In this document: one piece after another, positions 1-64,000 of the stretch
Layout of the letters: each line of letters begins with the position of its first letter
How positions within the stretch are numbered: the stretch's first letter is position 1
Assembly (NCBI GenBank): GCA_938001865.1
Contig: CALLAW010000036.1
Coordinates: 1-64,000 of the forward strand
Direction of reading: 5' to 3'
Source of the DNA: an uncultured Saprospiraceae bacterium
GTDB taxonomy: Bacteria > Bacteroidota > Bacteroidia > Chitinophagales > Saprospiraceae
DNA: 64,000 nt
The notes under the pieces: model-generated
What the model was told of the DNA's origin: nothing
What the model saw: the letters and a program-made list of their open reading frames with translations, nothing else
The model's database searches: none
Made by a program: the position numbers and the translations under genes

Positions 1-493
1 GACATCAACTGACTCGACGATCACAAGGGTTACGACTACTCCAACAGAGACTACTATTGAGACACTCATCCAGATCGATAGTCTGATCGATGATAGACCA
101 GTATTTATCTCACGACTTGACTCTAGTGAAGTCCAGCTCGATCTAGAACTCGATAGCCTGATTGTCAAAGTAAACGACATTGACTCTATAGCAATCGAAC
201 CAGAAAAACCAGCTAAGCCAATCGGTATCGCAACCTATAGTCGTGGTGTCGCCTACTGGAATAAGGCAAGTAAGTCAAAGGACCTCTTCGTAATGCATGA
301 TACTGCTAAGCCAAACACTCAGATAGAACTCTATAACCCACTTGTGAATAAAAGGATAATTGCAACGGTAGTAGCTGCGATTCCAAGGAATGCTTACCCC
401 GATGACATTAGCTTAGTGCTTTCGCCAGGTGTTGCTGCCAAACTCGGTGCTAGAGATTCTAGATTCTATGTAGAGATGAAGTATTATAAATAG
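1..493 (+). CDS. C-terminal fragment of a cell-envelope protein with an RlpA-like double-psi beta-barrel (partial)
   Basis: The frame is open from base 2 to the stop at 491-493, so the gene begins before the window. The visible 163 residues start with a Thr/Asp/Leu-rich low-complexity linker. They end with a domain of about 90 residues containing the patterns YSRGVAYWNK, YNPLVNKRI and VAAKLGARDSRFYVEMKYY. This matches the RlpA-like double-psi beta-barrel tail that Bacteroidota often place behind LysM repeats in peptidoglycan-associated proteins. The LysM part, if present, lies outside. Function in the cell wall is inferred from the family. The downstream PLP-enzyme gene follows after 35 bp on the same strand. 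Confidence 0.6.
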   Translation, partial: TSTDSTITRVTTTPTETTIETLIQIDSLIDDRPVFISRLDSSEVQLDLELDSLIVKVNDIDSIAIEPEKPAKPIGIATYSRGVAYWNKASKSKDLFVMHDTAKPNTQIELYNPLVNKRIIATVVAAIPRNAYPDDISLVLSPGVAAKLGARDSRFYVEMKYYK

Positions 494-495
494 AC

Positions 496-503
496 TACTT
501 TTG
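496..503 (+). promoter_or_regulatory. possible -7 promoter box (TACTTTTG)
   Basis: Exact match to the Bacteroidota TAnnTTTG element, 25 bp before the ATG of the PLP enzyme gene. No TTG element is visible 17-23 bp upstream, so this is only half of the usual promoter. Confidence 0.3.
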
Positions 504-528
504 CCCTCTGATAAACAAAAAAACAAAC

Positions 529-1506
529 ATGCAGTACGTAGAGAATATCCTTGGCACTATCGGCAATACACCACTTATTAAACTCAATGCAATCGCTGAA
601 GACATTCCAGCATTAGTACTTGCAAAGGTTGAGTACTTCAATCCAGGGCATAGTATCAAGGATAGAATGGCACTCAAAATGGTCGAAGTAGCTGAAGCTA
701 ATGGAGATCTTAAGCCAGGAGGAACCATCATTGAATGTACTTCTGGTAATACCGGTATGGGACTAGCTCTAGCTGCTTGTGTCAAAGGATACAAATGTAT
801 CTTCACAACAAGTGATAAGCAATCAAAAGAAAAAATGGATGTGCTGAGAGCAGTTGGTGCTGAAGTAATAGTCTGCCCAACAAATGTTGAAGCAACAGAT
901 CCGAGATCATACTATAGTGTTGCAGAGAAACTCAGCAAAGAGATAGACAACTCATGTTGGTTAAACCAATATGACAATCTTGCAAATACTTTAGGTCACT
1001 ACGAATCGACAGGTCCTGAAATTTGGAAACAGACTGATGGTAAAGTGACTCACCTTGTAGTAGGTGTAGGTACGGGAGGGACGATAAGTGGTACAGGAAA
1101 ATATCTCAAAGAACAAAACCCTGATATCAAGATCTGGGGAATAGATACCTATGGATCAGCTCTCAAGAAATATCATGAAACTGGTGAGATAGTTGAATCT
1201 GAAATCTACTCTTATATCACTGAAGGTATCGGTGAAGACATTATTCCAAAAAACATCAACTTTGACATCATCGACCATATGGAAAAGGTGACAGATAAAG
1301 ATGGTGCAGTTGTCACTCGAGAACTCGCTATAAAAGAAGGACTCTTACTTGGTTATAGCTGCGGAAGTGCAATGGCTGGACTGCGCCAACTCAAGTCTCA
1401 ATTAACAAAGGATGATGTTGTCGTTATTATCTTTCATGATCATGGAAGTAGATATGTAGGTAAGGTGTTTAATGACGAATGGATGAAAGAAAACAACTTT
1501 ATCTAG
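529..1506 (+). CDS. PLP-dependent cysteine synthase / cystathionine beta-synthase family enzyme
   Basis: 325 residues of the tryptophan-synthase-beta fold. The PLP lysine is Lys44 in PGHSIKDRMA. The substrate-binding loop is TSGNTGMGLA (71-80) and the phosphate-cradling glycine loop is GTGGT (181-185). The length is that of a catalytic core without a C-terminal CBS pair. The family makes cysteine from O-acetylserine and sulfide, or cystathionine from serine and homocysteine. The motifs do not separate these clearly; the residues GYSCGSAMAG near the end resemble the cystathionine beta-synthase branch. It is cytoplasmic. It converges on the dihydrouridine synthase gene with a 74-bp gap. Confidence 0.85.
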   Translation: MQYVENILGTIGNTPLIKLNAIAEDIPALVLAKVEYFNPGHSIKDRMALKMVEVAEANGDLKPGGTIIECTSGNTGMGLALAACVKGYKCIFTTSDKQSKEKMDVLRAVGAEVIVCPTNVEATDPRSYYSVAEKLSKEIDNSCWLNQYDNLANTLGHYESTGPEIWKQTDGKVTHLVVGVGTGGTISGTGKYLKEQNPDIKIWGIDTYGSALKKYHETGEIVESEIYSYITEGIGEDIIPKNINFDIIDHMEKVTDKDGAVVTRELAIKEGLLLGYSCGSAMAGLRQLKSQLTKDDVVVIIFHDHGSRYVGKVFNDEWMKENNFI

Positions 1507-1580
1507 AGTATCCAGCTGTTTACTCAGTATTCTTCTACAATAATTTATTATTCTAATTTTTAACTCCTTTAGGATTCGAA

Positions 1581-2546
1581 TCAATAAGTGTACTCCTTAG
1601 ACCTCTCTTGCTCAAACAACTCAGAGATCACTTTATCATAAGCTTCTATCGTTTTACACTTTTTGATTTTCTTGATAACCTGATCGGTATTGTCAAAGCG
1701 CTGGGCAAAGTATTCCCAATAGGAAAGCATCTTGCGGATGATCCCCTTATCTCCTGTTAGCTTCTCAGAGTATTCAATAAAGAGTCTGTCATGGAACTTG
1801 CTAAAGCGTTCTATTCGGTCTTCTGGATAGTCAACAGTATCTTCCTTAATCATTGATGGAAGAAATGGATCAGCAATCAGTCCACGACCTATCATCCAAT
1901 GGTTTATCATTGGAAACAGCTCTGCCATCTCTCTATATCTTTCTACAGATGTGATATCACCATTGAAGTACAACTTCTGATCAGTACTTTCCACACATCG
2001 CCTGAAGCTATCTAAGTCTACTCCGCCGACATAGAGTTGCTTTCCGATACGAGCATGGATACCAATATTCTTGATAGGGTATTTGGCAAGTACTGGAAAG
2101 ACATCTAAGATCTCGGCTGCATGGTCATAACCCATTCTCATCTTCATTGATACAGTGATGTCAGACTTACTGTGTACTTGATCTAAGATTGCATCGATGC
2201 GATCTGGATCACTTATGAGACCTGATCCAAGACACTTATTGGTTACCATTGGGTATGGACAGCCTAGATTCCAATTCAGTTCTATATAGCCTAGACTTTG
2301 GACGTACTCAGAAACGAATATAAACTCCTCAGCACTATTTGTCATCACTTGTGGGATAACGTTCATTCTAGCGTTATTCTTGACTTGTAAGTCCTTCTGA
2401 TAGCCTGGCTTGATGATCATCTTCCCACCGAGCCGTATGTATGGTGCATAGTAGATATCTACACCTCCAAAGTACTGGTGAAGTGCATTCCGAAATCTAT
2501 AATCCGTAAATCCTTGAAGTGGTGATGAGACAATAGTGCAAGACAT
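1581..2546 (-). CDS. tRNA-dihydrouridine synthase family flavoprotein
   Basis: 321 residues with the Dus signature: N-terminal SSPLQGFTDYRFR (the FMN-binding strand of the TIM barrel), NLGCPYP with the presumed catalytic Cys95, and MKMRMGYD in the middle. The family reduces specific uridines in tRNA to dihydrouridine with FMN and NADPH. It looks closest to the DusC-like group common in Bacteroidota, but which tRNA position it modifies cannot be read from sequence. The start is the first ATG and gives a normal N-terminus. It is transcribed alone, convergent with the PLP enzyme. Confidence 0.85.
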   Translation of the reverse strand: MSCTIVSSPLQGFTDYRFRNALHQYFGGVDIYYAPYIRLGGKMIIKPGYQKDLQVKNNARMNVIPQVMTNSAEEFIFVSEYVQSLGYIELNWNLGCPYPMVTNKCLGSGLISDPDRIDAILDQVHSKSDITVSMKMRMGYDHAAEILDVFPVLAKYPIKNIGIHARIGKQLYVGGVDLDSFRRCVESTDQKLYFNGDITSVERYREMAELFPMINHWMIGRGLIADPFLPSMIKEDTVDYPEDRIERFSKFHDRLFIEYSEKLTGDKGIIRKMLSYWEYFAQRFDNTDQVIKKIKKCKTIEAYDKVISELFEQERSKEYTY

Positions 2547-2689
2547 GGGTCAAAGGTAGGAAAAGTGGAATTATTAATTCCTTGCAGGACAAAGGAAGAC
2601 ACACAGTTCAATTATGAAATTTCCAATTGATCAATAACTTTTAACCGAAGTCAATAAAATAAAACATAGGGAGTTTTTAATCCTATTTA

Positions 2690-4171
2690 CTATTTAAAAA
2701 CAGTAATTTTTGTAGACTTTAAAACTTCAGAATTCTCTTTAATACGTAGTATGTATAATCCATTATGAATTAGACTTACATCAATAGAATTGCTTATTAA
2801 GGGTCGGTCAGCCAACACAACTTGTCCACTTAACGATAAAATATCAAAGGTGTAATTCTTTGATAAGTTCTCTTTAATATCGATGTATATACGGTTAGTC
2901 GCAGGATTTGGAAAGGCAACTACTTCTTCAGTATCAAATGTAATTTCATTAGTATTGGAAGTTACTGACAGGTCAAAAAACAAATAAGGAGTAGCTCGGT
3001 TATAAGCTGGAAGCTCTACAGAGTGTTGTTCAAAATTACACGCCATTCCAAATTTATCTGGCTCACCAATAGTATGAAAATATCTAGAGCTGCTGATTGT
3101 TGAGATGTAAATTTTTCCATTAGGACCTAGTTGAGAATTATGGAATTGGGTTGGAAAAAAATCTAAGAACCCATCGAACGTATCGATCAGTAAGGGTGAT
3201 GACGGAATGTTATCAGAAATATCCAATTGATACAGTTCTTTTGGGTTGTTAACATATAAGTAGTTTGAATTAGGAGATATAGATAAGCCTAGGAATCCTT
3301 CGTTAGGCACCACCGACCAAAAAGGAATTTCAAATTTGAGATTAAATGATCCGTCTCCAGAATTGAAGTCATACACTGCTACACAGCCACTTTGATTCCC
3401 AATAACAAAAGTACTCCCGTCAGGGCTGAATAATGTGTGAGGTCTAGCCCTAAAATTACTCCAAGGGCAGGTAAGCTCTAATTGGTTTGACTGTATAATA
3501 GTGCTGTTAGAAATGAGAAAACTCTTAATTTTGAAATCTCTAGACGCATATACAAGCCAAAAGTCATTAGTCTGCCCAATCGGTAATACCGATAATGTCC
3601 CTGCAACAATAGAATCAGTTAAGACGATCATTCGTTTTTCGATAACAGCACCTAGACCTTGATTTAAACTCATATCAAATGTGGTCGAAAAAAGAGTATC
3701 GGTTAAAGCTTCAGAACCTTGTGGACCGTCAAAAGCAGTAACGTTCGAATGGTATAAATGAAACACAGATTGGTCTTGAGGAATAACAAAATTGCATTTA
3801 TCAGCGTTGAAGCCATTTGTACAAAACAAATCTATGATGACTTGTTGGTTGCTTAAGCATAAACCTAAACCACCTTCCATGATATTACCTGCGCTATTAT
3901 AGAGGCTTGTACCATTAGAGTAGAACACTACATTACCATCACTATCAGAATGAGTAATTGTCTCAAGTCCAAATTCAACTTGGCTGTCTATTGATTCAAA
4001 GCGTAAACTGTCTTCTTCGAATACCATCTTGAAAGGAGTAAACAAGTCACTCTCACCATTGGTGTAGTAGCCTAAAGACCAAACATTGTTGAACTGTCCA
4101 AACGCTGATAAGCTTAAAAAGCACCCACTAATGAATAAACACTTTTTCAGTATTGAAGGTATTATTGTCAT
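2690..4171 (-). CDS. secreted beta-propeller-like protein with T9SS type A sorting domain
   Basis: 493 residues. An N-terminal signal peptide (hydrophobic stretch about residues 8-25, ending SAFGQ) is followed by repeated strands with FSPDGSTFVIGN and LSISPNSNYLYV, typical of propeller blades. The last 75 residues form a T9SS C-terminal sorting domain: VAFPNPATNRIYI, a central ILSLSGQVV strand, then NGLYILRI. The protein should cross the outer membrane by the type IX system and be anchored or released there. Its start lies inside the upstream gene (44-bp overlap), so the two are probably cotranscribed. Ligand or role unknown. Confidence 0.75.
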   Translation of the reverse strand: MTIIPSILKKCLFISGCFLSLSAFGQFNNVWSLGYYTNGESDLFTPFKMVFEEDSLRFESIDSQVEFGLETITHSDSDGNVVFYSNGTSLYNSAGNIMEGGLGLCLSNQQVIIDLFCTNGFNADKCNFVIPQDQSVFHLYHSNVTAFDGPQGSEALTDTLFSTTFDMSLNQGLGAVIEKRMIVLTDSIVAGTLSVLPIGQTNDFWLVYASRDFKIKSFLISNSTIIQSNQLELTCPWSNFRARPHTLFSPDGSTFVIGNQSGCVAVYDFNSGDGSFNLKFEIPFWSVVPNEGFLGLSISPNSNYLYVNNPKELYQLDISDNIPSSPLLIDTFDGFLDFFPTQFHNSQLGPNGKIYISTISSSRYFHTIGEPDKFGMACNFEQHSVELPAYNRATPYLFFDLSVTSNTNEITFDTEEVVAFPNPATNRIYIDIKENLSKNYTFDILSLSGQVVLADRPLISNSIDVSLIHNGLYILRIKENSEVLKSTKITVFK

Positions 4172-6597
4172 ATTCTTTAATGATAAAGTAAAGCCCAGTT
4201 GATAGATTTTTCTTAAAGTTTAAATATTCAGTGACAGAATGCACATGACCTATTTGCATTCCAATTCTATTGTAAATAATTGCATTAGTAATATTACTTA
4301 AAATTTGTTCTTGATCATTTAATACACTTCTATTAATATTATCTTTATTATCACAAGAGTTATTAAATTGGACATTATGTTTCTTTAGTATGGCTTGAGC
4401 ATAATATTTTGAATGACCTACATTGCTGTAACAATCTTGAGCTACATTGATAAGATTAGATAGTTCTGTAGAAATATCAGGTAACTGACCCTCTTTATCT
4501 CTAGTCGTAGATTCAGTGTAGAGCTTTATGACTGAAATGAAAGTAGAATCAAATTGGCAGAGAGGTTCGAATTGATTCGCAATACTATCGACTTTCTCTA
4601 TGTTATCGGTTGTCAGAGAGTCTAAATTATTCGCAAGTGAACGTATTTCTTGTCTTGCTCTTGAAAATTCATCATAGTCATCTACAATATTATCTCTTGC
4701 ATTATCAAGATTGCTAATCAAAGATTCTGAATATGAATCTATATAGTCATGATCAATATTCAAATCACCTAAGAGAGATCTAATTTGTTGAATTTGTAGT
4801 GCATTAGTAAAATATATTGTTTCAGCCCAAGACTCTACATCGTTATTTGTTAGAATGTGATTATTTGATATTATTGTGTTTGCAAACAACTGACTTTTAA
4901 TCCATACATTTATAGAATCACAATAATTGTCTTGCTCAAGTAATAATTGTTCATCACTATTGCTCAGCTCTTCATCGTCACCTGATGTCAACGGTAGAAT
5001 GACATTGTAGCAACCAGTTAACCCAGAATCATTTGTAATTTCAAAGATCGTAGTTGGATCTGCGTTTGTGATATAGTTATTATTAGATGGATTGACTTTA
5101 AAACGTGATAAAAGGGCATTCCCATCAGTAGACAGACCTACATATCCAGGGTTATTTACGAACCACTCATTTCCCTTTCTGTCTTGTTCTCCAATTTGGT
5201 CTTCTATTATTATCCCAGCATTACCTTCATTAAATTTATTTTTGAAAGTACGAGTATCGAAACAGTTGTTCTTTCTAAAAAGTATATTACAACCTCTGGT
5301 TGGATGACCATAAAATTCATTAAAGCAAATGCCTACTGACTCACTTCTTACATTTAATTGACCAAAACCTTCTTTAAAAGGACCATTTCTAAATATAGAT
5401 CTATTAATGATACCATAGCTTAGGTTATTAGCGTCTAATCTGCAATAATTCAATGCATTTTCACTAAATCTCAAATTAACGTTCTCAGCTAGTACGAAAT
5501 TACTTTGATTTTCAACTCCATATAGATTACATCTAGTCATCCTAAGAAAGCCACCATTGTAGCCATCTCTTGTGTTGTGGAAATTATTTAGATAACTGAA
5601 TATTCTAGAATCAGTGGATTGAATATTCCCGTAATGATTATTTTCAAATTGGCATTCGACGATTCGGCAAAAAGGTGTATTGTCCATTTTTATTCCATAT
5701 TCATCGCATGCAGATACATTTGCACTGAACATAAGGAAATAGTCTTGGTTATTAATAAAAACTCCGTATTTACAATTCTCAATCATTGGAACCTCGGAAC
5801 CAAGTCCTTGAACAGTTAAATTACTTCCTGCAAAACGACTAGAAACTCCTACTTGAAAACCACTGATATATGTTCTGGAAATATCAAGTTGACTTGAATA
5901 ACCCTCAATCGCTCCTCCAATTTTCTCTGATGAGCTAAATGAATTTAATGATCCCCTAAAATTACCAAATGTGATATCGCTATCCCATGCTGTTACACCG
6001 CTTGTGACATCATTAAAAGTACAGCCATTTATATAATTGCCTCCAGTACTTCCAAAATACCTAATACCCTCTATGTTATTTGAAAAATCACATCTAAGAA
6101 ATGATGATACTACTACTTTATTTAGGACGATAAAACAACGAGTATCTTCAAAAGTATTAGTAGTGAAGGTTGCATCTGAGAAAATTACAGAGCTATTTTG
6201 TTCTGCATATATATAAGAAATTGCAGGATCATTTAATGAATTAAAAAGTCCTGTATTGACAAATTCACAACTAGTATAATACCCATGTTTATCATTGAAT
6301 CTAATTCCACCTTCAATCACAATTTGAGAATTATTAGAGAATGTAAAAGATGTGTACTTTATCTGCGTATCAATGTCAAAAGTTAACGTTGAATTAGGTT
6401 GCAACTTAATATCTTTAAAATCCAAAGAAAGACCTTGCTTTAAAATCCAAAGAAAGACCTTGGTCAATAAGATTAGAGTAGGTTTCATCACCGGTTATTG
6501 CAATGTCATAAGAAACATTACCACAATTGTCTTGTGAAAATAAAGCAAAACTAAGAAAAGTAAAAATTGTAAAAAACTGATATTTCACATATTTCAT
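4128..6597 (-). pseudogene. secreted parallel beta-helix protein with T9SS-like tail, split by a 25-bp frameshifting duplication
   Basis: Translation from ATG 6597 gives a good signal peptide (ending FALFSQ), runs to DQGLSLDFK, then shifts frame and stops at 6415. The remaining 761 codons are open in another frame down to 4128. The shift is caused by an exact tandem duplication of 25 bp (6413-6437 and 6438-6462). With one copy the frame is continuous and encodes 814 residues. The body carries many short Asn/Gly-rich repeats (for example NCKYGVF, NCTFNDVTSG-like turns) typical of a right-handed beta-helix, then a helical region and a tail ending GLYFIIKEYDNNTFNTEKVFI that resembles a T9SS sorting domain. 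As read, the body has no signal peptide and would not be exported. It could be a fresh pseudogene, a reversible switch or an assembly error. Confidence 0.75.
6413..6462. repeat. exact 25-bp tandem duplication (two copies)
   Basis: Copies at 6413-6437 and 6438-6462 are identical, beginning CTTTAAAATCC and ending GACCTTG. Because 25 is not a multiple of 3, the duplication shifts the reading frame of the overlapping minus-strand gene by one base. Confidence 0.95.
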
Positions 6598-6613
6598 AAT
6601 TGATTATTTTTAT

Positions 6614-6621
6614 CAAATGTA
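6614..6621 (-). promoter_or_regulatory. possible -7 promoter box (TACATTTG)
   Basis: Reads TACATTTG on the minus strand, 16 bp before the ATG at 6597 of the split beta-helix gene. It matches TAnnTTTG; no -33 TTG is seen at normal spacing. Confidence 0.3.
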
Positions 6622-6681
6622 GTAAAATATAAACATTCATCATCAGTATGGAGTAGTAATTTTTAAAATCGTAACGTATAC

Positions 6682-7452
6682 CTATCTATACATCGCCTTC
6701 TTATCTCTCAAGTAATCTGGTCTGAAAGAAAGCCTAGCTCCAAGCACTACACTTCTGAGATCTCGACTTTCTTTAACTTCAAATCCAGCTGCTGACTCTA
6801 CAGTTTCATTGTAGCTATCCCATTTAAGATTAGGAGCAAACTCTAGACCAGCAAATGGAGTAATTGTAAACAAGTCTCCTAAGCCAATATCTAAACCAAG
6901 ACCCGCAGCTGCAGTGAAGAAGGTTTGATTGCTTTGTGAATCGACACTAGGAAGAACTGTCTCACCATCATCTGCGTACATTACATATGATAATCTCCTT
7001 ACTCCTGGACTCAGATATGCGTAGAGTCCTTTGGTCAGAATATTGCCTTGCTTAGAAAACGTAGGGCAATTACAATCACCCTCTATATCTAAGAAGTAAA
7101 AGTGGACAGGGACTTCGGCACCGAATCCATTCTGAACTGCACTTTTGATGTCTGGAAATTCAGATCCAGAATTTAATAATTCATCATAGACATTAATGGA
7201 TTGCTTACTTGTGGTAATGTATGCTGTAGGGTGAAATTCTACTCGGTAATTTTTTAATCTTAACCAATAAGAAATACCAACAAAGTGAGAAGTCTCAAAG
7301 ATGACATCTTCTGAGACATGGTTATTCCACTCATCTTGCCATTCTATTTGATTTGGTTGATATTTATACACAACTGAGAACTGACCAGTAAGAGTGAGAG
7401 TACAAAAACTCAAGAAAACTGTCAATACTAAATAGACTTGGAACTTCCGCAT
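6682..7452 (-). CDS. outer-membrane beta-barrel protein
   Basis: I chose ATG 7452 rather than the ATG at 7530 because it gives a clean signal peptide (MRKFQVYLVLTVFLSF, cleavage after LTGQ); 256 residues result. The mature part alternates polar and aromatic residues in strand-like blocks (FVGISYWLRLKNYRVEFHP, GLGLDIGLGDLFTITPFAGLEFAP). It ends in VVLGARLSFRPDYL, as in small outer-membrane barrels. A Cys pair (CNCP) lies mid-sequence. No specific family or ligand is recognised. It is divergent from rimO. Confidence 0.55.
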   Translation of the reverse strand: MRKFQVYLVLTVFLSFCTLTLTGQFSVVYKYQPNQIEWQDEWNNHVSEDVIFETSHFVGISYWLRLKNYRVEFHPTAYITTSKQSINVYDELLNSGSEFPDIKSAVQNGFGAEVPVHFYFLDIEGDCNCPTFSKQGNILTKGLYAYLSPGVRRLSYVMYADDGETVLPSVDSQSNQTFFTAAAGLGLDIGLGDLFTITPFAGLEFAPNLKWDSYNETVESAAGFEVKESRDLRSVVLGARLSFRPDYLRDKKAMYR

Positions 7453-7605
7453 TTGGAGATATTTGGTTTGAATAATGGTAATAGAACGCAATAATTCCAT
7501 GTTTAGGTGTAATTTTGCTATCAAATTCATTTCGAGTAATATCGGAATGATTTTGTAACCATCATAACATTTTGCCTACGAGCAACTCATAAAGAAACAC
7601 TATCC

Positions 7606-8916
7606 TTGAAAACTAAGAGCATCCACAATCAAACTGTCAATGTCGTCACACTAGGCTGTAGTAAAAACCTTGTGGATTCCGAGAATCTCATCACTCAGCT
7701 CGAGGCAAATGAGGTAGAAGTGAGTCATGATAGTAATGAACTCAGTGATGTCGTCATCATCAACACATGTGGCTTTATAGACCTCGCTAAGGAAGAGTCT
7801 ATTAATACCATCCTTGAATATGCTGAACTTAAGAAGGAGGAGAAAATAGAAAAACTGTATGTAACAGGATGTCTCTCTCAGAGATACAAAGATAATCTCG
7901 AAGAACAAATTCCAGAAGTTGATGCCTACTTCGGAACTGTAGAGCTTCCAGCCTTACTTGAGAAATTCGAAATAGATTATAAGCATGAGCTTGTAGGTCA
8001 GAGGACAATCACTACACCAGCTCACTACGCATACATGAAGATAAGCGAAGGCTGCAATCGGACATGCTCATTCTGTGCTATTCCATTGATGCGTGGTAAG
8101 CATATCTCTAGATCAATAGAAAGTCTTGTCGAAGAGGCAAAAAACCTTGCTAAGCGAGGTGTAAAAGAAGTGATGCTCATCGCTCAGGAATTGACATACT
8201 ACGGATTAGACCTTTATAAGGAAAGAAGGTTACCAGAACTCTTAGATGCTCTCTGTGAAGTGGATGGAATAGAATGGATCAGACTGCACTATGCTTACCC
8301 ATCGAAGTTCCCTACTGAGATCTTTGAAGTAATGGCAAGACAACCTAAGATCTGCAACTACCTCGATATGCCACTCCAACATGCAAGTGATCGAGTATTA
8401 GATAATATGAGGAGGCAGATCACCAACAAAGAGCAGCGAGACTTAATCAAATTAGCAAGAGAAGTCGTACCTGAGATTGCTATCCGTACTACCATGTTAG
8501 TTGGGTATCCAGGGGAGACTGAGAAAGACTTTCTAGTCCTTTGTGACTTTGTCAAGGAAATGGAATTCGAAAGATTAGGTGTATTCCTGTATAGCCATGA
8601 AGAAGATACAAGGGCTCATGTAGCACCAGATGATGTGTCACCCGAAGATAAGGCTGATCGATCTAATCGTCTCATGGAAATCCAACAAGAGATCTCATTT
8701 AATAAGAATGCTGAGAAAGTAGGACAAACCCTCAAAGTACTTATCGATCGGAAAGAAGGTGGATACTTCGTCGGACGGACAGAGTCAGATAGTCCAGAAG
8801 TAGACAATGAAGTCTTAATCCCAGCAGCTGACAACTATCTCAGACAAGGAGACTTCGTGATGGTTAAGATTACTGATAGTGAAGATTATGACCTGTATGG
8901 AGAATTAGCCGAATAA
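7606..8916 (+). CDS. rimO: ribosomal protein S12 methylthiotransferase RimO
   Basis: 436 residues, full length. The N-terminal methylthiotransferase domain has its three cluster cysteines at 18 (TLGCSKN), 55 (NTCGF) and 89 (TGCLSQR). The radical-SAM CxxxCxxC is at 150, 154 and 157 (EGCNRTCSFC), and a TRAM domain closes the protein. RimO adds a methylthio group to an aspartate of ribosomal protein S12 using two Fe-S clusters and S-adenosylmethionine. The LGCSKN form distinguishes it from MiaB. Start codon is TTG at 7606; no in-frame ATG exists upstream or before the first domain. Confidence 0.93.
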   Translation: MKTKSIHNQTVNVVTLGCSKNLVDSENLITQLEANEVEVSHDSNELSDVVIINTCGFIDLAKEESINTILEYAELKKEEKIEKLYVTGCLSQRYKDNLEEQIPEVDAYFGTVELPALLEKFEIDYKHELVGQRTITTPAHYAYMKISEGCNRTCSFCAIPLMRGKHISRSIESLVEEAKNLAKRGVKEVMLIAQELTYYGLDLYKERRLPELLDALCEVDGIEWIRLHYAYPSKFPTEIFEVMARQPKICNYLDMPLQHASDRVLDNMRRQITNKEQRDLIKLAREVVPEIAIRTTMLVGYPGETEKDFLVLCDFVKEMEFERLGVFLYSHEEDTRAHVAPDDVSPEDKADRSNRLMEIQQEISFNKNAEKVGQTLKVLIDRKEGGYFVGRTESDSPEVDNEVLIPAADNYLRQGDFVMVKITDSEDYDLYGELAE

Positions 8917-8999
8917 GTTTAACTCTAAGCTTAAACTCAGCAATTACTATCGATAGAATGCTGTTTGTAGTCTATCATAGAATTTCACTTTTAAGATCT

Positions 9000-10049
9000 T
9001 TACACACTCACCCTAGGATCTATCAATCGATACACACCATCAAGACTCATATTGATGATGATAAAAAGGACACTAACCGTCAAGATACAGCCTAAGAGTA
9101 AAGGTACGTCATAATTAAGCAAGGCAGTGATTGTCAACTGTCCAAATCCCCTAAAATTAAAGACACTTTCCACAAAGAATGCTCCACTCAACAGAGACGC
9201 AAACCATCCAGTAGTCGCAGTGAGTATTGGATTGAGAGAATTACGGAGGACATATCTGAGGATAATTATTTTCTGTGGGAGACCCTTAGCTTTTGCTAAT
9301 AAGACATAGGGTTGATCCAAGACATCTAGAGCAGCACTTCTGGTAATCTGAAGGATCACACTCACTGGTCTGATCCCTAAGGCTATCGATGGCAATATCA
9401 AGTTGCGAGGCATCAAGACTTCATCTCCCAAGTCATTGAGGACTTTGAGACCTCCTTGGATATTTAGCCCAGTGAGATGATGTAAGACATAGCCAAATGT
9501 CAAGGCAAAGAAGATTGCACTCACATAGCTCGGTATCGAGTATCCCAGTGTAGACAATGTCAGTAAGAAGTCATCAATCCAACTCCCCTGCTGCAATGCA
9601 GAGATCAGCCCAAATAGTACACCTAGCACGAAAGCGATCAATATAGCACTGATGGCCAACAACAAAGTAGATGGGAGAGCTTGGCTGATCATCTGCGATA
9701 CAGCTCTTCCTGATTGATAACTTTCACGGAGGTAGGGACGCTTGATTACTAAGGTCGTAAAGCCCAAAGGAATCTGAATAGCCACCTTATCTGTTAAATG
9801 GTCAGCGACACGATGAGTGAAAATAACTGGACTTACATCCCTAAGATAGTATCTGAGTTGTGTCCGCAGCGGTAGATCAAGGCCAAGAGTCTTCCTCTTC
9901 TGCTCAAGCATCTCACTGTCAAACTGCTGCCCAAATGTCAACCTTGCCGGATCCACAGGTGACAGGAATATAATAGAGGTAATCAATAAGACTACGAGGA
10001 CCAACGAAAGTATGCCTAGACCGACTTGTCTAAAAAATGTAAATAACAT
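9000..10049 (-). CDS. oligopeptide/dipeptide ABC transporter permease (DppB/OppB type)
   Basis: 349 residues. An N-terminal membrane segment is followed by a periplasmic stretch with SPVDPARLTFGQQ and then five membrane helices. The coupling (EAA) loop reads LDVLDQPYVLLAKAKGLPQKIIILRYVLRNSLNP, the contact site for the ATPase. The C-terminus ends DPRVSV, as in OppB/DppB proteins. It forms one half of an inner-membrane peptide importer. The matching fused ATPase lies 13.5 kb away at 23612-25330. No second permease or binding protein is found in the window. It stands alone, convergent with rimO. Confidence 0.85.
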   Translation of the reverse strand: MLFTFFRQVGLGILSLVLVVLLITSIIFLSPVDPARLTFGQQFDSEMLEQKRKTLGLDLPLRTQLRYYLRDVSPVIFTHRVADHLTDKVAIQIPLGFTTLVIKRPYLRESYQSGRAVSQMISQALPSTLLLAISAILIAFVLGVLFGLISALQQGSWIDDFLLTLSTLGYSIPSYVSAIFFALTFGYVLHHLTGLNIQGGLKVLNDLGDEVLMPRNLILPSIALGIRPVSVILQITRSAALDVLDQPYVLLAKAKGLPQKIIILRYVLRNSLNPILTATTGWFASLLSGAFFVESVFNFRGFGQLTITALLNYDVPLLLGCILTVSVLFIIINMSLDGVYRLIDPRVSV

Positions 10050-10164
10050 ATCATCAGCTAAAGTAAGCTTATGAATGCATTAACACCCATTATAGAGAGT
10101 AAATCTCTCTCCGAAATGATTAATTCTAAAGAAATTGTAATTGCGAAAGGGTACTGATTATTAT

Positions 10165-10512
10165 CTAAGCGTTGAAGCTAGTGCCGCAGCCGCATGACTC
10201 AGTGGCATTGGGATTATTGAAGGTAAATCCTCTGTTATTCAATCCTTCTACCCAGTCTACTTCCATCCCTATGAGATAGATACCATGTGCCTTCTCCATA
10301 TACACTGTGATTCCATTAATCTCAAAGACTTCATCTTTATCAGTTTTTTCATCAAAACCAAGGAGATATGAAAATCCAGAACATCCACCACCTTTGACTC
10401 CGATCCGAAGCCCATAATGCTCTGGGACATTCTTTTCTTCGATCAATCTTTTCAGTTGTACGACTGCTCCGTCAGACAGAGAGATTGGTTGTGTTGTTGT
10501 TATAGTTGACAT
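10165..10512 (-). CDS. A-type iron-sulfur carrier (IscA/ErpA/SufA family)
   Basis: 115 residues of the HesB/IscA fold. The three cluster-binding cysteines are present: Cys44 in GGGCSGFSY and the C-terminal pair Cys107/Cys109 in SCGCGTSF. These proteins accept Fe-S clusters from the scaffold and pass them to apo-enzymes in the cytoplasm. No suf or isc genes lie beside it, so the subfamily stays open. It is divergent from the large propeller gene, with 104 bp between them. Confidence 0.9.
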   Translation of the reverse strand: MSTITTTQPISLSDGAVVQLKRLIEEKNVPEHYGLRIGVKGGGCSGFSYLLGFDEKTDKDEVFEINGITVYMEKAHGIYLIGMEVDWVEGLNNRGFTFNNPNATESCGCGTSFNA

Positions 10513-10576
10513 CTTGATTGTATTAGTTATCTTGTGATTGTTCTATATTAACCCTCACTTATTCATAATAGTTTTA

Positions 10577-10584
10577 CAAAGTTA
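10577..10584 (-). promoter_or_regulatory. possible -7 promoter box of the IscA-type gene (TAACTTTG)
   Basis: TAACTTTG on the minus strand, about 65 bp before the ATG at 10512; exact TAnnTTTG match. A TTG upstream sits too close for normal -33 spacing. Confidence 0.3.
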
Positions 10585-10616
10585 GGAATTGTCAACAAAC
10601 TCATCTAACCAAAGCG

Positions 10617-13600
10617 ATGAAAATATCAAAGAGTCTTTATCCTTATCTACTTTTATTCTGCTGCCTCGCTTCGCATTTAGCAGTAGCGCAAAACAATGCT
10701 AACGATCTGTACAAAGATCTCAGCATCCGCAATATCGGTCCAGCTGGCATGAGTGGTAGAGTCACTGCCATAGATGCCATAGAGAGCAAGCCAAATACAA
10801 TCTACATCGGCTCAGCATCGGGAGGAGTATGGATGAGCAACAATCGAGGTATCACATGGCAACCAATCTTCGAACATGAAGCTACGATGTCTATCGGTGC
10901 TCTCAAAATCAACCAATCCAACCCTGATGAGATCTGGGTCGGAACTGGAGAAGGGAATCCAAGAAATAGTCACAATAGTGGCAAAGGAATCTACAAATCT
11001 CTAGACGGAGGAGCATCTTGGAAGCTCATGGGCTTGGAGAACACTAAGGTCATCCATCGTATCATGATAGATAAGTACAACTCAGATATCGTATATGTAG
11101 CGGCTATGGGGAGTGCTTGGGGACGAAGTAAGGATAGAGGTGTCTACCGTACTCTCGATGGCGGGAAGACTTGGAGTCAAATCCTCTATATCAATGAGAC
11201 TACTGGAGCTGCTGATATGATCGTAGATCCCGAAAATCACAATAAACTCTATGTCGCAATGTGGCAACATCAAAGGACACCATGGGGATTCGAGAGTGGT
11301 GGTGAGGGTTCGGGGCTCTATGTCACTCATGATGGAGGTGACAACTGGAAGCAACTCGGTAAGGAAGAGGGCATCCCTACAGATACGCTTGGTCGGATCG
11401 GTCTCGCAGCAGCAACCAATAAGCCTGACGTCCTCTATGCTCTCATCGAGACCAAAAATAAACAAGCAATCTATAGATCCGATGATGCTGGACTCAATTG
11501 GAAGATGCAATCTGATAAGAACGTCGGTAATCGACCATTCTACTACTCAGAAATCTACGTAGATCCATCTAATGAAAATAGAATATTTAATCTCTGGTCA
11601 TATGTCAGTAAATCTGAAGATGGAGGCAAGACATTCTCAACTATCATGGACTATGGCAATAACATCCACCCCGATCACCATGCGATGTGGATCGACAAGA
11701 ATAATCCCAACTATATGATCAACGGCAATGATGGAGGGCTCAATATCTCAGAAGACGGAGGTGATAATTGGAGATTTGTCGACAACCTACCGATTGGGCA
11801 ATTCTATCATATCAATATCGATGATGAGTTCCCATATCAAGTCTATGGAGGGATGCAAGATAATGGCAGTTGGGTAGGTCCTACCTCAGTCCTCAAGAGA
11901 GGTGGTATAAGGAATAGTGACTTCCAAGAGGTCTACTTTGGTGATGGATTTGACATAGCTCCGCTCCCTCATGATCATACTAAGGGCTATGCCATGTCTC
12001 AAGGTGGCAACGTCTCACTCTATGATAAGCTTACTGCTCGCAATATTTTTATCAAGCCTGTCAGATCAGATACTACTGATCTGAGATTCAATTGGAATGC
12101 TGCTCTAGCTATAGATCCCTTCAACGACTGCGGAGTCTACTTTGGTAGTCAGTATGTGCATTATAGTGATGATTGCGGCCAGAGTTGGACGACGATATCT
12201 GATGATCTGACGACCAATGATCCAGCAAAGCAAGATCAGAGCAAAAGTGGTGGCCTTACTCTCGACGTCACAGGTGCGGAGAACCATACTACCCTACTCA
12301 CCATAGCCCCGTCTCCATTAGATGAGGATGTAATCTGGACTGGAAGTGATGATGGTCGTCTCCATGTCTCTGCGGACAAAGGCAAATCTTGGAAATCACT
12401 AGAATCAAGCCTACCAAAAGCTCCAAAAAATGCCTTCATTCCACAGATAGAAGTCTCGATACATGATCGAGGTGAAGCCTTCGTCGTAGTCAATAATTAC
12501 CGTCAGAATGATTGGCAACCATACCTCTATCATACCAATAACCTCGGTAAATCTTGGAAGTCAATCGCTGCTCCGTCAGTCATGAAGTCGTTCGTCTGTA
12601 GTATCGTCCAAGATCATATCAACCCCAATCTACTCTTCGCAGGGTTAGATGATGGACTCTACCTCTCATACGACAAAGGGAGCTCGTGGGCAAAGGTGAC
12701 ACAGTTTCCCTCAGTGCAGATCAGAGACATGAAGATACATCGTGGTCAAGACGACCTGGTGATTGGAACATTTGGTAGGGCTCTATGGGTCATCGATGAT
12801 CTCAATGTCATCAGGGCTCATAAGCAGAAAAACAACCCTACCAACGCAGCGATCATCTCTTATCCAGTAGATAGAGCTTATCATACATCTAGCAGGTCTG
12901 TAGATGGTCATCGGTTCATCGCCCAAGGGATGTTCGTCGGAGACAATATCTCCAAATCTGCAAGAATTAAGTATTGGATCAATCCTGATAGCATCACAGA
13001 CAAGAATAAAGAGAAGGTGCTCGTAAGGATATTTGACAATCAAGGTGATACGATACGTACCTACGATCACAGTCCTGTCAAGGGACTCAATACGACGATC
13101 TGGGGACTCAATCGAGATGGAGTCAGATATCCGAGTTGGAAGTCTCCAGAGCCTGATGCCAAACTTCCCGGTGGAGCCAACGTCCCAGCAGGTACATATC
13201 AGGTAGGTCTCTACTATAAGCAAGATAGTACATTCCAAGAGATCACCGTACTAGACGATCCAAGACATGATCCTATCACTGAGACCAATATAGAATCGTA
13301 TGACGAATTCGACGATCTGATCACAGCTGCAACTGCAGGCTTCGAACGATTGAAAACTTATCAGAGTGAATTAGCAGATGTCAAGTCGTATATCCAAAAT
13401 CAACCCGACTCAATCAAAACACCTCTGGAAGAGAACATGAAGGCTCTCAATAGTCAGATAGATAGCCTTCAACTCCTCTATATGCATCCCAAAGATGTCA
13501 GAGGATATCTCAGTAACAAAGGCAAGCTCAATGAACTGCTCTGGCCTACATCTAACTATCTCAGATCATACTGGCAACCATCAGGTGACAATGCAGTGAG

Positions 13601-13736
13601 ACAACTTGCAATACTTAATGAGAGAGTAGCCAACATCGAATCAGCGATCAATACATTTAGGGAAACCAAGATGGATCCATTCAAGCAAGAGGTGCTCGGA
13701 TTAGACCCTATCTTATTCAAACCAGAAGAAAAGTAA
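10617..13736 (+). CDS. large secreted Asp-box (BNR/VPS10-like) beta-propeller protein
   Basis: 1039 residues with a signal peptide (MKISKSLYPYLLLFCCLASH, ending AVAQ). About eleven Asp-box motifs (S/T-x-D-x-G-x-x-W) follow through residues 60-720, including SLDGGASW, TLDGGKTW, THDGGDNW, SEDGGDNW, SDDCGQSW, SADKGKSW and SYDKGSSW. They mark one or two sortilin/VPS10-type or sialidase-type propellers. The last 300 residues hold a strand-rich domain (VRIFDNQGDTIRTYDH) and a helical end. Homologues in Bacteroidota are often called glycosyl hydrolase, but no catalytic residues can be claimed here, and a binding role is as likely. No sorting domain is visible at the C-terminus. Confidence 0.8.
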   Translation: MKISKSLYPYLLLFCCLASHLAVAQNNANDLYKDLSIRNIGPAGMSGRVTAIDAIESKPNTIYIGSASGGVWMSNNRGITWQPIFEHEATMSIGALKINQSNPDEIWVGTGEGNPRNSHNSGKGIYKSLDGGASWKLMGLENTKVIHRIMIDKYNSDIVYVAAMGSAWGRSKDRGVYRTLDGGKTWSQILYINETTGAADMIVDPENHNKLYVAMWQHQRTPWGFESGGEGSGLYVTHDGGDNWKQLGKEEGIPTDTLGRIGLAAATNKPDVLYALIETKNKQAIYRSDDAGLNWKMQSDKNVGNRPFYYSEIYVDPSNENRIFNLWSYVSKSEDGGKTFSTIMDYGNNIHPDHHAMWIDKNNPNYMINGNDGGLNISEDGGDNWRFVDNLPIGQFYHINIDDEFPYQVYGGMQDNGSWVGPTSVLKRGGIRNSDFQEVYFGDGFDIAPLPHDHTKGYAMSQGGNVSLYDKLTARNIFIKPVRSDTTDLRFNWNAALAIDPFNDCGVYFGSQYVHYSDDCGQSWTTISDDLTTNDPAKQDQSKSGGLTLDVTGAENHTTLLTIAPSPLDEDVIWTGSDDGRLHVSADKGKSWKSLESSLPKAPKNAFIPQIEVSIHDRGEAFVVVNNYRQNDWQPYLYHTNNLGKSWKSIAAPSVMKSFVCSIVQDHINPNLLFAGLDDGLYLSYDKGSSWAKVTQFPSVQIRDMKIHRGQDDLVIGTFGRALWVIDDLNVIRAHKQKNNPTNAAIISYPVDRAYHTSSRSVDGHRFIAQGMFVGDNISKSARIKYWINPDSITDKNKEKVLVRIFDNQGDTIRTYDHSPVKGLNTTIWGLNRDGVRYPSWKSPEPDAKLPGGANVPAGTYQVGLYYKQDSTFQEITVLDDPRHDPITETNIESYDEFDDLITAATAGFERLKTYQSELADVKSYIQNQPDSIKTPLEENMKALNSQIDSLQLLYMHPKDVRGYLSNKGKLNELLWPTSNYLRSYWQPSGDNAVRQLAILNERVANIESAINTFRETKMDPFKQEVLGLDPILFKPEEK

Positions 13737-14015
13737 CTCTCACATAAACTCTATAATCATGAAATCTCCAATCCTATTCTGAGCCCTTTTGCACCCTGCT
13801 CTTGATCTCTCTCTAACCAAGACTTAGAGGCAACCATCGATGGGTGTGACTTAGATGTAGATGCCAAGGTCGAGATGTCATGAGACGCTTGGATCAGCTC
13901 CACTGTATAGCACTACACTTACTGTGAGCTATGTCACTACCGTACTTGGAGTCATCAATGAAGAGTGTGAGTTAAGAGACAATATCCAATAGTTCTATCG
14001 AGTATTCCTTTGCAT
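13737..14015. other. 279-bp gap with possible decayed coding remnant
   Basis: Begins with an ATG-initiated stretch at 13759 that meets a stop after seven codons (MKSPILF). Short open segments in shifted frames follow, ending in VINEECELRDNIQ and a stop at 13991-13993. The composition resembles the surrounding coding DNA. This is compatible with a degraded small gene, but no family is recognised. No promoter or terminator is evident. Confidence 0.2.
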
Positions 14016-15224
14016 TTAGCTCAAGCGTCTCCAATACCCACACTTGAGATAGCTGCCTTCTGGGAAGGAAATCGGATGATCAAAGTCATGGAATGTCTTC
14101 TTGTAGAGTTGGTATCGAGCATCTGACTGACTGATCCCTTGGTGCATGACACTGAAGAATGCCTTACTCTCTATCCGACTGCTACATGATGCTAAGATCA
14201 AAGTACCATCGAGGCTCACTAGCTGACTCCCAAGATGAGATAATCGTTGGTACACTTGAAGAGCCTTAGGGACTTCCTTAGCTTGCTTAGCGAATGATGG
14301 TGGATCGATAATCACGATATCATACCGATGTCCCTCACTGATCAGTGTAGCGAGTGAGTCGAAGGCATCACCAGCTATCGTCTTATGGCCATCTTCTGCT
14401 CTATTGATCATGGCATTGTGACGAGCTAACTGGAGTGCTTGCTTACTCACATCTAGACTTGTCACTTCTGTAGCTCCTCCGACTAGAGCATGTACGCTAA
14501 ATCCACCTGCATAACTGAATACATCTAAGACCGTCTTCCCTGCTGCCATTTGCTGTACTTGATGGCGGTTATGCCTATGATCGAGAAAAAATCCAGTCTT
14601 GTGCCCCTTGATCAGATCAGCCTCAAAGATAACTCCATGCTCTCTGAACTGTACGAGAGCAGAGGTCTCATCACCTACGAGTGTACTCCCATCCTCCAAG
14701 TCAGTACCCGAGAGTGCTACCTTACGAGACAACCTCAATATCACTTGCCTTGGTCTAAACATCTTGTCCAGCGAACTCAATATCCCATCGAGATACGGTA
14801 TCCAAATCCCAGAGTATAACTTGACTACAAACTTATCATCATACTTATCTACGATAAGACCAGGGAGACCATCATTCTCTCCGAAGATCAGACGGCAACT
14901 ATTCAGGTCTTTATGCAGATATGGCTTACGCAATGTGTATGCTGCATTGAACTGAGTCAGTATCCAATTGTCATCTATCCGAGTGCCATTGATTGTAGTT
15001 AGCACTTTGATACGGATGGGAGATTCTGCATCATAGAGTCCTAGTCCCAAAAATCGATTCTTAGCTCGGTCAAAGATGATAGCGATATCACCTGTATTGC
15101 CTGCAGCAGATTGCTTGACTATACTCTCATCGAAGATCCAAGGATGTCCCTTCCTGATCGCATACTCGGCCGCTGCCTTGACCTTGATCGCTAATGTTGA
15201 CTGTGGTGATCTCATTGGCTGCAA
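14016..15224 (-). CDS. rlmI: class I rRNA (cytosine-C5) methyltransferase, RlmI family
   Basis: 402 residues. The N-terminal PUA-like domain (IRKGHPWIFDESI) is followed by an EEHUD-type linker and a Rossmann methyltransferase. The SAM motif is VLDVFSYAGGFSVHA, then IIDPPSFAK. The nucleophile region is LILASCSSR, where a Cys is expected in the C5-cytosine family. RlmI methylates C1962 of 23S rRNA; the substrate is inferred by homology. The start used is the first ATG; MRSPQST four codons later is equally possible. It is divergent from the acylphosphatase gene. Confidence 0.85.
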   Translation of the reverse strand: MQPMRSPQSTLAIKVKAAAEYAIRKGHPWIFDESIVKQSAAGNTGDIAIIFDRAKNRFLGLGLYDAESPIRIKVLTTINGTRIDDNWILTQFNAAYTLRKPYLHKDLNSCRLIFGENDGLPGLIVDKYDDKFVVKLYSGIWIPYLDGILSSLDKMFRPRQVILRLSRKVALSGTDLEDGSTLVGDETSALVQFREHGVIFEADLIKGHKTGFFLDHRHNRHQVQQMAAGKTVLDVFSYAGGFSVHALVGGATEVTSLDVSKQALQLARHNAMINRAEDGHKTIAGDAFDSLATLISEGHRYDIVIIDPPSFAKQAKEVPKALQVYQRLSHLGSQLVSLDGTLILASCSSRIESKAFFSVMHQGISQSDARYQLYKKTFHDFDHPISFPEGSYLKCGYWRRLS

Positions 15225-15275
15225 AGGTATCTGTTATCAAAGACTCTGAATAGAATTTGCTAATTTTACGATGCA

Positions 15276-15578
15276 ATGCAAATCGATATGAAGACAGATA
15301 GGGAGTTAATAGGGCTACTAGGTAATATTACTGGAAGAGTACAAGGGGTGGGATTTAGACATTACACTCAGGTAAAGGCAACCGAACTGGGACTCACAGG
15401 TACTGTCCGTAATCTTACTGATGGCAGTGTCAGCATAGAGGCGTATGGCGATAGCGATCAAGTCAAATCACTCATTAATTGGTGCCAATCAGGACCTAGC
15501 TCTAGTCATGTAATCTCCTTTTCGTTTCAGTTTATTGATTATAAAAGCCTAGATTATAATGGGTTCAGAAAAATATAA
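15276..15578 (+). CDS. acyP: acylphosphatase
   Basis: 100 residues with both signature motifs: GRVQGVGFRHY, with catalytic Arg28, and GTVRNLTDGSVSIEAYGD, with Asn46, which positions the water. The enzyme hydrolyses acyl phosphates in the cytoplasm. The length is typical, with about 10 extra residues at the N-terminus; MKTDREL at the fifth codon is an alternative start. Confidence 0.93.
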   Translation: MQIDMKTDRELIGLLGNITGRVQGVGFRHYTQVKATELGLTGTVRNLTDGSVSIEAYGDSDQVKSLINWCQSGPSSSHVISFSFQFIDYKSLDYNGFRKI

Positions 15579-15681
15579 TAGAGTTGTATGTCATCAACAA
15601 AACAACCGTATTTGGATGATTATTACTATAATTTAAATTCTATATGAAATCAGAGTTCTGTCAGTGTAGAGCTACAGATCT

Positions 15682-16191
15682 TTACTTGAGTTGCTTAGGT
15701 GTCAGCAGTTGATATGTACTCACGTTATCCAATCTGACGTCACTCCAACTCTCTAATTGCCATCTGCAGATCAGTACTGCACACGTAGGAAAAGCTGATA
15801 TCTCTCCATGACTTACCTCATCTGCTACATTGAGGCAACTCCCATTGTGGCTTGTAAGCATTACTGTATCGATATCATCGAGAGTATTGTGTAAGTAATC
15901 TACATAAGTACTCCCACTATCGTGGAAGGTATACAGATCATCATGATACGTAATCAATGACTCTGGTACACTTAAGTATCGATTGAGTATGGCGAGTGTT
16001 GCCCTTGTCCGTACGGCTGTACTGCAGTAGACTTTATCAGGTATGAGATGCAGAGCTTGCATCCTTTTGCCTATGAGGTTACAGTCAGATTTGCCCCTAT
16101 CTGCGAGTGGTCTCAGTTTGTCTTCAAGGTAAGATAGATCATGTGAGGACTTAGCATGACGTACAAGGAGCATGATTTTTTCACCGATCAT
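15682..16191 (-). CDS. SixA-like histidine phosphatase
   Basis: 169 residues of the branch-1 histidine phosphatase fold. The catalytic motif is LVRHAKSSHD (Arg11, His12), typical of the SixA subfamily rather than phosphoglycerate mutases. VMLTSHNGSCLN supplies the second catalytic His, replacing the usual GHxP. SixA enzymes remove phosphate from histidine phosphocarriers; the substrate here is unknown. The start could be MLLVRHAK at codon 7. It lies 12 bp behind the 202-residue unknown gene and is probably cotranscribed with it. Confidence 0.8.
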   Translation of the reverse strand: MIGEKIMLLVRHAKSSHDLSYLEDKLRPLADRGKSDCNLIGKRMQALHLIPDKVYCSTAVRTRATLAILNRYLSVPESLITYHDDLYTFHDSGSTYVDYLHNTLDDIDTVMLTSHNGSCLNVADEVSHGEISAFPTCAVLICRWQLESWSDVRLDNVSTYQLLTPKQLK

Positions 16192-16203
16192 CGCTGACTG
16201 ATA

Positions 16204-16812
16204 TTATTTGTTCTTCTGATAGGCATCTGGGATATTGCCGTACTCTAGCTCTTGAAGATCTAGATCATAGAGATCAGCGTATGCCTCAAACGCCGAGTTA
16301 TCCTTAGTCAATTGATAGAACTCAGTCAATTGATCTGAAAAATCAAGATGATAGTCTGAGTGTAGCCCTCCGATCAATTTGAATACCTTGATCATCCGCT
16401 TGATGATGTAGTCGTAGTATTTCTCATCTACCATACGTCCTAGCATCCCTCCTTCTAATCGAGTAAACCCTAAGGATGCTAGCACAATCCTCAGATTGAG
16501 CTCAGCCTCACCGTACTTATCTTTAGTAATAGCGACATGATGATTGATCCGACCACTCATATCTCTGAGGATCCTTACACTATGCTTACTGCTATACTCA
16601 TGTCCTTGGTAGTGATTGAGTAGGCTTGATAGCTCGTCGTCCACATCTGCTCTCCTCTCTTCTGTCGTCTCACTCAACTCGAGCAACTTGAACTCTAACT
16701 GCTCGATGAGGTTCTTAGCCTTAGGGATGAGCCTGATCAACAACTTATCCTTCTCCTTCATGGGGAGGTTGAGGATTTCTTGTTTGAGTTCTGGAGAGAT
16801 TTTTCTACGCAT
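16204..16812 (-). CDS. conserved hypothetical protein, helical
   Basis: 202 residues, no signal peptide or membrane segment, so cytoplasmic. The sequence is rich in charged residues and predicted mostly helical (ERRADVDDELSSLLNHYQ, INHHVAITKDKYGEAELNLRIVLASLGFTRLEG). I do not recognise the family. It sits between another unknown gene (25 bp upstream) and the SixA-like gene (12 bp downstream), so the three form a likely operon reading 17293 to 15682. A role linked to the phosphatase is only suggested by position. Confidence 0.6.
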   Translation of the reverse strand: MRRKISPELKQEILNLPMKEKDKLLIRLIPKAKNLIEQLEFKLLELSETTEERRADVDDELSSLLNHYQGHEYSSKHSVRILRDMSGRINHHVAITKDKYGEAELNLRIVLASLGFTRLEGGMLGRMVDEKYYDYIIKRMIKVFKLIGGLHSDYHLDFSDQLTEFYQLTKDNSAFEAYADLYDLDLQELEYGNIPDAYQKNK

Positions 16813-16837
16813 CGTAGTAGCTAATTTACTCTGATGA

Positions 16838-17293
16838 CTATGGGTTAGATCTCTTGTATCTCTTCCAGATAGATTTGAAAGACTTACACATCATCTGAGC
16901 AGTCTCTGCATTGAACTTGATCACATCTTGTGAATCCTCAGTGGCTGGGGCACAACAAGCGACACACTCTCCTGTAGGATCATAGATTGCCGTCTCTGTG
17001 ATGAATGGGTTGAACTCTGACTCAGGGAGTAGGAGGAAGTTATTACCCATCTCTTCAGTTGTCAGGCCATACATCTTCTGATAGAGCTTCATATTCTTAG
17101 TGATGTCCTTAGTAGCTGGTACGATATATCTGTACTTCGCTTTCTGTCCGAGATTGACACTTACGATTTCATTGAAGTCCTTATTCTCTACATCATAGTG
17201 AAGTGATGGTGAGACGACCCAGATGACTTGTGATTTGTTCTCGAGTTTGATGAGTTGTTTTAATGTCATTTTATTCATGTTTATATCAGTCAA
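16838..17293 (-). CDS. hypothetical protein with CVACC motif
   Basis: 151 residues, cytoplasmic, not recognised. It opens with KMTLKQLIKLENKSQVIWVVSPSLHYD and has an alternative start at MNKMTL (codon 6). A cluster GECVACCAPATED lies near residue 113 and could bind metal or be redox active. A further Cys occurs in MMCKSFKSIWKRYKRS at the basic C-terminus. It is the first gene of the likely operon with the 202-residue protein and the SixA-like phosphatase. The 280-bp AT-rich region upstream contains inverted repeats and may hold its promoter. Confidence 0.55.
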   Translation of the reverse strand: MTDINMNKMTLKQLIKLENKSQVIWVVSPSLHYDVENKDFNEIVSVNLGQKAKYRYIVPATKDITKNMKLYQKMYGLTTEEMGNNFLLLPESEFNPFITETAIYDPTGECVACCAPATEDSQDVIKFNAETAQMMCKSFKSIWKRYKRSNP

Positions 17294-17478
17294 TTCTTAT
17301 CTACGGACATAAAAGTACGGTATATCTAGATATTATAAATAGATATAATATACTTTTACAGTGTTAATCTGTTCGAAAACATTTATTTATTTGTTAAAGG
17401 AATGGTGTAATCAAATCATTTGAAGCAAAATCAAGTAATATTTGTAAAGAACATGGTGGACTGTCAGATAGACAACTA

Positions 17479-17507
17479 TTTGATTGTTTACTTTCTGAGT
17501 AACTTTG
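17479..17507 (+). promoter_or_regulatory. predicted promoter of the thioredoxin gene (TTTG-N17-TAACTTTG)
   Basis: TTTG at 17479-17482 and TAACTTTG at 17500-17507, separated by 17 bp, fit the Bacteroidota TTG-N17-23-TAnnTTTG promoter. The gene starts 67 bp downstream at 17574. The rest of the 17294-17573 gap is AT-rich with a palindromic stretch around 17323-17350 (ATATCTAGATAT); I see no gene in it. Confidence 0.55.
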
Positions 17508-17573
17508 ATATTCCGATCCATAGAGATGGACGAATTCTAAATTTAAGTAAAAACACTGAAAAATAAATACACA

Positions 17574-18053
17574 ATGATATTAAGACAATTTACACTGATC
17601 GCAAGTCTCCTCCTCGTTGCAAGTTTTGGATTTGCACAAGCATATGAAGCAGAAAACGAAGGATGGCTCGTAAGTCTAGACGAAGCATATGAACTCTCAC
17701 AGGAAACAGGTAAGCCCATCATGGCTAACTTTACTGGTAGCGACTGGTGTGGATGGTGCAAGAGATTAACAGCAACTGTATTCTCAAAGAATGAATTTCA
17801 GGTGTGGGCAGAGGACAATGTAGTCCTTCTCGAACTAGATTATCCTAAAAGAAAGCAGTTACCTGATGATATCAAACAACAAAATGCTGGACTCCAGCAA
17901 GCATTCAAGATCCGAGGTTATCCATCAGTATGGGTATTTGATCTCGCTAAAGATGCCGAAGGGAAGTATAGCATAGAGGCATACGGCAAGTCGGGTTACA
18001 AGCCTACTGTAGCTGAGTTTACAGATGAGATGGACAAGTTCTTGGGTAACTAA
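17574..18053 (+). CDS. exported thioredoxin-family protein
   Basis: 159 residues. A signal peptide (MILRQFTLIASLLLVASFGF, ending AQA) directs it to the periplasm. The thioredoxin active site is WCGWCKR (Cys59, Cys62), preceded by NFTGSD as in the Thioredoxin_7 family common in Bacteroidota. YPSVWVFD carries the expected cis-Pro region. It probably reduces or isomerises disulfides of exported proteins. A predicted promoter lies 67 bp upstream. It converges on the glycosyltransferase with a 10-bp gap. Confidence 0.85.
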   Translation: MILRQFTLIASLLLVASFGFAQAYEAENEGWLVSLDEAYELSQETGKPIMANFTGSDWCGWCKRLTATVFSKNEFQVWAEDNVVLLELDYPKRKQLPDDIKQQNAGLQQAFKIRGYPSVWVFDLAKDAEGKYSIEAYGKSGYKPTVAEFTDEMDKFLGN

Positions 18054-18063
18054 TAGCTATTCA

Positions 18064-19176
18064 TTACTTACGACCGACTAGGGAGTCTGAGAGTCGAGTA
18101 AGTTTAACTTTTTCATACTCCCAATTAAAATCCAAACTTACCTCTTTGCAGGCAAGTTTGGATTTTTTGTATTCGGTAGGGTCTTCATAGTGGGTAATCC
18201 CTGCAAGCAAACCAGGGATATCATATGTCTTGAGGAGGTAACTCGTAGGATACCTCTCTTGTAACTTACGATACTCTGGGTAGTCCATATGGAGTGCAGG
18301 TAACCCATGATGACAGTAATCAAAAAACTTATTGGTCAACGAGTAGTAATAGCTCTGGCTCACAGCATCTAAGAGATTGAGCCCTAACCAACACTGAGCA
18401 AGTAGTGAGTGTAATTGATCTGGCTTGACCCAATCGTGAAATTTTACGTTGGGTAGCTCACCAAACTCAGCTCTGAGATGTGGTAGTAAGTCACCATTGC
18501 CAATGATCCAGAGATCATATGAGTCTAAGTAACCTTGCTGTGCAGCTCTACAATAAAGCTCTATCCCCCTACCTTGATTGACAGCACCGAGGTAGACGAT
18601 GATCTTTCTTGATGATTCTCTGTGTGGCTCTCCGAGATGTTGAGCTACCTGGGACATCTGATTTGCAGTATGAGGTGGGACATTTCTCACTACCTCGAAC
18701 TGACACTTATACTTCTGACCAAGGATATCTGCAAGAGATTGATTGACTGTAATGCACTGTGTCTCAGAGTTGATAGCCCATTTGCCTAGAGCAGTCCAGA
18801 TAGCCTTCTTGATCGGACGATCCGCTAACTCTGGCACCTCCGTAAAGTATTCATGGGAATCATAGATCAATGGTAACCGCCTTAGCACACTATAGAGCTT
18901 AGCAGCAAGCATGGTATCAAGATCTACTGCATAGACCACGTGTGGACTGACAGCGAAGAGTCTTACAAGCAGTCGGAGATTATACTCGAGGTAAAATCCA
19001 AAACCACTCTTAAACCAGTGAGTCACACGGTCATCATGCATCTCATAGCTCCTTGACAGCCAAGTCACCTGATGCCCTATCGTAGCTAAGTGACTAGAGA
19101 TCCGCTGCATCCTACGATCATACTCTCGATAGCTCGTAGAGAGTATCGCTATCTGAGGTCTACGACTCTGATTCAA
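18064..19176 (-). CDS. GT4-like glycosyltransferase
   Basis: 370 residues from TTG 19176; the first in-frame ATG (19230) would overlap the upstream gene by 71 bp and add residues with no domain match. The protein starts PQIAILSTSYREYDRRMQR, the N-terminal Rossmann strand of GT-B enzymes. It contains PHVVYAVDLDTMLAA and IYDSHEYFTEVPEL, and a C-terminal domain with IVYLGAVNQGRGIELYCRAA and LWIIGNGDL. These are features of the GT4 group that moves sugars from nucleotide donors to glycans or lipids. Acceptor unknown. It overlaps the end of the MazG-like gene by 17 bp and is likely translated after it. Confidence 0.75.
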   Translation of the reverse strand: MNQSRRPQIAILSTSYREYDRRMQRISSHLATIGHQVTWLSRSYEMHDDRVTHWFKSGFGFYLEYNLRLLVRLFAVSPHVVYAVDLDTMLAAKLYSVLRRLPLIYDSHEYFTEVPELADRPIKKAIWTALGKWAINSETQCITVNQSLADILGQKYKCQFEVVRNVPPHTANQMSQVAQHLGEPHRESSRKIIVYLGAVNQGRGIELYCRAAQQGYLDSYDLWIIGNGDLLPHLRAEFGELPNVKFHDWVKPDQLHSLLAQCWLGLNLLDAVSQSYYYSLTNKFFDYCHHGLPALHMDYPEYRKLQERYPTSYLLKTYDIPGLLAGITHYEDPTEYKKSKLACKEVSLDFNWEYEKVKLTRLSDSLVGRK

Positions 19177-19639
19177 GGTATTGGAGGAGATTAGCAGCAG
19201 AGTAATTGACAGACTTGAGGACCTTACCATCTGCCTTACGGTAGACTAGATATTCGCTTTGAGATTGCTTGATCTCAGAGGGTTGATCCTTGGCATCATA
19301 GTGCTTCTGAGTAGCTGTAGCCTCTTCCATAGACTTGCAGGTCTTACTCATATTGGATCTTTGGACTTCGTCAAAGAGTACTTTGAACTTCTCAGCGAGT
19401 CCAAACTCTAAGATAGCACCCGAGAGTACATATTGGATATCGCAGAATGCATCGGCCACCTCTACGAGATCATTCTGCTCGATAGCTTCCTTGAGTTCAT
19501 TGAGTTCTTCTTGGAGGAGATTGATCCGGAGCATACATCTCTCTGCCGATGGGATCTGAGGAGTGTCAAGGATAGGGAGGTTAAATGTCTCGTGAAATTT
19601 TGCAACTGAGTTAAGCCCTTTTGGTTCGTTATATTCCAT
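19160..19639 (-). CDS. MazG-like nucleoside triphosphate pyrophosphohydrolase
   Basis: 159 residues. The all-alpha NTP-PPase metal site is visible as LQEELNELKEAI (Glu44, Glu45, Glu48) followed by EVADAFCDIQYV (Glu60, Asp63, Asp67). The family hydrolyses nucleoside triphosphates to monophosphates, often cleaning the pool. A C-terminal extension (YLVYRKADGKVLKSVNYSAANLL) follows the catalytic domain. It is cytoplasmic. It overlaps the glycosyltransferase gene by 17 bp; no functional link is known. Confidence 0.8.
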   Translation of the reverse strand: MEYNEPKGLNSVAKFHETFNLPILDTPQIPSAERCMLRINLLQEELNELKEAIEQNDLVEVADAFCDIQYVLSGAILEFGLAEKFKVLFDEVQRSNMSKTCKSMEEATATQKHYDAKDQPSEIKQSQSEYLVYRKADGKVLKSVNYSAANLLQYLESES

Positions 19640-19788
19640 GCTTATCTTATCTGTAGATTGTGATTTGTGATTGATTAAGGATGCTAAGATAACAGTCTAT
19701 CCTCATATCTCATACGCTGTGAAGGTCCTCTCTATTGGAGAGCTGAGATTGTCACACAGTCTTACAGTTAGCGTACCTACCAAATCCA

Positions 19789-20127
19789 TCATGACAGATA
19801 TCTCAACCATCCATACCACTTCCGAGATTGATCTAAGTTACAAGCCATCTCTCGGGCCTCTTGCTCCATAGAGAGTCGGAAGTAAGCATCATGATGCGTA
19901 TAGCCACGTACCCGATAGACGAGATACTCGATGCCATACCAGAGATAGAATCCAATGATCAACAACTCTAACTGTTGATAGATGTGAATCTGTTCGTGTC
20001 TGATCAGTTGGGCATCATGCTTATCTGATTCATTAGAGAGCACGATGAAGGGATATAAGACCATAGCTCTAGCAAATCCCCTAGTCACAAATCGCAAAAA
20101 TCTTGGTGCTACGACGATAAACTTCAT
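19789..20127 (-). CDS. small membrane protein with HExxH motif
   Basis: 112 residues. It contains LIRHEQIHIYQQLELL, an HExxH metal-binding motif (His44, Glu45, His48), next to a membrane helix (LLIIGFYLWYGIEYLVY). Further acidic residues in MEQEAREM near the C-terminus could supply a third zinc ligand, as in minimal gluzincin-like proteases. Whether it is an active protease is uncertain. The gene begins directly after the stop of the AsmA-type gene, so the two are probably one transcription unit. Confidence 0.65.
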   Translation of the reverse strand: MKFIVVAPRFLRFVTRGFARAMVLYPFIVLSNESDKHDAQLIRHEQIHIYQQLELLIIGFYLWYGIEYLVYRVRGYTHHDAYFRLSMEQEAREMACNLDQSRKWYGWLRYLS

Positions 20128-23100
20128 CTAGTTGCCATCATCTTTCTTTTTACCAAAGAGATCTTTGAGTTTCTCTTTCGCTTTATCCTTGACATCATCT
20201 ATCCGTTCGTCCTTGATGATATCACCGAGATTGTCCTCTAAGACTTCCTTTGCCTTCTCTCCCACTTTGTCTTGGATCACTGTTGAGAGAGTATCGACTA
20301 CTTGCTCTTTGATCACATCTTTCACTTTGTCTTTTGCTTGCTCTTTGACTCTATCGACCTCTTTATCCAACTTTTCTTTGGCGGCAGTTTTTACTTTATC
20401 TACCTCTTGATTCACTTTTTGCTCGGCTTCCTTTCTACGTCGTTCGATCTCGGCTTCTGCACGGGTCATCACTTTGTCTTTGACTTTATCGATCTCTTCG
20501 ATAGCTTTGTCTTTGGCTACATCCTTGAGATTACGTCCACCAGATCCTGTGGGGACTATCTTGACCTTTGGGTCAGTGATGGTTCCGGTGACACTGATAT
20601 CAAGGTAGATATAATCACCTACATCGAGACTGATCCCTTTGCTTGCCGTCTGAGTACTGATCCAGTCAAGTCCAGAGTTCACTACATTAGTGACATTGGA
20701 TTTCTCCAATTTCTCTCTAGGTATCTCAGCTTTGATGGTGTAGTTCATAACTTGATCGAGAGAGTGATTGCCAGCTACTGTAAAGTTCATATCATCTTTA
20801 GTAAAACTGAATGGATCTACGTTCACTGCTCCATCTTTGACAGAGAATTTATTCCAAGAGTCCTTGATTTCGTACCGCTTCAATTCTTTGATTCCAAGGG
20901 TATTACCTAGCTTATCGAGCACAGGGAAGTCGAGGATGACCCCATTCAGGGTTTGGAATATTCCAGCAGCGTTGAGAGTATTGAGATCAGGCAACATATC
21001 TTGGCCAATCTTACCACTAAACTCACTCTTAGAGTTGAAGTTACCATCAATATACTTAGCGATAGGAGCTAACTTGCCAAATACATTACTGTGTCTGAAT
21101 GCCTCCTGAAAATCCATAATATTGATATCGTAGTTGAAGTTGTACTGCGGATCAGAGATGACTTGTGTATTATAATCTCCATCGATCTTGACCTTACCAC
21201 CAAGTGTATTCCCTTCGAATCCCACAAGGCTAGCGATCTCATCTGCTACCTGTAGAGCACCTCTGACATTCTTGATCTCTAAGTCATCATAGATCAGTGT
21301 ATTGATCCGAGTATTGATCACCGCACCTAAGCCTTTGGGCACTGGGATCACTCCGCTCACACCTTGGTCATCACTCCCCTCTGACTCATTGGACTCAGCG
21401 AGGGCATTGAGATCTATCTTATCTGCTGTGACATTGTACCTCGCTTGAGTAGGTTCTCCATATGTGATGTATCGGTAGACATTGCCAAGGTCTCCATCAG
21501 TATTGAAGTTCATTCCTTGGTAATTGAAGTCTAGTTGGTCTACTCTTGTGTTTTTGTCGTCAAATTTTCCTTTGGCCTTGATGTCACTCATCTTAGTCCC
21601 ATCATACTTGACCTCTCGGATATCTGCACTATAGTTGAGAGTCAGATTTTCTATATAATTATCAGATGTTGGCTCAGTAGATTGTGAGGCTGTTTTCTCT
21701 TGGATATTCCCCTCACTTCCTGTAAATGCATCAGCGTCAAGATAGTTACTCCTTACATTGAGATCGGCAGTTACCTCTTGATCGGCAATTGCATATGCAA
21801 GTGGATTCTGCATATTGAAATCAATAGTAGCGTCGCTTGTACCCATCTTGATTGCGGTATTAGACACATCAAGCACTTGAGGGCTACCGCTGATGAGAGT
21901 CCTCGGGATGGTGATATCTGGATAGCCGGTATATTCTATTTCCACATTAGTGGCATCGATCTGAGTATCGAAGAGGATGGCATCCATGTTCTGATTGGTG
22001 ATATCATCATACTTAGCATCTAACTCTATATGTGTATTTGCCTTACCTGACAGTCGGGTCAATCCCTCTACCGAGACAAATTTTTGCAAGTAAGCCAGGT
22101 CTATATTCCCTTCTACGATTGCGGCGATATCTTGATTACCCATTGCATTACCTATTTTGACCCTGCCTGTAATCTGTTCGCTGCCAATCATCATTTTGAG
22201 AGTTGGGATATCGATAGAGAGATCATTCCAAGTCGGGTGTTGCCCCTTCACATTCAGTGAAGTATTGAGCCCAGTAATCGACTCAGGAAGATCAGGATAA
22301 GCGATCTTACCATCTTGTACAGCGATATCCAAGTCTACAGCTGGATACTGACCTTCACGATAGATACCGTGGACACTCCCGCTGAGAGTCGTCAGTCCTG
22401 ATGCATCTAAGCTACTAAAATCCTCTTGATAGATAGATGGGATAAGGGACAGTAGGGATTTCAGCGAATTATTCGGTGCATTGAAGTCTAAGTCAATATC
22501 ATATCCAGCATCTTGGATCTGTTGGAGCTGACCACTATAGGCAAGGTCAAGATCATTAATCTTGAGTACATTATCTACTAGAGCATATGCTTGATTAGTC
22601 AGATCAACTTTGGCATTCAAATCACCGCTTATCCCCCAATTCTTAGCATAGTCAATCCCGTTAACTGCTACACTTAGTGACTGGATAGCATTCTCTGTAT
22701 TGAGATCAAATTGATCCTGAGAGAAGTTGCCTTTACCAGAGTGATTGAGACCTTTAGTCTTGAATATCATACCACTCTTCTCATCTCTGTAAGTGACATT
22801 ACCATCAATGATTGCATACTCGGAGAGTGCTATCTGATACGCAGCAGACTCATCAGATGGAGCAGTACTCTCACTTGCGTAAATGTCATAGTTTGGCTTA
22901 CCGACCTTAGGGATATGGAGTACGATATTTGGCTTGACCAATTTGATTTGATTGATCTGATATGGAGTAGCCTTATCTATTACTGACTTGAGATTTACCG
23001 AGAGTGCAGTAGACTCAGCCCGATAGATTGCATCTTCTTGGTATCTTCCACTCCCTTTGATTGTGAGGTCTTTGATATTGACATAAAGGTGAGGAAAGTC

Positions 23101-23274
23101 CGAGAAGAGATTGACAGAAACATCTGCGAAGTCTACAGTCCCTTCTATCTGCTCATTGAGTTTCTCTTTAAGCACTTCAGTTATCTCAGCTTTGAAAAAA
23201 TACGGTATGGCTATCATCAACAAGAGGGCTGTCAATAAGACGAAAGAGATGAGACGAGAGATTAGTTTCTTCAT
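20128..23274 (-). CDS. AsmA-family envelope protein with charged coiled-coil tail
   Basis: 1048 residues. One N-terminal membrane helix (SFVLLTALLLMIAIPYFF) is followed by the AsmA pattern VDFADVSVNLFSDFPHLYVNIKDLTIKG. Long beta-rich repeats come next, and the C-terminal AsmA segment is at about 750-900 (FSVKDGAVNVDPFSFTKDDMNFTVAGNHSLDQVMNY). Proteins of this type span the periplasm and are linked to lipid transport to the outer membrane. The last 150 residues are unusual: almost entirely Lys, Glu, Asp, Val and Ala (for example KVKDKVMTRAEAEIERRRKE, KLKDLFGKKKDD), a helical LEA-like tail. It lies directly upstream of the HExxH gene. Confidence 0.85.
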   Translation of the reverse strand: MKKLISRLISFVLLTALLLMIAIPYFFKAEITEVLKEKLNEQIEGTVDFADVSVNLFSDFPHLYVNIKDLTIKGSGRYQEDAIYRAESTALSVNLKSVIDKATPYQINQIKLVKPNIVLHIPKVGKPNYDIYASESTAPSDESAAYQIALSEYAIIDGNVTYRDEKSGMIFKTKGLNHSGKGNFSQDQFDLNTENAIQSLSVAVNGIDYAKNWGISGDLNAKVDLTNQAYALVDNVLKINDLDLAYSGQLQQIQDAGYDIDLDFNAPNNSLKSLLSLIPSIYQEDFSSLDASGLTTLSGSVHGIYREGQYPAVDLDIAVQDGKIAYPDLPESITGLNTSLNVKGQHPTWNDLSIDIPTLKMMIGSEQITGRVKIGNAMGNQDIAAIVEGNIDLAYLQKFVSVEGLTRLSGKANTHIELDAKYDDITNQNMDAILFDTQIDATNVEIEYTGYPDITIPRTLISGSPQVLDVSNTAIKMGTSDATIDFNMQNPLAYAIADQEVTADLNVRSNYLDADAFTGSEGNIQEKTASQSTEPTSDNYIENLTLNYSADIREVKYDGTKMSDIKAKGKFDDKNTRVDQLDFNYQGMNFNTDGDLGNVYRYITYGEPTQARYNVTADKIDLNALAESNESEGSDDQGVSGVIPVPKGLGAVINTRINTLIYDDLEIKNVRGALQVADEIASLVGFEGNTLGGKVKIDGDYNTQVISDPQYNFNYDINIMDFQEAFRHSNVFGKLAPIAKYIDGNFNSKSEFSGKIGQDMLPDLNTLNAAGIFQTLNGVILDFPVLDKLGNTLGIKELKRYEIKDSWNKFSVKDGAVNVDPFSFTKDDMNFTVAGNHSLDQVMNYTIKAEIPREKLEKSNVTNVVNSGLDWISTQTASKGISLDVGDYIYLDISVTGTITDPKVKIVPTGSGGRNLKDVAKDKAIEEIDKVKDKVMTRAEAEIERRRKEAEQKVNQEVDKVKTAAKEKLDKEVDRVKEQAKDKVKDVIKEQVVDTLSTVIQDKVGEKAKEVLEDNLGDIIKDERIDDVKDKAKEKLKDLFGKKKDDGN

Positions 23275-23611
23275 AGTTATTATTTCAGTAATCTAATGAC
23301 TTTAATCCAATACTAAGAGAAGTATCTGATTGTTCACGTTGTATAATAGCTTAACAACGAGAGATGACAGATAAGTTTTATATCTTATCCATTAACTCCA
23401 TGTTAATATTTGAGGATTAGATGAGTTATCCGTAAGATATGGAATGATTCATAGCTGAGAAGTAAGTAATCAGGGCAATTATATACCTAGAATTTTCAGA
23501 TTTTCTTGATCGTATTGATGTATTCTTTTTATCCACTGAGATTTATGTTTTCTGATTGGTATACCGATTAGCTTTTGTATCTTGCCACTGAGTAGCTAAT
23601 GGACAATATAG
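23275..23611. other. 337-bp divergent intergenic region
   Basis: Lies between the divergently transcribed AsmA-type and peptide-ATPase genes and must hold both promoters. It is AT-rich. No exact TAnnTTTG box with proper spacing is found; the closest is TAGCTTTTG near 23569, one base too long. No open frame of interest. Confidence 0.4.
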
Positions 23612-25330
23612 ATGACTATCACTAAAGATAAAGATACCAAATCGGAGATGAACTTACTTGATGTAAAAGATCTTAAGATTGCTTTCGGCAAAGAAGAGAA
23701 CGTTACAGAGGTAGTCCATGGTGTAGATTTCAGCATTAACAAAGGAGAGATACTTGGATTAGTGGGTGAGTCTGGCAGTGGTAAGACAGTGACTGGGTTA
23801 TCACTCTTGCGACTCTTGTCACCTCAGAGTGCCACGGTAACCAGTAAGAGCCTTCATCTCAACTTACATGGAGAGTCCATAGATCTCTCTACTGCGAGTC
23901 AATCAATGATGCAGACACTCAGAGGGAAGACCATCGCTATGATCTTCCAAGAACCAATGAGTGCTTTCAATCCAGTCATCACATGTGGTCGACAAGTGAT
24001 AGAGGTACTCACTACGCATACTGACCTCTCCCGAGATGTAGCTAAGTCACTCGTCCTTGACCTCTTAGCAGAAGTGGAACTTCCTGATCCAGAGAGAGCA
24101 TATAAGAGTTATCCGCATCAGCTGTCAGGGGGACAACTCCAGCGTATCATGATCGCTATGGCGATTGCATGTAAGCCAGCACTTATCATTGCAGATGAGC
24201 CTACCACAGCACTAGATGTCACTGTCCAGCAGAGTATCCTAGATCTGCTCAAAGACCTCAATATCAAGTATGGATTGTCTCTGCTCTTCATCTCTCATGA
24301 TCTCGGGGTAATAGCTAATCTCTGTGATCGTGTGATCGTCATGCGTCATGGCCAGATTATAGAGAGAGGTACGGCGAAAGATCTCTTTGCCCATCCAAAG
24401 GATCCATATACCCAAGGTCTGCTTGCGTGTAGACCGACACTCACTACCACTGGAGACAGACTACCAGAGCTCAACGAGTATCTTGAGCAATCCAATGATA
24501 ATGACAACAATTCCACACAACCGAGAGAGACACATCCTGAGCATCAGCAAGAGACTCTCATAGAGGCTTCCAATCTTACCAAGCGATACAAGCATGCGAG
24601 TGGATGGTTTACCCCTCCCAAATATACGACGGCAGTCGACGCAGTATCCTTGACACTTCAGACTGGCGAAGTCGTGGGACTGGTCGGTGAATCAGGGTGT
24701 GGCAAGACGACTCTCTCCAACCTTCTCCTTGGCTTAGATCAAGCAGAGACTGGCGATATTCAGTACTTGGGTAAATCATTCAACACATTCAACGCTAAAG
24801 ACTGGAAGCGTTACCGGAAGTCTGTACAAGTGGTCTTCCAGAATCCATACTCAAGTCTTAATCCAAAGATGCGAATAGGACAGATCATCAAAGAGCCAAT
24901 GGATATCCATAATATCCATCACAAGGATGACAGGAGAAGTGCAGTCATAGAGCTGCTAGCAAAAGTCGGTCTACCAGCCGACTCATATGATAGATTACCA
25001 GCACAGTTCAGTGGAGGTCAGAGACAACGGATCGTGATCGCTAGAGCTCTTGCCTCACAGCCAAGACTGATTATCTGTGATGAGAGTGTATCAGCACTAG
25101 ATGTGAGTATACAAGCGAGTATCATCAATCTTCTGCTCGATCTCAAGGACCAATATCACCTGAGCTATCTCTTTATCAGTCATGACTTGAGAGTAATCAA
25201 GTTTGTCAGTGATAGAGTACTCGTAATGCAATCAGGCAAGATCATAGAATCGGGAAAGACTGATCAGATATTCAATAATCCACAGCAAGCTTATACAGCT
25301 TCGCTGATCGCATCTATCCCTCAGCTCTAG
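23612..25330 (+). CDS. fused OppD-OppF type peptide ABC transporter ATPase
   Basis: 572 residues with two complete ATPase cassettes. First: Walker A GESGSGKT (52-59), signature LSGGQLQR, Walker B LIIADEPTTALD. Second: Walker A GESGCGKT (359-366), signature FSGGQRQR, Walker B LIICDESVSALD. The order and the YxxDPYTQGLL motif after the first cassette identify the oligopeptide/dipeptide/nickel group, fused into one chain as is common in Bacteroidota. It would power uptake through permeases such as 9000-10049, but no permease is adjacent. The second Walker B has Glu-Ser instead of Glu-Pro, as often seen in OppF. MNLLDVKD at codon 13 is an alternative start. Confidence 0.88.
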   Translation: MTITKDKDTKSEMNLLDVKDLKIAFGKEENVTEVVHGVDFSINKGEILGLVGESGSGKTVTGLSLLRLLSPQSATVTSKSLHLNLHGESIDLSTASQSMMQTLRGKTIAMIFQEPMSAFNPVITCGRQVIEVLTTHTDLSRDVAKSLVLDLLAEVELPDPERAYKSYPHQLSGGQLQRIMIAMAIACKPALIIADEPTTALDVTVQQSILDLLKDLNIKYGLSLLFISHDLGVIANLCDRVIVMRHGQIIERGTAKDLFAHPKDPYTQGLLACRPTLTTTGDRLPELNEYLEQSNDNDNNSTQPRETHPEHQQETLIEASNLTKRYKHASGWFTPPKYTTAVDAVSLTLQTGEVVGLVGESGCGKTTLSNLLLGLDQAETGDIQYLGKSFNTFNAKDWKRYRKSVQVVFQNPYSSLNPKMRIGQIIKEPMDIHNIHHKDDRRSAVIELLAKVGLPADSYDRLPAQFSGGQRQRIVIARALASQPRLIICDESVSALDVSIQASIINLLLDLKDQYHLSYLFISHDLRVIKFVSDRVLVMQSGKIIESGKTDQIFNNPQQAYTASLIASIPQL

Positions 25331-25371
25331 ACAATTCAAATCAATCACTCAACATAATTATACTTGAACCA

Positions 25372-25779
25372 ATGGATAATCTCAACTTACTCTCAATCCT
25401 ACTCGCTGGCTTAGCAGCATGGGGGCTAGGAGCTCTCTGGTACTCACCACTGCTCTTCGGTAAAGCATGGCAGAAAGAACTCGGGATGTCACAAGAAGAC
25501 TTAGAAGGAGCTAATATGGCAGTCATCTTTGGATCTAGCTTCGTCTTGATGCTGGTCATGATGGTTGGCATGGTGCCAGCTCTCTTGATGGGCCACGATG
25601 ATATCTCTGTAGGACATGGTGCCTTTCATGGGGCACTATTTGGTCTGTTCTTCGCTGCAGCATCTATGGGTATCAACTATCTCTACCAACGGAAGTCTCT
25701 CAAGCTATGGTTCATAGATGCCAGTTATCAGGTAGCTCTCTTAGCAATAGGAGGAGCCGTGATCGCTGCTATGAACTAG
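25372..25779 (+). CDS. DUF1761 membrane protein
   Basis: 135 residues with four hydrophobic segments. The conserved N-terminal pattern LAAWGLGALWYSPLLFGKAW and the following KELGMSQEDLEGAN identify the DUF1761 family of small inner-membrane proteins of unknown function. It follows the ATPase gene by 41 bp on the same strand and may share its transcript. Confidence 0.75.
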   Translation: MDNLNLLSILLAGLAAWGLGALWYSPLLFGKAWQKELGMSQEDLEGANMAVIFGSSFVLMLVMMVGMVPALLMGHDDISVGHGAFHGALFGLFFAAASMGINYLYQRKSLKLWFIDASYQVALLAIGGAVIAAMN

Positions 25780-26110
25780 CTCATGGCTCATGGGACTTAG
25801 ATTATAGTACAGATAAGACTCAAGGATAAAACGATCTCAGTCTGGTAGGCTTCTCACGTAGATTGGGAAGGATAGACAGGTGAAATAGTGGAGATATTGG
25901 GAGTCGTGTCGAAGGAAAGATTCCTTGGTCATACCGTGTTATCTTGGGCTGGTTTGGCTTTATGGATCACACATTGATACATTAGGCATGTTGTCGAAGC
26001 GATTATTGATATCTAAGATGCCGATATACACTCTTACATCTCCAAGAGGCATTCATATAAAGCGAATGAGTTACTCAAGACTGATGGAGTCACTCAGATA
26101 ATGTAATCTG
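25780..26110. other. 331-bp region without a recognised gene
   Basis: The longest open stretch is an ATG-started frame of under 40 codons ending at about 26099-26101 (MLSKRLLISKMPIYTL...), which resembles nothing I know. A second frame in the same place is also open over 25 codons. This could be a coding remnant. No promoter or hairpin stands out. Confidence 0.3.
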
Positions 26111-26944
26111 CTAATTCAGAGTCCGATTACTCTTGCAGAGAATAGAGATCGTGTTATTGAGGCTCTTGATGGTCTCTGTCTGGTTGGAGAGCATATCCTT
26201 GAGCTCTTCTACTTGATCGTAGACACCATTTTTGACACACTTGGGAGAAGCATTGAACGAAGAGATGGTAAGATCTACTTGCCAGATCTCCCTAAGCTCA
26301 GTAACTGGCACTTCAAATGGAGGGTAAAAATTATTATCAGAGATCAGTCCAAGACACTTATTGCTTTTGATTTGATTATCAACACGCTTGACATATAAGC
26401 TATCAACTGTGACTACAATATAGACGAGCCCAGACTTGACCTTAGTCTCCCAACACTCCATCTCTACACGAGAACATACTACCTTGTCACCTGAGTACAA
26501 TGATGGCTCCATGCTATCTCCAGCTATATCAAAGCATCTGTGCTCACCAGTCTTATACTCGTATCCTGGCAGGGTAAATGTAGGTAGCTCTTGCTCCATG
26601 ATGACATCCTGGACTTGACCTCCATATCCAGCTTGTGCTGCGATTGGGACATAACTTATTGTCGGATTAACACCCGTATGTTGACTTGAAGATTCTACGT
26701 GGACTTCATCATTGATGAACATCTCGCCTACCCCTGAGTAAAGATATTGAGCATTGAACTGATACTTGTCTACTGCTTGGGCTATGAGATCAATGGTAAC
26801 ATTGCGTTTACCTCTGAGTATCTCATTGAGTGATTGTGGACTGAAGTCCACTGACATGGCAAATCCTCTATATGATGATACTACATTTTTGTCTTTCAAT
26901 ACGTTGAGAGTATCAACAAATCTTGAGGTCACTTTGTGGCACAT
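26111..26944 (-). CDS. XRE-type HTH regulator with S24 (LexA/CI-like) peptidase domain
   Basis: 277 residues. The N-terminal helix-turn-helix (residues 10-75) includes MSVDFSPQSLNEILRGKRNVTIDLIAQ. The S24 domain has a possible self-cleavage Ala105-Gly106 (AAQAGYGG), catalytic Ser144 in AGDSMEPSL and Lys186 in LYVKRV. Proteins of this design repress promoters and are either cleaved during DNA damage or use the fold only for dimerisation. A coiled-coil tail (VEELKDMLSNQTETIKSLNN) follows. No phage genes surround it. The promoter upstream lies within an inverted repeat, which suggests self-repression. Confidence 0.8.
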   Translation of the reverse strand: MCHKVTSRFVDTLNVLKDKNVVSSYRGFAMSVDFSPQSLNEILRGKRNVTIDLIAQAVDKYQFNAQYLYSGVGEMFINDEVHVESSSQHTGVNPTISYVPIAAQAGYGGQVQDVIMEQELPTFTLPGYEYKTGEHRCFDIAGDSMEPSLYSGDKVVCSRVEMECWETKVKSGLVYIVVTVDSLYVKRVDNQIKSNKCLGLISDNNFYPPFEVPVTELREIWQVDLTISSFNASPKCVKNGVYDQVEELKDMLSNQTETIKSLNNTISILCKSNRTLN

Positions 26945-26961
26945 AGATAGGGGTTGTTTGC

Positions 26962-27000
26962 TTTGATACCCAAATATATAAAGAATATTTATATATCAAA
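26962..27000 (-). promoter_or_regulatory. predicted promoter and palindromic operator of the S24-type regulator
   Basis: On the minus strand TTTG (27000-26997) and TATATTTG (26978-26971) are 18 bp apart, a full Bacteroidota promoter. The same bases form two nested inverted repeats: TTTGATA/TATCAAA (26962-26968 with 26994-27000) and ATATATAAA/TTTATATAT (26974-26982 with 26988-26996). The regulator gene starts 27 bp downstream. An operator overlapping the promoter is inferred. Confidence 0.5.
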
Positions 27001-27108
27001 ATATTTATAATGTATAAAATATAAACAATTAGAGTATTCATTCAATTAAACTCTTAGCTTTTATCATATTGAATAAAATAATAATATGATAATATACACT
27101 ACAAACCA

Positions 27109-27136
27109 AACACATTAAAAGTTTCTTTAATGTGTT
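27109..27136 (-). terminator. hairpin terminator of gldC
   Basis: Perfect 11-bp inverted repeat (27109-27119 with 27126-27136, arms AACACATTAAA / TTTAATGTGTT, 6-base loop). It overlaps the gldC stop codon and is followed on the minus strand by a T-rich stretch (TTTGGTTTG). Confidence 0.65.
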
Positions 27137-27461
27137 ATTCCTCTATTAAGATTTCTGTTTTTTTGCCAAAGTGTTCGATAAAGCTTTGCATTTGGCTGGC
27201 AAGCTCAGCATTCTTTGTCGCTTTGTAATAGGTATCAGCGATAGATCGCAGAGATTGAAATACAAAGCGATCCATCTCTTGGACTTGAAAGTCAGTAGTC
27301 CATAGATCTATCTTGACTGTATCCATGGTATCGGCATCAAAGAGAGAGAGCATCAGAGCCTTGCCATTAATCTGGTTTGGGATGTCATCACCTGTACAAC
27401 TGATGCCTTCGATGATGTTATTTTCTGTCATTTCGATATCAATAGTAATTCTCTTCTTCAT
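27135..27461 (-). CDS. gldC: gliding motility protein GldC homologue
   Basis: 108 residues, no signal peptide. The diagnostic stretch TVKIDLWTTDFQVQEMDRFVFQSLRSIADTYYKAT matches the GldC pattern (KIDLWTKDM..MKRF, then an ADT-containing helix). GldC is a small accessory protein linked with gliding motility and T9SS in Flavobacterium; its exact role is not known. It stands alone here, divergent from the large T9SS cargo gene by 120 bp, with a hairpin terminator at its end. Confidence 0.75.
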   Translation of the reverse strand: MKKRITIDIEMTENNIIEGISCTGDDIPNQINGKALMLSLFDADTMDTVKIDLWTTDFQVQEMDRFVFQSLRSIADTYYKATKNAELASQMQSFIEHFGKKTEILIEE

Positions 27462-27581
27462 GATTTGTCAATTTGGAGTAAATGTAAGAGTAATCTACAT
27501 GACATGATGCAACAAAAAGGGTTAAGATTGCATACTGATCAGTGGATATACGACTATAAATCCTTACATTGTATACAGATT

Positions 27582-29534
27582 ATGAAGAAGACACAACTGT
27601 ACTTAACGATCCTGATTATCCTCTTGATGGGATACTCACATGTGGATGCTGCACATATTGTAGGCGGCGAGATGTACTATACTTGCGAAGGTACTGGTGC
27701 TTATACTATTACGATCAATATGTATCGAGATTGTAATGGCAATGGTGCTGCATTTGACTCTGCGCCTGGAGCATTTACATTGGGGAGATTGACAGTCTAT
27801 CGTGGTGATGCTGAGTATGACTCTTATACACTGCCGACCCCTATCATCTCGGAGATAGATGTGACGACTGGCAACCCTTGTCTAGGAGCTCCGCCTAACT
27901 TATGCGTAGAGCAAGGCAGATATAATCTCAGTATGAATCTCCCTGTGAGTGACGAGACATACTACATCGTCTATCAGAGATGTTGTCGTAATCCGACCAT
28001 AAATAATATCGTCAACCCTGGAGATGCAGGAGCTACCTACTCAGTAGATATTACTCCGCTAGCCCAGTCTACTTGCAATAGTTCACCGCGATTCGTCGGA
28101 GTACCGCCGTCAGTGGTCTGCCTTGATGAGCTCTTAGATTATGATCACAGTGCTACTGATCAGGACGGTGATTTCATCAGATACACATTTTGCGAGCCAG
28201 TTGATGGAGGGACGAGTAACAATCCTGCACCGACACCAGACCTTCCACCACCATGGTCTCCACTGGCATATAACATCCCGTATACATTTGCCAATCCCAT
28301 GGATGGTAATCCAAGAGTGACCATAGGCAACACTACTGGAATTATCTCAGGTATCCCGGAGATCGAAGGACAATTTGTGGTCGTCGTATGTGCTGAAGAA
28401 TATCGTGGTGGAGAGCTCCTAAGTACGATCAAGAGGGAGTACCAATTCAATGTCACTAGCTGTATCCCAGTCATAGAAGCACAGATACAAAGCACCGAAA
28501 TCATTGAAGACCTTTATGTGATCAAAGAATGTGGCACTCTTGACGTGCAATTCAATGATATCAGTTTTCCAGCAGATAATGTAGATTCTTATTATTGGGA
28601 GATACCCCTTGATCTGAATGATACCATCCGATGGGACTCTCCTAACAGTATCATCACATTTCCAGAGTCAGGATTATATGATGGTTATCTCGTAGTCAAC
28701 CCCTTCACACAATGTAGTGATACAGCTCTCTTCCAAGTAGTGATTACTCCAGAGATGAACCCAAACTTTGACACCGAATTCCAACGATGTGAACTCGGAC
28801 CTATAGCATTTGATAATTCGCAAGTGCTGCCAAGTGTCGATCAGATAGAGTGGGCATTTGACGATGGCAATTTTTCCGATGAGGAAGACCCTTATTACAC
28901 ATATGCACAACCAGGTAGATACAATGTCAATCTCTCATATACCGACTCGCTTGGCTGTACGGAAGTCTATGCTGATACTGTGAGATACTACCCTATCCCC
29001 GAGGACTGGGAGATAGAGTTGGATAGTATGACGGACACTTCCTGCCCGCCTGTTGATCTCTTCTTCAGTGTCAAGTCGGACTTCTTGACGGACGAGTATA
29101 CCGTTACATGGAAGACTGGTGACGGAGGTACTGGTGTAGGATATAACTACCAACATACTTATGAAGTGGCTGGAACATATGATGTGGCTGTCGATATCGA
29201 ATCACCTACAGGATGTAAAGACAGCAAGTCATATCCGGCTTTTGTAGATCTGCCATTTGGATTCTATGTCCCTAACATCTTCAGCCCTGCTGCTCCTAAT
29301 CCCCTCAATCAACAATTCTGTGTAGACATTCTCTGTGATCTGAGAGACTATGAGATGCGTATCTATGACAATAGAGGTACACTTATCTTCAGGAGCTTAG
29401 ATTTCAATAATTGTTGGGATGGATACTTTGACGGTGTCAAGGCTGAGACTGGAGTGTATGTCTATCGGATGGACTACCTTGACAAGTTTGGTGTAGAGAG
29501 GACAGCCTTTGGTGATGTGACCTTGATTCATTAA
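27582..29534 (+). CDS. PKD-domain protein with gliding-motility-associated (type B T9SS) C-terminal domain
   Basis: I start at ATG 27582, which gives a signal peptide (MKKTQLYLTILIILLMGYSH, cleaved near VDAAH) and 650 residues; the open frame extends upstream without sense. The mature protein begins IVGGEMYYTCEG, the usual opening of this Bacteroidota family, and is Cys-rich. It contains two PKD-like domains (FDDGNFSDEEDPYYTYAQPG, TGDGGTGVGYNYQHTYEVAG). It ends in a CHU_C / type B sorting domain: VPNIFSPAAPNPLNQQFC, MRIYDNRGTLIF, CWDGYFDG, TGVYVYRMDY. It should be exported by T9SS and displayed on the cell surface, perhaps as an adhesin. Confidence 0.85.
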   Translation: MKKTQLYLTILIILLMGYSHVDAAHIVGGEMYYTCEGTGAYTITINMYRDCNGNGAAFDSAPGAFTLGRLTVYRGDAEYDSYTLPTPIISEIDVTTGNPCLGAPPNLCVEQGRYNLSMNLPVSDETYYIVYQRCCRNPTINNIVNPGDAGATYSVDITPLAQSTCNSSPRFVGVPPSVVCLDELLDYDHSATDQDGDFIRYTFCEPVDGGTSNNPAPTPDLPPPWSPLAYNIPYTFANPMDGNPRVTIGNTTGIISGIPEIEGQFVVVVCAEEYRGGELLSTIKREYQFNVTSCIPVIEAQIQSTEIIEDLYVIKECGTLDVQFNDISFPADNVDSYYWEIPLDLNDTIRWDSPNSIITFPESGLYDGYLVVNPFTQCSDTALFQVVITPEMNPNFDTEFQRCELGPIAFDNSQVLPSVDQIEWAFDDGNFSDEEDPYYTYAQPGRYNVNLSYTDSLGCTEVYADTVRYYPIPEDWEIELDSMTDTSCPPVDLFFSVKSDFLTDEYTVTWKTGDGGTGVGYNYQHTYEVAGTYDVAVDIESPTGCKDSKSYPAFVDLPFGFYVPNIFSPAAPNPLNQQFCVDILCDLRDYEMRIYDNRGTLIFRSLDFNNCWDGYFDGVKAETGVYVYRMDYLDKFGVERTAFGDVTLIH

Positions 29535-29664
29535 TAATTAATTGATCCTAACAGATGTTCTAAGCAGTTATTGACACTTGCGTAAATACAAAGCCGAATT
29601 AACTTTAAACAAAATTTAATATTTTCTCTAGAACTAGTCTCAGTGACTTTACCTTGATATACAT

Positions 29665-30192
29665 ATGAAATATATACTACTCATATCCAGCTTACTTGTC
29701 TGCATGACAACGTACAATCTAAGTGCTCAATCGATCAAGAGCTCAGCCTCTAATGTGACATTTGAAGTCGCCAATATGAAGTTTAGGACAGTTGAGGGAT
29801 CCGTCAGTGGGATGACTGGTAACTTGACATTTGATGAATCTAATCTTGAAGTGTGTGAGTTCGATGTCTGTGTAGATGCTACAACTCTCAATACCGACAA
29901 CTCAAAACGAGATAGTCACCTACAGCAGCCTGAGTTCTTTGACACAGATAAGCATCCAGAGATCTGCTTTGTCTCAGAGATGGTCAAATCATCTCATAAT
30001 GGATATGCAGTCGTAGGTCAGTTGACGATGAAGGGAGTTACACAATCGGTAATGATCCCATTTACCTTTGATGGGACTACATTCGCTGGAGATCTTACTC
30101 TCAGCAGAGCAGATTACTCTATCGGAGCAGATACCAACAACTTCCTCATTGGTGATACCATTGAGATCAGAATAGTGTGTGTCGTTGAGTAG
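29665..30192 (+). CDS. YceI family periplasmic protein
   Basis: 175 residues with a signal peptide ending NLSAQ. The lipocalin-like YceI fold is seen in SNVTFEVANMKFRTVEGSVSG, the pattern RDSHLQQPEFFDTDKHPEICF, LTMKGVTQSVMIPFTF and LSRADYSIGAD. Relatives bind isoprenoid lipids in the periplasm; the ligand here is unknown. It converges on the DUF1456 gene, 31 bp apart. Confidence 0.88.
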   Translation: MKYILLISSLLVCMTTYNLSAQSIKSSASNVTFEVANMKFRTVEGSVSGMTGNLTFDESNLEVCEFDVCVDATTLNTDNSKRDSHLQQPEFFDTDKHPEICFVSEMVKSSHNGYAVVGQLTMKGVTQSVMIPFTFDGTTFAGDLTLSRADYSIGADTNNFLIGDTIEIRIVCVVE

Positions 30193-30223
30193 TTGTCAGA
30201 GACGAGAGATGCTATCTACCCTT

Positions 30224-30715
30224 TTAATCCTCATCTCCACTTTGGTCTGACTTACTTTCCGGTCTTTCTTTGAATTGTAATCCATAGAGGAAGTTTCTAA
30301 GAAATTGGTCTTTGCACTGTCTATACTGCTTCTGACCAGGCTTACGGAAGATAGCACTCAGCTCATGCTTGCTGATATGCATATCTACGCGGTCATAGAT
30401 ATCGATAATATCCGTATCCTTAAGGTTTAGTGCAATTTTCAGTTTCCTGAATATAATGTTGTTATTGAGTTGCTTCTCAGGGACCATTGGTGGACCATCC
30501 TTCTTGCCTCTCTTCATGACGATCAGGCCATTGAGGAAGACAGCGAGTTTACTATCATGGAGTTTGACATGATCGGGATCATCATCACCTTTGAGCCAGT
30601 CACTAATCTGAGCTCTATCTACCACCTCTCCCCCTAGACCAAACAACTTGATCATCGTATCATCATTAAAGTCAAATGTGTATCTCAGCCTTCTTAGGAT
30701 TACATTGTTCTGCAT
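30224..30715 (-). CDS. DUF1456 (YehS-like) protein
   Basis: 163 residues made of two similar halves: NNVILRRLRYTFDFNDDTMIKLFGLGG and, after a Pro-rich link, NNNIIFRKLKIALNLKDTDIIDIYDRV. Each is followed by a short helix with ISDWLKGD or LSAIFRKPG. This duplication and the order match DUF1456/YehS, a cytoplasmic family of unknown role with possible nucleic-acid binding. The acidic Ser/Asp C-terminus (ESKSDQSGDED) is not conserved in the family as I know it. Confidence 0.8.
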   Translation of the reverse strand: MQNNVILRRLRYTFDFNDDTMIKLFGLGGEVVDRAQISDWLKGDDDPDHVKLHDSKLAVFLNGLIVMKRGKKDGPPMVPEKQLNNNIIFRKLKIALNLKDTDIIDIYDRVDMHISKHELSAIFRKPGQKQYRQCKDQFLRNFLYGLQFKERPESKSDQSGDED

Positions 30716-30898
30716 AATTGTGTGAGTATGGTTAACTGACTGTACTGTTGTCTATTAATTATTTTTCTTTGTTAGCAAACTTACCAAGATGCCATTTTTA
30801 CGAAAGTATCTCGAGTGGTGACATCATCCCTAGCACTCTATCGTCTGTGATAGCTCGATGAGTTACAAGATGTGTCTATGGTCGAGTGACATGACGAC

Positions 30899-31807
30899 TC
30901 AGTGGCTTTGATAATTTACCCAATCTATTCCTTTCTTGAGTAGAGATTGTGTCTTCATGGCGAGAGGATTACCCTCCGGATGATATGCATAGTGCCACTC
31001 TGCCATCGGAGGAAGACTCATTAGGATCGACTCAGTCCGACCATTAGTATCCAATCCAAACTTAGTACCTCTATCCCAGACAAGATTGAACTCCACATAA
31101 CGTCCTCGTCTGATTGCTTGCCACGCTTTGTCATTATCCTCTACGGGTTTATTTCTATTGGCTGATACTAGGTCTTCATAGATAGGTACGAATGCCGATC
31201 CAACAGCTTTGACAAAGGCATGATTCTGTTCTAGGGTATTAATGTCACTATTCAATCTATCAAAGAATATTCCTCCAATCCCTCTTGTCTCATCCCGATG
31301 TTTGATGTAGAAGTAATTATCTGCCCACTCTTTATATTGGGCATAGTAATTGGGATCATGAAGGTCGCAGACAGTCTTGAGGTGTTGGTGAAATCTTGCA
31401 GCTTGATCTTCTCTGATATAGTGAGGTGTAACATCTATCCCTCCACCAAACCACCAATCGCCTTGATCTGTCTCAAAGTACCTAACATTCATATGGATGA
31501 TAGGGATGTGTGGCGATCTCGCATGGAGCACAATGCTGACACCCGTCGCTAAGAAGTTGTTTTCGTTGAGACCGAGGGATTGAGCAATCTTCTGCGGCAT
31601 CTGACCATGTACGGCTGAGAAGTTGACGCCGCCTTTCTCTATCAGATCTCCAGTAAGGATCCGTGTACGACCGCCTCCGCCTCCATCTCTTGTCCAGAGA
31701 TCCTCTCTGAATGGATGCCCACTCCCATCCAACTCTTCCAAGCTCTTACAGATCTCATCTTGCAGAGATTGGAACCATTGTATGATGGAGGTACTATGTG
31801 GGGACAT
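30899..31807 (-). CDS. hemF: oxygen-dependent coproporphyrinogen III oxidase HemF
   Basis: 302 residues, full length. Family hallmarks: WTRDGGGGGRTRIL near residue 40, the metal/substrate region IPIIHMNVRYFE, WWFGGGIDVTPHY, RGIGGIFFDRL, RGRYVEFNLVWDRGTKFGL and ILMSLPPMAEW. It converts coproporphyrinogen III to protoporphyrinogen IX with O2 in haem synthesis, so the organism can live aerobically. It is downstream of the ArsC-like gene by 29 bp on the same strand. Confidence 0.95.
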   Translation of the reverse strand: MSPHSTSIIQWFQSLQDEICKSLEELDGSGHPFREDLWTRDGGGGGRTRILTGDLIEKGGVNFSAVHGQMPQKIAQSLGLNENNFLATGVSIVLHARSPHIPIIHMNVRYFETDQGDWWFGGGIDVTPHYIREDQAARFHQHLKTVCDLHDPNYYAQYKEWADNYFYIKHRDETRGIGGIFFDRLNSDINTLEQNHAFVKAVGSAFVPIYEDLVSANRNKPVEDNDKAWQAIRRGRYVEFNLVWDRGTKFGLDTNGRTESILMSLPPMAEWHYAYHPEGNPLAMKTQSLLKKGIDWVNYQSH

Positions 31808-31836
31808 CTTATGCTGTTTGCTAAGGACTGTATCGA

Positions 31837-32190
31837 CTAGTGATTGAGTTTTTCTTTGAGTGAGGCCACCACTGCTTTGGTGTTGCCCACGAAGACATCT
31901 CCATCAACGATAAATACTGGTCTCTTAAGGAAGGTATACTCCTCTAGGATATATTTGCGATAATCTTGTTCGGTAAGGGTCATTTCATTGAGCCCTTGCG
32001 ATCTATACTTCATCGCTCGACGGCTAAAGACTTGTTCGTAACCTCCTGATTGCTCTGCGATATAATCTAAGGTACTTGCGTCTATATTCTTCTCTTTGAT
32101 ATTTTGGAGAGTATTCTCCCATCCGACTTCTTTGACGATTCGTTGGCAAGTATTACAGCTATTGAGGATGTATCCTATCGTTTTCTTCAT
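31837..32190 (-). CDS. ArsC/Spx-family thioredoxin-fold protein
   Basis: 117 residues. The N-terminal redox site reads SCNTCQR (Cys12, Cys15). LDYIAEQSGGYEQVFSRRAMKYR and the C-terminal LKRPVFIVDGDVFVGN give the ArsC fold with the conserved cis-Pro. Members are glutaredoxin-dependent arsenate reductases or Spx-like regulators; the CxxC favours a redox role, but the substrate is not known. No arsenic genes are adjacent. It sits between rfbA and hemF on the same strand. Confidence 0.75.
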   Translation of the reverse strand: MKKTIGYILNSCNTCQRIVKEVGWENTLQNIKEKNIDASTLDYIAEQSGGYEQVFSRRAMKYRSQGLNEMTLTEQDYRKYILEEYTFLKRPVFIVDGDVFVGNTKAVVASLKEKLNH

Positions 32191-32236
32191 GTGATGATCT
32201 GTGTAGTTGACTAGTATGCAACAGAGATGAGAATGA

Positions 32237-33115
32237 TTAAGTTGTCTGTCTCCCTTCTTTCATCACTCTAGAGAGATACTCTCCATAACCACTTTTGCTG
32301 TATTTGTCAGCGAGCTTAGACATTTGGGCATCATCGATAAAGCCCATCTTCCAAGCAATCTCTTCGATACATCCTACTTTGAGTCCTTGACGCTTCTCTA
32401 TGACTGAGATGAAGTTAGCCGCATCGAGGAGTGAGTCATGTGTCCCTGTATCTAACCAGGCATAACCTCGACTCATCACTCTGACTTCTAGTTTGCCTTG
32501 CTCTAGGTAGATCTTATTGACATCTGTGATCTCATACTCTCCTCTTGCACTCGGTGCTAGGTTCTTAGCTACATCGATGACGCTATTGTCGTAGAAGTAG
32601 AGACCAGGTACTGCGTAATGACTTTTGGGTTGGGATGGCTTCTCTTCGATACTTAGCACCTTGCCATTCTCATCGAAATCAACGACTCCATATCTCTCAG
32701 GATCAGTCACAGGATATGCGAATACGATTCCACCATCTGGTTTTTTGCATGACTGTATCAACTCACTCAGTCCATTGCCATGGAAGATATTATCACCTAA
32801 GATAAGACAAGCATCATCATCTCCTACGAACTCTTCGCCGAGGACAAATGCTTGAGCCAATCCGTTGGGGTCGTGCTGGATCTTATACTCGATATTGCAA
32901 CCTATGGCAGATCCATCCCCTAATAAATCTTCGAAGAGTGACGTGTGTTGAGGTGTAGAGATGATCAAGATATCCTTGATACCAGCTAACATCAATGTAG
33001 ATAGCGGATAGTAGATCATCGGCTTATCGTACACCGGCATCAATTGTTTGCTAATAGAGAGTGTCAATGGGTAGAGTCTCGTCCCCATACCTCCTGAGAG
33101 TATGATTCCTTTCAT
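32237..33115 (-). CDS. rfbA: glucose-1-phosphate thymidylyltransferase RfbA
   Basis: 292 residues, typical length. The N-terminal nucleotide-binding motif is [13 protein letters not shown] with [17 protein letters not shown]. Further motifs are [27 protein letters not shown] and [12 protein letters not shown]. It joins glucose 1-phosphate and dTTP to dTDP-glucose, the first step to dTDP-rhamnose and related surface sugars. It lies 77 bp behind rfbB. rfbC and rfbD are not in the window. Confidence 0.95.
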
Positions 33116-33192
33116 GTTGAGTGTGTTAAGTAGTGGTTTTCTTTTTTCATAAAAAAGTGCCAGAGATAGGGAGTATCAGCTTACAATCAAGA

Positions 33193-34236
33193 TTAACTAT
33201 AGTGGTTATCGTAATATTTTTGATAGTCTCCACTTGTCACGTTTGAGAGCCATTCTTCGTTTTGCAAATACCAATCTACAGTCTTTGCGAGTCCTGTGGC
33301 CACGTCGGTTTTGGGCTCCCAACCGAGTTCTGCTTTGATCTTAGAGGCATCGATTGCATACCGCTGATCATGACCTGGTCGATCTGTTACAAATGTGATC
33401 CTAGATTTAGCGTCCCCTTCTGGTCTTCCAAGCTTCGCATCTACTGCTTCGCAAAGTAAGTGTACGAGTCCGATATTTTGTTTTTCGTTGTTACCTCCGA
33501 TATTGTACGTCTCACCGTTAGTACCTTTGTGGAATACAAGATCTATCGCTTCGACATGATCTTGGACATAGAGCCAATCTCTGACGTTAGTCCCATCACC
33601 ATAGACTGGTAGTGGTTTCTTATGTACGATATTATTAATGATTAGAGGGATTAACTTTTCTGGAAATTGGTAAGGTCCGTAGTTATTAGAGCAGTTAGTA
33701 ATCTTGATCTGCATCCCATAAGTATGGTGATATGCTCTGACAAGATGATCCGAACTAGCCTTAGAAGCAGAGTATGGTGATCTTGGATCATAAGATGTTG
33801 TCTCTTCAAACAATCCAGTATCTCCGAGGCTTCCATAGACCTCATCAGTCGAGACATGATAGAAGAGATGTTGTGAGAGATCAGTCCAGTGATTCTTTGC
33901 AGAGTTGAGCAAGTTAGCGGTACCTAGGATATTGGTCCTAAGGAAGATTAGCGGATCACTGATACTCCTATCTACATGCGACTCAGCAGCGAGGTGTATG
34001 ACATCTGTAATCTGATGTGACTTGAATACTGCGTCTACTGCATCAGCGTCATTGATATCGACCTTTACGAGAGTATAGTTACTCTTTGATTCGAGATCGG
34101 CTAAGTTCTCTAGATTACCTGCATATGTCAAGGCATCTAAGTTGACGATATTGTAGTCTGGATACTTATTGACGAATTGACGTACGACATGGTTGCCAAT
34201 AAATCCTGCACCTCCTGTAATTAGTATATTTTTCAC
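33193..34236 (-). CDS. rfbB: dTDP-glucose 4,6-dehydratase RfbB
   Basis: 347 residues of the extended SDR class. The NAD-binding loop is GGAGFIGNHV. The catalytic residues are STDEVYGS (Thr/Asp/Glu) and YSASKASSDHL (YxxxK). It converts the product of RfbA to the 4-keto-6-deoxy sugar used for surface polysaccharides or O-antigen. It is the first gene of the rfbB-rfbA pair, with a predicted promoter 50 bp upstream. Confidence 0.95.
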   Translation of the reverse strand: MKNILITGGAGFIGNHVVRQFVNKYPDYNIVNLDALTYAGNLENLADLESKSNYTLVKVDINDADAVDAVFKSHQITDVIHLAAESHVDRSISDPLIFLRTNILGTANLLNSAKNHWTDLSQHLFYHVSTDEVYGSLGDTGLFEETTSYDPRSPYSASKASSDHLVRAYHHTYGMQIKITNCSNNYGPYQFPEKLIPLIINNIVHKKPLPVYGDGTNVRDWLYVQDHVEAIDLVFHKGTNGETYNIGGNNEKQNIGLVHLLCEAVDAKLGRPEGDAKSRITFVTDRPGHDQRYAIDASKIKAELGWEPKTDVATGLAKTVDWYLQNEEWLSNVTSGDYQKYYDNHYS

Positions 34237-34286
34237 TGTTACTATTTAGGTAATTCAAATAATTATCTCCCTATTCTTAGAGAGAA

Positions 34287-34321
34287 CAAAAGTAAAGAAT
34301 GCAGATCAATAACTTTCCAAA
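34287..34321 (-). promoter_or_regulatory. predicted rfbB promoter (TTTG-N23-TACTTTTG)
   Basis: On the minus strand TTTG (34321-34318) and TACTTTTG (34294-34287) are 23 bp apart, at the upper limit of the Bacteroidota spacing. rfbB starts 50 bp downstream of the box. Confidence 0.4.
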
Positions 34322-34387
34322 TAAATGGGATAATCCACAAGCTTACCTGTTAATATTGAAGGCATTTAACTCTAAAATGAAGATTAC

Positions 34388-35794
34388 CTACCCTAAATAG
34401 TACTTAAGAGAGAGATTGACATTGGTCTGTTCAGTGATTTGAAACCGAGTAAGACTCGTAGCATCTCTTGACACTCTAAATGTAGAGAACACTGGTCTTC
34501 TTACATTTACCCCGAGAGCTATCCTATCAAAGTTGAGCTCATAGCCAGCCGTAAGGTCCAGATTCAACCTATTCGCTGATACTAAAGCGTAAGAATTAAT
34601 GACTTTATTAAGATTAGTGTATTTGTAGTTGATATCAAAGAAGTCCACTTCGCTTTCGCTGAAGCCTCCGCCTGCATTGATGCCGACTGACGGAGTCCTT
34701 ACTGGCACTGTACTCATGATATCTACTTGATTAGTCAGATTGTAATTCCCTTGTACACCGACCAAGATCGCATGTCGCTTGCCTAGTCTCTTCCGTATTC
34801 TTAATGGAATGATCGTATTTAATCGCTGAGCAAATGTATAACGATGTACCTCTTCAAAGTCTTCAATATCACTTTGTACTACGTCATGATAGTTACGAGT
34901 CTTATTCCCTTTTTGGTTAAGTCCTATCCCAGTCTCTATGCTCCACGAATCATTGGATATTGCGACTCCAATAATTGCTTGACTTCCTGCATTGCGATTG
35001 CCTACAGTTAACTCACCGAACAATTTCAATTTCCGTTTGTCGATATTGACTATGTTGTCTAAGAGGTCGAGAGCATGCTCTTGTGTGTGCATTACCAAAG
35101 CATCTCTGGTCGTCAATGACGGCAGGTAGAGAGCAGATTGCAGCCTGACTGCAGGGACTACCGCAGTATATAGATTTCTCTCTGGAGTAGCGATGGGTGA
35201 TGAGCTTGATTGCTCACTGTACGCCTGTGCTACTCTGCTGATATTGGCAGATTGCTTTACATGTGATTGTGGAGCAGTTGACTGTGCTAAGTATTGAGGA
35301 TGAGACATGACAGGCTCTTGTTGATGCGGGACAATCTGCTCACTTATGCGAGTAGATTGGTGCTCTTGATTGACCTCTGCTGTTAGGCTCCTCTGTTGTG
35401 GAATTACAGGAGTAGGAGTAGTGTGTTGTCCAGTCTCAATTGCCACTACTGGATGTGTTGTGTGCTGATGGGATACTTGACCACTCGCATTTGATACTTC
35501 GTCCGACTGGACGGGTTGGACTTGAGGATTGGCTATCACCGTATTGACCAGTACTTCATCAGCGAATGTATCGGTACTCTCTACTAGACTCTTGTGCAGC
35601 AATAGTCCACAGAAGACAGATACAGAGGCAGCGATTGCTAGAGGCAAGCGTAGACGGCGGAAGTAACTTACCGTTGGCTGAGTTGTATGAGTCCGACTTG
35701 CGTCAAACTGCTCCCAAGCTTCGAGACCTCCATCAAAGTCAATTGACTCAACTTCAGATTTTATAAATTTATCAAATTGATATTTATTCATCAT
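34388..35794 (-). CDS. single-span membrane protein with barrel-like C-terminus, likely partner of the adjacent sigma factor
   Basis: 468 residues. A short cytoplasmic N-terminus (about 1-47, DGGLEAWEQFD) and one membrane helix (LPLAIAASVSVFCGLLLHKS) resemble the layout of an anti-sigma factor. A 150-residue linker rich in Gln, His, Ser and Thr follows. The C-terminal 220 residues have alternating strands (KLKLFGELTVGNRNAGSQA, WSIETGIGLNQKG) and an aromatic-rich end (TNVNLSLKYYLG), like outer-membrane barrels. The gene overlaps the sigma gene by 4 bp, so the two are translationally coupled. No known family name; the anti-sigma role is inferred from context. Confidence 0.6.
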   Translation of the reverse strand: MMNKYQFDKFIKSEVESIDFDGGLEAWEQFDASRTHTTQPTVSYFRRLRLPLAIAASVSVFCGLLLHKSLVESTDTFADEVLVNTVIANPQVQPVQSDEVSNASGQVSHQHTTHPVVAIETGQHTTPTPVIPQQRSLTAEVNQEHQSTRISEQIVPHQQEPVMSHPQYLAQSTAPQSHVKQSANISRVAQAYSEQSSSSPIATPERNLYTAVVPAVRLQSALYLPSLTTRDALVMHTQEHALDLLDNIVNIDKRKLKLFGELTVGNRNAGSQAIIGVAISNDSWSIETGIGLNQKGNKTRNYHDVVQSDIEDFEEVHRYTFAQRLNTIIPLRIRKRLGKRHAILVGVQGNYNLTNQVDIMSTVPVRTPSVGINAGGGFSESEVDFFDINYKYTNLNKVINSYALVSANRLNLDLTAGYELNFDRIALGVNVRRPVFSTFRVSRDATSLTRFQITEQTNVNLSLKYYLG

Positions 35795-36306
35795 AATGCT
35801 ACTGCTGCTGTGTATTTAATAAGTGTCTTGATGATTTTACGAGCATTGTTGACATGCCAGTGAGATGTTCCCTCTGTAATATCTAACTCTTGCGAAATCT
35901 CTCGATGACTCAAACCTTCGAAGACATAGAGGTTGAATACTGCTCTTGTCTTATTTGGCAATTTTTGAATTTCCTTAAGGATGTCTTCTTTAAGTAGATT
36001 TTGTTCTCCGCTATTCCCTTCGTTGCCGTAAGTTCTTTGAGCAATCGAATCAAACTCTATGACGTCAAGTTTTTTCTTTCTCAAAAAATCGATTGCTGTA
36101 TTGATTATTACGGTCTTACACCACCCAAAGAAGCTTTCATTTTTGATTTTACCATCTTTGTAATGCTTGAGTATCTTCATCATCCCGTCATTGAATACTT
36201 CTAACGCATCTTCTCTATTGCGACAATACCTCATCGTTACCCCAAAAAACTTTTGGTAGCAAGACAGGTAGAGTTCTTTTTCACTAAGATGGTTAATTGT
36301 ATTCAT
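35791..36306 (-). CDS. ECF-type RNA polymerase sigma factor
   Basis: 171 residues from ATG 36306; an ATG at 36333 would add nine hydrophobic residues. Region 2 is RNREDALEVFNDGMMKILKHY, with the DAEDVxQ-like helix. Region 4 is NKTRAVFNLYVFEGLSHREISQELDITEGTSHWHVNNARK, an HTH that reads the -35 element. It recruits RNA polymerase to a stress or envelope regulon. It overlaps the downstream membrane protein gene by 4 bp, the usual sigma/anti-sigma arrangement. Confidence 0.85.
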   Translation of the reverse strand: MNTINHLSEKELYLSCYQKFFGVTMRYCRNREDALEVFNDGMMKILKHYKDGKIKNESFFGWCKTVIINTAIDFLRKKKLDVIEFDSIAQRTYGNEGNSGEQNLLKEDILKEIQKLPNKTRAVFNLYVFEGLSHREISQELDITEGTSHWHVNNARKIIKTLIKYTAAVAL

Positions 36307-36621
36307 ACAAATTGACATAAGGATTAACGGCAAAATATCCAGGATGCTTGGGTCAACTCACTACCTAAAAGTACAAATTCTAAGTTTTATCTGCAATCTA
36401 AGGACCAAATTAACCAAGTATTAAGTTTGATTTATGATCCTGTTAAGACTTTTCAATAATCAATTGTGTCCGGTCTAGCCAAATGAAAAACAAATCCATT
36501 GCAAATCCATTTATATAAATATGATGATGAACGCTTAAAAAACAATCATCTTTGCATCTCCAAATGAACTTTACACGAGTGGACCAAAATATGGCTCATC
36601 AGCAATCAATAATGTAAGATT

Positions 36622-37356
36622 ATGGCAACGGAAGTTACACCCTACGGTACTGGCAATCAAGATAAGAAGGCTCAAGTCACTACAATGTTTGACAAGATCG
36701 CTCCTATCTATGATCTGCTCAATGGTCTACTCTCTCTCAACACAGATACTTACTGGAGGCGAAAAACAATCAATCGCCTCGTCCAGTCCAAACCAAAAAC
36801 TGTATTGGATATTGCCACCGGGACAGCTGACTTAGCAATAGAAGCTAATAAGCAACTCAGCCCCGATAAAATCGTAGCTCTAGACATCTCACCTAAGATG
36901 ATCGAACTTGCTACTCAGAAAATCGCGAAAAAAAATCTAGACTCGATAATCTCCACTGAAGTTGGTGACTCCGAAAATCTCAGATTTGAAGACCAATCAT
37001 TTGATGCAGTCACTGTATCTTTTGGGGTAAGGAACTTTGGTGATCTCAAGCAAGGCCTCAGTGAGATATACCGAGTCCTTAACAATCAAGGTAATCTGGC
37101 AGTCTTAGAGTTCTCAAGGCCCACGATGTTCCCATTCAAGCAGGTATTTAATTTTTACTTCAAGTATATCCTCCCAACAATTGGAAAGCTCACCTCCAAA
37201 GATCCAAAAGCATACAAATATCTGTACGAATCAGTACAAGTTTTTCCTGATTACGAAGACTTTGCAATAATTCTTAAAGAAATTGGGTTTAAGACTGTAA
37301 CGTGGAAACCTCTCACTTTAGGAATATGTACAATCTATCTTGCTTCAAAGGAATAG
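36622..37356 (+). CDS. ubiE: demethylmenaquinone methyltransferase UbiE/MenG
   Basis: 244 residues. The family start FDKIAPIYDLLNGLLSLNTDTYWRR is followed by the SAM motif VLDIATGTADLAIEA and VSFGVRNFGDLKQGLSEIYRVL; the end reads ITWKPLTLGI-like (VTWKPLTLGICTIYLASKE). It makes the last methyl transfer of menaquinone synthesis. Its 3' end overlaps porT by 31 bp; this ubiE-porT order is known from other Bacteroidota. Confidence 0.93.
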   Translation: MATEVTPYGTGNQDKKAQVTTMFDKIAPIYDLLNGLLSLNTDTYWRRKTINRLVQSKPKTVLDIATGTADLAIEANKQLSPDKIVALDISPKMIELATQKIAKKNLDSIISTEVGDSENLRFEDQSFDAVTVSFGVRNFGDLKQGLSEIYRVLNNQGNLAVLEFSRPTMFPFKQVFNFYFKYILPTIGKLTSKDPKAYKYLYESVQVFPDYEDFAIILKEIGFKTVTWKPLTLGICTIYLASKE

Positions 37357-38054
37357 CCTTCTTCATTGGATGTCTATGCCTCATCTTACCCCGTCTCAGC
37401 GATGCTCAGATCACTGCGAAGGATAATTATAATTACAAGGATTTTCAGAGCAAGAACTATTATTTCGGCATTAGCCCATTGGGCACTAGCTTCTCTAGCT
37501 TCAGGGTAGATAAGTCGAGCCAATTTATGAATAGTGATAGTATCAATCTTGTGCAGAGTGCTCCCACACCCGGCTACGTCGTAAATCTCATAGGAAATAT
37601 CAAGATTGGAGAATATTTTGATTTCAGATTTTTGCCTGGATTTGCTTTTCTCTTCAGACAGATCAATTATGAGAGTAACAGCCGAGAGTACAATAAGACG
37701 ATTGAGTCGGTCAACTTGGAGTTTCCGATGTTACTTAGATTCAAGTCTGCCCCGTATAGGGACAAGCGCCTGTTTGTCGTAGGAGGTGTCAAATACTCCT
37801 ATGATGTCAGTAGTAACTCTAAGGTATCGGCACCCAATGCTGTCGAGCTAGTGCAGATCTCACCACATGACTTCTCCCTTGAGCTGGGAGCTGGGATGCA
37901 GTTTTTCTTTCCATACTTCATACTGAGTCCTGAGATTAAGGTCTCGCAAGGAGTAGGTAATGTACACATCTTCAAGTCAGATCTCAATGAGTCAAATGTC
38001 TTAGACCAGCTCTTAAGTAGGACACTTCAGATCTCATTTCACTTCGAGGGATAG
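37326..38054 (+). CDS. porT: PorT-type T9SS outer-membrane protein
   Basis: 242 residues from ATG 37326, which starts a signal peptide (MYNLSCFKGIAFFIG, ending RLSDAQ); the earlier ATG at 37302 adds nothing useful. The mature part is an eight-strand-like barrel: YYFGISPLGTSFSSFRV, FDFRFLPGFAFLFRQINY, VNLEFPMLLRFKS, FSLELGAGMQFFFPYFILSPEIKVSQGVGN, ending LQISFHFEG. These patterns and the position after ubiE fit PorT, which is required for T9SS secretion in Porphyromonas. It matches the several T9SS cargo genes in this window. Confidence 0.8.
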   Translation: MYNLSCFKGIAFFIGCLCLILPRLSDAQITAKDNYNYKDFQSKNYYFGISPLGTSFSSFRVDKSSQFMNSDSINLVQSAPTPGYVVNLIGNIKIGEYFDFRFLPGFAFLFRQINYESNSREYNKTIESVNLEFPMLLRFKSAPYRDKRLFVVGGVKYSYDVSSNSKVSAPNAVELVQISPHDFSLELGAGMQFFFPYFILSPEIKVSQGVGNVHIFKSDLNESNVLDQLLSRTLQISFHFEG

Positions 38055-38199
38055 TGAGATTGTCTGCTTCTATCAAGTCTGATCATAGTCCTAGATAAGA
38101 TCAATCAACGGCAGTCAAAGTAGGCAGAGAGCAGCAAATTTGATAAGAGTAAGGCGGATAATCCTAATACCTCTCTAGATTGATCTACGCATATCGACG

Positions 38200-38222
38200 A
38201 GCAGACATCACTTCTGTCTGCT
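38200..38222. terminator. possible bidirectional hairpin between porT and glnS
   Basis: Inverted repeat AGCAGACA / TGTCTGCT (38200-38207 with 38215-38222, 7-base loop) lies between convergent genes. A T-rich stretch follows only about 20 bp later on the plus strand. Confidence 0.35.
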
Positions 38223-38250
38223 AGCTACTTGTACTATCTGTTTTTACGTT

Positions 38251-39942
38251 TTATTTCTTTTTCTGCGATTTAGCCCATGAGTCTTTGAGACTAATAGTCT
38301 TATTGAATACCAATTGGTTGCCACTCGAAGTGTCATCTTTGATGTAGTATCCTTTCCGCATAAATTGGAGGTGCTCAGCATCTCCCACATTCATGATATG
38401 AGGCTCTGCCAATGCATTAGAGTCCACATGTTTAGAATCTTTATTGACGAATTCCATAAAGTCTTTGCCTTCGTGACCCATTGGTGATGGATCAGTGAAG
38501 AGTCTATCATACGTAATCGTCTTGACAGGGATTGCCTGCTCTGCTGAGACCCAATGCAGTGTCCCTTTGGCCTTGATCCCTGACGTATCGCTTCCACTCC
38601 GACTGTCAGGATAGTACTCTACTGAGACCTCAGTGACCTTACCATCGGAGTCAACTGTATGATCTTGATAAGTGATGATGTACCCATGCTTAAGTCTCAC
38701 AGTCTTCCCAGGTCCTAGTCTGAAAAATTTCTTCGGTGCATCGACCATGAAATCTGATTGCTCAATATAGAGGTGCTTACTGAATGGCACTTTGCGAGTA
38801 CCTGCTCCTTCCTGCTCTTGATTATTATGGACGTCCATCATCTCTACCTGATCGTCCGGATAGTTGGTGATCGTAATCTTGAGAGGATCAAGGACAACCA
38901 TCATCCGAGTGGAGACAGCATTCAGCTCTTCTCTGACACAAGATTCTAAGAGCTCTATTTCCATAAGGTTATCTCTCTTAGCGACTCCAACCTTTTCGCA
39001 GAAATTGCGAATGGCGGCTGCAGGATACCCTAGTTTACGCATGCCAGAGAGTGTAGGCATACGTGGATCATCCCAGTCTCTGACGATACCCTCCTGGACT
39101 AGTCTCAATAATCTCCGCTTAGATGTGATCATGTAAGCGACATTCATCCTAGCGAATTCGATCTGCCTTGATGGAAAGATGCCAAGCTTGTCAATAAACC
39201 AATTGTAGAGGGGCCGATGATGAATAAACTCGAGTGAGCACAGCGAATGGGTAATCTTCTCGAGGCTATCAGACTGCCCATGTGCAAAGTCATACATCGG
39301 ATAGATGCACCATTGGTCACCAGTCCGATGATGATGTTGGTGTTTGACCCTATATATTACGGGATCTCTCATATGCATATTGGGTGAGGTCATATCTACT
39401 TTTACTCTGAGCACCATTGATCCATCTGGATGCTTACCATCTTTCATCTCACCGAAGAGTCTCTTATTCTCTTCAATAGATCTTTGACGGAATGGGCTTT
39501 CGATTCCCGGAGATGTAGGCACACCTTTTTGCTCGGCGATCTGCTCAGCTGTAGATTCGTCGACATATGCGTCACCAGACTCTATGAGCTTGACCGCATA
39601 TGCATAGAGATCATCGAAGTAGTTAGATGCGAAGAGCGGCTCACCATCCCACTCATATCCTAGCCACTTGATATCTTTCTGTATCGATTCGACATACTTT
39701 GTTTCCTCTGTTGTAGGGTTGGTATCATCAAATCTCAAGTTAGTTTTGCCACCGTACTTTTTCGCAAGTTCAAAGTTGGTATGGATAGCTTTGGCATGAC
39801 CGATATGCAGATAACCATTGGGTTCTGGTGGAAATCTTGTGTGTATCCGACCACCATGCTTACCATTGGCAATATCGTCTTCGATTATTTCTTCGATGAA
39901 GTTGAGTGCTACGTATTTTTCTTCTGTTTGTTCTTCTGACAT
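38251..39942 (-). CDS. glnS: glutaminyl-tRNA synthetase
   Basis: 563 residues. The class I signature is PPEPNGYLHIGHAKAIHTN, and the KMSKS-like loop is MITSKRRLLRLV. LRFDDTNPTTEETKYVESI and the YDFAHGQSDSLEKITHSLCSLEF stretch are typical of GlnRS rather than GluRS. It charges tRNA-Gln directly, so the indirect GatCAB route is not needed for glutamine. The C-terminal beta-barrel anticodon domain ends normally. It is followed by argS upstream on the same strand, 84 bp apart. Confidence 0.95.
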   Translation of the reverse strand: MSEEQTEEKYVALNFIEEIIEDDIANGKHGGRIHTRFPPEPNGYLHIGHAKAIHTNFELAKKYGGKTNLRFDDTNPTTEETKYVESIQKDIKWLGYEWDGEPLFASNYFDDLYAYAVKLIESGDAYVDESTAEQIAEQKGVPTSPGIESPFRQRSIEENKRLFGEMKDGKHPDGSMVLRVKVDMTSPNMHMRDPVIYRVKHQHHHRTGDQWCIYPMYDFAHGQSDSLEKITHSLCSLEFIHHRPLYNWFIDKLGIFPSRQIEFARMNVAYMITSKRRLLRLVQEGIVRDWDDPRMPTLSGMRKLGYPAAAIRNFCEKVGVAKRDNLMEIELLESCVREELNAVSTRMMVVLDPLKITITNYPDDQVEMMDVHNNQEQEGAGTRKVPFSKHLYIEQSDFMVDAPKKFFRLGPGKTVRLKHGYIITYQDHTVDSDGKVTEVSVEYYPDSRSGSDTSGIKAKGTLHWVSAEQAIPVKTITYDRLFTDPSPMGHEGKDFMEFVNKDSKHVDSNALAEPHIMNVGDAEHLQFMRKGYYIKDDTSSGNQLVFNKTISLKDSWAKSQKKK

Positions 39943-40026
39943 GATATCTATTTCACTTGTGTAAATGTGGTGGGGCAGCTATCGAGCTACCGAGTTAGGA
40001 AAATGACTGGGCAGGCATTCCTTGGC

Positions 40027-41877
40027 CTACATTTTTTGGGGCATTTCTATACCGAGTAGTCGCATCCCTACCTTGAGGGTCGTAGCCACTTGTTGGCTCA
40101 GTATGAGCCTACATTGGATGGCAGATGGCGTCTCAGCTGTCAATATTTTGTAATCATTATAGAATCGGTGATACTCTTTAGCGAGGTCGTAGACAGCATT
40201 AGCGATCAATGAAGGATCGAGATTGTCTCCAGCACTCTTGATGACCTTACCGAAGTTATCTAGCATGATGAGTATATTCTTTTCTCTAGCTTCCCAATTA
40301 TAGTCAGTTGCGAGTTGTACTTGTCCGGACGATTTGTTCATCAGTGCTTGGATTCGGACATAGGCATTTTGGATGTATGGAGCTGTCACACCATGCATAT
40401 CTACAGATTGACTTGGGTCAAATGTCATTCGTTTTTTCGCTTGCACCTTGAGGATAAAGTACTTCAGAGCCCCTAGTCCAATGGATCGATAGACTTCAGC
40501 TTTGTCATCCTTACTGAGATCTGCTAAGAATTGGCTCTCCCTTGCTGATGCTTCTGCCTCTGCTATGACTTCTTTGACGAGGTCATCCGCATCTACTACT
40601 GTGCCTTCTCGACTCTTCATCTTACCAGATGGAAGATCCACCATCCCATATGAGAGATGATGAAGTTGATCCGCATAAGGTACTCCTAACTTGTCCATCG
40701 TGGCAAAGAGAGCCTTGAAGTGATAGTCTTGTTCATTCCCTACGACATAGATGAGTTGGTCGAAGCCAAAGTCTGTATGACGTTGCATGGCAGTACCGAT
40801 ATCTTGAGTAATATAGACAGATGTGCCATCACTCCTCAGCACGAGTTTCTGATCAAGCCCTTTATCTTCTAGGTCTACCCATACACTGCCATCATCTTTT
40901 GTGTAAAATACCTTATCAGCAATACCTTTGGTGATGACCTCCTTGCCATAGAGATAGGTGTCCGATTCATAATAGAGCTTATCGAAGTTGACCCCTAGTG
41001 CATCATACGTCTGCTCAAATCCAGAGTATACCCATCCATTCATGGTCTTCCAGAGGGTTACGACCTCTTGATCGCCACTCTCCCACTGTTGGAGCAGTCT
41101 CTTTGCTTCACCTCCCAGTATTGATTGGAGGTTGAAGTATTGATTTTTGTAACGTTGGTAGAAATGCTCTTGCTGCTCATTCTCTTTCTTCTCTGCATTA
41201 TAGACTGACTCTGCTTCCTGGGTAGATTGCCATTGTGAATATTCATCTTTGAATTTAGACTCAAAGAGCACATAATATTTCCCTACGAGGTGATCACCCT
41301 TGACTCCACTACTCTGAGGTGTCTCTTGATTACCATATTTCTGCCAAGCCAGCATACTCTTACAGATCGCTATACCTCTATCATTGATGATTTGGACTTT
41401 GACCACCTTGTTACCTGCTTGCTCTAGTATCTGAGCGGTGGACCACCCTATGAGGATGTTGCGGATATGGCCAAGATGGAGAGGCTTATTCGTATTGGGT
41501 GAGCAATACTCTACCATCACAGTCTTACCCGTAAGTGCTGCTCTACAATAGTCTTCGCCAAGTGCTTGCATCTGACTAAGGAGATCTGTCCAGATACGAT
41601 TGCCCATCGTGATATTGAGAAACCCCTTGATCACTTCATGGTCTACAATATCGACACCATGACGAGTGAGATAGGGCACCAAATCTGACGCTAGATCTGC
41701 CGGATTAGTGCTGAGTCTCTTGAGATAAGGGAATAATACAACACTGTAATCACCAGCAATATCTTGCGAGATGGTTGTGATATTAACCGAAGAGGCTTTG
41801 ATCTCTATATTATGGACTTCTTTGAAGAAGTCAGAGACCACCTGCTGCAACACTTGGACACTACTCTGATACGACAC
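40027..41877 (-). CDS. argS: arginyl-tRNA synthetase
   Basis: 616 residues, class I. The HIGH motif is NTNKPLHLGHIRN. The KMSKS region is replaced by GKMKSREGTVV, as is usual in ArgRS. The N-terminal Add-1 domain (residues 1-110) and the C-terminal DALR anticodon domain (IQNAYVRIQAL onwards) are present. It charges tRNA-Arg. A TAATTTTG box (minus strand, 41940-41933) lies 55 bp upstream of the start without a clear -33 element. Confidence 0.95.
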   Translation of the reverse strand: MSYQSSVQVLQQVVSDFFKEVHNIEIKASSVNITTISQDIAGDYSVVLFPYLKRLSTNPADLASDLVPYLTRHGVDIVDHEVIKGFLNITMGNRIWTDLLSQMQALGEDYCRAALTGKTVMVEYCSPNTNKPLHLGHIRNILIGWSTAQILEQAGNKVVKVQIINDRGIAICKSMLAWQKYGNQETPQSSGVKGDHLVGKYYVLFESKFKDEYSQWQSTQEAESVYNAEKKENEQQEHFYQRYKNQYFNLQSILGGEAKRLLQQWESGDQEVVTLWKTMNGWVYSGFEQTYDALGVNFDKLYYESDTYLYGKEVITKGIADKVFYTKDDGSVWVDLEDKGLDQKLVLRSDGTSVYITQDIGTAMQRHTDFGFDQLIYVVGNEQDYHFKALFATMDKLGVPYADQLHHLSYGMVDLPSGKMKSREGTVVDADDLVKEVIAEAEASARESQFLADLSKDDKAEVYRSIGLGALKYFILKVQAKKRMTFDPSQSVDMHGVTAPYIQNAYVRIQALMNKSSGQVQLATDYNWEAREKNILIMLDNFGKVIKSAGDNLDPSLIANAVYDLAKEYHRFYNDYKILTAETPSAIQCRLILSQQVATTLKVGMRLLGIEMPQKM

Positions 41878-41989
41878 GAATGGTATGATTTAAATTTTCT
41901 TTACTACTAATTCTGTGGATTACTCCAAAATGCAAAATTACGAAATTACTTGATGATGTAATTTAATAATCTAAGAGTGTTAGAGAAGC

Positions 41990-42559
41990 TTATTCCTCTT
42001 GATCGTCTATACGATCACTCTTTGGTCTGAAAAAACTGAAATGGGTCTGACCATAATTACGTACTTGGGTAAGTCTAGGGTGATGGTTGTAGCTCACAAA
42101 TGGGTTGTGCTCTACGACGAGTAACCCATCATCTGTCAATAGATTATGCTCAAATATCTTATCAGGAATCGTATGAATAGTGGGGAGACCATATGGAGGA
42201 CCTGCGAAGATGTATTGGTACTGACGATTACAGTGTTGGATATATTTAAATACATCAGACCTGACAATAGTCATCTGATCTTCGATGTCTAACTTAGCTG
42301 ACATTTGCTTGACGAACTTGATACAATTGGCAAATTTGTCAACGTAAGTCGCTGTCAATGCTCCCCGAGAGATACACTCATAACAATGATTGCCTGAACC
42401 TCCAAATAGGTCCAAAAAATTGGTAGTCTCAAAATCTAGGACATTGAGTAAGATATTATAAAGTGCTTCCTTAGAGAAGTCCGTCGTTGGTCGTGTTGGC
42501 CATTTGTCCGCCGGAGGAGAGAACCGATACCCTTTGAACTGTCCGCCTATGATACGCAT
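41990..42559 (-). CDS. rsmD: RsmD-family 16S rRNA (guanine-N2) methyltransferase
   Basis: 189 residues. MRIIGGQFKGYRFSPP and RPTTDFSKEALYNIL are the N-terminal RsmD hallmarks, and FLDLFGGSGNHCYECISRGA is the SAM loop. RsmD methylates G966 of 16S rRNA. Motif IV, normally (D/N)PPY, reads AGPPYGL: the acidic or amide residue that contacts the target base is Gly. This may lower or alter activity. It overlaps the DUF3822 gene by 13 bp, an arrangement I associate with Bacteroidota. Confidence 0.85.
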   Translation of the reverse strand: MRIIGGQFKGYRFSPPADKWPTRPTTDFSKEALYNILLNVLDFETTNFLDLFGGSGNHCYECISRGALTATYVDKFANCIKFVKQMSAKLDIEDQMTIVRSDVFKYIQHCNRQYQYIFAGPPYGLPTIHTIPDKIFEHNLLTDDGLLVVEHNPFVSYNHHPRLTQVRNYGQTHFSFFRPKSDRIDDQEE

Positions 42560-43290
42560 CTGTATGCAAGGTAGTGGAGGTAGATGTCACTGTGATCCGA
42601 GATATGATATGTCATAGCTTTCGCAGGGATCTTAAGTGTGTCTACAATCGGTAAATAATGGTTGAGTTGGTCAGTAAGTGTACTCCTAATCCCAGATGTA
42701 CTCAATCTCGTACTCGGTGCTATCCCATGCTCTTGGTAGTAAGCAAGTATCTTGTAGAGGATCTCTTCATTACTAGATGTGACTGAGACCGCCTTAGAGT
42801 GATCAATACTTCCATCTGAGAGTGATACGATGTGATAGTAATCCTCGCATCTTATCATGAGGACTCCATTTTTATTCTCTGCTTGACTCACTCCGACTGC
42901 ATGTAAGAGATGTATCGGCAGTTTGGAGCCAGATGTGATGTGAGGAGTGTAGGCTAGCTTGAAGAGTACGACATGACCTGCCTGTGTAGGAGCTGATTGG
43001 ACGACTTGCCCATCTTGCACATGGAAGTATGAGTAGTAGTCTTGGAGCTTGGTATCGTCCACATCCTGAGAGTCAATTAGCTGACCGGTTGGGTTGCCGA
43101 CAAGTAAGATGTGCTTAGCCTCTGGATAATCGAGTAAGAGATCACGTGTACAGCTCATATACTTGCGGACGAAGTAGAGCTCACCAGTCTTGTCCCAATA
43201 TCCTACGGTACATTGATGATTATCTTGGTGGTAATACGTAATGATGTCAGGAGATAAGCCTGGCACATCACTCCCATAGACTGTGTGCAT
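42547..43290 (-). CDS. DUF3822-type protein
   Basis: 247 residues, no signal peptide. Predicted as two actin-like halves: KTGELYFVRKYM and the C-terminal ILYKILAYYQEHGIAPSTRLSTSG. The position directly before rsmD and the size fit DUF3822, a Bacteroidota family of unknown function with an ASKHA-like fold. I recognise it mainly by synteny, so the family call is moderate. It is 5 bp from the upstream membrane protein gene, so the three genes form one unit. Confidence 0.55.
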   Translation of the reverse strand: MHTVYGSDVPGLSPDIITYYHQDNHQCTVGYWDKTGELYFVRKYMSCTRDLLLDYPEAKHILLVGNPTGQLIDSQDVDDTKLQDYYSYFHVQDGQVVQSAPTQAGHVVLFKLAYTPHITSGSKLPIHLLHAVGVSQAENKNGVLMIRCEDYYHIVSLSDGSIDHSKAVSVTSSNEEILYKILAYYQEHGIAPSTRLSTSGIRSTLTDQLNHYLPIVDTLKIPAKAMTYHISDHSDIYLHYLAYRCVS

Positions 43291-43295
43291 ATCTA

Positions 43296-43874
43296 CTATT
43301 GATCCCAGTTACCTGATACGTTAGGAGCATTCATATCTCCAAACTTCAAGAGGTTATCTGGGTTGTATGAGTTGTCGTATTTGGAGTATTTAGGGTCTGC
43401 ATACTTCCCCATGAACTCCTTCCATCTTGTACCTACTTGCACCACACTCACAAGAGTCTGCTGGTAAGTCATCGTATCTGCATCTATTGCAAACTCTTTG
43501 GAGTTATCTGTGTAAGGAACATATCTGAGCTCTTCTAAGTCGATCTCTAATGCATTGATGGAGTCTATAGCCATAGAGTAGGTTGTAGTCTCGATGAATT
43601 CTCCTGGATTCTTAGGGTCATTCGCTGTACTTACGAATGGAATACTATCAATGGTAAGGACTTGTGCTAAGGTATCAAAGTTAGGGGCAAACTCTCCAGT
43701 AATAGTCCTGTATATCTCTTGGGCAGTTCTAATATTCTCTAATCGATTTGCGACAGTTTTACTTCTTTCTTTCTTTACTCCTGCAAATGCAATTGGTTCT
43801 TGGATATTTTTGTAAAGTGTGTAACCTAAAAACACATTGAGTAGTAACAGTACTAATCCGATAGCTATTCTCAT
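43296..43874 (-). CDS. membrane-anchored hypothetical protein
   Basis: 192 residues. An N-terminal membrane helix (AIGLVLLLLNVFLGYTLY) is followed by a periplasmic domain starting ERSKTVANRLENIRTAQEIYRTITGEFAPNFD. This recalls the helix of pilin-like proteins, where a hydrophobic stem precedes a spine helix, but there is no prepilin cleavage site. Function unknown. It is the first gene of the unit with the DUF3822 gene and rsmD. Confidence 0.6.
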   Translation of the reverse strand: MRIAIGLVLLLLNVFLGYTLYKNIQEPIAFAGVKKERSKTVANRLENIRTAQEIYRTITGEFAPNFDTLAQVLTIDSIPFVSTANDPKNPGEFIETTTYSMAIDSINALEIDLEELRYVPYTDNSKEFAIDADTMTYQQTLVSVVQVGTRWKEFMGKYADPKYSKYDNSYNPDNLLKFGDMNAPNVSGNWDQ

Positions 43875-44162
43875 TCTCTTTTTGTATTAATTGAACTCTA
43901 AATTATGGAGTAAGCATGCTTACAATCGTAAATATAAAACAATTACTTATTTAGTAGTGATTTCACACCAATTTGTTAGTCTAATAACTTTGCAATGTAT
44001 CGAGAGGAAGACTTTGCTCTTTCTGAACAATTCCTCTCTCCATCATAAACCCAACGTATTGGAGTAACACTCTTCAAAATAAATAGATGCATCTTCCAAA
44101 AGAAAAGGTGTATTAGATTGAAAAAAAATAACATTTTTGTAGAAATATCATTTGTAATACTC

Positions 44163-45200
44163 ATGAACCCACAATCGGACAAGTCAATTACAATCTTAGC
44201 AATAGAATCATCATGTGATGATACATCAGCTGCGATCATCAGAGATGGAGAAGTCCTCTCTAACTGCATCGCCAATCAGACAGTACATGCTCAGTATGGT
44301 GGTGTAGTCCCTGAGCTAGCGAGTCGCATGCATGACAAAAACATCGTACCTGTAGTCAGCCAAGCACTCTCCGTGGCTGGAGTATCCAAGACAGACCTGG
44401 ATGCTGTTGCCTTCACCAAAGGGCCAGGACTCCTCGGCAGTCTGTTAGTCGGAGTCAACTTTGCTAAGAGTCTTGGGCTTGGATTGGGCATACCTATAGT
44501 GGAGGTCAATCATATGGAAGCACATGTGATGGCTCATTTTGCGGAAGCACCCTACCCTGACTTCCCATTTCTCTGCTTGACCGTCTCAGGTGGCCATACT
44601 CAGCTCGTATTAGTCACTGATCACAATGAGATGGAAGTCATAGGGAGTACTATTGATGATGCAGCTGGAGAAGCATTTGACAAGACTGGCAAGTTACTTG
44701 GCCTTCCCTACCCGTCTGGACCAATTATCGATAAGTATGCCAAGTTGGGCTCTCCCCTTTACACATTTGCCAAACCTTCGGTTGGTGAGTTTGATTTTAG
44801 TTTCAGTGGACTGAAAACATCTATCCTCTATGCTCTACAAAAAAGAGTCAAAGAAGATCCTAATTGGGTGACTGATAATATCTATGATATCTGTGCATCG
44901 GTCCAATCATCTATCGTCAATATCCTCCTTGAGAAACTCGAGTATGCTGTCGACAAACACAATGTTACTTCGGTAGCTATTGCAGGTGGAGTCTCTGCGA
45001 ATAGTGCTCTCAGAGAAGGATTGATTGCTCTAGGCAAAAAAAAACACTGGCATACTTATATACCAGCGTTTAGTTATTGTACAGATAATGCTGCAATGAT
45101 AGGGATCAGTGGTTACTACCACTACCTTGCAGGTCATCTCAGTCATCAAGGGGTAAGTCCTGAGCCTAGACTCTCGATTACTTATCCATCAAAGAGTTAA
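44163..45200 (+). CDS. tsaD: tRNA N6-threonylcarbamoyladenosine synthase subunit TsaD
   Basis: 345 residues from ATG 44163; the longer frame from 44118 adds a low-quality stretch before the conserved ITILAIESSCDDTSAAI. The metal site is HMEAHVMAHF (HxxxH), with LTVSGGHTQLVLV, SGLKTSILYALQ and AIAGGVSANSALRE as further ASKHA motifs. With TsaB and TsaE it transfers the threonylcarbamoyl group to A37 of tRNAs reading ANN codons. It converges on the small Lys-rich gene, overlapping by 23 bp. Confidence 0.95.
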   Translation: MNPQSDKSITILAIESSCDDTSAAIIRDGEVLSNCIANQTVHAQYGGVVPELASRMHDKNIVPVVSQALSVAGVSKTDLDAVAFTKGPGLLGSLLVGVNFAKSLGLGLGIPIVEVNHMEAHVMAHFAEAPYPDFPFLCLTVSGGHTQLVLVTDHNEMEVIGSTIDDAAGEAFDKTGKLLGLPYPSGPIIDKYAKLGSPLYTFAKPSVGEFDFSFSGLKTSILYALQKRVKEDPNWVTDNIYDICASVQSSIVNILLEKLEYAVDKHNVTSVAIAGGVSANSALREGLIALGKKKHWHTYIPAFSYCTDNAAMIGISGYYHYLAGHLSHQGVSPEPRLSITYPSKS

Positions 45201-45597
45201 CTAGATTTGTTTTTTTCTGAGCTATTTTTTCTTCTTTGACTTTGAGCTTAGCCATCATCTTGTCAAATTTTTCTTGTGACCAGTCTCCTGACTCTAACTT
45301 AGATCTAAACTTAGCTCTCAGCTGTGCTACCTTAGCCTTAGCTTTGTCGATTGTAGCTTTTTTCTTCTTGAATGTGTCGCTTGTTTTGGCCTTACTCGCA
45401 TTGTCCTTTGCTTTTTGGATATCAGCCTTATCTTCTTCTGTCAACTCACCTTTGTTTGTTTTGATTGGTGACTTGCCATTTGTTTTTTCAGTTTTTTCTT
45501 TATCAGCTTTCTTCAGCTTGGTGGACTGAGCTGAGAGTCCGAGTACTGATGTAAAGAGGATTACTCCAGTCAGTGTTATGAGCTTCACAATGTTCAT
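45178..45597 (-). CDS. small exported Lys/Ala-rich helical protein
   Basis: 139 residues. A signal peptide (MNIVKLITLTGVILFTSVLG, ending LSAQ) is followed by an almost uncharged-aromatic-free, Lys/Ala/Asp/Glu-rich helical region (KKKKATIDKAKAKVAQLRAK). It resembles no named family. It overlaps the end of tsaD on the other strand by 23 bp. Confidence 0.6.
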   Translation of the reverse strand: MNIVKLITLTGVILFTSVLGLSAQSTKLKKADKEKTEKTNGKSPIKTNKGELTEEDKADIQKAKDNASKAKTSDTFKKKKATIDKAKAKVAQLRAKFRSKLESGDWSQEKFDKMMAKLKVKEEKIAQKKTNLVNSLMDK

Positions 45598-45761
45598 GTT
45601 ATTGTATATTAAGTTTGTAATTATATGTTGCTTATGTAAGTCTCTCTCTCTGTGACCATCGAGGATTAGCTATTAAACAGTGCAGGAATTGATGTTAGTA
45701 TGTCTCTGGCATTTATGCAAATGTTAAATGAGAATCAGAGTAACACAGACATCCCAATATC

Positions 45762-47741
45762 CTAGAAATCCTCATTAGTAACTCTGTATACGACCCCGAA
45801 AGAAATCCATCGCCCTGGCATCACTGCACCAAGTACCTCTTGATACTCGACATTGCCAATATTGTGTACTTGGAAGTACAGTTTGACATTAGGCAATGTA
45901 TTATATCCAAGCTTGAAGTTGTTCAGAAGATAGGATTCTTTGATCTCTCCAATTCCTTGTAAAAACTCTGGATTACGTTGGATATAGTTACTCGCCAACA
46001 TGAAATTTAACTTGTAGATTCCAAGATTCAACACAGAAGAGAAGTTAGAGGTAGGGTGATTGGAGATATACTTAGATAACTGCCCTGTGTCAGCGTTGGT
46101 CCTCAGGTATGTATAAGCAAGTCTCATGTCAAAAAAGCTTCGCTTCAAAAACTTCCACTTCCTATCAGCTGAGACTTCAATACCTATGACATTGCTCTTG
46201 GCGATATTATCAGCATAGAGATAGACCTCTCCCTCTTGAAGATTGGAGACATTAGATATTGTGGAGGCATTCCTTTCGGAAAAATCTATCAAATTTTGAG
46301 ATGCTCTATAGAATGCTGTCGCTGAGAAATTGAATCCATAGTACTGATAAAGATCCACACCTAGATCGTAACTGTGAGACACTTCAGCTGCGAGATCAGG
46401 GTTGCCAATATTCCTCCCTGGACTAAGATTAGAGATCTGTGACGAGACGAATCGTTCGGTGAAGTCAGCTGCTCTAATAGACTTACCATAGCTTGCTCTG
46501 AACACTGCATAGTCTTCCTTCTTCCAACTGATACTCACTTGCGGCAATACTTCAGTACCAAAGTTCTCATCATGCTCAACTCTTACACCGACATTGAGAT
46601 TGACGTCTGCGCCAAATTGACGAGAACCCATTGCGTATATGCCTGAGTTGGTATTGTTATGATCGCCTCTATCCGAACTCATGATATGCTTGTCGACTAC
46701 CTGCACACCTGCGGCAAGATTGGTCCGAGTGTCTAATGAATAGATGTGATTATACTGACCTATATACTGACGAGTATTATGTGTATTGGGTGGGAAGAGT
46801 GGATTGTATACAAATAGGTCATCTACAGACTTGACACTCAGATTAACCTCCATCTTATGCTTACCTACGGAATGTAACAATGCTGCTGTACCCCAACCAT
46901 TAGTAATCGTCTCTCTTGATTCATCAAATGGTCCTGTGGTATAGAAATATTTCGCATTGAAATCTCTATAATCATAACCTGATCTCAGGAGCACCTTAGT
47001 CCGTGGACTGAACAGGTAACCGAGAGACACACTGTAAGTCCTCAAGTCAAAGTCACCATTATAGAGTGAATCTTCTGTGATACCCGCGAGATAATTAGGA
47101 TTAGTATACACTGGTCCATCTGCTATCCGAGTCATCTGAGATCCCGAGATCAACCACTTAGACTTCTTCATAATCAGTGCTGCATCAGATGAGATGAGAT
47201 TATGCTCTCCAAACGACATATCGACGAGTGACTCTAAAGATCTTGACTCTTCCGTTGCTACATATACCTTAGTCTTGATGTGAATCAACCCTCCTACAGC
47301 ATCACTGCCATATGCCACAGCTGCTGGACCTTTAATGATCTCGATATGATCAATCTCTGCCATCGAGATTGGAATATTATTATTAAAGTGTCCTGTCAAT
47401 GGGTCATTAAATCTGACATTGTCAATCAGTATCAGCACCTGCGAATAAGTACTCCCTCGTAAGCCAATATCATTCTGCACGCCAAATGGTGCTCTCATAT
47501 TCGTATTGACACCTGCTACATATCTGAGGAGTTCGTCGACTGACTGGACTGGGTACTCTATCAAGTCTGTCTGCTTGATTATCTCTACACTTCTGCCAGT
47601 CTTGTATGACTCTTGCGGTATCCTGCTTGCTGTAATCACTGCCTCTGATGAGATAGTCTCTAAGTCTTGACCATATACTGAGACATTGATACCAATGAGG
47701 CATAACAGGAGTACTGATAAAAGATTACTTATGGGGGACAT
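45762..47741 (-). CDS. TonB-dependent outer-membrane receptor (BtuB-like)
   Basis: 659 residues from ATG 47741, which gives a signal peptide ending VSVYGQ; the frame continues upstream but without sense. The plug domain has AVITASRIPQESYKTGRSVEIIKQTDLIEYPVQSVDELLRYVAGVNT split over residues 32-75, with DIGLRGSTYSQVLILIDNVRFNDP and VAYGSDAVGGLIHI. The barrel ends EVLGAVMPGRWISFGVVY. The size and the RGSxxxxVLILID pattern resemble BtuB/cobalamin or small siderophore receptors; the ligand is unknown. No cobalamin riboswitch was seen upstream. Confidence 0.85.
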   Translation of the reverse strand: MSPISNLLSVLLLCLIGINVSVYGQDLETISSEAVITASRIPQESYKTGRSVEIIKQTDLIEYPVQSVDELLRYVAGVNTNMRAPFGVQNDIGLRGSTYSQVLILIDNVRFNDPLTGHFNNNIPISMAEIDHIEIIKGPAAVAYGSDAVGGLIHIKTKVYVATEESRSLESLVDMSFGEHNLISSDAALIMKKSKWLISGSQMTRIADGPVYTNPNYLAGITEDSLYNGDFDLRTYSVSLGYLFSPRTKVLLRSGYDYRDFNAKYFYTTGPFDESRETITNGWGTAALLHSVGKHKMEVNLSVKSVDDLFVYNPLFPPNTHNTRQYIGQYNHIYSLDTRTNLAAGVQVVDKHIMSSDRGDHNNTNSGIYAMGSRQFGADVNLNVGVRVEHDENFGTEVLPQVSISWKKEDYAVFRASYGKSIRAADFTERFVSSQISNLSPGRNIGNPDLAAEVSHSYDLGVDLYQYYGFNFSATAFYRASQNLIDFSERNASTISNVSNLQEGEVYLYADNIAKSNVIGIEVSADRKWKFLKRSFFDMRLAYTYLRTNADTGQLSKYISNHPTSNFSSVLNLGIYKLNFMLASNYIQRNPEFLQGIGEIKESYLLNNFKLGYNTLPNVKLYFQVHNIGNVEYQEVLGAVMPGRWISFGVVYRVTNEDF

Positions 47742-48295
47742 TATAGTATATTTTTCTAATACAAAACTAAAGTTACAATAAGAGAGAGGCAAACAAAGTG
47801 GCCAACATCTTAGACATATCATGATTTCTCTCATTATAGTGATTGCATTCCTTACACACAGAGGAAAGACAATTTGAAAACACTGTTCAAAATAAAAACG
47901 CAAAGATGATAATATATCTGAATTGAATCGAAGAATCACATCTCTTCTTTTGTCGTGATAGTAATAAAATGACACAATACAAAAATTGTATCATTCTAAT
48001 CCCTTTGACATCAAATCGCAACCCTCAATGGCTGTGCAACACAGTGAAGATTCACAGAATCGACGCAATTGGTATCCTCTCTATGGTACAATTGGATTAA
48101 ATCAAATAAATAATTACAAAACTTAACTCCAACCTTTAAAAGAGAATATTCCAAAATAATGAAGAAAAGCAAGTAATCTACTCTCTCTAAATGCAATAAG
48201 ATAAAATCATATTCCTAGAGCTGCACCAAAATATTATTGCCTTAACAATTACATTGACAGAAGCATTGATGCTGCTATTCAAATTAAGTATACAC
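47742..48295. other. 554-bp AT-rich region without a recognised gene
   Basis: Lies between the TonB receptor start and the promoter of the aromatic operon. I find no convincing gene, tRNA or riboswitch. A near-palindrome ATACAATTTTTGTAT-like element lies at about 47978-47990. It must hold the receptor promoter. Confidence 0.4.
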
Positions 48296-48330
48296 TTTGT
48301 TGTGTTTTGCACCCAAAGCATGTACATTTG
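48296..48330 (+). promoter_or_regulatory. predicted promoter of the aromatic amino acid operon
   Basis: TTTG (48296-48299) and a following TTG (48300-48302) precede TACATTTG (48323-48330) with 23 or 20 bp spacing, both within the Bacteroidota TTG-N17-23-TAnnTTTG range. The start site expected a few bases later would put the leader peptide ATG (48337) at or near the 5' end of the mRNA. Confidence 0.55.
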
Positions 48331-48336
48331 ACTATT

Positions 48337-48393
48337 ATGAATAATTATACAAGCACAGTGAGCTATCTCTATTTCTTCTATTACGAAGGATAA
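48337..48393 (+). CDS. Tyr/Phe-rich leader peptide of an attenuator
   Basis: An 18-codon reading frame encodes MNNYTSTVSYLYFFYYEG and stops with TAA. Seven of 18 residues are aromatic (Tyr at 4, 10, 12, 15, 16; Phe at 13, 14), and six of them fall in codons 10-16. It lies between a predicted promoter and a strong terminator, directly ahead of pheA. Its codons would sense charged tRNA-Tyr and tRNA-Phe through ribosome stalling. The composition, position and the structures downstream together make this more than chance. Confidence 0.8.
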   Translation: MNNYTSTVSYLYFFYYEG

Positions 48394-48460
48394 AGAACTC
48401 TATGCTTGTAATGTACTTGAGAAGAAATAGAGTTTGATATATCAAGCTCTATTTTTTTTT
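48367..48460 (+). promoter_or_regulatory. transcription attenuator with alternative antiterminator pairings
   Basis: The 5' arm of the terminator can pair elsewhere. Segment A (48367-48379, CTCTATTTCTTCT, inside the leader codons) is the exact complement of 48420-48432. Segment D (48396-48403, AACTCTAT, 3 bp after the leader stop) is the exact complement of 48427-48434. Both partners overlap the terminator arm 48425-48437. A ribosome stalled on Tyr/Phe codons leaves D free and blocks the terminator; one that reaches the stop codon covers D and lets it form. The mechanism is inferred. Confidence 0.75.
48425..48460 (+). terminator. intrinsic terminator of the aromatic leader
   Basis: 13-bp stem (48425-48437 with 48442-48454; one G-U pair), 4-base loop TATA, and a run of nine T at 48452-48460. 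It ends 14 bp before the pheA start, so it acts before the structural genes. Confidence 0.85.
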
Positions 48461-48474
48461 ATGCTAAAGTGTAA

Positions 48475-49347
48475 ATGCAAATGACACATCCAAAGGTCTA
48501 TATCCAAGGTCATGAAGGCTCATTCCATGACGCAGTTGCTCGGAGATACTTCGGTGATAAGATCCAAGTGATCCCTTGTGATACATTTGACGAACTGGGA
48601 CGTAATCTGAGTCAAGGGAGTGACCAAGACTCTGCGGTTATGGCAATAGAGAACTCTATCGCGGGATCACTACTGGCTAACTATAAGCTCCTCAGAGAGC
48701 ACCGACTGACCATCAATGGCGAAGTATACAAGAGGATACAACTCAATCTCCTAGCGATGCCTGGGCAATCACTCCACCAAATAAAAGAAGTAAGATCTCA
48801 CCATATGGCTCTCAAGCAATGCAGTCAATACTTGCATGAGCACGACCACATCAAGCTAGTAGAGACATCAGATACAGCATTGGCTGCTAAGCACATAGCG
48901 GAGAGTAATGAAACTGGGGTCGCCTGTATCGCAAGTATACAAGCAGCAAATCTTTACAATCTGGAAGTCCTCGCAGACAGGATCGAAGACATCAACCTCA
49001 ATTATACTCGATTCTTCATCCTCAATAAATCTATACAAGATACAGGTGCTTGCGATAAAGCTACCATCTGGATACGTATCAGCCACCAGCCAGGTAGTCT
49101 GGTGGCAGTATTGAGCACCTTTGCAGACTTGCAGATCAATGTCAGTAATCTGCAATCGTTCCCAGTACACGGTCAGTTCAATGCCTATTACTTCCATATA
49201 GACCTAGAATTTGAGTCATTAGATCATTACAATGAAGCGATGGTAAGACTCCAAGGACTCACCAGCGGACTCCACCAACTCGGACTCTATCCTCGGGCAG
49301 ACGTCTCAGCAATCTTGCGAAATCAATTAGTGAATTATATGCTATGA
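48475..49347 (+). CDS. pheA: prephenate dehydratase PheA
   Basis: 290 residues, no chorismate mutase domain. The catalytic domain begins VYIQGHEGSFHDAVARRYFG and contains the TRF motif (NYTRFFIL) whose Thr is essential in the family. The C-terminal ACT domain (ISHQPGSLVAVLSTFADLQINVSNLQSFP) normally binds Phe for feedback inhibition. The usual ESRP of this domain reads QSFP, a variation I believe is common in Bacteroidota. It turns prephenate into phenylpyruvate. It is the first structural gene behind the attenuator and overlaps the aminotransferase by 4 bp. Confidence 0.93.
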   Translation: MQMTHPKVYIQGHEGSFHDAVARRYFGDKIQVIPCDTFDELGRNLSQGSDQDSAVMAIENSIAGSLLANYKLLREHRLTINGEVYKRIQLNLLAMPGQSLHQIKEVRSHHMALKQCSQYLHEHDHIKLVETSDTALAAKHIAESNETGVACIASIQAANLYNLEVLADRIEDINLNYTRFFILNKSIQDTGACDKATIWIRISHQPGSLVAVLSTFADLQINVSNLQSFPVHGQFNAYYFHIDLEFESLDHYNEAMVRLQGLTSGLHQLGLYPRADVSAILRNQLVNYML

Positions 49348-50495
49348 TAAGAAGTAGTCAAAGAGTCGCAGAGATCAAGCCATACTATTTTGCAACAAAG
49401 CTTAAAGCAATCGCTGCCTTGAATGCAGATGGTGCTGACATTATCAATCTTGGTATAGGGAGTCCTGACTTATCTCCACCTGATGAAGCCCTGGAGACAC
49501 TTACACAATCACTCACGGTAAATGCTGTACACCAATACCAGTCATACTATGGACTACCACAGCTCAGAGAAGCTATTAGAGACTTCTACCTGCGATACTA
49601 TACTACTCAGGTAAATGGCATCGATCACATACTCCCACTCATCGGGTCTAAGGAAGGCATCATGCATATCAGTATGGCATATCTCGACCCAGGTGACCAA
49701 GTACTGATCCCCAACCCTGGATATCCATCGTATGCAGCCTGTACTCAACTTGCAGGTGGTCAACCGATCTCTTACAATCTGAGTGCAGCCAATGGTTGGT
49801 CTCCAGACATCTCATCCCTCGAGACTCTCGATCTGACAAGAGTCAAACTGATGTGGATTAACTCTCCTCATATGCCTACAGGATCAATCATCCCTACAGA
49901 GACATTAGAAGCATTAATTGCATTTGCTCACAAGCACTCTATCCTACTCTGCCATGATAATCCCTATGCATTTATCTTGAATGATCAACCGACTAGCCTA
50001 CTCTCCTTGCCTCTAGCCGATCAGTGTGTCATAGAACTCTTCTCGATGAGTAAAGCATTCAATATGGCCGGTTGGAGAGTCGGAGCTGTGATCAGTACGC
50101 CTAAGCTTCTCGACCCTATCATACGCTTCAAGAGCAATATGGACTCGGGGATGTTCAAGGCAGTACAGCTGGCAGCTGTGGCAGCTCTCAAGTGTGAGCC
50201 TACATGGTTTGACTCACTCAATGCCACTTACCAGAGCCGAAAAGAAATAGCATACAATATCTTGGATAGTATCAACTGTGAGTATACCAAGGATCAATCT
50301 GGCATGTTTGTCTGGGCTAAGCATCCACAGCTGACAGGACGTCAACTCTCTGATCAGATTCTTGCTGAGAGTCGAGTCTTCATCACGCCTGGATTTATCT
50401 TTGGTGATCAAGGCAGTGACTATGTCAGACTCTCACTGTGCAGCCCTATCAATCGCTTAGAAGAAGCTCACCAACGTATCATCGAATCACTATGA
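49344..50495 (+). CDS. class I/II aminotransferase (aromatic branch)
   Basis: 383 residues, fold type I. The PLP lysine lies in FSMSKAFNMAGWRVG. The cofactor-binding residues appear in MWINSPHMPTGS (where NxP is usual) and CHDNPYAF. By its place between pheA and tyrA it most likely transaminates phenylpyruvate and 4-hydroxyphenylpyruvate to Phe and Tyr. The sequence alone would allow other substrates. It is joined to both neighbours by ATGA overlaps. Confidence 0.85.
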   Translation: MIRSSQRVAEIKPYYFATKLKAIAALNADGADIINLGIGSPDLSPPDEALETLTQSLTVNAVHQYQSYYGLPQLREAIRDFYLRYYTTQVNGIDHILPLIGSKEGIMHISMAYLDPGDQVLIPNPGYPSYAACTQLAGGQPISYNLSAANGWSPDISSLETLDLTRVKLMWINSPHMPTGSIIPTETLEALIAFAHKHSILLCHDNPYAFILNDQPTSLLSLPLADQCVIELFSMSKAFNMAGWRVGAVISTPKLLDPIIRFKSNMDSGMFKAVQLAAVAALKCEPTWFDSLNATYQSRKEIAYNILDSINCEYTKDQSGMFVWAKHPQLTGRQLSDQILAESRVFITPGFIFGDQGSDYVRLSLCSPINRLEEAHQRIIESL

Positions 50496-51349
50496 CTAGA
50501 GTAACAATTATCGGACTCGGACTCATCGGAGGATCTCTAGCACTTGATCTCAAGAGTCAACTCAATATCTCTGTAACTGGAGTGGATAATAATCCTAGCA
50601 ACCTCCAACTCGCATCAGAGCTCAATCTAGTAGACAAGGTCCAATCACTCGATGACAGTCTGGTCAACGCAGATATCGTCATCATCGCTATCCCTGTAGA
50701 TAGCATCGAAGATCTCCTGCCACAGATCCTTGACAAAGTCAATGAGACGACTGTAGTGCTCGATGTAGGTAGCACCAAGACTGACATCTGCAAGGCCGTC
50801 AGATCGCATCCCAATCGAAGGCAGTATGTCGCTGCTCACCCTCTAGCTGGTACAGAATACAGTGGACCTCAAGCAGCAATTACAGGACTCTTCAGAGGAA
50901 AGAAAAATATCATCTGCGATAAAGAACTCTCCGACCCAGAGGCAGTAACCTTGACTACCAAACTCTTCAATAGCATAGGAATGCAGACATACTATCTCTC
51001 GAGTGAGTCTCATGATAAGCATCTGGCATATGTCTCGCATCTCTCACATATCACCTCATTTACCCTGAGTCTGACAGTCCTAGACATAGAGAAAGATGAC
51101 GAACAGATTCTCAATCTAGCCAGTACAGGATTTGACTCTACAGTAAGATTGGCAAAGAGTAATCCTAAAACATGGACACCAATCCTCGTGAAAAACAATG
51201 AACACCTCAGCTTAGCTATAGGTCAATATATCGAACATTTACAAGAGTTCAAACGAGCTCTCGAACAAGAAGATAGAGCACATACTGAGGCTCTAATGCT
51301 CAAGGCAAATACAATCAAACACCTCCTCAATAAATCAGAAAAATTATGA
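50492..51349 (+). CDS. tyrA: prephenate dehydrogenase TyrA
   Basis: 285 residues from ATG 50492, which overlaps the aminotransferase stop as ATGA; an ATG at 50438 lies inside the upstream gene. The Rossmann motif is IIGLGLIGGSLA, followed by VLDVGSTKTDI, and HPLAGTEYSGP carries the catalytic His. It oxidises prephenate to 4-hydroxyphenylpyruvate. No ACT or chorismate mutase domain is present. Confidence 0.93.
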   Translation: MTRVTIIGLGLIGGSLALDLKSQLNISVTGVDNNPSNLQLASELNLVDKVQSLDDSLVNADIVIIAIPVDSIEDLLPQILDKVNETTVVLDVGSTKTDICKAVRSHPNRRQYVAAHPLAGTEYSGPQAAITGLFRGKKNIICDKELSDPEAVTLTTKLFNSIGMQTYYLSSESHDKHLAYVSHLSHITSFTLSLTVLDIEKDDEQILNLASTGFDSTVRLAKSNPKTWTPILVKNNEHLSLAIGQYIEHLQEFKRALEQEDRAHTEALMLKANTIKHLLNKSEKL

Positions 51350-52425
51350 GTGCTAAAAAGGAAAAAACATGGTTAACTCGGACCAAGAGACCAATCGTCA
51401 TCGCTGGCCCATGTAGTGCCGAGAGTGAAAATCAAGTCATGGAAACAGCCAAACGGCTAAAAACGACTGGTAAGGTAGACATCTATCGAGCTGGGATATG
51501 GAAGCCAAGGACTCGGCCAAACTCATTTGAAGGAGTAGGTGTGGTAGGTCTTCCGTGGGTCAAAAGAGTAAAAGAGGAAGTGGGATTCCCCGTCACAGTA
51601 GAGGTGGCTAAGGCATCACATGTAGAGCAGGCACTGAGTTTTGGGATCGATATCCTCTGGATAGGTGCCCGTACGACTGTCAATCCATTCGCTGTACAAG
51701 AGATTGCCGATGCACTCAGAGGTGTTGATATCCCTGTACTCGTGAAGAATCCGATCAATCCTGATGTAGCACTGTGGATCGGAGGGATCGAGAGACTAGA
51801 GAAGGCAGGAATCAAGGAGGTAGGAGCAATCCATCGAGGATTTTCTAACCATGGTGAGAAATACTATCGCAACAGACCTCAATGGCACATAGCATTAGAA
51901 TTCAAAAACAAACGTCCTGATATCCCACTCATCAATGACCCAAGTCACATCTGTGGACGTAGAGATATCCTCCAAGATGTAGGACAGAAAGCAATGGACT
52001 TGGACTTCGATGGACTCATGATAGAGTCTCATATCGATCCAGACAATGCATGGAGTGATGCCAAGCAACAGATTACTCCAGAGACACTCGGACAGATGAT
52101 AACGGAGATGGCACTGAGGCAAGACTTCGAAGATGTCCTCCCTATGCAAGGCGAACTTGATTATCTGCGATCAGAGATCAACCATCTCGACGACGAACTG
52201 ATCAATATCCTTGGCAATAGGATGGCAGTTGCTCGTAAGATTGGAAGTTACAAGAAGGACAATAACATGACTATCTACCAACCAAAACGATGGAAAAATA
52301 TCATGGACAAAGGATCAAAACTTGCTGAAACCAATCAGCTAAGTGATGACTTCATCAAGGCATTATTTGAGGCGATACACATCGAAAGTATCAACCAACA
52401 AGAAAAAATATTCAAAAACAAATAA
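51346..52425 (+). CDS. bifunctional DAHP synthase / chorismate mutase (type II)
   Basis: 359 residues. Residues 1-265 are a DAHP synthase of the AroF/KDO8P-like group: IVIAGPCSAESE, the metal Cys/His region and NDPSHICGRRD. Residues 270-355 are an AroQ chorismate mutase: YLRSEINHLDDELINILGNRMAVARKIGSYKK. It catalyses the first step of the shikimate pathway and the branch step from chorismate to prephenate; the mutase domain often mediates feedback control. It is the last gene of the operon. Confidence 0.93.
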   Translation: MSAKKEKTWLTRTKRPIVIAGPCSAESENQVMETAKRLKTTGKVDIYRAGIWKPRTRPNSFEGVGVVGLPWVKRVKEEVGFPVTVEVAKASHVEQALSFGIDILWIGARTTVNPFAVQEIADALRGVDIPVLVKNPINPDVALWIGGIERLEKAGIKEVGAIHRGFSNHGEKYYRNRPQWHIALEFKNKRPDIPLINDPSHICGRRDILQDVGQKAMDLDFDGLMIESHIDPDNAWSDAKQQITPETLGQMITEMALRQDFEDVLPMQGELDYLRSEINHLDDELINILGNRMAVARKIGSYKKDNNMTIYQPKRWKNIMDKGSKLAETNQLSDDFIKALFEAIHIESINQQEKIFKNK

Positions 52426-52470
52426 CTCAAAGACCTCTTCTCTGTCATCTGTCAAGCAGAAGGGGAAGAA

Positions 52471-52511
52471 GATGAGTCAATACTCCCTCAAAAACGGTGT
52501 ATTGACTCATC
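52471..52511. terminator. perfect 13-bp inverted repeat after the aromatic operon
   Basis: Arms GATGAGTCAATAC (52471-52483) and GTATTGACTCATC (52499-52511), 15-base loop, 45 bp after the operon end. No T run follows, so it may be a Rho-type or processing hairpin rather than a classic terminator. Confidence 0.5.
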
Positions 52512-52633
52512 CTAAAACCCCGTCAAAAGTTATTGTGAATTGACTGATTTGAGAATTGACTCGTGTAGAACATTGGGTTACTGACCACGCTATGCTGTGA
52601 TCTCAGATGCAGTAAACTGTACTGTTTTGGGCT

Positions 52634-52945
52634 TTACAATCTGATAAGATATCCGATAGAAACTATAAGTGCAAAGCAAAGGCTTATGAGATAGACTAAG
52701 ACATTGCGTTCTGTGAAGAGTACTTCGATAGAATTGCCCCAGACTCCCATCCAGACTATTGCATTCAATATGAGGACAGCGCCAAAAGTAACTCCTAGAG
52801 AACCGAGCAATCCATATAAGATCGACCCAGCAGATCTTGGATGAGCAAACTTAGGATGCAACCGTCGATAATAAAATCTCACGGCAACTATGATAAGTAT
52901 CCCAAAAGCTAGATTGTGTAAGATCGGATAGAGATAAGCGTCCAT
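52634..52945 (-). CDS. small integral membrane protein
   Basis: 103 residues with three hydrophobic segments (LAFGILIIVAVRFYY, GLLGSLGVTFGAVLILNAIV, VLVYLISLCFALIVSIGYL). No family recognised. It follows the DUF2141 gene by 5 bp on the same strand and is likely cotranscribed. Confidence 0.55.
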   Translation of the reverse strand: MDAYLYPILHNLAFGILIIVAVRFYYRRLHPKFAHPRSAGSILYGLLGSLGVTFGAVLILNAIVWMGVWGNSIEVLFTERNVLVYLISLCFALIVSIGYLIRL

Positions 52946-52950
52946 CTTGA

Positions 52951-53358
52951 TTATTGTGGTCGCAGGGTCAAAGACATACTCTCCGTTAGCTCAAATGTCG
53001 CGTCAGTATAAGGTGGAGCCTTAAACACAGCCTTTGCTCCAGACGAAAATCCAAATACCTCTTTGGGGTAACCGACGAGATTGTATTCCATCTTGCCACT
53101 ATCATTCGCATCATGATAAAACGAGATGGCATAAGTCCCTGATTCCAAATTGGGAATTTCCAATGTTGCTGACCGATCAGACTCAACTAGAGCTTTATCA
53201 CCATATGGAGCATCCTCTAACCAGAGATCAGGTCCATCATAGAGTCCAATATAGACACTACCAGTAGCACTTGGCAGATCCGTAATAGTGACAGTAAGTG
53301 TATGATTATCCTCCACTTGTGCAACTAATATTAACAATGAAACTATAAGACTTATCAT
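52951..53358 (-). CDS. DUF2141 exported protein
   Basis: 135 residues with a short signal peptide (MISLIVSLLILVAQ). The core TLTVTITDLPSATGSVYIGLYDGPDLWL and the C-terminal GTYAISFYHDANDSGKMEYNLVGYPKEVFGFS are the DUF2141 pattern, a beta-sandwich periplasmic family of unknown function. It pairs with the small membrane protein gene downstream. Confidence 0.8.
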   Translation of the reverse strand: MISLIVSLLILVAQVEDNHTLTVTITDLPSATGSVYIGLYDGPDLWLEDAPYGDKALVESDRSATLEIPNLESGTYAISFYHDANDSGKMEYNLVGYPKEVFGFSSGAKAVFKAPPYTDATFELTESMSLTLRPQ

Positions 53359-53520
53359 ATCTAAAAGATGTTATGGCTGTGATCAAGTTAAACGTAACTA
53401 TTACATCTTCGGTTGCTCAAAACACCATTTTTGACGAAAGTCATAGAAAAGATTATCACCTAGACTTACCTTTAACTACGATACTAATTACTCAATCAAT
53501 TAACTCAGATAATTAATAAG

Positions 53521-55695
53521 ATGCCTTACACTCAACTCAGCAAGGGGATACTCGGTCTATCATTGCTCACCCTCACAGGTGTAATGTCTGCTCAAGCAGT
53601 GACCTTGTTAGAAAGTACGCATGAGTGGTCGTATCAAGAGGGTAATGCAACTCTCCCAAGTGACTGGTATACTCTAGACTATGATGATAGTACATGGGAT
53701 GTAGGCAATGGTGGCATCGGATATGGTGACAATGACGACTCCACAGTATTGCTCGATGTGAAGAGTGTCTTCATGAGACAAGAATTTACGATACACAATC
53801 TAGAGGAGATCAATGGTCTGAGCCTCTTTGGGAGTTTTGATGATGGATTCGTAGCATATCTCAATGGCGTAGAGATTGCTAGATCTAATGTATCAGGACA
53901 ATCGCCATCATACACTACCTCTGCTGACCATTATAAGGAAGCAGAACTGACTCAAGGACAGCGTCCCTCAGAGTATGTGATATCAGGCGACATGCTCACT
54001 AGTCTGCTCTCTGCAGGTACTAACCTCCTCGCCATCCAGACTCACAATTTTGGAGATGACTCTAGTGATCTCTCTAGTAACTACTGGTTGATAGGCACTT
54101 TAGAGCAAGAGTCCGATCTCTACTTTCAGCTCCCCGACTGGTACGAGACTGGAGTAGGAGGAGTGGAGAGTTTTGACTCAGATATACCTATTGTAAAGAT
54201 TACATCATCAGCAGTGATTGTAGATGAGCCAAAGGTGCAGGCGACGGTGACTATCATCCATGACCCTAATGACTTGCCCAATAATAGCAACGACTTGGAC
54301 TCACAGTATTCTGGTAATATCGCGATAGAGAAGCGTGGTCAATCCAGCCTGTTCTTCTTTCCCAAACACGGCTATGGATTCGAGACTAAAGATTCTTTGT
54401 GGGAAGATATCGATGCAGAGATACTAGGTCTGCCAGCAGAAGAAGATTGGGTACTGCATGGGCCATATAGTGATAAGACTCTCCTGAGGAACGTCGTTGC
54501 TATGGATATTGCTAATGAGATGGACCAATATGCCAGTCGTACCCAACCAGTCGAGCTCATCATCAATGAGCAATATCAAGGGATCTATATCCTTATGGAA
54601 AAAATCAAGCGAGACAAAAATAGAGTCGACATAGCGAAACTCACAGAAGCCGATACAGTCGGTATAGAGCTCACAGGTGGCTATGTCTTCAAGATCGACA
54701 AAGGTGTCCCAGATTGGAATTCCATCTATCCGATGAGTGGAATACCAGATCAATTAATCGGTTATCAATATGTCAGCCCTAATCGCAATAAAATCTTACC
54801 CCAACAAGAAGAATATATCCAAAGTTACGTAGACAGTTTTGAGATTGCACTGCGTAATCCAGCATACAATTATGGTGGCAAGTCCATCAATCAATATATT
54901 GATATCAATTCGTTTGCCGATCACTATATCATGGGTGAGCTGACTAAGAATGTTGACGCTTTCAGGATAAGCACCTACCTTCATAAGGAGAAAGATACTG
55001 ATGGTGGACTATTGAAGATGGGTCCAGTCTGGGATTTCAATTTAGGATTTGGCAATGCAGATTACTGTGATGGATGGAGTACTGATGGGAGTGTCTTAGA
55101 TATTGGTTGTGCTAGTGAAAATCCATTTTGGTGGCAGAGATTACTTGAGTATGGGCCATTTGACAATGCAGTGAGGTGTCGCTACGAAGTCTATCGCAAT
55201 TCAATGTTGCAGGATGACCAACTAGAGATGATGATAGACAGCCATGCAGTCTCTCTCACTGATCAAGCGAGGCAGAGGGATGACCAGCAGTGGATGGCAA
55301 TCGGTCAGTATGTCTGGCCCAACCCATTCGTCGGGAAGAACTATGATCAAGAGTTAACCCACCTCAAGATGTATATCCTCGATCGTCTCGAGTACCTAGA
55401 CGAAGTCTGGGGACAAGGCTGCATCCTCAGCGATACTGAGGAGATAGATGATCTCCCACAGGTCATCGCTACACCTAATCCGGCTAGTAGAAGTACTACA
55501 GTTATCATCTCTAACCACTCGGAGGTAAATGCGATCCAACTCAATGATATGATCGGTCATCGAGTACTCACTCAATCAGTTACAACAGATCGACAGAAGA
55601 TAGACATCTCAGGTCTATTTCCTGGCCTCTATGTCGGATCAGTCATAGGAGATGACTCACGGATCGTCGGTAGGTTCAAGATAATTGTAGAGTGA
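53521..55695 (+). CDS. secreted CotH-type kinase-fold protein with T9SS sorting domain
   Basis: 724 residues with a signal peptide (to about residue 26, MSAQA). Residues 30-180 form a PA14/lectin-like module (GLSLFGSFDDGFVAYLNGVEIARS). The CotH domain follows from about residue 220: IAIEKRGQSSLFFFPKHGYGFE, EDWVLHGPYSDKTLLRNVVAMDI, YQGIYILMEKIKRD and WDFNLGFGNADYC. The end is a T9SS type A sorting domain (VIATPNPASRSTTVII, GLYVGSVIGDD). CotH proteins are atypical kinases of secreted proteins in spores; in Bacteroidota the role is unknown. Confidence 0.85.
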   Translation: MPYTQLSKGILGLSLLTLTGVMSAQAVTLLESTHEWSYQEGNATLPSDWYTLDYDDSTWDVGNGGIGYGDNDDSTVLLDVKSVFMRQEFTIHNLEEINGLSLFGSFDDGFVAYLNGVEIARSNVSGQSPSYTTSADHYKEAELTQGQRPSEYVISGDMLTSLLSAGTNLLAIQTHNFGDDSSDLSSNYWLIGTLEQESDLYFQLPDWYETGVGGVESFDSDIPIVKITSSAVIVDEPKVQATVTIIHDPNDLPNNSNDLDSQYSGNIAIEKRGQSSLFFFPKHGYGFETKDSLWEDIDAEILGLPAEEDWVLHGPYSDKTLLRNVVAMDIANEMDQYASRTQPVELIINEQYQGIYILMEKIKRDKNRVDIAKLTEADTVGIELTGGYVFKIDKGVPDWNSIYPMSGIPDQLIGYQYVSPNRNKILPQQEEYIQSYVDSFEIALRNPAYNYGGKSINQYIDINSFADHYIMGELTKNVDAFRISTYLHKEKDTDGGLLKMGPVWDFNLGFGNADYCDGWSTDGSVLDIGCASENPFWWQRLLEYGPFDNAVRCRYEVYRNSMLQDDQLEMMIDSHAVSLTDQARQRDDQQWMAIGQYVWPNPFVGKNYDQELTHLKMYILDRLEYLDEVWGQGCILSDTEEIDDLPQVIATPNPASRSTTVIISNHSEVNAIQLNDMIGHRVLTQSVTTDRQKIDISGLFPGLYVGSVIGDDSRIVGRFKIIVE

Positions 55696-55732
55696 AATCC
55701 ACAGAATGTCAAGGCCGTCTATAATAACATTA

Positions 55733-55760
55733 CAAGGATTCCCTTGAGTTTTTATTTTTC
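55733..55760 (+). terminator. hairpin terminator after the CotH-type gene
   Basis: 5-bp stem CAAGG/CCTTG (55733-55737 with 55742-55746), 4-base loop, followed by a T-rich run (TTTTTATTTTTC). Confidence 0.5.
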
Positions 55761-55809
55761 TTGTTCGGTTGATCTCAGTATCTTAGACATCAACTAACAC
55801 CTACTCCTC

Positions 55810-57558
55810 ATGCTGAGACTCATATTACTTCCTATCATTATAGTCGTATGGTGTACCATAGGTATCACACAGACTAATATCCATCCAACCAATCCTGATG
55901 TTATCCCTATCTGGACAGGAGACTACGACCCAACTGACTACATTCCGTCGGTGGGTATCGCAGACCCTGATGTAATCTTTCAGGATCTCGTCCAAAGTCT
56001 CAAACCAGACAACCTCAAGGACTGTCTGATAGAGATGATTCCATTCCACACAAGGCATACTGGATCTGACACCCTCTCTAATACAGAAGGGATAGGAGCA
56101 GCAAGAATTTGGGCTCATCAAAAATTTGAATCATTCAACTCTACAAATGGAGAGAGACTACTTGTCTCATACTTACAGTTTGATCAAGAAATCTGCTCGA
56201 TGGGTAGGCACAAAAATATTACTGCTACACTCCCTGGTGTCGGTCCACACCGAGACGAGGTCATTATCATCGAAGCTCACTATGACTCTAGGTGTCATGA
56301 AGTCTGCGACATCGAGTGCCAAGCGCATGGGATGGAAGATAATGCAAGTGGGTCAGCGCTAGTACTAGAGTTAGCTAGAGTGATGAGTCAGTATGTCTTA
56401 GATCGGACGATTATCTTCATGCTTACGATCGGAGAAGAACAAGGTCTCCACGGAGCTAATGCCCTAGCCCAATACTGCGAAGACAATGATATCAATGTGT
56501 ATGCAGTACTCAATAATGATATCGTAGGAGGGATTATCTGCGGTGAGACTGCCTCGCCACCTGGGTGTCCGGGACTCAATGATATCGATAGTATCAATGT
56601 ACGACTCTACTCACACGGCTTCATTGATAGTCCGAGTAAGGGACTTGCCAGATATGTCAAGCTCCAGTATCAAGACAATGTCAGAGATCTCATGACCGTC
56701 AAACCTATCGTTAATGTCATGGGATCAGAGGATCGAGTTGGCCGAGGAGGTGATCACATTCCATTCAGAGAGAGGGGATACTCAGCAGTAAGGTTTACTT
56801 CCGCTAACGAACATGGATCGGCAGATACGAGTGATCCAGAGTATCATGATAGACAACATACCGAAGAGGATATCCTCGGAGTCGATACAGATAATGATGG
56901 AGTATTGGACAGCTTTTTTGTATCATTCTCTTATCTCAATCGCAATGCAATCCTCAATGGCAATGCAGCAATATCTATCGCAATGAGTCCAGAGACACCG
57001 ACACTAGAGAGCCTTGATCTTACTCACGAAGGACTGAGAGTAACTTGGACGAGTGATATCGATTGCCCACAATATGCGATAGGTCTGAGATCAGAGACTA
57101 ATGACTTTGACACACTCGTATACGTGACTGAGTCACCATACTTCTTCAAAGATCTCAGTGATGATCAGTTCTATGTCGTCTCTGTATCTTGTGTAGACGA
57201 GTATGGTATCGAGAGTCTCCCGAGTAATGATTTGTTTACATTTGATGCCATTAGTAGTGTACAGCAAGTCACTCAGAGTCACGGGGTACACCTCTTACAG
57301 AACAGGCCCAATCCCTTTGACGATCAGACGACTATTGCAGTGATGGTGGATCAAGAGTTTGACTATGATACAGCTGAGATTACTGTATCTACAGCACAAG
57401 GTCAGGCAATCTACACCTCTCCTATCACTCTAGGTAAAGGGATCAATACTATCCAATACACTCATCAGTCTCATCGCCATCAAGACGGAGTCTACTACTA
57501 TACCTTAAGTATAGATGGCCTACCTACCGAAACTAAGACCATGGTATACGCCTATTGA
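55810..57558 (+). CDS. secreted M28-family metallopeptidase with T9SS-type tail
   Basis: 582 residues with an N-terminal signal peptide ending GITQ. The M28 zinc site is seen in IIEAHYDSRCHE, GMEDNASGSALVLELARVM and LTIGEEQGLHGANALAQ. The later FRERGYSAVRFTSANEHGSADTSDPEYHDRQHTEED supplies further ligands. It is followed by a fibronectin-like domain (about 400-480) and a tail with LLQNRPNPFDDQTTIAV...GVYYYTLSIDG that matches a T9SS sorting domain. Likely an exported aminopeptidase. It is a separate unit from the CotH-type gene (114 bp and a hairpin between). Confidence 0.85.
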   Translation: MLRLILLPIIIVVWCTIGITQTNIHPTNPDVIPIWTGDYDPTDYIPSVGIADPDVIFQDLVQSLKPDNLKDCLIEMIPFHTRHTGSDTLSNTEGIGAARIWAHQKFESFNSTNGERLLVSYLQFDQEICSMGRHKNITATLPGVGPHRDEVIIIEAHYDSRCHEVCDIECQAHGMEDNASGSALVLELARVMSQYVLDRTIIFMLTIGEEQGLHGANALAQYCEDNDINVYAVLNNDIVGGIICGETASPPGCPGLNDIDSINVRLYSHGFIDSPSKGLARYVKLQYQDNVRDLMTVKPIVNVMGSEDRVGRGGDHIPFRERGYSAVRFTSANEHGSADTSDPEYHDRQHTEEDILGVDTDNDGVLDSFFVSFSYLNRNAILNGNAAISIAMSPETPTLESLDLTHEGLRVTWTSDIDCPQYAIGLRSETNDFDTLVYVTESPYFFKDLSDDQFYVVSVSCVDEYGIESLPSNDLFTFDAISSVQQVTQSHGVHLLQNRPNPFDDQTTIAVMVDQEFDYDTAEITVSTAQGQAIYTSPITLGKGINTIQYTHQSHRHQDGVYYYTLSIDGLPTETKTMVYAY

Positions 57559-57636
57559 TGACGCTAATACTTTTTTGTTTAAGATTTGTCAATGAAATCG
57601 GACTCCAACTGACACTACTTATGTGAGGTCAAGCGT

Positions 57637-57969
57637 CTATCCCTCTTTGACAAAATGGTAGTCAATCAGCTTATCCCTGAGTACCATCTGGATGATATAA
57701 GTACCTTGCTTGACATTAGACATATTGATCTCTGTGATCTTTTCAAATTTTCTTGCCTTTGCCTTGAAGATCTCTCTCCCCTCTTCATCAAAGATACGGA
57801 TAGGCCGCTTAGTCAATAAGTCTGATTCTCTGAGAAATTCTATCATGACTTTTTCTTCTATTTGATCTATTCTGACAATAGAATCATCTCCGCTCGTTGG
57901 TGGTGTACTTGCAATAGCTATCAATGAAGTCAACAATGATAGAGCAATCGTAATAATTAATTTGTTCAT
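57637..57969 (-). CDS. mini secreted protein resembling a stand-alone T9SS sorting domain
   Basis: 110 residues from ATG 57969, giving a signal peptide (MNKLIITIALSLLTSLIAIA); an upstream ATG at 58056 would bury it. The mature 90 residues follow the strand pattern of a type A sorting domain: VMIEFLRESDLL, RPIRIFDEEGREIF, ITEINMSNVKQGTYIIQMVL. There is no cargo domain in front, and the PNP motif is missing. Convergent with the M28 gene. Confidence 0.6.
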   Translation of the reverse strand: MNKLIITIALSLLTSLIAIASTPPTSGDDSIVRIDQIEEKVMIEFLRESDLLTKRPIRIFDEEGREIFKAKARKFEKITEINMSNVKQGTYIIQMVLRDKLIDYHFVKEG

Positions 57970-58339
57970 TCTCTTTTGATAAAAATGTGTGGTTACGTGA
58001 GTTGTTATATCAGCATTAACCACGAGCTCACATACGTAATTGTAAGTGGCCCACATATTTATGGATTTATTGTGAGTTAGGTTAAACTCATGTAAATTAT
58101 TGTTAAGACGTAGGGGTACTCATCACATGAGTTGCAATGGCATTATGAATGAGAGGCAATTTGAGTATTCACTTGCTTAGTTACTTACTCTGTACGATGT
58201 CATTAGGAGAGAGCCTCATCATTATCTCTGATACCTCTAATTTACACCACAATTTGACACTAAGATCCTTGGGATAAGACTTTCACATTTTTTTATCATC
58301 TGAGATCAAATAGATTATCCCGATCAGTTCTTATGATTG
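57970..58339. other. 370-bp intergenic region
   Basis: Upstream of the mini protein and downstream of the exonuclease gene, both minus strand. A short inverted repeat ACTCAT/ATGAGT lies near 58120-58135. A wide GGGATAA/TTATCCC pair (about 58272-58323) encloses an A-rich stretch and may end the exonuclease transcript. No gene is seen. Confidence 0.35.
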
Positions 58340-59092
58340 TTATGCATCAGTCCTTGTCCGTGAGATGGGAATCAACTCGATGTCCTCAGTAGAGATATTC
58401 TGCAATCTCAGATAGACTTGCATTGTTGCTTTGACGTCTTCTTCACAATAGACTCCAATCTTAGTCAAGTCTTCATCTTCATAGTAAGCAGCATGGACAT
58501 CAGCACCTGACATGGCATCTTTGGGACTCTTAATCCCAAATGTATAACACAGACTATCAAGTGATGTATAGTTCTTATAATCACCAAACTTCCAATCTTG
58601 CAGTGTATCGATGAGATGCTCCCTCTCCCAAGGTTTGGCATATCGGATATCTAACAATGACGGTAGTTTGATACCATGGACTAGCATCCGTCGACTTAAG
58701 AATGGCACATCAAACTCTCTAATATTGTGACCACATAGGCCATGCTCTGCGATATTATAATAGTGTGATGCCAGTAGATCTGCAAAGTCTTGGAGCACCT
58801 TCACTTCGTCATGATCTACGAAGCTCTTCAGCCTTAGCTCATAGAGGGTATCTGACACTCGATGGATATAGCCAACAGAGATACAGACCACCTTAGCAAA
58901 CTCTGCATAGATACCTGCACGATTGGCATAGGAGAGTTGGGGATCATCATTAGCGTCATGATGGAAGAGTTTACTCGACTTCTTAGACCAGAGCATTTTG
59001 CCTTGAGCATCTAGATCTTCAAATGAAGGAAATTGACTGACTGTCTCTATATCAAAAAACAGCAAATTGGAAGCGATATCTAGCATTGGCAT
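58340..59092 (-). CDS. PolB-like 3'-5' exonuclease (DEDD superfamily)
   Basis: 250 residues. Exo I is LLFFDIETVSQFPSF (Asp/Glu pair); KVVCISVGYI follows; Exo II is LCGHNIREFDVPFLSRR; the third site lies in GADVHAAYYEDEDL. This matches the predicted exonuclease family related to the proofreading domain of DNA polymerase B (PF10108). It has no polymerase domain. The role, repair or RNA processing, is unknown. It is divergent from the coiled-coil gene. Confidence 0.85.
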   Translation of the reverse strand: MPMLDIASNLLFFDIETVSQFPSFEDLDAQGKMLWSKKSSKLFHHDANDDPQLSYANRAGIYAEFAKVVCISVGYIHRVSDTLYELRLKSFVDHDEVKVLQDFADLLASHYYNIAEHGLCGHNIREFDVPFLSRRMLVHGIKLPSLLDIRYAKPWEREHLIDTLQDWKFGDYKNYTSLDSLCYTFGIKSPKDAMSGADVHAAYYEDEDLTKIGVYCEEDVKATMQVYLRLQNISTEDIELIPISRTRTDA

Positions 59093-59262
59093 ACTCAGGG
59101 TAATTATGGATAGTACTCACTAAGATTATCCGTATATCTCTCCAAATTGTCCCGTCAGTTAAGAGAGTTTCATGATATTATAGTCCAAAATACTAAAAAA
59201 GTATAACTTAGTAATCGGAATAATTCAATGTTACACCCAAAAGAAACTCAACCCCGAAAATT

Positions 59263-60240
59263 ATGTCGAAATCAAATAACAGTAACCTGATTGCAATCTT
59301 AGGCGTAATCATATTTCTATTGTTAGGGTTGGTCGGTTACCAATGGTACGACATCCAACAACTCAAGCAAGCAGTGACTACCACTAAGAGCACCTTGATA
59401 GAAAATGAAAAAATCCAAGTCGAACTCGAGCAAGATTACCAATCAGCACTTGACAACTTAGAAGAACTCAGAGGTACCAATACTGAACTCAATAGACTCA
59501 TCGATGAGCAAAAAATAGAACTCGCAGCTCAGAAGAAGAAAGTCTCAAGTCTCATCTGGACTAAAGGGGAACTCAAATCAGCAAGAGAAGAACTCGAAAT
59601 ATTTAGAACTCAAGCCGCAGGATATGCCAATCAGATAAGAGAACTCTCTGCAAAAAACAATCAACTCAATGCGACTAATAATCAACTCGCAGCTGATAAA
59701 ACTCAACTCCAGACTGCCATCACTGAGCAAACACAAACTATCTCTAATCTCTCTGATCAAAAAAGTCAACTCACAGAGATCAAAGCCAAAATGGAAGCAG
59801 AAAACAAATACCTCGCAGAAAAGGTAGGGATAGGTCAGATAATCAAAGTCAATACGATCAATGTCACTCCATACAAAACCCGAAGCAACAAGGATGCTAA
59901 AGTCACTACTCGAGCTAAAAATGCTGACTACTTCACAGCTTGTATCACAACAGAGAAAAATGAAGTCGTAGATGCTGGTGAAGAAAAATTCTATGTGAGA
60001 TTGATCTCACCTGGTGGAGAGACTATCTACGACGAGTCAAAAGGATCAGGAGAAATAATCAGCAAGACAGATGGGACCAATGTGAGATATACAACAGTGA
60101 AAAATACCACATACCAAAATACAAACTTAGAGGCTTGTATTGAATATAATCCTGACTATACTCTCCCCTCTGGCAACTATGCCGTCGAGGTCTACAACAA
60201 AGGTTACTTAGTTGGTCAAAGTGCTTTCTTACTCAAGTAA
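59263..60240 (+). CDS. membrane-anchored coiled-coil protein
   Basis: 325 residues. A short basic-polar N-terminus and one membrane helix (LIAILGVIIFLLLGLVGYQWY) are followed by a long coiled coil (about 30-190, rich in Gln, Asn, Leu and Glu heptads). A beta-rich C-terminal domain ends the protein (VRLISPGGETIYDES, LPSGNYAVEVYNKGYLVGQSAFLL). Family not recognised, although this layout recurs in Bacteroidota. Likely a periplasmic structural or scaffold protein. Confidence 0.6.
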   Translation: MSKSNNSNLIAILGVIIFLLLGLVGYQWYDIQQLKQAVTTTKSTLIENEKIQVELEQDYQSALDNLEELRGTNTELNRLIDEQKIELAAQKKKVSSLIWTKGELKSAREELEIFRTQAAGYANQIRELSAKNNQLNATNNQLAADKTQLQTAITEQTQTISNLSDQKSQLTEIKAKMEAENKYLAEKVGIGQIIKVNTINVTPYKTRSNKDAKVTTRAKNADYFTACITTEKNEVVDAGEEKFYVRLISPGGETIYDESKGSGEIISKTDGTNVRYTTVKNTTYQNTNLEACIEYNPDYTLPSGNYAVEVYNKGYLVGQSAFLLK

Positions 60241-60244
60241 TTGA

Positions 60245-61090
60245 CTACTCTTTAGTCAGCCAAGTCTGTGCTAGATTGAGTGTATAGAGCATACAGTTGT
60301 CCAGATTGCCTATAAGGAGCACATTATCCTCCGCTACTCTATTTCCTGCATTATACTGAGCTGGTATCCACATAGGCATAGCGCATAATGCAGCGATACC
60401 CATCGAGTCAATGTCACTATTGCCAGACGACCAACGGACTTGAGGATTGATCACATGACCTGATGTGTCAATCGTAAAAGTATAAGCTCCTAGATCATAG
60501 CCCTGCAGTAAGGTCTCCAATGGCAAATCCACAAAGTAACCATCCAAGTAACTCTCTAAGGATTGATCAGAGTCAAATACTGCAGTAGTCTCTGGCTCAA
60601 CGAAGCAATTGAAGTCAATACTCTTCTTCTCATTTACCTTGAGTGTATTCTTGGGGAGGTAAGAGACTGTAACTCTGATCGGCACACCACTATCCGCTGT
60701 CAAGAGGTGAGATCTTTGCTCTTGTGTCAACGTATCATTGCTCCCGTGAGTCTCCTGGATAGTGCCATCATGACTCGTAGCAACCGACACAGTGAAGTAC
60801 TCTGCTACCCACTCTTCTTCATAGCGATCATTGAGATCTCTGAGGGTCTTTGCAGTCTCCAACTCAGCTCGACTTAACGTATACGCCGGATAGACTTTCT
60901 GAATACCGCAGTAGATTGTCGTATCAATATCCATTTGGCTTGAACTCTCTTGAGTACATGGAGTCAACAATAATTTAGCCTCAGCGAACCTTACATCTGA
61001 CTGCACAAAAAGTAGCAAAGCAGTACTAATAAAACTCACCAAAGGGTATAGAGTATTCATAGAGAACAATTGGAATAGATTATGACTCAT
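60245..61090 (-). CDS. exported protein with weak TonB C-terminal-like domain
   Basis: 281 residues with a hydrophobic N-terminus; MNTLYPLVSFISTALLLF at codon 11 is an equally good start. The middle has a helix-strand region of unknown type. The C-terminal part (YTFTIDTSGHVINPQVRWSSGNSDIDSMGIAALCAMPMW) follows the pattern of TonB/energy-transducer C-terminal domains, where a strand with VDxxGxV precedes a helix and a Met/Trp-Pro. It has no TonB proline stalk. Convergent with the coiled-coil gene. Confidence 0.5.
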   Translation of the reverse strand: MSHNLFQLFSMNTLYPLVSFISTALLLFVQSDVRFAEAKLLLTPCTQESSSQMDIDTTIYCGIQKVYPAYTLSRAELETAKTLRDLNDRYEEEWVAEYFTVSVATSHDGTIQETHGSNDTLTQEQRSHLLTADSGVPIRVTVSYLPKNTLKVNEKKSIDFNCFVEPETTAVFDSDQSLESYLDGYFVDLPLETLLQGYDLGAYTFTIDTSGHVINPQVRWSSGNSDIDSMGIAALCAMPMWIPAQYNAGNRVAEDNVLLIGNLDNCMLYTLNLAQTWLTKE

Positions 61091-61280
61091 ACTTATTCAA
61101 AGAATCTGACCAATGTAAGATACAGAAATTTTCATTTCTATACCACCAAATTCTCCCTTGAGATGATCGTCGAGTAAAGTATATTGTATCTGTGTTTGGA
61201 CAAGCCTATCTGCTTGATCTCCGCGAAGACTAAGCGAGTAAAGCTAATCATTTCATATTAAGTATTATTTTAATATGATA

Positions 61281-62588
61281 TTAGCTCTTTTCTTCATTTA
61301 ATACAGAGAGATTGACCTTTCTATTCAACATCTCTTCTAACTTTTCTTTAAAGTCTTGTTGCATAGCTGGTTTCATATTCTTGATACGAGCATCACCGTG
61401 ACTTGCATGTGGCAGGTTATATGCCTTGCTGTTGACACGCTTGCTTGGGATCACTCGACATGCTGCCCAAGTATCGTTGAGTCCATTGATATAGAGGAGA
61501 TCATTACCTTCCTTATCGAGCCATTTCTCTACAGATCGAGCTAGGCTTGGGTCATATGTCGGGTTACTCTCTAACGGATAGAATGAAGCACTCGGATTCT
61601 TACCGACCTTATCTATATATCTTGACCACCGGGATGTCTCAAACCCATAATACCCCATCTGTGTACTCGCTTGATAATAATGTGGCCCAAAGAACTCCAT
61701 CGTCTTATCATCATAGAAGTCTAATCCTACTACAGTCAGTAAGTGATCAATAGCGGTATCAATATCCTTGTCTTGTGGGATATCATCACATGGTGTACCC
61801 CACTGCCAGATTGAGAATGGATACTCTAATACTGCAAACTCATAAGCTGCCTCTATCCCTCCCAGATAATCATACTGATGTCCTTTACCTTTGGAAAACC
61901 ACTTCAATCGATCGAGTACCTTATCCTTATTCTTAAACATGTACTTCTGATACTTAGTGATCTTCTTACGACACTCAACTGTACCTATCGTGTCAAGGAA
62001 CTTATAGATACGCTTATCTTCTATGGATGAGCTGATAGGAGCAACATAAGCAATCGATACATCTGTATCATCTGGGTAGAAGTACTCATAGTAGATCGTC
62101 GTAGCACCTCCTTTGCTGATACCTGTGGCCACCCACTTATCAGTATAGTACTCTGCAAATATTGTCCTTATTCTATGGAGATCTGCGGTTGCTTGCTCAA
62201 GTGTAAGATACTTCCAATCCTTATCCTGAGGTGCAGACTTAGCAAAGAATCTATGCTCTACATTGAGAGAGTTAGCAGCAAGTATGTCGACGACTTCATT
62301 GTCTCGATCATTGACATTGTAGCCCTGTGTCTGGATCACTGTAGGACGATCCACACCTGCATGTGTGAGTATCACTCGTTGGGTAAATGTTGGACTTTGG
62401 TCATCAGTGTGGTCGATTGGTTGAGTTACTGAGACCGAGTACTTCTCTATCTCATCACTCCCGATCGACTTGTAAGATAAGTCAGGATGGCTTGATAGGA
62501 ATACTTCTAGACTGCTTTGGCCTATTGCTGTACCCGATATCAGTGCAGCCATCATTATCGACAAAATGCTAATTCGAAATATAAACAT
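61281..62588 (-). CDS. secreted serine peptidase of the S28/S37 type
   Basis: 435 residues with a signal peptide (MFIFRISILSIMMAALISG, ending AIGQ). The nucleophile elbow is ATGISKGGATTIYY (GxSxGG); the Asp is expected in INGLNDTWAACR and the His in PHASHGDARI. The SKGG form is typical of the tripeptidyl aminopeptidase (S37) group within the prolyl-peptidase-like alpha/beta hydrolases. It removes peptides from proteins outside the cytoplasm. Only 19 bp separate it from the PBP gene upstream. Confidence 0.8.
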   Translation of the reverse strand: MFIFRISILSIMMAALISGTAIGQSSLEVFLSSHPDLSYKSIGSDEIEKYSVSVTQPIDHTDDQSPTFTQRVILTHAGVDRPTVIQTQGYNVNDRDNEVVDILAANSLNVEHRFFAKSAPQDKDWKYLTLEQATADLHRIRTIFAEYYTDKWVATGISKGGATTIYYEYFYPDDTDVSIAYVAPISSSIEDKRIYKFLDTIGTVECRKKITKYQKYMFKNKDKVLDRLKWFSKGKGHQYDYLGGIEAAYEFAVLEYPFSIWQWGTPCDDIPQDKDIDTAIDHLLTVVGLDFYDDKTMEFFGPHYYQASTQMGYYGFETSRWSRYIDKVGKNPSASFYPLESNPTYDPSLARSVEKWLDKEGNDLLYINGLNDTWAACRVIPSKRVNSKAYNLPHASHGDARIKNMKPAMQQDFKEKLEEMLNRKVNLSVLNEEKS

Positions 62589-62607
62589 ATTGTAATTTTA
62601 TTTAATA

Positions 62608-64000
62608 TCAAAAATCTTCTTCAAACTCATCTTCTACCGGAATTACTTTTTGGAACTTCGGTCTATCTGAGTCAGGAGTAGCCGTCTCTGTGCTATCTGT
62701 TGCCGTAGTAGCACTCTCAGCACCAGTATCATAATCATCGCGATAAGTCGTATACTTGGAACAATCCATCTCGATGACATCACCATCAGGGATGGCGAAC
62801 TGTGCTGTCTCATCATACTCAATAGATTCGTCAGCCTCTACTCGCTGCATGAAGTCTAAGAAGTATGGTCGAGCCATCACTCCACCCTGACCATCGTCTA
62901 GAGTCTCAAACTTGATCCATTGGTCTTCGCCACCTACCCAAGTCCCTGTGACTAACTCAGGTGTGATCCCCATGAACCATCCATCCACATAGTCATTGGT
63001 CGTACCAGTCTTACCACCAAACTCAGTCTCCAGCCATGACTGTCTAGAGCTTGCTGCATACTTTAGCATCTCTACCATCACATAATTGTACTTCTCATGC
63101 ATCACCCTTTTCTTATCTGGAGTAGCTTGATAGATTACCTTACCATTTTTGTCCACTATTTTCTTGACGAATACTGGTTTCTGGTAGATGCCATTATTGG
63201 CAAATGTTGTGTATGCTCCAGTCATCTCTAGTACGTTGAGGTTAGTTGCTCCTAGGCAAATGGAAGGTGCTGAAGGTATCTTATCTTTCTGAATCCCCAT
63301 CTCGGATGCAAGATTCCTCACTAACTCTGGAGAGCCGAGTTGCATCATTAGCCATACTGAGACAGAGTTAGTCGATGTCTTAAGACCATCCATGAGGGTC
63401 ATCTTATTGCCGCTAAACTTCCCTCTAGCGTTGGATGGTGACCACGACTCTAGGAGACCAAAATTGGGATCTCTTGCAGGTATCGTATATTGAATATCAT
63501 CTACTCTGAGACAAGGTGAGATGGCCTGCTGCGAGATTGCCGTAGAGTAGACGAATGGCTTGAAGGTACTACCTACTTGTCTATCTGCTAATACGTGATC
63601 ATACTTAAAGTACTTATTACTGATCCCTCCTACCCAAGTCTTGACCTCACCATTCCTAGGATCTATAGAGACACTCCCGAGTTGCATATGCATCCTGTGA
63701 TATCTGATACTATCCATAGGAGTCATCGATACTGTTCGTTCGCCTCCTGTCTTATAGTCATAGACTACCATATTTCTAGTCTGGCTAAATGCCTTATCTA
63801 CGTTTTGGTGGAGTCTTGCCCATTGTGTCTTTACAGTTGTCCACACCTTATCTTTGAGCACCGACTCATAAGCAACTTTTTGTTTTTTATTGATATATCC
63901 ATCTTTGAGGAGAGAGGCAAGATATTTTGGATCCTTGTCTGCCTTACGCATCCGCAAGATATCTGAGTCCCACATCCGAGCATCTGGATACTTACTGAGG
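62608..64000 (-). CDS. class A penicillin-binding protein, transpeptidase part (partial)
   Basis: The frame stays open to the window end, so the N-terminal glycosyltransferase domain is outside. The visible part has the three transpeptidase motifs: VGSTFKPFVY (SxxK, active Ser), TSTNSVSVW (SxN) and GGKTGTTNDYVDGWF (KTG). It cross-links peptidoglycan in the periplasm. The C-terminus is a disordered Thr/Asp/Glu-rich tail (TGAESATTATDSTETATPD). Resembles PBP1A (mrcA/ponA). It precedes the peptidase gene by 19 bp. Confidence 0.9.
   Translation of the reverse strand, partial: LSKYPDARMWDSDILRMRKADKDPKYLASLLKDGYINKKQKVAYESVLKDKVWTTVKTQWARLHQNVDKAFSQTRNMVVYDYKTGGERTVSMTPMDSIRYHRMHMQLGSVSIDPRNGEVKTWVGGISNKYFKYDHVLADRQVGSTFKPFVYSTAISQQAISPCLRVDDIQYTIPARDPNFGLLESWSPSNARGKFSGNKMTLMDGLKTSTNSVSVWLMMQLGSPELVRNLASEMGIQKDKIPSAPSICLGATNLNVLEMTGAYTTFANNGIYQKPVFVKKIVDKNGKVIYQATPDKKRVMHEKYNYVMVEMLKYAASSRQSWLETEFGGKTGTTNDYVDGWFMGITPELVTGTWVGGEDQWIKFETLDDGQGGVMARPYFLDFMQRVEADESIEYDETAQFAIPDGDVIEMDCSKYTTYRDDYDTGAESATTATDSTETATPDSDRPKFQKVIPVEDEFEEDF

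Follow-up and report, generated by a model that had tools for sequence, protein, structure and literature searches.

A candidate leader-peptide attenuator for Phe and Tyr upstream of pheA in Bacteroidia, with probable tandem forms in relatives

In the 64,000-nt stretch of Saprospiraceae DNA analysed here (the window), positions 48323-48460 look like a ribosome-mediated (leader-peptide) attenuator upstream of pheA, and we consider it highly probable that the element is a transcription attenuator responding jointly to how far tRNA-Phe and tRNA-Tyr are charged. The analysis shows its anatomy, conservation, covariation and geometry; ribosome stalling, the site where transcription begins, termination itself and control in living cells we infer. 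In the proposed mechanism, transcription would begin about 2 nt upstream of the leader ATG; under a shortage of Phe or Tyr, the ribosome would pause at one of six Tyr/Phe codons in 48364-48384 and expose 48395-48403, which would pair with 48427-48435 in the 5′ arm of the terminator and let polymerase continue into pheA. With both amino acids plentiful, a ribosome at Gly-18 or the stop codon would cover 48395-48403, the terminator at 48420-48460 would form, and transcription would end. Because the Phe and Tyr codons share one sensing zone, OR logic is expected, whereby a shortage of either amino acid would relieve termination, and such logic would fit an operon that makes both.

Leader frame, terminator and operon in the window

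The genome that carries this Phe/Tyr operon comprises 3.58 Mb in 108 contigs. An operon coupling DAHP synthase and chorismate mutase with the enzymes of both branches had been predicted from the sequence, and Pfam matches to all four genes bear this out, in the order pheA, aminotransferase, tyrA and DAHP synthase/chorismate mutase. On the opposite side of the pheA leader region lies a minus-strand gene for a TonB-dependent receptor.

48475-49347, plus strand: pheA, prephenate dehydratase (PDT, PF00800) with an ACT domain (PF01842, slightly below cut-off)
49344-50495, plus strand: aminotransferase class I/II (Aminotran_1_2, PF00155)
50492-51349, plus strand: tyrA, prephenate dehydrogenase (PDH_N/PDH_C, PF02153 and PF20463)
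51346-52425, plus strand: fusion of DAHP synthase with a type II chorismate mutase (DAHP_synth_1, PF00793; CM_2, PF01817)

Three features of the leader region, two read from the sequence (the terminator also from its fold) and one delimited by a ribosome-mask simulation, precede pheA.

48337-48393, plus strand: leader peptide frame MNNYTSTVSYLYFFYYEG*, 18 codons with five Tyr and two Phe (ATG at 48337, TAA at 48391-48393)
48364-48384, plus strand: predicted sensing codons Tyr-Leu-Tyr-Phe-Phe-Tyr-Tyr
48420-48460, plus strand: intrinsic terminator, its 5′ arm termed region 3 and its 3′ arm region 4

The 18-codon frame with five Tyr and two Phe can be read directly, as originally claimed. Tyr and Phe thus fill 7 of its 18 codons; six of the seven lie in 48364-48384, with Tyr-4 upstream. 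The leaders of three congeners contain 7-8 aromatic (F/Y/W) residues per 17-20 codons. The terminator had been called a perfect 13-bp stem, and its 13 pairs (48425-48437 with 48442-48454, closing a loop of four), its nine T residues at 48452-48460 and the 14 nt from there to the pheA ATG at 48475 are all present; as one of the pairs is G-U, "perfect" is slightly loose. Folding extends the stem by four pairs into the T run, giving -17.4 kcal/mol for 48421-48458. Thermodynamic folding of 48337-48460, proposed in the original prediction as a check, gave -37.5 kcal/mol, compared with -19.75 ± 3.23 for shuffled sequences (z = -5.5; none of 200 shuffles as low).

A predicted ribosome-dependent switch in the window

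The segment predicted to offer an alternative to the terminator lies just past the leader stop codon, and a further helix competes for part of it.

48395-48403, plus strand: region 2, the putative antiterminator 5′ strand GAACTCTAT, 9 bp with 48427-48435
48348-48355, plus strand: strand 1 of helix 1:2 in the minimum-free-energy fold, partner of 48403-48410 and competitor of region 2
48403-48410, plus strand: strand 2 of helix 1:2 in the same fold

The 8-bp match described earlier between a segment after the stop codon and the terminator 5′ arm is exact (48396-48403 with 48427-48434), and a G-U pair, 48395:48435, lengthens it to 9 bp; none of 200 shuffles equalled these 9 bp. When a ribosome was placed along the leader in silico, 10 antiterminator pairs were available for every A-site position from 48358 to 48379, eight at 48382 (the last Tyr), five at Glu, and none at Gly-18 or the stop codon. 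The simulation therefore agrees with the proposal that a ribosome at the stop would hide this second pairing segment. The accompanying proposal, that a stalled ribosome would free one of two segments, holds in the simulation for 48395-48403 at the Tyr/Phe codons 48364-48382; the other segment, 48367-48379, would itself be hidden by the stalled ribosome. The third helix, 48348-48355 with 48403-48410, was missing from the original prediction. It was matched by 4 of 100 shuffles in the window and reached P ≤ 0.05 in 49 of the 237 leader-terminator units surveyed below, so that helix 1:2 is weakly supported as a general feature.

The pairing inside the Tyr/Phe codons

48367-48379, plus strand: 13 nt inside the Tyr/Phe codons that complement 48420-48432, specific to the window (sequence and simulation)

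This complementarity is exact over 13 nt, as had been stated, and exceeds chance, being equalled in 18 of 20,000 codon-order shuffles. Its assignment to the switch did not survive comparison: the corresponding pairing in three congeners measures 5, 4 and 5 bp, and across all units there is a small excess, with 30/237 at P ≤ 0.05. We therefore rejected it as the conserved antiterminator of the family.

A different role specific to this genome deserves consideration. The pairing of 48367-48379 with 48420-48432 might serve as a second antiterminator, such that missing translation, with a nearly leaderless mRNA free of ribosomes, would also open the operon and a sensor of translation capacity would sit atop Phe/Tyr sensing. 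The rarity of so long a match among codon shuffles speaks for this possibility, as does the nascent-RNA fold, in which the 13-bp pairing is preferred without a ribosome (-22.9 kcal/mol) and also with a ribosome whose A site has not passed 48355. Since the pairing opposes the terminator in the ribosome-free nascent fold, an untranslated leader in this genome might read through, the opposite of classical superattenuation. Against the proposal stand the short pairings of the three congeners and the weak overall enrichment, the full-length fold, in which the terminator still wins over the in-codon pairing, and the position of the 13-nt segment, which would lie under a ribosome waiting in the sensing zone. 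On balance, we judge a second antiterminator of this kind unlikely, and favour a single attenuator that operates through region 2.

Conservation upstream of pheA

We gathered 208 pheA upstream regions (30 + 18 + 80 stretches and 80 named loci) and removed one duplicate, leaving 207. They came from 30 of 34 matching genomes, 98 further genomes of 206 matching, and the best 80 of 586 named loci, and were picked broadly by similarity to a PheA profile with some rows skipped, which makes them a non-random set. A unit was defined as a short F/Y/W-rich frame followed by a terminator, using a detector designed once the loci had been inspected a first time. Units were found in 183/207 upstream regions, 129 with one and 54 with two, for a total of 237; limiting the search to the last 420 nt still gave a unit in 181/207. 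Both Phe and Tyr occur in 236 of the 237 leaders, and in 235/237 both fall inside the sensing zone, where a stalled ribosome would leave the antiterminator free. Trp makes up 1.6-1.8% of leader residues, a share that offers no strong case for it as a third sensed residue.

The alignment of relatives proposed earlier, in search of aromatic codons and both pairings, thus recovers leader and terminator in 183/207 loci with the region 2 pairing kept, and this computational survey did not return the contrary picture of homologues devoid of leader and alternative pairing. No unit was detected in 24/207 loci, of which three have less than 230 nt of upstream sequence, nine show a Phe/Tyr-rich frame without a well-placed accepted terminator, and the remainder show no convincing frame. 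Two Alistipes loci (L080 and L086) carry a Phe/Tyr-rich leader and no accepted terminator, and perhaps use another output, such as translation or a weaker terminator.

To gauge breadth, we turned to an evenly drawn phylum sample comprising 148 genomes of 90% completeness or more, of which 128 had a PheA match. Units were present in 22 of 26 genomes of the same class, Bacteroidia, with a match (one of them, L299, weak), in 4/4 of the same order and in the one family member examined, versus 2/22 in other classes, where 22 of 95 genomes were examined. On the basis of 22/26 against 2/22, the predicted Phe/Tyr attenuator is widespread in Bacteroidia and rare in the part sampled outside the class. 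Two assemblies labelled "Legionellaceae" (L084) and "Verrucomicrobiota" (L045) carry PheA proteins that group within the Sphingobacteriaceae and Rikenellaceae groups, respectively, and their placements are probably binning errors rather than transfers.

Leader codons follow the operon product

The regions upstream of hisG, trpE and thrA were taken from 16 genomes of the same family. Leaders with a run of His precede hisG in 12/12 loci, with a terminator following in 10 (raw counts, the shuffle controls covering pheA); in the genome of the window, the hisG leader (L227) reads MLSNKLYHHHHLICLQARMR and has a terminator downstream. For trpE, where the 16 loci include that of the same genome (L245), leaders with WW or WWW occur in 13/16, and a terminator follows in 11, figures that are likewise raw counts and that depend on a lowered threshold (at least four W gave 0/16, two W gave 13/16). 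At thrA, a leader with a terminator was found in 0/16 loci, with 186-255 nt of upstream sequence covered. The codon content of these putative leaders is seen to track the operon product, as an attenuation mechanism demands.

These comparisons dispose of the idea of a hairpin that simply terminates or insulates, preceded by a frame that is Tyr/Phe-rich by chance. AT-rich DNA does favour TTT, TTC, TAT and TAC codons; nevertheless, the unit found in 181/207 pheA upstreams appeared in 0/621 dinucleotide shuffles, 0/207 reverse complements and 1/600 upstreams of other genes from the named loci, which refutes a chance frame statistically, and in the same clade hisG and trpE bear His and Trp runs instead, while thrA lacks leader and terminator in its 16 loci. 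We regard the chance reading as having a negligible probability and retain the leader-peptide attenuator.

Covariation and ribosome geometry

We next considered whether region 2 is kept as a pairing. Scored against the terminator arm of its own locus, region 2 reached 17.4, versus 13.1 (sd 0.16) when arms were swapped between loci, a comparison that ignores relatedness and base composition; strong region 2 helices formed with 78% of own arms versus 33% of swapped arms. At single loci the pairing reached P ≤ 0.05 in 157/237 units when region 2 was positioned from the last aromatic codon, an analysis that revisited data already examined once; single-locus signals were often weak, as in the congener L004 (P = 0.07). 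The earlier analysis, which positioned region 2 from the stop codon, was set aside: pairing was weaker (P ≤ 0.05 in 93/237) because region 2 falls inside the frame in some clades. Within the genus, the letters of region 2 vary among GAACTCTAT, TAGGCTC, AGACTC and GACTGG with the pairing retained, at shuffle P values of 0, 0.07, 0.045 and 0.045. The predicted 8/9-bp antiterminator is conserved as a pairing though its letters change.

The position of region 2 is likewise constrained. It starts 5-14 nt past the last aromatic codon in 200/237 units, and 10-14 nt past it in 141, and its distance to the stop codon spans -32 to +11 among the units listed. We then moved a simulated ribosome along each of the 237 leaders, its leading edge assumed to lie 14 nt beyond the first base of the A-site codon. 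At aromatic codons, at least four antiterminator pairs formed in 94-100% of units: 99% one codon before the last aromatic codon and 94% at that codon, falling to 30% at +3 and 23% at +4 codons. With shuffled spacers, the values at -1, 0, +3 and +4 were 71, 69, 67 and 65%, and the control curve falls slowly, from 75% at -8 through 69% at 0 and 65% at +4 to 42% at +8. Where the drop occurs depends partly on the footprint chosen; the clustering of region 2 distances is independent of it, and the 237-unit set lets the ribosome footprint be read from sequence alone. The layout of classic amino-acid attenuation, as first proposed for the window, is thereby upheld by 183/207 loci, a conserved antiterminator pairing and a simulated ribosome switch. 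In three loci of a Chitinophagaceae clade (L043, L049 and L053), the leader frame extends beyond the aromatic cluster and encloses region 2, which precedes the stop by 17-32 nt; here the antiterminator would be masked by a ribosome in the act of translating rather than by one that has reached the stop codon.

A riboswitch or T-box that binds a ligand or tRNA, or else an RNA-binding protein, would also act on a terminator and an antiterminator, yet we give a driver of this sort in place of the ribosome next to no credence, given that the codons are the best-kept feature, that the position of region 2 is tied to the last aromatic codon, and that Rfam covariance models (including T-box, Phe_leader and Bacteroid-trp) matched no family at cut-off in the window and nothing except two tRNAs in 16 related loci (6 pheA, 3 hisG and 7 trpE). 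The best sub-threshold matches in the window belong to unrelated families (E = 0.17-0.18).

Promoter box and a predicted short 5′ UTR

Ahead of the leader-peptide attenuator, a promoter had been predicted, and a box that fits the Bacteroidota consensus is found there.

48296-48299, plus strand: TTTG, a possible (weak) -33 element 23 nt upstream of the -7 box; we presume both this role and the spacing
48323-48330, plus strand: promoter box TACATTTG, read from the sequence, fitting TAnnTTTG

The box lies 6 nt from the leader ATG. In Flavobacterium psychrophilum the promoter box sits at -12 to -5 (PMC9723704), and this geometry would place the start of transcription at about 48335 and leave a 5′ UTR of approximately 2 nt. 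A TAnnTTTG box was present within 60 nt upstream of 135/183 single or first leaders, where about 8 would be expected. Predicted 5′ UTRs of at most 8 nt occurred in 59/135 boxed leaders versus 18/75 boxed control ORFs (Fisher p = 0.005), the controls being the boxed members of 777 ORFs taken from the first ATG of frames of at least 150 codons in the window and the named loci. Short UTRs are only moderately enriched among leaders and are no hallmark of them. The suggestion of a nearly leaderless leader mRNA in the window is accordingly plausible given its predicted UTR of about 2 nt, with the qualification that such starts are just moderately enriched. For comparison, leaderless mRNAs are reported to amount to 5.5% genome-wide in F. 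psychrophilum, and about 3.7% of 5′ UTRs in B. thetaiotaomicron to be shorter than 10 nt. Hardly any units have a Shine-Dalgarno-like string upstream of the leader (9/237).

Relation to known attenuators

In the enterobacterial pheL-pheA and trpL-trp systems, a leader rich in codons for the end product and alternative 2:3 and 3:4 hairpins control an intrinsic terminator before the first gene. The window shares with them the end-product-rich leader, the alternative hairpins and the terminator just upstream of the first gene. It differs in its mixed Phe and Tyr codons, in an operon that includes DAHP synthase, chorismate mutase and both branches, in its Bacteroidota promoter with little Shine-Dalgarno use (9/237) and a very short predicted 5′ UTR, and in matching no Rfam leader family at cut-off. 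A 2010 study of amino-acid operon attenuation by Lopatovskaya and co-workers, cited as a comparative study in PMC4833913, may include Bacteroidetes.

The pheA attenuator is of the classical kind, and flavobacterial pheA 5′ elements are already reported: the available text of PMC9723704 describes 5′ elements that in F. psychrophilum lie before pheA and hisG and are conserved across further Flavobacteriaceae, mentions elements without Rfam hits, and speaks of "strong clues" of leader-peptide attenuation upstream of amino-acid operons. These elements concern the same genes in the same phylum; in contrast to the present set, that portion of the paper gives no Phe/Tyr leader, pairings or distribution past Flavobacteriaceae. 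New relative to the same portion are the wider set, the covariation, the geometry and the tandem form. The Bacteroid-trp motif (RF01692) is presented in a table of PMC2864571 as a putative Bacteroidetes cis-regulatory RNA named for trp; it resembles our elements as a cis-regulatory RNA of that phylum and differs in that it had no match at cut-off in the 16 loci searched (6 pheA, 3 hisG and 7 trpE).

Units in 22 of the 26 sampled genomes point to leader-peptide attenuation of pheA as a common arrangement in Bacteroidia, a class for which searchable papers say little on pheA attenuation, in which Shine-Dalgarno sequences are little used, and whose leaders no Rfam model matches.

Probable tandem attenuators in relatives

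The window and its genus have the single-unit form. Two complete units in series were found in 54/207 loci (48/127 genome-derived and 6/80 named), including L018, L020, L023, L026, L036, L037 and L055, with carriers in Saprospiraceae, Chitinophaga and Hymenobacter. One of these, L017, is doubtful, as its assigned first terminator overlaps the second frame, and 53/54 are clean. The two ATGs lie a median of 155 nt apart, the second at a median of 27.5 nt past the first hairpin. The Chitinophaga loci L038 and L050 have two leaders and a single accepted terminator.

A promoter box precedes the first leader in 45/54 tandem loci. An own box for the second unit was sought and rejected, at 1/54 versus 1.7 expected. 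Because the box stands before the first leader and not the second, one transcript probably passes both units. Own pairings of antiterminator and terminator scored 17.2 versus 13.9 for cross pairings between the two units, with own better in 44/53 and two equal (p = 6e-7), a comparison made within loci and hence at shared base composition. Since each antiterminator fits its own terminator better, the units look insulated from each other. Specialised leaders, one for Phe and one for Tyr, were considered and discarded: first units average 4.59 F and 3.20 Y and second units 4.94 F and 3.67 Y, a near-equal F/Y mix in both.

A FastTree phylogeny of 128 PheA proteins, 33 of them tandem (two by lenient assignment), requires 10 changes of the tandem state, gains and losses being counted alike, and at least three of the changes are forced by well-supported branches. 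Tandem loci occupy a large Saprospiraceae clade, Chitinophaga and Hymenobacter, together with one locus nearer the window, L039. These observations make it likely that two complete same-signal Phe + Tyr attenuators, in series on one transcript, guard the Phe/Tyr operon in a large part of Saprospiraceae and also, apparently as independent cases, in Chitinophaga and Hymenobacter.

A search of the literature on tandem amino-acid leaders and on Bacteroidetes or Phe/Tyr leaders, mostly outside subscription journals, returned nothing closer than the systems above and those that follow. The tandem attenuators of Salmonella mgtCBR, called "a singular example" by the authors of PMC3641672, similarly place two leader frames and attenuators on one transcript; there the signals differ (ATP and proline), whereas the relatives studied here repeat one Phe/Tyr mix and the window has a single unit. 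Like the tandem relatives, some Gammaproteobacterial rimP-leaders have two terminators in series, with a potential antiterminator for one of them; the portion of PMC2965389 that describes them gives no amino-acid leader frames.

We infer for tandem loci a two-step multiplication of termination. If the tandem reading is true, the product of two termination probabilities would lower the off state and steepen the response, and a wider range would be gained without a TyrR/TrpR-type repressor. The tandem form thereby raises a testable question, namely what benefit two consecutive attenuators for the same signal confer, and cultured tandem carriers are on record in Chitinophaga costaii A37T2 and Hymenobacter mucosus DSM 28041.
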